A DNA stretch of 15,165 nucleotides from contig JAHFVB010000044.1 in the NCBI GenBank assembly GCA_023264755.1, forward strand, positions 1 to 15,165, read 5' to 3'. The notes beneath the pieces were generated by a model. That model had not been told where the DNA came from. It saw only the letters and a program-made list of their open reading frames with translations, and did no database searches. Source of the stretch: Mycobacterium sp. GTDB taxonomy: Bacteria; Actinomycetota; Actinomycetes; Mycobacteriales; Mycobacteriaceae. Position 1 is the stretch's first letter, and every line of letters starts with the position of its first letter. The translations under genes were made by a program, and so were the position numbers. Shown here piece by piece: positions 1-15,165 of the stretch.

Positions 1-359
1 AGCGCGTCAAGCTCGCCGCCTAGCTGCAGAAGCGCTCGACCGGCCGCACCGTGTACATCCTCGACGAGCCCACGACCGGCTTGCACTTCGAGGACATTCG
101 CAAGCTGCTCAAGGTCATCAACGGGCTGGTGGACAAGGGCAACACCGTCATCGTGATCGAACACAACCTCGACGTGATCAAGACGGCCGACTGGATCGTC
201 GACATGGGACCCGAAGGTGGCGGGGGCGGTGGGACGGTCGTCGCCGCGGGCACTCCGGAGGACGTTGCGGCGGTAGCGGAGAGCTACACCGGCCACTTCC
301 TCGCCGAGCTGCTGTCGGTGGCGGCGCCGCCCAAGAAGCGGCGCAAGGTCAGCGCCTAG
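1..359 (+). pseudogene. uvrA: UvrA excinuclease ABC subunit A, 3' end, interrupted by an in-frame stop
   Basis: UvrA is the ATP-dependent damage-recognition subunit of the UvrABC nucleotide excision repair complex. The reading frame enters at base 3 and reads R-V-K-L-A-A-stop-L-Q-K-R, i.e. the tail of the second ABC signature, with TAG at 21-23 where UvrA proteins carry Glu (a one-base change from GAG). After the stop the frame continues as intact UvrA: Walker B with catalytic Glu ([12 protein letters not shown], 51-86), the H-loop region ([12 protein letters not shown]) and a Gly-rich turn. It ends in a basic tail, PKKRRKV (330-350). A GTG at 51 could start a 102-residue ORF, but this would lack the signature and Walker A. 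Either the gene carries a nonsense mutation that removes the second ATPase site, or the TAG is a sequencing error; the window starts too late to judge the rest. Identity is very secure, inactivation is not. Confidence 0.85.
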
Positions 360-1528
360 CCGAGCGGAACCTTCGCCAGGGGCGACGGGAAGCGTGCGTT
401 GACCCGCACGCCGTCGAGCCATTCGGTCAGCTGGTCGGCCTTGCGCGCCAGGGCCTTGGCGGACTTGGCGTCGAGCTGCTCGAGCAGTTGCACGACGACT
501 CGGCCGTCGGCGTCCTGACCCCAACCGCCGACGATCCGGCCGTCACACCACGCCGTCGGGCCGCCGTTGCCGCTGCGGTCGAACACCTTCCCCTGGTGTC
601 CGCCGAGATACCAGTCGCGGTCCTGCCAACCCATGGTCGTCACGTCGAGCCCCGGCAGTAGCGCGCACCACGGTTCGGCCTTCGGCTCGACGTCGAGGTC
701 GTCGGGCAGCAGGTAACCGGTGGTGCCGTCCATGTCCACTTCGACGGCGCCCACGTCGCGCAGCGCGGCCCGCGCCCACGTGAGGGTGTGGCCGAACCAC
801 CACTTGACGTCGTTCACCGTGGCCGGGCCGAACGTGCGCAGCCACGTCGTGACGAGCGCGGCCCTGGCGGCGTCGTGATCCACGGCCGTCGTGCCCGCCC
901 CGAGCCAATGGGTGGCCGCGACCCACCGGGGGCGTGACGTCGTCCAGGTGCCCTCGTTGGGGCCGCGGACCAGCAGTCCCTGGGCGGCCAACGCGGTCAG
1001 CACCCGCGGGGCGATGGGAGTCGCTCCGCCCCAAGGCTTTCCGGGTGCCGGATCATAGGCGCCGGCGAGTTGGGGGAGCGCTGAACGCAACTCCCGGGCA
1101 CTCGCGTGGCCGTGTTCGGTCACATGAGCGAGCACCGCCTCCGCAGCCTCGTTCAACCAGGTCTCGCCGTCGGAGGCGATACCCGCCGTCACCACGTCGG
1201 CGATCAACTTCCTGCGTTCGTTGTCGGCGACCCGGGTGCTGGCGGCGGCCTGCACGGCGGGCACGTCGCGCGCATCGAACACCCACAGCGTTCGTCGCAT
1301 GGCGAGCTGCTTGACCACTGCACGGTCGGCGTAGAGCGCGGTCTCGAGGTCGGCGACTCCGAACCCGGCGAGCCGGGCCCAGAGCGAAAGATAGGGCGTG
1401 GCCGGGTCGGTGGCATGCAGGCCGACCAGCCGGTGGGTGAGCTCGACGACCCCGTCGTCAGCGGCCTCGGAGAGGAAGTGGCGGCGGGCCAGCCGATGGC
1501 GCCGCTCCTCGACCGAACACGACCGCAC
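356..1528 (-). CDS. HTH_42 winged-helix protein, AlkZ/YcaQ-like putative DNA glycosylase
   Basis: 390 residues, the usual size for the winged-helix DNA-binding HTH_42 family. Characterised members are AlkZ and YcaQ (AlkX), glycosylases that unhook bulky alkylation adducts and interstrand crosslinks. Family-like segments are GLHATDP (residues 36-42), a helix followed by MRRTLWVF near residue 80, winged-helix segments at about 110-270, and [17 protein letters not shown] in the C-terminal part. In AlkZ and YcaQ the catalytic motif at the first site is QxQ or QxD; here it reads H38-A-T40, so glycosylase activity cannot be assumed. The start is GTG at 1526-1528, 2 nt after the stop of the upstream small gene, suggesting translational coupling. 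Its TAG stop shares the four bases CTAG (356-359) with the opposing uvrA stop. Family assignment is confident; substrate and activity are inference. Confidence 0.85.
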
Positions 1529-1530
1529 GC

Positions 1531-1881
1531 TCAGGCTTGGTCCGGCTCGTCGCGCATCGCGGCGCGGATTTCGGCCAGCTTCTCGGCAGCGGCCCGTTGG
1601 CGGGCCTCGTATTGCTCTTCGACGCTGCGCCCCTGCGGTGTCTCGGCGGCCAGTTCGGCGCCGCCGAGCGCGGCGCCGTAGCGCGTCTCGATGCGCTCGC
1701 GGGCGTAGTCGAACGTGGGCACTCCGGCGGCGGTGTAACCCGACTCGGTTCCAACGACCGGAACCGGGTTGGCCGGCTCGGACGGGGCCCGCACGACCTC
1801 GGCGGGAGGTTCGTCGGGTAACGCCACCTCGTCCACTACGACCTCGTCATCCGGGGCTGGGTCGGGCTGGGGATCGGACAC
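1531..1881 (-). CDS. Small acidic/charged protein of unknown function upstream of the HTH_42 gene
   Basis: Not recognised. With the GTG at 1879-1881 the product is 116 residues. It has an acidic, Pro-rich, probably disordered N-terminal half (SDPQPDPAPDDEVVVDEV) and an Ala/Glu/Arg-rich C-terminal helix (EEQYEARQRAAAEKLAEI) that could form a coiled coil. There is no signal peptide or membrane segment. An upstream in-frame TTG (1921-1923) would add 14 residues; neither start has a good ribosome binding site. The GTG is preceded by TACCGT (1889-1894 on the minus strand) and 7 nt, compatible with leaderless translation, and was therefore preferred. It lies 2 nt before the HTH_42 gene, so the two are probably one transcript. 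It is likely a real gene because no opposite-strand frame here looks like a protein, but its role is unknown. Confidence 0.7.
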   Translation of the reverse strand: MSDPQPDPAPDDEVVVDEVALPDEPPAEVVRAPSEPANPVPVVGTESGYTAAGVPTFDYARERIETRYGAALGGAELAAETPQGRSVEEQYEARQRAAAEKLAEIRAAMRDEPDQA

Positions 1882-1991
1882 CTCGCCAACGGTACGCCCG
1901 CCAATAGTTGGGATCGGTAGCAATTCCGGACCGCTGTACTCATCTCACGACGGCGCCATCGGGGCGACGCGGAGAACGAAGGGACAGTTCG

Positions 1992-2498
1992 ATGGGAATT
2001 GCCAAGAATCGAATTCTGGTTGGCGGGATTGGCCTGATTGCCGCAGCCGCCGTATTGGTCGGTTGTTCGGACGACAAGGGCAGCTCGGCGTCCTCCACCT
2101 CGGCCGCAACGGCATCCGGGCCGGCCCAGGTCAGCACCGGCGGCAACACCTCGGTCAAGGTGGAGGGCCAGGATCTCGCCGGCGTGGATATGAAGTCGGT
2201 GACCTGCGTCAAGGCCGGCGGCAAGATCAACGTGGCGAGCGGATCCGCGGGCGGCCAGCAGGGCCTGGGCGTCGTGATGACCGACGAAGCCACCCCGAAG
2301 GTCGAGTCGGTGGGGCTAGTGGTGGACGGCAACGCGCTGGCGGTCGCCTCCATGGGCGGGGCCTCGACCGGGTCCGCCCAGGTCGCCGTCGACGGCAACA
2401 ACTACACCATCACCGGTGAGGCGGTCGGCGCCGACATGAAGAACCCGATGGCGGGCATGATCACCAAGAAGTTCGAGATCAAGGTCACCTGCAACTGA
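1992..2498 (+). CDS. LpqH-family (19 kDa antigen) lipoprotein
   Basis: 168 residues, exported and lipid-anchored. There is a basic N-terminus (KNR), a hydrophobic stretch at residues 8-23 and a lipobox L22-V-G-C25 for signal peptidase II. A Ser/Thr/Ala-rich linker (about 29-54) follows, then the Myco_19_kDa domain. That domain shows the family pattern seen in LpqH: VTC at Cys72, VESVGL, NNYTITGEAVG and a closing FEIKVTC with Cys167; the two Cys probably form a disulfide. M. tuberculosis LpqH is a TLR2-active surface antigen; whether this copy is the orthologue or a paralogue cannot be settled here, so no symbol is given. The ATG at 1992 is chosen because AAGGGA (1979-1984) lies 7 nt upstream and the signal peptide starts there; the frame is open upstream to 1908 but that part is not signal-like. 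A strong hairpin follows the stop. Confidence 0.9.
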   Translation: MGIAKNRILVGGIGLIAAAAVLVGCSDDKGSSASSTSAATASGPAQVSTGGNTSVKVEGQDLAGVDMKSVTCVKAGGKINVASGSAGGQQGLGVVMTDEATPKVESVGLVVDGNALAVASMGGASTGSAQVAVDGNNYTITGEAVGADMKNPMAGMITKKFEIKVTCN

Positions 2499-2509
2499 CG
2501 GGCGACTTC

Positions 2510-2546
2510 GCAGGTGGCGGGCGTGCACTGCACGTCCGCCACCTGC
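2510..2546 (+). terminator. 18-bp hairpin downstream of the lipoprotein gene, probable terminator without U-tract
   Basis: Arms 2510-2527 and 2529-2546 are complementary over 18 bases with a single G-U wobble, around one central base (effective loop 3-5 nt). It begins 12 nt after the lipoprotein stop. No T-run follows, as is common for mycobacterial hairpin terminators. It also separates the lipoprotein transcript from the -10 box at 2564. Confidence 0.7.
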
Positions 2547-2563
2547 GGCCGTGGCGGCCGACC

Positions 2564-2569
2564 TATGAT
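2564..2569 (+). promoter_or_regulatory. -10 box TATGAT of a leaderless promoter for the TPR gene
   Basis: TATGAT matches the mycobacterial TANNNT -10 consensus. It is followed by 6 nt and then the GTG start at 2576, so the expected +1 coincides with the start codon. No Shine-Dalgarno sequence and no clear -35 element precede the start. Confidence 0.6.
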
Positions 2570-2575
2570 CCAGCC

Positions 2576-4306
2576 GTGTCGATCCCCGCCGAGTTGGAGC
2601 GCGCCCGCCGGCTGGCGTTCGCCGACGACGAGGGGGCGGCCAAGGAAGTGCTGCTCGCCCTGATGCCAGCGATCGAGCGCGCCGACCGCGACGATCAGAT
2701 GCTCGAGGTCTTGGCTCAGCTCGGCGAGTTGTACCTCGTTCGAACCGCCTACGACGGCGTGCGGGAGGCGGTCCGCCGGATCCGTGACTGCGTGACCATC
2801 TACGCGGCGATCCTGGACGGCACGGCGGCCTCCGACGTGGCGGCGCAGTCCCGGTTCGGCGACGCCGAGACGCGGCACCTGGTGTGCCGGTACTCGCGCC
2901 GGGCGCAATTCCTGGAAACCGGGCTCGCCGCGGCGATTGGGGACCATGACGGTGCGGCCGCCGCGTTGGCTCGGCTCGACGGCATGGAGGCCGAGTCACC
3001 CGAGCTAGCCGACGAGTTCGGCTTCCTAAAGACCTACGCTCGCGTGCTGTGCGCGGCCGCATTGGGTGAAGACGATCTGCACGTGCGCTCGGTGCCGCTG
3101 TGGCAGCAGGTCATCGAGGACCTCGGCGCGCTGTCGGGCGACGGTGAGCGGACTGATCGGCTGTGGGTGACCGGTGCCCTCGGCTATGCCCGATTCTGCA
3201 TCGAAACCGGTCGACTTGCCGAGGCCGACCCCTGGCTACGCCGCGCAGGTGCCCGCGCCGAAGCGCGCGGATGGGAATTGGTCACGGCCCGAACGCAGTT
3301 GGAACGTGCGACGGCCAGCTGGGCGCGCGGCGACCGGATGGGGACCGAGCACCTGGTCACGGCGGCATACCCGGTCATCGCCCGCTACGCACGCGCGGAC
3401 GACGTGTCCAGATGCTGGTTCTACTTCGGTCTGACGAGGATGGCCGCCGGCGGCTTGCAGGCTGCCGACGAGTGCTGGGAGCACTCCGAACGGCACTGGC
3501 GCGAGCTTGGCAGGCCGTTGCAGATTCACCGTATTCTGCTGCAACGCAGCTGGATTGCCATCCTTCGGGGACGCTATGAGGAAGCCATCGGCATGGTCGA
3601 GCGCGCCCGGTCCTTGCTCGATTCCTGGCCGCGCAGCAGCTGGTTGGCCTATGCGCGGCTGGACCACCACCTCGGTACGGTGTGGCGTGCCGACGCCCTC
3701 GCAGACCTCGGCTTCGACGGGGCCGGCGACCCCGACGAAGATTGGTCGGCCGCCGAAGCGCGCTATCGGGAGGCGCTGGGCGTCACTCGGGCCGAGCCAG
3801 GAACGCAGCGGTATCGTCGTGCCCTCGACAAGCTCGCCCGAGCAGCGGACCTGAAGGTACCCGCCGCGTTGGCGGTCGATTCCGTGCGGTATTCCATCGC
3901 CGACGCCGAAGCCAGGTCGCAGTGGGCCACCTGCATCTCCGCGCCGTTGCTGGCCGGTGCATTCGCCGTGGCGTGGGAGTCGGAGCAGACCGACTTGATC
4001 AGTGCGTTGATCGAATACCACAGCGCCCGAGGCACCTTCAGCGCGGACCTGCCACCGAGCGACGGGCTCGAGTGGGCTCGGGTGGCCGTCGCGCCCGCGC
4101 CGATCGGCAACGTCGACGAACTGGCCCTGGTGGCCTCCGGGCCGGCGGCCGCGCCCGGTCCAGCGTTGACACGACTGGCCCCGCTGCCTCCATTGCAAAT
4201 GGATCCCACCGGAGGCCTGCTACTCACCGACTACCGCGAGCTCGCGCTGCAGCGCTACGGGCAGCACGTCACCACCGCAGAGCCGGCGTGGTCGACGTGG
4301 CCCTGA
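2576..4306 (+). CDS. TPR-like helical-repeat protein, partner of the adjacent CHAT protease
   Basis: 576 residues, soluble, nearly all helical, with no signal peptide. TPR-like helix pairs can be seen around residues 196-235 (GALGYARFCIETGRLAEADP), 283-313 (FYFGLTRMAAGGLQAADECW), 318-353 (QRSWIAILRGRYEEAIGMVE) and 385-405 (DWSAAEARYREALG). The repeats are degenerate, so exact limits are uncertain. In many CHAT peptidases TPR repeats are fused N-terminal to the protease and act as sensor or scaffold; here they sit in a separate gene whose end overlaps the CHAT gene by 19 nt, so a physical complex is likely (inference). The GTG at 2576 is chosen because the protein pattern starts there and a -10 box ends 6 nt upstream, indicating a leaderless mRNA. 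The ligand is unknown. Confidence 0.85.
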   Translation: MSIPAELERARRLAFADDEGAAKEVLLALMPAIERADRDDQMLEVLAQLGELYLVRTAYDGVREAVRRIRDCVTIYAAILDGTAASDVAAQSRFGDAETRHLVCRYSRRAQFLETGLAAAIGDHDGAAAALARLDGMEAESPELADEFGFLKTYARVLCAAALGEDDLHVRSVPLWQQVIEDLGALSGDGERTDRLWVTGALGYARFCIETGRLAEADPWLRRAGARAEARGWELVTARTQLERATASWARGDRMGTEHLVTAAYPVIARYARADDVSRCWFYFGLTRMAAGGLQAADECWEHSERHWRELGRPLQIHRILLQRSWIAILRGRYEEAIGMVERARSLLDSWPRSSWLAYARLDHHLGTVWRADALADLGFDGAGDPDEDWSAAEARYREALGVTRAEPGTQRYRRALDKLARAADLKVPAALAVDSVRYSIADAEARSQWATCISAPLLAGAFAVAWESEQTDLISALIEYHSARGTFSADLPPSDGLEWARVAVAPAPIGNVDELALVASGPAAAPGPALTRLAPLPPLQMDPTGGLLLTDYRELALQRYGQHVTTAEPAWSTWP

Positions 4307-5607
4307 CCGAACGGCCGACGTTGGTGATGCGGTTCGCGGACGTCGGCACCGCGACCTATGCCAGCCTGCGGGTGGTCGGCCAACCCGCGCGCACCGTCAC
4401 GTGGGTGGTGGAGGAACCGTTGGTGCTGGCCGCCCTGGAAGAGCTCGGCGATGCGTTGCCCGAACCCAAGACCGGGGAATCGGCGACCGAAGCCTTGGCT
4501 CGGGCCCTCGGAACCGGACCGCTGGCGCAACCGGCCACGGAGCTGTGGCTGGCGTATCGGCTGGGGGTCCTGCTGCTGTCCGACGCGGCCTGGCAGCTCC
4601 TGCTCGAATGCGTCGACTCGCCGCGGGCGGTGCTGTTCGTCTCTCCGAGTGCCCGGTTGGCGACGGTGCCGTGGGGTCTGCTCGCCGTGCCCGCGGTGCG
4701 GCCGGCGGCCGAGGACCTGGTCCGGGCCCGGGTCGCGGCCGTCACCCAGCAAGGTCCGAAGGCGGCGCGCATTCCGTGGCCGCACGACGACGTGCATTCG
4801 TTGACGGAGGGTTACCGCCTGCTGGAACTCGTCGAGGTCCTGATGGCGGTGCCCGCCAACATCGCGCACGGCCAGCGCTCTCCCGTCACCTGGGCGGACC
4901 GGGCGGCCCGGCCACCCCTGCTGGTGCTGGATCCGCGAGTGCCCAACCAGCGTCCGGACTCGACGCTCGGCTCCGTGCTGGGGCGGCCGGGGTCGGACAC
5001 GGTGCTGGCGCAGCACTTTGGGCGGCTCGCGGAGCGGACGGCGGTGTGGCCCGAAGTCGCTGCGGCGGTGGAGTTGTTCCGGCGCACCGACGAGGACTGG
5101 GCCTGGCTGGTTGGGCGGCTCGGCGACGGCCCAAGTCGGCTGCTGTTCGTCGGCCACGCCACGGCCGCCGACAGCGGGCGGGCCGACCAGGCGGCGCTGC
5201 ACGTGGCCGACGAGCGACCCCTGACGGCTTCGGACGTCATGTCGCTGCGCTTGACCATGCCTCCGCGGGTGGCCCTGCTGGCGTGCGCCTCCGGTGGCGA
5301 CTACCGCTTCGACGAGGCCACCGGCCTGGTGGCGGCGATCGTGCTGGGTGGTGCCCAACTGGTCACCGCCACCTCGTGGTCATTGCCGACGACTGCGGGG
5401 TATCACAAGTTCACCCCGGCACCGTCGGGTGATCCCATGGCCGAGACCGTCATCGCGGTCGACGACGCTCATCAGAGGACGGACGCAGGTTGCGCGGTGA
5501 ACGCATGGCAGCGCGCGCAGCTGCGCCGGTGGCGCGTCGGCGAGTTGGGGGCCAGTCCGATCTACTGGGCGGCCCTGGTCACCTTCGCCGTCGACGGGGT
5601 GCGATGA
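4288..5607 (+). CDS. CHAT-domain (caspase-like) peptidase
   Basis: 439 residues from the GTG at 4288. CHAT domains are clan CD cysteine peptidases related to caspases and separase; characterised bacterial ones cleave gasdermins or, in the gRAMP-bound Craspase, Csx30. The C-terminal half has the family marks: LLFVGHATA with the presumed catalytic His290, VALLACASGGD with the nucleophile Cys333, VLGGAQLVTATSWSLPTTAG after it, and the closing SPIYWAALVTF typical of CHAT ends. Residues 1-200 are a mixed alpha/beta N-terminal part without recognised motifs. The start overlaps the TPR gene by 19 nt; GTG at 4297 is an alternative (10-nt overlap). GCAGAG (4277-4282) is a weak ribosome binding site, so coupling to TPR translation is likely. 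The stop is 5 nt from a convergent gene. Protease class is confident; substrate is unknown. Confidence 0.88.
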   Translation: MVDVALTERPTLVMRFADVGTATYASLRVVGQPARTVTWVVEEPLVLAALEELGDALPEPKTGESATEALARALGTGPLAQPATELWLAYRLGVLLLSDAAWQLLLECVDSPRAVLFVSPSARLATVPWGLLAVPAVRPAAEDLVRARVAAVTQQGPKAARIPWPHDDVHSLTEGYRLLELVEVLMAVPANIAHGQRSPVTWADRAARPPLLVLDPRVPNQRPDSTLGSVLGRPGSDTVLAQHFGRLAERTAVWPEVAAAVELFRRTDEDWAWLVGRLGDGPSRLLFVGHATAADSGRADQAALHVADERPLTASDVMSLRLTMPPRVALLACASGGDYRFDEATGLVAAIVLGGAQLVTATSWSLPTTAGYHKFTPAPSGDPMAETVIAVDDAHQRTDAGCAVNAWQRAQLRRWRVGELGASPIYWAALVTFAVDGVR

Positions 5608-5612
5608 GGTCT

Positions 5613-6260
5613 TCAGCTGGGTGGTACGCAGACGGCGACCGCGGACTCGTCCCCGCGGCGGTAGTACGCATCGACGATGCCGCCCGGCGCGAGGTCGGGC
5701 AGTGCGGACGCCGGAACCAGGGCCAGCTCGTGCGCGGGGAACTGGCCGCCCTCGGGTCTGCTGACCATCAGGTCGAGCTCGACCTCGCGGAAGTCCTCGC
5801 GCGCCTCCCCGGTCGCCCGCATCGCCGTCACCACGCCGTGGGTTCGGATCCCGTGCCGGATCAGCTCGAGTTGGGCGCAGGTCACCAGACCCTTGCGGAC
5901 CAACATCCGGTCGAAGGCCGACCGGACCGCGACGATGTCGTCGGCCAGCGAAAGCCGTTCGCGAGCTTCGGGATCGAAGGACACCAGCAACACGACTCCC
6001 GGTCGCAGCCCGGATACCAAGGGATCGTCGGGGAGCTGACGCAGCCGACCCACGAAGTGCTGGCCCGACACACTTTCGACCTCCACGGTGATCGGACCCG
6101 TCACGGTCCGTACCGTGCCCACCGCTACCGAGTTGCAGGTACGGGGTGCGGCACCGAGCCGCCGGGCCCGGTGCGGGGGGCGGCGCCCCGGGCGCGCCAA
6201 CGCAACGCCGAAGGCAACGCACACGGGGATCATCAGCAGCAGCGACAGAGCTTCGGGCAT
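5613..6260 (-). CDS. Small membrane-anchored protein with two similar beta-rich domains
   Basis: 215 residues from the ATG at 6258-6260. One N-terminal transmembrane helix (about residues 3-22) is followed by an Arg-rich stretch (RPGRRPPHRARR), so the bulk should face the cytoplasm. Two stretches share a pattern: residues 43-105 (GTVRTVTG ... LVSGLRPGVVLLVSFDP) and 141-212 (GVVTAMRATG ... ALPDLAPGGIVDAYYRRGD). Both run from a beta strand with T-G, through alternating beta residues, to L-x-P-G, a hydrophobic strand and an acidic turn, as seen in small beta-barrel domains of actinobacterial membrane proteins. A helical linker (106-140) joins them. Function unknown. A TTG at 6297-6299 would add 13 residues; neither start has a clear ribosome binding site, but the ATG directly precedes the membrane helix. 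It lies convergent to the CHAT gene and divergent from the next operon, suggesting island membership. Confidence 0.75.
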   Translation of the reverse strand: MPEALSLLLMIPVCVAFGVALARPGRRPPHRARRLGAAPRTCNSVAVGTVRTVTGPITVEVESVSGQHFVGRLRQLPDDPLVSGLRPGVVLLVSFDPEARERLSLADDIVAVRSAFDRMLVRKGLVTCAQLELIRHGIRTHGVVTAMRATGEAREDFREVELDLMVSRPEGGQFPAHELALVPASALPDLAPGGIVDAYYRRGDESAVAVCVPPS

Positions 6261-6313
6261 GCCAGCATGGTCCGCCGGCGACTCGGCTACCGAACCCAAC
6301 TTCTTGCTGGCCC

Positions 6314-6319
6314 TATCCT
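6314..6319 (+). promoter_or_regulatory. -10 box TATCCT of a leaderless promoter for the second island operon
   Basis: TATCCT fits TANNNT and ends 6 nt before the ATG at 6326, the same geometry as the TATGAT/GTG pair at 2564-2576. No Shine-Dalgarno sequence precedes the ATG. It lies in the 65-bp divergent gap with the minus-strand membrane protein gene. Confidence 0.6.
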
Positions 6320-6325
6320 GGGCCG

Positions 6326-7645
6326 ATGGACTCGGGGCCGCACGTGTTGACGACCGTCGGCGTCGCCAGGCCCCGCCGCGCGGTGATCGAGCAGGCGTGG
6401 CGGGCCATTGGACCCGGCGTCGAACTACTCAGCGGCGGCGACGGCGGTCCGTTGCGCAGAACCGTCAAGCGCATTCTCGACCCCCTGGTGTTTCGGCTGC
6501 GGTCCAACCCGCAGTACTCGGCACCCGTGCTCGAGCCAGAGGTGGCGGCGGCGCTCACCGAGCTCATCACCGCCCACGCAGACCAATTGCGTTCGGCCTC
6601 AAGCTGGTTCGCGCTGCTCAAGACGGCCCGCCGACGGCTGCGGATAACCACGGGCAACGCCCAGGAGCTCTACTTCCCGGTGTGCTTCGAGCTCGCCGTC
6701 ACCAGAGGGGCGCCGTCGCCCGCGGACGGCGGCACCGCCGAGGAGGTGCTCCGCGAGTTACACGACGATCGGGATCGCACGGGTATCGAGCAGCTGAACC
6801 GCTACGTCGCTGACGCCCGGGTCGTCGCAGCACTGGCCGGCCAGCTCGAAGCCAGTTGGCCCGACGTGCGCCCCGGGACCACCATGGCGGGTCCCTTCCT
6901 CGCCGGCCTGGCCGCGGTGCTCGGTCCGGCCGAGGGTCACACCGCGCGGATGGCTCGGCAGCGGGTCTGGTCGGCGCTGATCGCAGACGCCACCCCGTAC
7001 AACCTGGGGGCGCGGGCTCGTACCGAGTTCGCCGAACTGCCGTGGTCGATCGTCGAGGTCGGACTGAGTTCGATTGCACCACAACAACCGCCGCCGATTG
7101 TGGGTGGTTCGGATCGCGATCGTCCGCTCGACCGGGCCGTCGTCGACCGGGTGCGGGCCACCCTGCGGCGGGCGCTGGATCGAGGGGAGCTCCCCGACGT
7201 ACCGCTGCTGTGCGCCGAGGAGGTGGACCGGTCCTGCGCTCCGTGGGGGCTGCTCTCCGAGGACAAACAGGCCACGCTGGTGGCGGGCCTCGAACTGGCC
7301 GTCGAGCTGGCGCCGCTGCGCGAAGCAGCCGAGCCGAAGTACGCTCTCGGCCGCCAGATTCAGGCCCGGCTGCGCAAGGAGGCCTACGTTCTGCACGCCC
7401 GGCGCTATCTGGCCGACGGCGTTGCGCTGCATCCCAGGCAGCGCCAGGTCGTCGACGACCTCGCCGCGTTCGCCCGCCCGTACACCAGCAGGTTGTGGGC
7501 CCGGCTGCATGGGCGCGACGTCTGGCAGGAGTCCTGCGCCGACGTGGACGAGGTTCGGGCCCTGCTGGACGGGGTCGCCCGCTCGGTCAGCCTCGACCAT
7601 CGGCAGCGCATCCGGGCGATGCTGGAACAGGCGGTGGCACAATGA
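6326..7645 (+). CDS. Unrecognised 439-residue helical protein of the CHAT island
   Basis: Function not recognised. The product is 439 residues, Arg/Ala/Leu-rich and predicted mostly helical, with no signal peptide, membrane segment, Walker motif or nuclease motif that I can see. Segments that look structured include LDPLVFRLRSNPQYSAPVL (about 52-70), an AHADQLRSASSWFALLKTAR helix (about 87-106) and a charged C-terminal helical part (HPRQRQVVDDLAAFARPYTS). The ATG at 6326 is chosen over the open frame running back to 6146 because the upstream part is low-complexity Arg/Ala/Gly and overlaps the divergent gene on the other strand, and because a -10 box lies 6 nt upstream. Its last codons overlap the next gene by ATGA, so the two are translationally coupled. 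Context suggests a partner, regulator or substrate of the CHAT protease (inference only). Confidence 0.8.
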   Translation: MDSGPHVLTTVGVARPRRAVIEQAWRAIGPGVELLSGGDGGPLRRTVKRILDPLVFRLRSNPQYSAPVLEPEVAAALTELITAHADQLRSASSWFALLKTARRRLRITTGNAQELYFPVCFELAVTRGAPSPADGGTAEEVLRELHDDRDRTGIEQLNRYVADARVVAALAGQLEASWPDVRPGTTMAGPFLAGLAAVLGPAEGHTARMARQRVWSALIADATPYNLGARARTEFAELPWSIVEVGLSSIAPQQPPPIVGGSDRDRPLDRAVVDRVRATLRRALDRGELPDVPLLCAEEVDRSCAPWGLLSEDKQATLVAGLELAVELAPLREAAEPKYALGRQIQARLRKEAYVLHARRYLADGVALHPRQRQVVDDLAAFARPYTSRLWARLHGRDVWQESCADVDEVRALLDGVARSVSLDHRQRIRAMLEQAVAQ

Positions 7646-8757
7646 AATTGGTGGCCGAATCGGGCTCGTGGGGCACCGGCCCCATCGCCGCCGACCCGCC
7701 AGCGGCGGCGGTATTGGAAGTCAGTGGTGCCGTGCTGTCCTGGACGGTCGACGATCCGACTGGTCCAGGCTCCACCCATGTCGCCTTCACCGACGTCGAA
7801 GCGGCCGAATGGCTTTGGCGGGTGGTTGGGCAGGCTGGACACGTGGCGCTGCTCGCGGCCCTGGCCGGTCGGGTGCCCGAAGCCGGCCAAATCGTCGACG
7901 TCGCGGGAGTCGAACCGGCTCCGGAGCTGCTGGCGCCCCTGCGTCGGTTGGCCGTCGGGCACTGGCTACGGCGATGGTGGCCTGCGAGTTCTCGGGACGG
8001 CATCGTCAGTCTGGATGCTGCGGTACTCGACGGCGAGCTGGCCCTGCTCACCGTCGCCGCCCAGGACTACTTCACCGACGACACGTTCGACTCCGACGTC
8101 GCGGACTTGTTGCGGCCACATCGCGCGGCGCTCGCCGCACTGGTCGGCGACGGCGATCCCCGCGTCGCCGAACTGGCCAGGGCCTGCACCGAACTCGCCG
8201 ACGACGTCGGCCTCGCGCGGGTACCCGAGTCGGCGCTGCCCGAACCGCAGGCGGCGCGGCGACGCGATGACTACGCCTTGGCGGCCGGGTCGGACTCGGC
8301 CGCGACCTCCGCCGAGCAGGTCGCCAGGGGAGTCGGCTCGCTGAATTGGACCGCGGTTCCGCCGGGAGTGTTCGACGCTGCGGATCGCACGGTCGACTGG
8401 GCGATCGAGCTGTCGGGAGCTACGGCCACCGCCGACGTCCGGGTGGCCATCAGCGCTCCCGTCGCGGGCATCGAGGTACGCCTGCGGGCCGGGCCCTTCA
8501 GCGCGGCCGGGGTGCTGAGCGCCGCGGGACGCGCCTCCCTGCCGGTAGTGGACGCGGCCGGTCGGCCGGTGCCGGAAGTGCAGGCCTGGAACCATGATTG
8601 GACGACCACGACGGTGTCCGTCGGGGCCGACGTCGGCGACTCGGAGGCGGGCGCCGACGTTCGCCGACGACTTCGCGACTTCGCCCGCGCACGGTTGGCT
8701 CGCCCGGCCGCGGACGCGTTTCTCGCCGAGTCGTTGGCGGCCGAATCCGACTACTGA
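7642..8757 (+). CDS. Unrecognised 371-residue protein with C-terminal beta-sandwich-like part
   Basis: 371 residues starting at the ATG of an ATGA overlap with the preceding gene. I do not recognise the family. Residues 1-140 mix strands and Trp-rich helices (AAEWLWRVVG, GHWLRRWWPAS). Residues about 140-230 are acidic and helical. From about 230 on the sequence becomes beta-rich (LNWTAVPPGVFDAADRTVDW, VRVAISAPVAGIEVRLRAGP), with a transthyretin/prealbumin-like stretch (ASLPVVDAAGRPVPEVQAW), then a last amphipathic helix. No signal peptide or membrane segment is seen, so it is probably cytoplasmic. Co-translation with the 439-residue protein argues for a complex. Gasdermin features such as an N-terminal palmitoylatable Cys are not evident. 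A role as CHAT substrate or adaptor is only a contextual guess. Confidence 0.8.
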   Translation: MKLVAESGSWGTGPIAADPPAAAVLEVSGAVLSWTVDDPTGPGSTHVAFTDVEAAEWLWRVVGQAGHVALLAALAGRVPEAGQIVDVAGVEPAPELLAPLRRLAVGHWLRRWWPASSRDGIVSLDAAVLDGELALLTVAAQDYFTDDTFDSDVADLLRPHRAALAALVGDGDPRVAELARACTELADDVGLARVPESALPEPQAARRRDDYALAAGSDSAATSAEQVARGVGSLNWTAVPPGVFDAADRTVDWAIELSGATATADVRVAISAPVAGIEVRLRAGPFSAAGVLSAAGRASLPVVDAAGRPVPEVQAWNHDWTTTTVSVGADVGDSEAGADVRRRLRDFARARLARPAADAFLAESLAAESDY

Positions 8758-8813
8758 CCGAGGCGCTCCGCCGGCCGGTTCGGGGACGCGCGCGTCGACT
8801 CGGTGCGCCTTGG
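8758..8813. terminator. Possible bidirectional terminator between convergent genes
   Basis: The 60-bp gap between the island and the convergent siderophore-protein gene holds CCGAGGCGC (8758-8766), complementary to GCGCCTTGG (8805-8813) with one G-U pair. An inner palindrome GACGCGCGCGTC lies at 8785-8796. There is no T-run on either strand. High GC makes chance pairing likely. Confidence 0.3.
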
Positions 8814-8817
8814 GGGC

Positions 8818-9540
8818 TCACGCGGCCCAATAGGCCTGCGCCTTCATGGATTTGCGCGGGATCGCGTACTGCTCGCGCAATACCTTGGCGACCGAACGGG
8901 TGGTGCGGTTGTCGCAGGCCACCCAGCCGAAGTGGTCCGTGGCCTCGAATGCCGACGCGCTCACCGCGCTGACGAGCGCCCCGCCGCCGTCGGCCCGGTC
9001 CACCCAGGTGATCCGGACGTCGCCGGCTGCCAGCACGGGCAGTTCGCGATCATCGGCGTGCCCGGCCTCCAGGAACACCTGCGCCGGCACGTCTCCGATG
9101 GCGCCGAGCAGTGAGTTGATGGCCGGCAAGGACGCGGTGTCTCCGACGATGACGTAGCCCGCCGGATCCGGTGTGGGCAGCGTGAAGTTGCTGCCCAGAA
9201 CGGTCACCTCGAGGACCTCGCCGATCGCGGCCTCGGTGGCCCATCTGGTGGCCAGGCCGTCGTGCATGGCGAAGTCGATGGCGACGGTCCCCGCCACCGG
9301 ATCGGGGTCGACCAGGGTGTACCCGCGTTGGTGGGACTTGTCGCCATCCGGGAACCAGCCGCGCACCCACATCGTCGGGTGGACGGAGCGTTGGGTCAGC
9401 AGTGCGCCGGAGTCGAAGTGCAGCCGCAGGTAGTGCGGACTGAGCTCGGTGCGTTCGGTGACCGTGAGTTCGTAGTCGCCGCCTCGCCACAGTTTGACGA
9501 GCGTGCCCGAGATTCCGCGGGACGGTTTCCGATCGGCCAT
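8818..9540 (-). CDS. Siderophore-interacting protein, FAD-dependent ferric-siderophore reductase (ViuB/SIP family)
   Basis: 240 residues, close to the usual SIP length. Members use FAD and NAD(P)H in the cytoplasm to reduce ferric siderophores and release iron. The N-terminal FAD-binding barrel carries R72-G-Y-T75 (HQRGYTLVDPD), the counterpart of the RxYS/T flavin-binding motif. The C-terminal NAD(P)H-binding SIP domain begins with GYVIVGDTASLPAINSLL (about 127-144), equivalent to the GDETALPA motif of the family, and the protein ends in AYWAA like other SIP proteins. The ATG at 9538-9540 has an excellent GGAGGT five bases upstream (9546-9551). A DtxR/IdeR-type box at 9562-9580 predicts repression by iron. 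It is convergent to the CHAT island, with lysX transcribed in the same direction behind it. Which siderophore it serves is not visible. Confidence 0.93.
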   Translation of the reverse strand: MADRKPSRGISGTLVKLWRGGDYELTVTERTELSPHYLRLHFDSGALLTQRSVHPTMWVRGWFPDGDKSHQRGYTLVDPDPVAGTVAIDFAMHDGLATRWATEAAIGEVLEVTVLGSNFTLPTPDPAGYVIVGDTASLPAINSLLGAIGDVPAQVFLEAGHADDRELPVLAAGDVRITWVDRADGGGALVSAVSASAFEATDHFGWVACDNRTTRSVAKVLREQYAIPRKSMKAQAYWAA

Positions 9541-9545
9541 GGGCC

Positions 9546-9551
9546 ACCTCC
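9546..9551 (-). promoter_or_regulatory. Strong ribosome binding site of the siderophore-interacting protein gene
   Basis: On the minus strand GGAGGT is followed by 5 nt and the ATG at 9540, fixing this start. It contrasts with the lack of such sites at the starts preceded by close -10 boxes. Confidence 0.85.
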
Positions 9552-9561
9552 AGTGCTGAAG

Positions 9562-9580
9562 TTAGGTAATGCTAACTTTA
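9562..9580 (-). promoter_or_regulatory. IdeR/DtxR-type iron box
   Basis: The plus strand reads TTAGGTAATGCTAACTTTA, matching the IdeR consensus TTAGGTTAGSCTAACCTAA at 15 of 19 positions, with an intact inverted TTAG...CTAA core. It lies 21 nt upstream of the start codon of the siderophore-interacting protein gene and overlaps TAGCAT and TAAAGT, possible -10 hexamers on the minus strand. IdeR with iron bound should therefore block transcription. Confidence 0.8.
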
Positions 9581-9643
9581 GCTGCTGGCGATGAAGCTAG
9601 GTCCCGTACCCGGTTCGCCCCCGCGTTCCAAGCCACCCCAGGG

Positions 9644-12967
<3,324 letters not shown>

Positions 12968-12975
12968 AGGCGGCG

Positions 12976-12981
12976 AGGATA
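12976..12981 (-). promoter_or_regulatory. Candidate -10 box TATCCT for lysX, near-leaderless
   Basis: On the minus strand TATCCT is followed by 8 nt and the lysX ATG. With +1 expected 6-9 nt after the box, the transcript would have zero to two leader bases. No Shine-Dalgarno sequence lies in those 8 nt. No -35 match is evident. Confidence 0.45.
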
Positions 12982-13047
12982 TGCGTTCTGGCTAGGAAAT
13001 GGGGTGACCGCGGCCGGGGAGTAGCCCGGCAGGAGTAAGGGCATGGG

Positions 13048-13422
13048 TCACCAAACCGGCCCGGTGTACTTCTCGCCGGGGCCCTGGCCCGGTTCGTCGG
13101 GTGCGGCGCTGGCCTCGCGGAAGGCCAGCTGCAGGCTCTTGAGCCCGTCCCGGACCGGTCCGGCGTGGGGGCCCAGGTATTCCACCGAGGCCGTCACCAG
13201 TCCGGCGAGCGCCGTGATGAGCCTGCGCGCTTCGTCGAGGTCCAGGTGCGGGCTATCCTCGGGGTCCGGCGCCGAGAGCCCGAGCTTCTCGGCGGCCGCG
13301 CTCATCAACATCACCGCGGCGCGCGTGATGACCTCGACGGCGGGAATGTCGGCCAACTCGCGGAGTGGGGGCGAAGCCGCCGGTTCGGGTTGTACTTCGG
13401 GTTGTACAAAGTGTTCCGTCAT
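13048..13422 (-). CDS. DUF1844 domain-containing protein
   Basis: 124 residues, soluble. After a Pro/Glu-rich N-terminus (QPEVQPEPAASPP), residues about 25-100 form the helical DUF1844 domain. It is marked by an I-P-A-V-E-V-I region followed by the AVMLMSAAAEKLGLS helix, an acidic DLDEARRLITALAGLV helix and a helix bearing LKSLQLAF, and ends in a Pro/Gly-rich tail. Function of the family is unknown; in mycobacteria it is typically found beside infC, as here. The ATG at 13420-13422 is chosen because the conserved part starts there; the frame is open far upstream but that region overlaps the infC leader and infC itself on the other strand and is not protein-like. The gene is divergent from infC and lies 80 nt upstream of lysX in the same direction, so some co-transcription with lysX is possible. 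Confidence 0.85.
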   Translation of the reverse strand: MTEHFVQPEVQPEPAASPPLRELADIPAVEVITRAAVMLMSAAAEKLGLSAPDPEDSPHLDLDEARRLITALAGLVTASVEYLGPHAGPVRDGLKSLQLAFREASAAPDEPGQGPGEKYTGPVW

Positions 13423-13428
13423 GCCTGC

Positions 13429-13434
13429 TAGACT
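13429..13434 (+). promoter_or_regulatory. Candidate -10 box TAGACT of the infC-rpmI-rplT operon
   Basis: TAGACT fits TANNNT, and transcription would begin near 13441, leaving a leader of about 240 nt. TTGTAC (13402-13407) is the only -35-like hexamer, but its 21-nt spacing is too long. The promoter would lie only a few bases from the start codon of the divergent DUF1844 gene. Confidence 0.4.
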
Positions 13435-13440
13435 TGCACG

Positions 13441-13681
13441 CGCGACCGTCCCGGCATACGCCAGGACAGCAAGTGGAGTCCCACTCCCACCGTTTGGCCC
13501 CGTGATTCGTCTCGGAGGTGCAACGGTCCGGTCACAGGCACCTGGCGGTGCCTGTTCTGCGTATCTTCGCAGGCGGCGAAAGCCGCGATCGGTCGGCATT
13601 GGGCCCTGCATATGCAGGGCCGCTCTGCTCTTACGAGCAGAGTGCTGATGGCGTGGGCCCGCCAACGACATAGGAGGCCCC
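13441..13681 (+). ncRNA. Structured 5' leader of the infC operon (cis-regulatory candidate)
   Basis: No gene was found in this stretch of about 240 nt; instead it holds a run of hairpins. These are 13534-13555 (9 bp, loop TGGC), 13573-13586 (5 bp with a GAAA tetraloop), 13602-13621 (8 bp, loop ATAT, a perfect 20-base palindrome) and 13621-13644 (10 bp with one G-U, loop TTAC). A long-range pairing of 13642-13651 with 13680-13689 encloses the ribosome binding site and covers the infC start codon. The last two overlap at 13642-13644 and so exclude each other in part. infC-rpmI-rplT operons are autoregulated by IF3 and/or L20 in other bacteria, which fits a regulatory leader. No U-tract is present, so translational control is likelier than intrinsic termination (inference). 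Confidence 0.6.

Positions 13682-13684
<3 letters not shown>
13672..13684 (+). promoter_or_regulatory. Ribosome binding site AGGAGG and ATC start codon of infC
   Basis: AGGAGG (13672-13677) is followed by CCCC and ATC (13682-13684), which opens the IF3 frame exactly where IF3 proteins begin ([11 protein letters not shown]). There is no in-frame ATG, GTG or TTG between the upstream stop TGA (13646-13648) and 13766, which lies 28 codons inside conserved IF3 sequence. Confidence 0.85.
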
Positions 13685-14314
<630 letters not shown>

Positions 14315-14345
14315 CCGAACGATCCACCACGAGAACTGAGGATTC

Positions 14346-14540
14346 ATGCCCAAGGCCAAGACCCACAGTGGCGCATCAAAGCGGTTCCGGCGTACCGGAA
14401 CCGGCAAGATCGTGCGCCAGAAGGCCAACCGCAGGCACTTGCTCGAACACAAGGCGTCGAAGCGCACCCGGCGGCTCGACGGCCGCACCACGGTCGCCGC
14501 GAACGACGTGACCCGCGTCAACAAGATGCTGAACGGCTGA
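14346..14540 (+). CDS. rpmI: 50S ribosomal protein L35
   Basis: 64 residues, the standard length. Highly basic, beginning with [18 protein letters not shown] and continuing with [19 protein letters not shown] and KRTRRLD, all L35 hallmarks. L35 is a component of the large ribosomal subunit. GAGGA (14338-14342) lies 3 nt before the ATG. Second gene of the infC operon, followed by a 53-nt gap to rplT in which nothing but a ribosome binding site (AGGA near 14583) is visible. Confidence 0.98.
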
Positions 14541-14593
14541 GCTTGCTTCTGGCAGCCCGTCGCCCATAGCCCGTACGAGAATAGGAACACCCA

Positions 14594-14983
14594 ATGGCAC
14601 GCGTGAAGCGCGCACTAAACGCCCAAAAGAAGCGGCGCACCATCCTCAAGGCCTCCAAGGGCTACCGGGGGCAGCGCTCCCGACTCTACCGCAAGGCCAA
14701 GGAACAGCAGCTGCATTCGCTGTCCTACGCCTACCGCGACCGGCGGGCCCGTAAGGGCGAGTTCCGCAAGTTGTGGATCTCCCGCATCAATGCGGCGGCT
14801 CGCGCCAATTACATCACCTACAACCGACTGATCCAGGGGCTGAAGGCCGCCGGTGTCGAGGTGGACCGCAAGAACCTCGCCGAGATCGCCGTCAGCGACC
14901 CGGCCGCGTTCAGCTCGCTGGTCGAGGTGGCCAAGGCCGCCCTGCCCGCCGACGTCAACGCTCCGTCCGGAGAGGCCGCCTGA
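14594..14983 (+). CDS. rplT: 50S ribosomal protein L20
   Basis: 129 residues, slightly longer than E. coli L20 owing to an Ala-rich C-terminus ([11 protein letters not shown]). The N-terminal basic rRNA-binding extension [19 protein letters not shown], then [20 protein letters not shown], and the core motifs [14 protein letters not shown] ([19 protein letters not shown]) and [18 protein letters not shown] identify L20. It is an early 23S rRNA assembly protein; in other bacteria it also represses its own operon by binding the leader mRNA. Last ribosomal gene of the operon; 34 nt to the rRNA methyltransferase gene, so read-through is likely. Confidence 0.98.
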
Positions 14984-15017
14984 GCACTCGCCGGGCAGGT
15001 GCGAAGCGACCGGGGAT

Positions 15018-15165
15018 TTGACCCAGCCGCTGACCGAGCGCTCGGATCGCGTAGCTGCGGCGCTCAAACTGCACCGCACCGCGGGACGTCGCCGCGCCGC
15101 GCGCTTTCTCGCCGAGGGTCCCAACATCGTCGAGGCAGCGCTGCGGCGCGGTTTGGTGTCTGACG
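15018..15165 (+). CDS. tsnR: TsnR/SpoU-family 23S rRNA methyltransferase, 5' end (runs off the window)
   Basis: Only the first 49 residues are present. The pattern LTERSDRVAAALKLHRTAG followed by RRRAARFLAEGPNIVEAAL is the N-terminal substrate-binding domain of SpoU-type (SPOUT) 2'-O-ribose rRNA methyltransferases and matches mycobacterial TsnR, which directly follows rplT in M. tuberculosis. The TTG at 15018-15020 is taken as start because it is the only ordinary start codon close to the conserved beginning; the ribosome binding site is poor (CGGGGA just upstream). The SAM-binding SPOUT knot lies beyond the window, so activity cannot be judged. The gene is probably co-transcribed with infC-rpmI-rplT. 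Confidence 0.85.
   Translation, partial: MTQPLTERSDRVAAALKLHRTAGRRRAARFLAEGPNIVEAALRRGLVSD

Follow-up and report, generated by a model that had tools for sequence, protein, structure and literature searches.

A six-gene mycobacterial cassette combining a putative split TPR-CHAT protease, two partners of no recognised family and an LpqH-type lipoprotein

Introduction

CHAT-gasdermin operons place the gene of a CHAT protease beside that of its gasdermin substrate, and the name of the CATRA systems derives from caspase and TPR. Similar in outline to the locus reported here is Craspase (CASP), the type III-E CRISPR TPR-CHAT protease, which comprises Csx29, with the dyad H615/C658, and Csx30; the latter consists of two domains, has a flexible linker and is cleaved within a flexible loop of the C-terminal domain (PMC10028731). 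CATRA systems are described as caspase-dependent ternary conflict systems (PMC8195603), and EACC1-caspase is a two-gene membrane system (PMC7159879).

Here we describe a cassette of six genes in a mycobacterial window (the whole stretch of DNA analysed, 15,165 nucleotides), namely the gene of an LpqH-type lipoprotein followed by those of five proteins, called A to E. Gene order and co-loss across many genomes make these six genes one unit. Since many mycobacteria and other actinomycetes keep, move and lose them nearly always together, the cassette is probably a protease-signalling pathway not yet studied, possibly extending from cytoplasm to cell surface. Searches of a library of open-access papers for LpqH together with the CHAT domain, and for the CHAT domain with mycobacteria and tetratricopeptide, returned nothing.

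The likeness to Craspase lies in a TPR-CHAT protease with a His/Cys dyad, a neighbour that has two domains joined flexibly, and additional conserved genes whose role is unknown. In contrast, TPR and CHAT are separate, overlapping genes here and one polypeptide in Craspase, no similarity to described families was detected for D and E, and the partners here include a membrane protein and a lipoprotein. None of the five proteins A to E matched a Cas protein in Pfam, PADLOC or NCBIfam, and positions 1900-8900 of the window contain no CRISPR-like direct repeats. We therefore regard the cassette as Craspase-like in outline and not as a Craspase, that is, as a variant of the TPR-CHAT kind.

Results

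Layout of the locus

The lipoprotein gene occupies positions 1992-2498 (+ strand) of the window. An imperfect palindrome begins 11 nt past its stop (arms 2510-2527 and 2529-2546, + strand, 17 of 18 positions complementary as read from the sequence) and is a possible terminator or operator. Gene A (2576-4306, + strand, GTG start) encodes a TPR protein of 576 aa with a conserved C-terminal module at about 410-574, and it overlaps by 19 nt gene B (4288-5607, + strand, GTG start), which encodes a CHAT (caspase-like) protease of 439 aa. Convergent with B lies C (5613-6299, - strand), a membrane-anchored protein of 228 aa from its TTG start, or of 215 aa from an alternative ATG at 6260, 13 codons downstream; it has a single N-terminal hydrophobic segment and modules at about 44-130 and 109-228. 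D (6326-7645, + strand, ATG start, 439 aa) and E (7642-8757, + strand, 371 aa) overlap in an ATGA and form a coupled pair. An earlier sequence-only reading had delimited these five genes, with the TPR/CHAT overlap, the convergent membrane gene and the ATGA pair, at the coordinates confirmed here; all five do belong to the cassette, but the sixth member, the LpqH-type gene, had been missed. The genes of an AlkZ-like glycosylase, uvrA and lysX were considered as members and rejected, the glycosylase being present only alongside uvrA (80 loci).

The putative split protease

B matches the Pfam CHAT family (PF12770) with an E value of 3e-9 and 37.2 bits, above the curated cut-off of 24. Its His290 and Cys333, which the sequence-only reading had placed correctly, are conserved in 111/111 B rows spanning both sites; CHAT was found in 110 of the 111 loci given and in the window, one extra row being a fragment short of both sites. 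This count upholds the earlier proposal of a CHAT protease with a catalytic dyad, in one unit with unrecognised partners, and the conserved dyad suggests that B would be an active protease. The TPR score of A itself is below threshold (TPR_12, E 0.0023, Pfam); clear TPRs occur in several of its relatives, and A would act as the sensor. Matches to A and B never fall in one shared reading frame in the 24 loci mapped by profile. A distant A homologue in genome G347 lies on the opposite strand and carries a Ser/Thr kinase domain ahead of its TPRs.

Co-occurrence and decay

Of 198 genus genomes, 129 have D and 125 have CHAT, so that about two thirds of those sampled carry a caspase-like module with two functionally unnamed families. 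Both are present in 125 genomes, D only in 4, CHAT only in none, and neither in 69 (Fisher p 5e-49, n=198, kinship uncorrected). Three of the D-only genomes hold decaying cassettes: of D, G491 retains just the final 50 residues, together with E; G492 has scattered pieces of A, D and E; and in G514, besides fragments of D and E, there is a doubtful LpqH match of 57 residues. The remaining one, G406, is a fragmented assembly (84% completeness, 720 contigs) in which D is intact, E runs off the contig, a Ser/Thr kinase gene lies adjacent, within the 2,182 bases upstream of D, and CHAT was not found; LpqH and a 35-residue piece of C are on a different contig. D and E may thus act without the protease, or the assembly may be at fault. 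Damage is also seen in G518, where deletions affect B and span the D-E junction, and in G442, where D is broken up over different frames; decay mostly affects the entire unit.

Among 121 genomes of the family, CHAT is present in 25 and D in 21, and all 21 genomes with D have CHAT; where CHAT occurs without D (G003, G014, G078, G116), it is distant, partial or at a contig end. Among 296 genomes of the class, D is present in 23, CHAT in 27 and both in 21. The two D-only cases there are short or weak fragments; of the six CHAT-only cases, four are weak matches, one is a fragment of 187 aa and the last is G347. Co-occurrence across actinobacteria was the check proposed with the sequence-only reading: CHAT is never without D in the 198 genus genomes, CHAT homologues do not consistently lack the neighbours, and the neighbours are not widespread without CHAT, G406 being the sole case of D-E without CHAT (1/198 genomes).

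Addresses, gene order and inheritance

A D-profile search of genome contigs gave 405 relatives, of which the best 80 were kept, all from Mycobacterium, Mycolicibacterium or other Mycobacteriaceae. In these best 80 of 405, D has E as neighbour throughout (80), B in 79, A and C in 78 each, and LpqH in 69 (ten of the eleven LpqH misses have too little upstream sequence, and the eleventh is L111, a broken-up cassette). The misses fall at contig or stretch ends, except for C in L067 and the whole remaining cassette in L111, a locus whose DNA is that of the G406 contig.

Flanks were grouped for the 82 of 94 given loci that have LpqH and E in order. Upstream flanks fell into groups of 36, 29, 11 and 4 plus two singletons, and downstream flanks (79 loci) into groups of 36, 28, 11 and 4, by which both upstream singletons could be placed. 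The four addresses are uvrA-lysX; dnaX, Rv3722c-type aminotransferase and lipL; agmatinase; and luciferase-like monooxygenase, the fourth being in another genus, g11, perhaps Williamsia (D identity about 65%). The insertion between uvrA and lysX pointed out in the sequence-only reading is therefore true of this locus, but it is only one of four addresses of the cassette.

Farther afield, 24 distant or odd loci were mapped by profile. The order D-E-A-B is kept in distant families and genera that retain all four genes within a single stretch. Several D-E-A-B loci of this map yielded no C, L055 and L213 have no space for it, and neither C nor LpqH was found at the Jiangella loci that retain D-E-A-B. 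The minimal set common to distant loci is thus D, E, A and B, and C and LpqH are additions of the lineage. The family includes two further genera, g16 and g23, in which D is accompanied by LpqH in 6/7 loci and by C in 3/7, in a different gene order, with LpqH on the other side of D. In G347, CHAT is followed by a distant D (profile probability 91, 374 columns) and then by a distant E (profile probability 98). Some CHATs of lower identity have no recognisable D or E (L058, which has just A; L215, which lacks A; and L060 and L204, which have TPR genes), which indicates that the partnership is limited to this CHAT group and does not extend to all related CHATs. Relatives of D or E beside the CHAT genes of L060 and L204 were considered and found no support in profile comparison. 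Large proteins of no known family and TPR genes lie near these two CHATs.

At the uvrA-lysX address, the pairwise distances of the six cassette proteins correlate with those of LysX (r 0.81-0.90, up to 42 loci), compared with 0.82 for the glycosylase, 0.65 for a 102-residue piece of UvrA and 0.56 for InfC. Cassette distances follow LysX, and the cassette has thus descended with the chromosome at this address; inheritance there is mainly vertical, unlike that of a typical defence island. D is the slowest-evolving cassette protein (mean distance 0.25) and E the fastest of the six (0.42), LysX being at 0.16.

The proteins D and E

C, D and E matched no Pfam family above cut-off, and the five proteins A to E gave no PADLOC match and none near cut-off in NCBIfam; the description of D and E as an unrecognised pair in the sequence-only reading therefore stands, with nothing near cut-off in Pfam, NCBIfam or PADLOC. 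Moreover, homologues bear no functional name among the matches listed, the best 120 of 1398 for D and of 1423 for E. D homologues were named from Jiangella (g68), Glycomyces, Saccharothrix, Actinosynnema, Amycolatopsis, Kibdelosporangium and others. One listed homologue is labelled alginate export protein, evidently a mislabel.

Structure prediction gives an all-helical D (pLDDT 74.4, 14 sequences) and a mixed E (pLDDT 60.8 overall, 10 sequences), the latter with N-terminal strands and helices, a linker with the motif ALAAG (residues 212-216), and a better modelled Ig-like part at about 225-330. No trustworthy solved structural relative was found for either protein. The Ig-like prediction bears out the beta-rich part of the earlier description of the 371-residue protein as a beta-rich adaptor, whereas E is no less plausible as a substrate or a regulated partner than as an adaptor.

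ALAAG is positioned between the variable-length linker and the Ig-like part. It is exact in 98/107 E rows, among them 13/13 distant ones; of the remaining rows, six have one change, one is unreadable, one is cut before the motif, and one (L111) has 3/5 residues changed. L111 is the sole D-E locus without CHAT, and its loss of the motif suggests, as a single case, that the protease may be why ALAAG is kept. The motif may also belong to a fold and not be a cleavage site. The layout of Csx30, with two domains, a flexible linker and a cut in a flexible loop, makes E by analogy the first candidate and the likeliest substrate. E thereby offers a specific candidate substrate, open to experiment, for a caspase-like enzyme of bacteria that belongs to neither a CRISPR nor a gasdermin operon.

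The membrane protein C and the lipoprotein

C has one hydrophobic stretch near its N terminus, followed by basic residues, and two of its homologues show a weak, sub-threshold similarity to DUF3592. Under the positive-inside rule, the basic flank of a transmembrane segment stays cytosolic; the folded part of C, which follows these residues, would thus be in the cytosol, on the same side as the protease. C was found in 117/198 genus genomes, 116 of them D-positive; the only match outside the D-positive set, in G549, is weak and contains stops. Thirteen D-positive genus genomes have no C, three of them being cassette remnants, and in many genomes only one half of C is matched. The sequence-only reading had seen an attractive effector in C; with C not found at several D-E-A-B loci, no room for it in L055 and L213 and frequent half matches, this is not supported.

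The product of the lipoprotein gene matches PF05481, the Pfam family of the LpqH 19 kDa antigen, with an E value of 1.4e-30, and LpqH in the PDB (4zjm, 7fds) with an E value of 4e-16. Its hydrophobic segment ends in VLVGC, a lipobox as judged by eye. Searching with it at E 1e-20 gave matches in 135 of the 198 genus genomes. In 125 of them the match is strong, at E 1e-40 or better in 124 and in two pieces in G409, and 125/125 are D-positive; in the other 10, D is absent and the best E values are 1e-22 to 9e-21. That the LpqH of cassette-free genomes is the same gene was considered and is ruled out by this gap between best matches. D occurs without a strong LpqH match in G491, G492, G514 and G529, the last having its CHAT at a contig start. 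The lipoprotein is therefore a dedicated member of the cassette and forms a separate group of PF05481, so that one branch of the LpqH family gains a genomic partner in the cassette. In Mycobacteriaceae, the gene content, with C and LpqH in the cassette, suggests a link with the envelope.

Promoter pattern

A -10-like TATGAT box (2564-2569, + strand) lies 6 nt upstream of the GTG of A, and a TATCCT box (6314-6319, + strand) 6 nt upstream of the ATG of D. TANNNT at this spacing is the mycobacterial leaderless pattern. Counted over those of 94 loci whose tblastn match starts within the first three residues, a TANNNT box stands exactly 6 nt before the start in 83/86 loci for A and 53/53 for D, compared with at most 9 loci at any other of the 38 spacings counted. 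The start of A thus has a leaderless promoter pattern, and the D-E mRNA likewise looks leaderless. The DNA GGCTACCGAACCCAACTT is conserved upstream of D in several loci.

Discussion

Like the CHAT-gasdermin operons, the cassette has a CHAT protease beside a possible substrate gene; unlike them, it has two co-translated proteins of no known family in place of the gasdermin. None of the partners gave a gasdermin-named match in Pfam or PADLOC, libraries that may lack a gasdermin model, and the models of D and E are of modest confidence. The caspase and TPR components of a CATRA-type system are represented by B and the relatives of A, whereas D, E and their distant relatives have no Pfam or NCBIfam match near cut-off, the comparison with CATRA being by description and family models rather than by CATRA sequence. 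EACC1-caspase (PMC7159879) resembles the cassette in that a single-TM protein is encoded with a caspase-superfamily protease; here, however, C is convergent, dispensable and weakly DUF3592-like, and B is not fused to variable C-terminal domains. C had no match to EACC1 at E 1 in Pfam, a library that may lack an EACC1 model.

We favour, at about even chances, the reading that the locus is a chromosomal regulated-proteolysis cassette, with a split TPR-CHAT protease, the partners D and E, E as the likeliest substrate, and a tie to the envelope through C and LpqH; our confidence in each single named step is lower than in the whole. The reading is supported by the unit, its gene order and co-loss, the dyad, the domain layout, the promoter pattern at the start codons and vertical inheritance at one address. 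A and B would together form the protease, A keeping B inactive and receiving the signal. D and E would be its regular partners, with D a helical scaffold or sensor, and ALAAG in the linker of E the likeliest site of recognition or cleavage. Cleavage would then part the helical region of E from the Ig-like one, thereby releasing or destroying an activity. Because the core is D, E, A and B, an indispensable partner of the protease is more probably to be sought in D or E than in C. In Mycobacteriaceae, C, with a cytosolic domain and one TM helix, and the dedicated LpqH-type lipoprotein would tie the module to the envelope, and their presence suggests that the trigger or the consequence may lie there. 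G406 and the imperfect conservation of ALAAG weaken this regulated-proteolysis reading slightly, which the loss of the motif in L111 partly offsets. A more specific version, in which an undescribed actinomycete pathway has the split TPR-CHAT protease cut E at ALAAG under the control of D and, in Mycobacteriaceae, couples this across the membrane to an LpqH-family lipoprotein, is tentative and on balance improbable. If it were true, one member of the LpqH surface-antigen family would be part of a caspase-like switch for stress or death.

The same genes could instead serve antiphage abortive infection, with A or D sensing the infection, the CHAT protease unleashed, E or C as executioner, and cell death or arrest as the result. 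CHAT and caspase-like proteases, some with TPRs, do figure in described or predicted bacterial immunity in three reports (PMC10028731, PMC7159879, PMC8195603), and the cassette is patchy, with D in 129/198 genomes (three of them remnants) and decay in some. PADLOC gives no match, however, divergence follows LysX at uvrA-lysX, and the addresses are few and lie between ordinary chromosomal genes, unlike those of fast-exchanged islands. We hold this explanation to be rather unlikely; an old, stable immune system is possible. Vertical inheritance speaks for a pathway of envelope surveillance or morphology, in which LpqH and C would signal the condition of the envelope and a regulator would be trimmed by the protease. 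A dedicated lipoprotein and a membrane protein are indeed linked to the module in the genus, strong LpqH matches track D, and g16 and g23 keep LpqH beside D in 6/7 loci and C in 3/7 despite their different gene order. Yet the Jiangella D-E-A-B loci yielded neither C nor LpqH, C is missing in some genus genomes, and the lipoprotein and the protease are on opposite sides of the membrane, which leaves this pathway a possible but doubtful explanation.

Two further alternatives bear on the protease and on the neighbours. The CHAT protein would be a non-proteolytic scaffold if it resembled the caspase domains in effector position of vWA-component systems, about 70% of which are reported to be catalytically inactive (PMC7159879), and the protease role of B is itself deduced from its sequence. 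Conservation of both His and Cys in all 111 rows makes a scaffold very improbable. That the neighbours are functionally unconnected hitch-hikers is hardly credible: synteny at a single address could simply be inherited, and G406 has D-E with no CHAT found, but four addresses, two gene orders and near-strict co-loss largely contradict it. Kinase genes occur near the module twice, fused to A in G347 and beside D-E in G406, and offer a lead for the control of the module.

Cassette variants and related CHAT loci

Genome G406, whose assembly is 84% complete and divided into 720 contigs, encodes both D and E, and a search of this genome for a CHAT gene found none. Its features lie at 152-4326 of locus L214 (= L111) and at 6469-7713 of locus L216. 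A Ser/Thr kinase gene adjoins the D-E pair (Pkinase, E 6e-42), LpqH and a piece of C are carried on a separate contig, and the ALAAG linker motif is missing from E. The C protein itself (window 5613-6299) is composed of two modules, at about residues 44-130 and 109-228, and in the genus search many genomes matched only the first or only the second.

Distant CHAT genes are found in L060 (6128-13001) and L204 (9279-12274), near TPR genes and unknown large proteins. L060_6128 is related to L204_10275 (phmmer 3e-7), and neither has a recognisable relationship with D or E; these loci could possibly represent a sister system. Two cassette-bearing genomes also contain a second CHAT copy, which is a bare A-B pair in L058 and lacks A in L215.

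In the surroundings of the G347 cassette (L199, 947-5308 and 5331-7904), a large FHA-FtsK/SpoIIIE protein is encoded next to the cassette, and the TPR protein carries a Ser/Thr kinase domain at its N terminus.

Other cassettes are in decay: in L209 a deletion starts in the glycosylase gene and ends in D, L210 and L211 retain scattered remnants, L212 carries deletions within B and spanning D-E, and in L213 D is broken into pieces.

Flanking gene and DNA elements

The gene adjoining uvrA (window 356-1528) encodes an AlkZ-like DNA glycosylase (PF06224, E 4e-67) and, among the loci of the best 80 of 405 D relatives, is present only where uvrA is also present. A near-perfect palindrome (window 2510-2546) lies shortly 3' of the lpqH stop codon and 5' of the promoter-like box of A. 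Upstream of D, the DNA element GGCTACCGAACCCAACTT is conserved in L061, L062, L064, L065, L069, L070, L072 and the window, at two different spacings from the D start codon.
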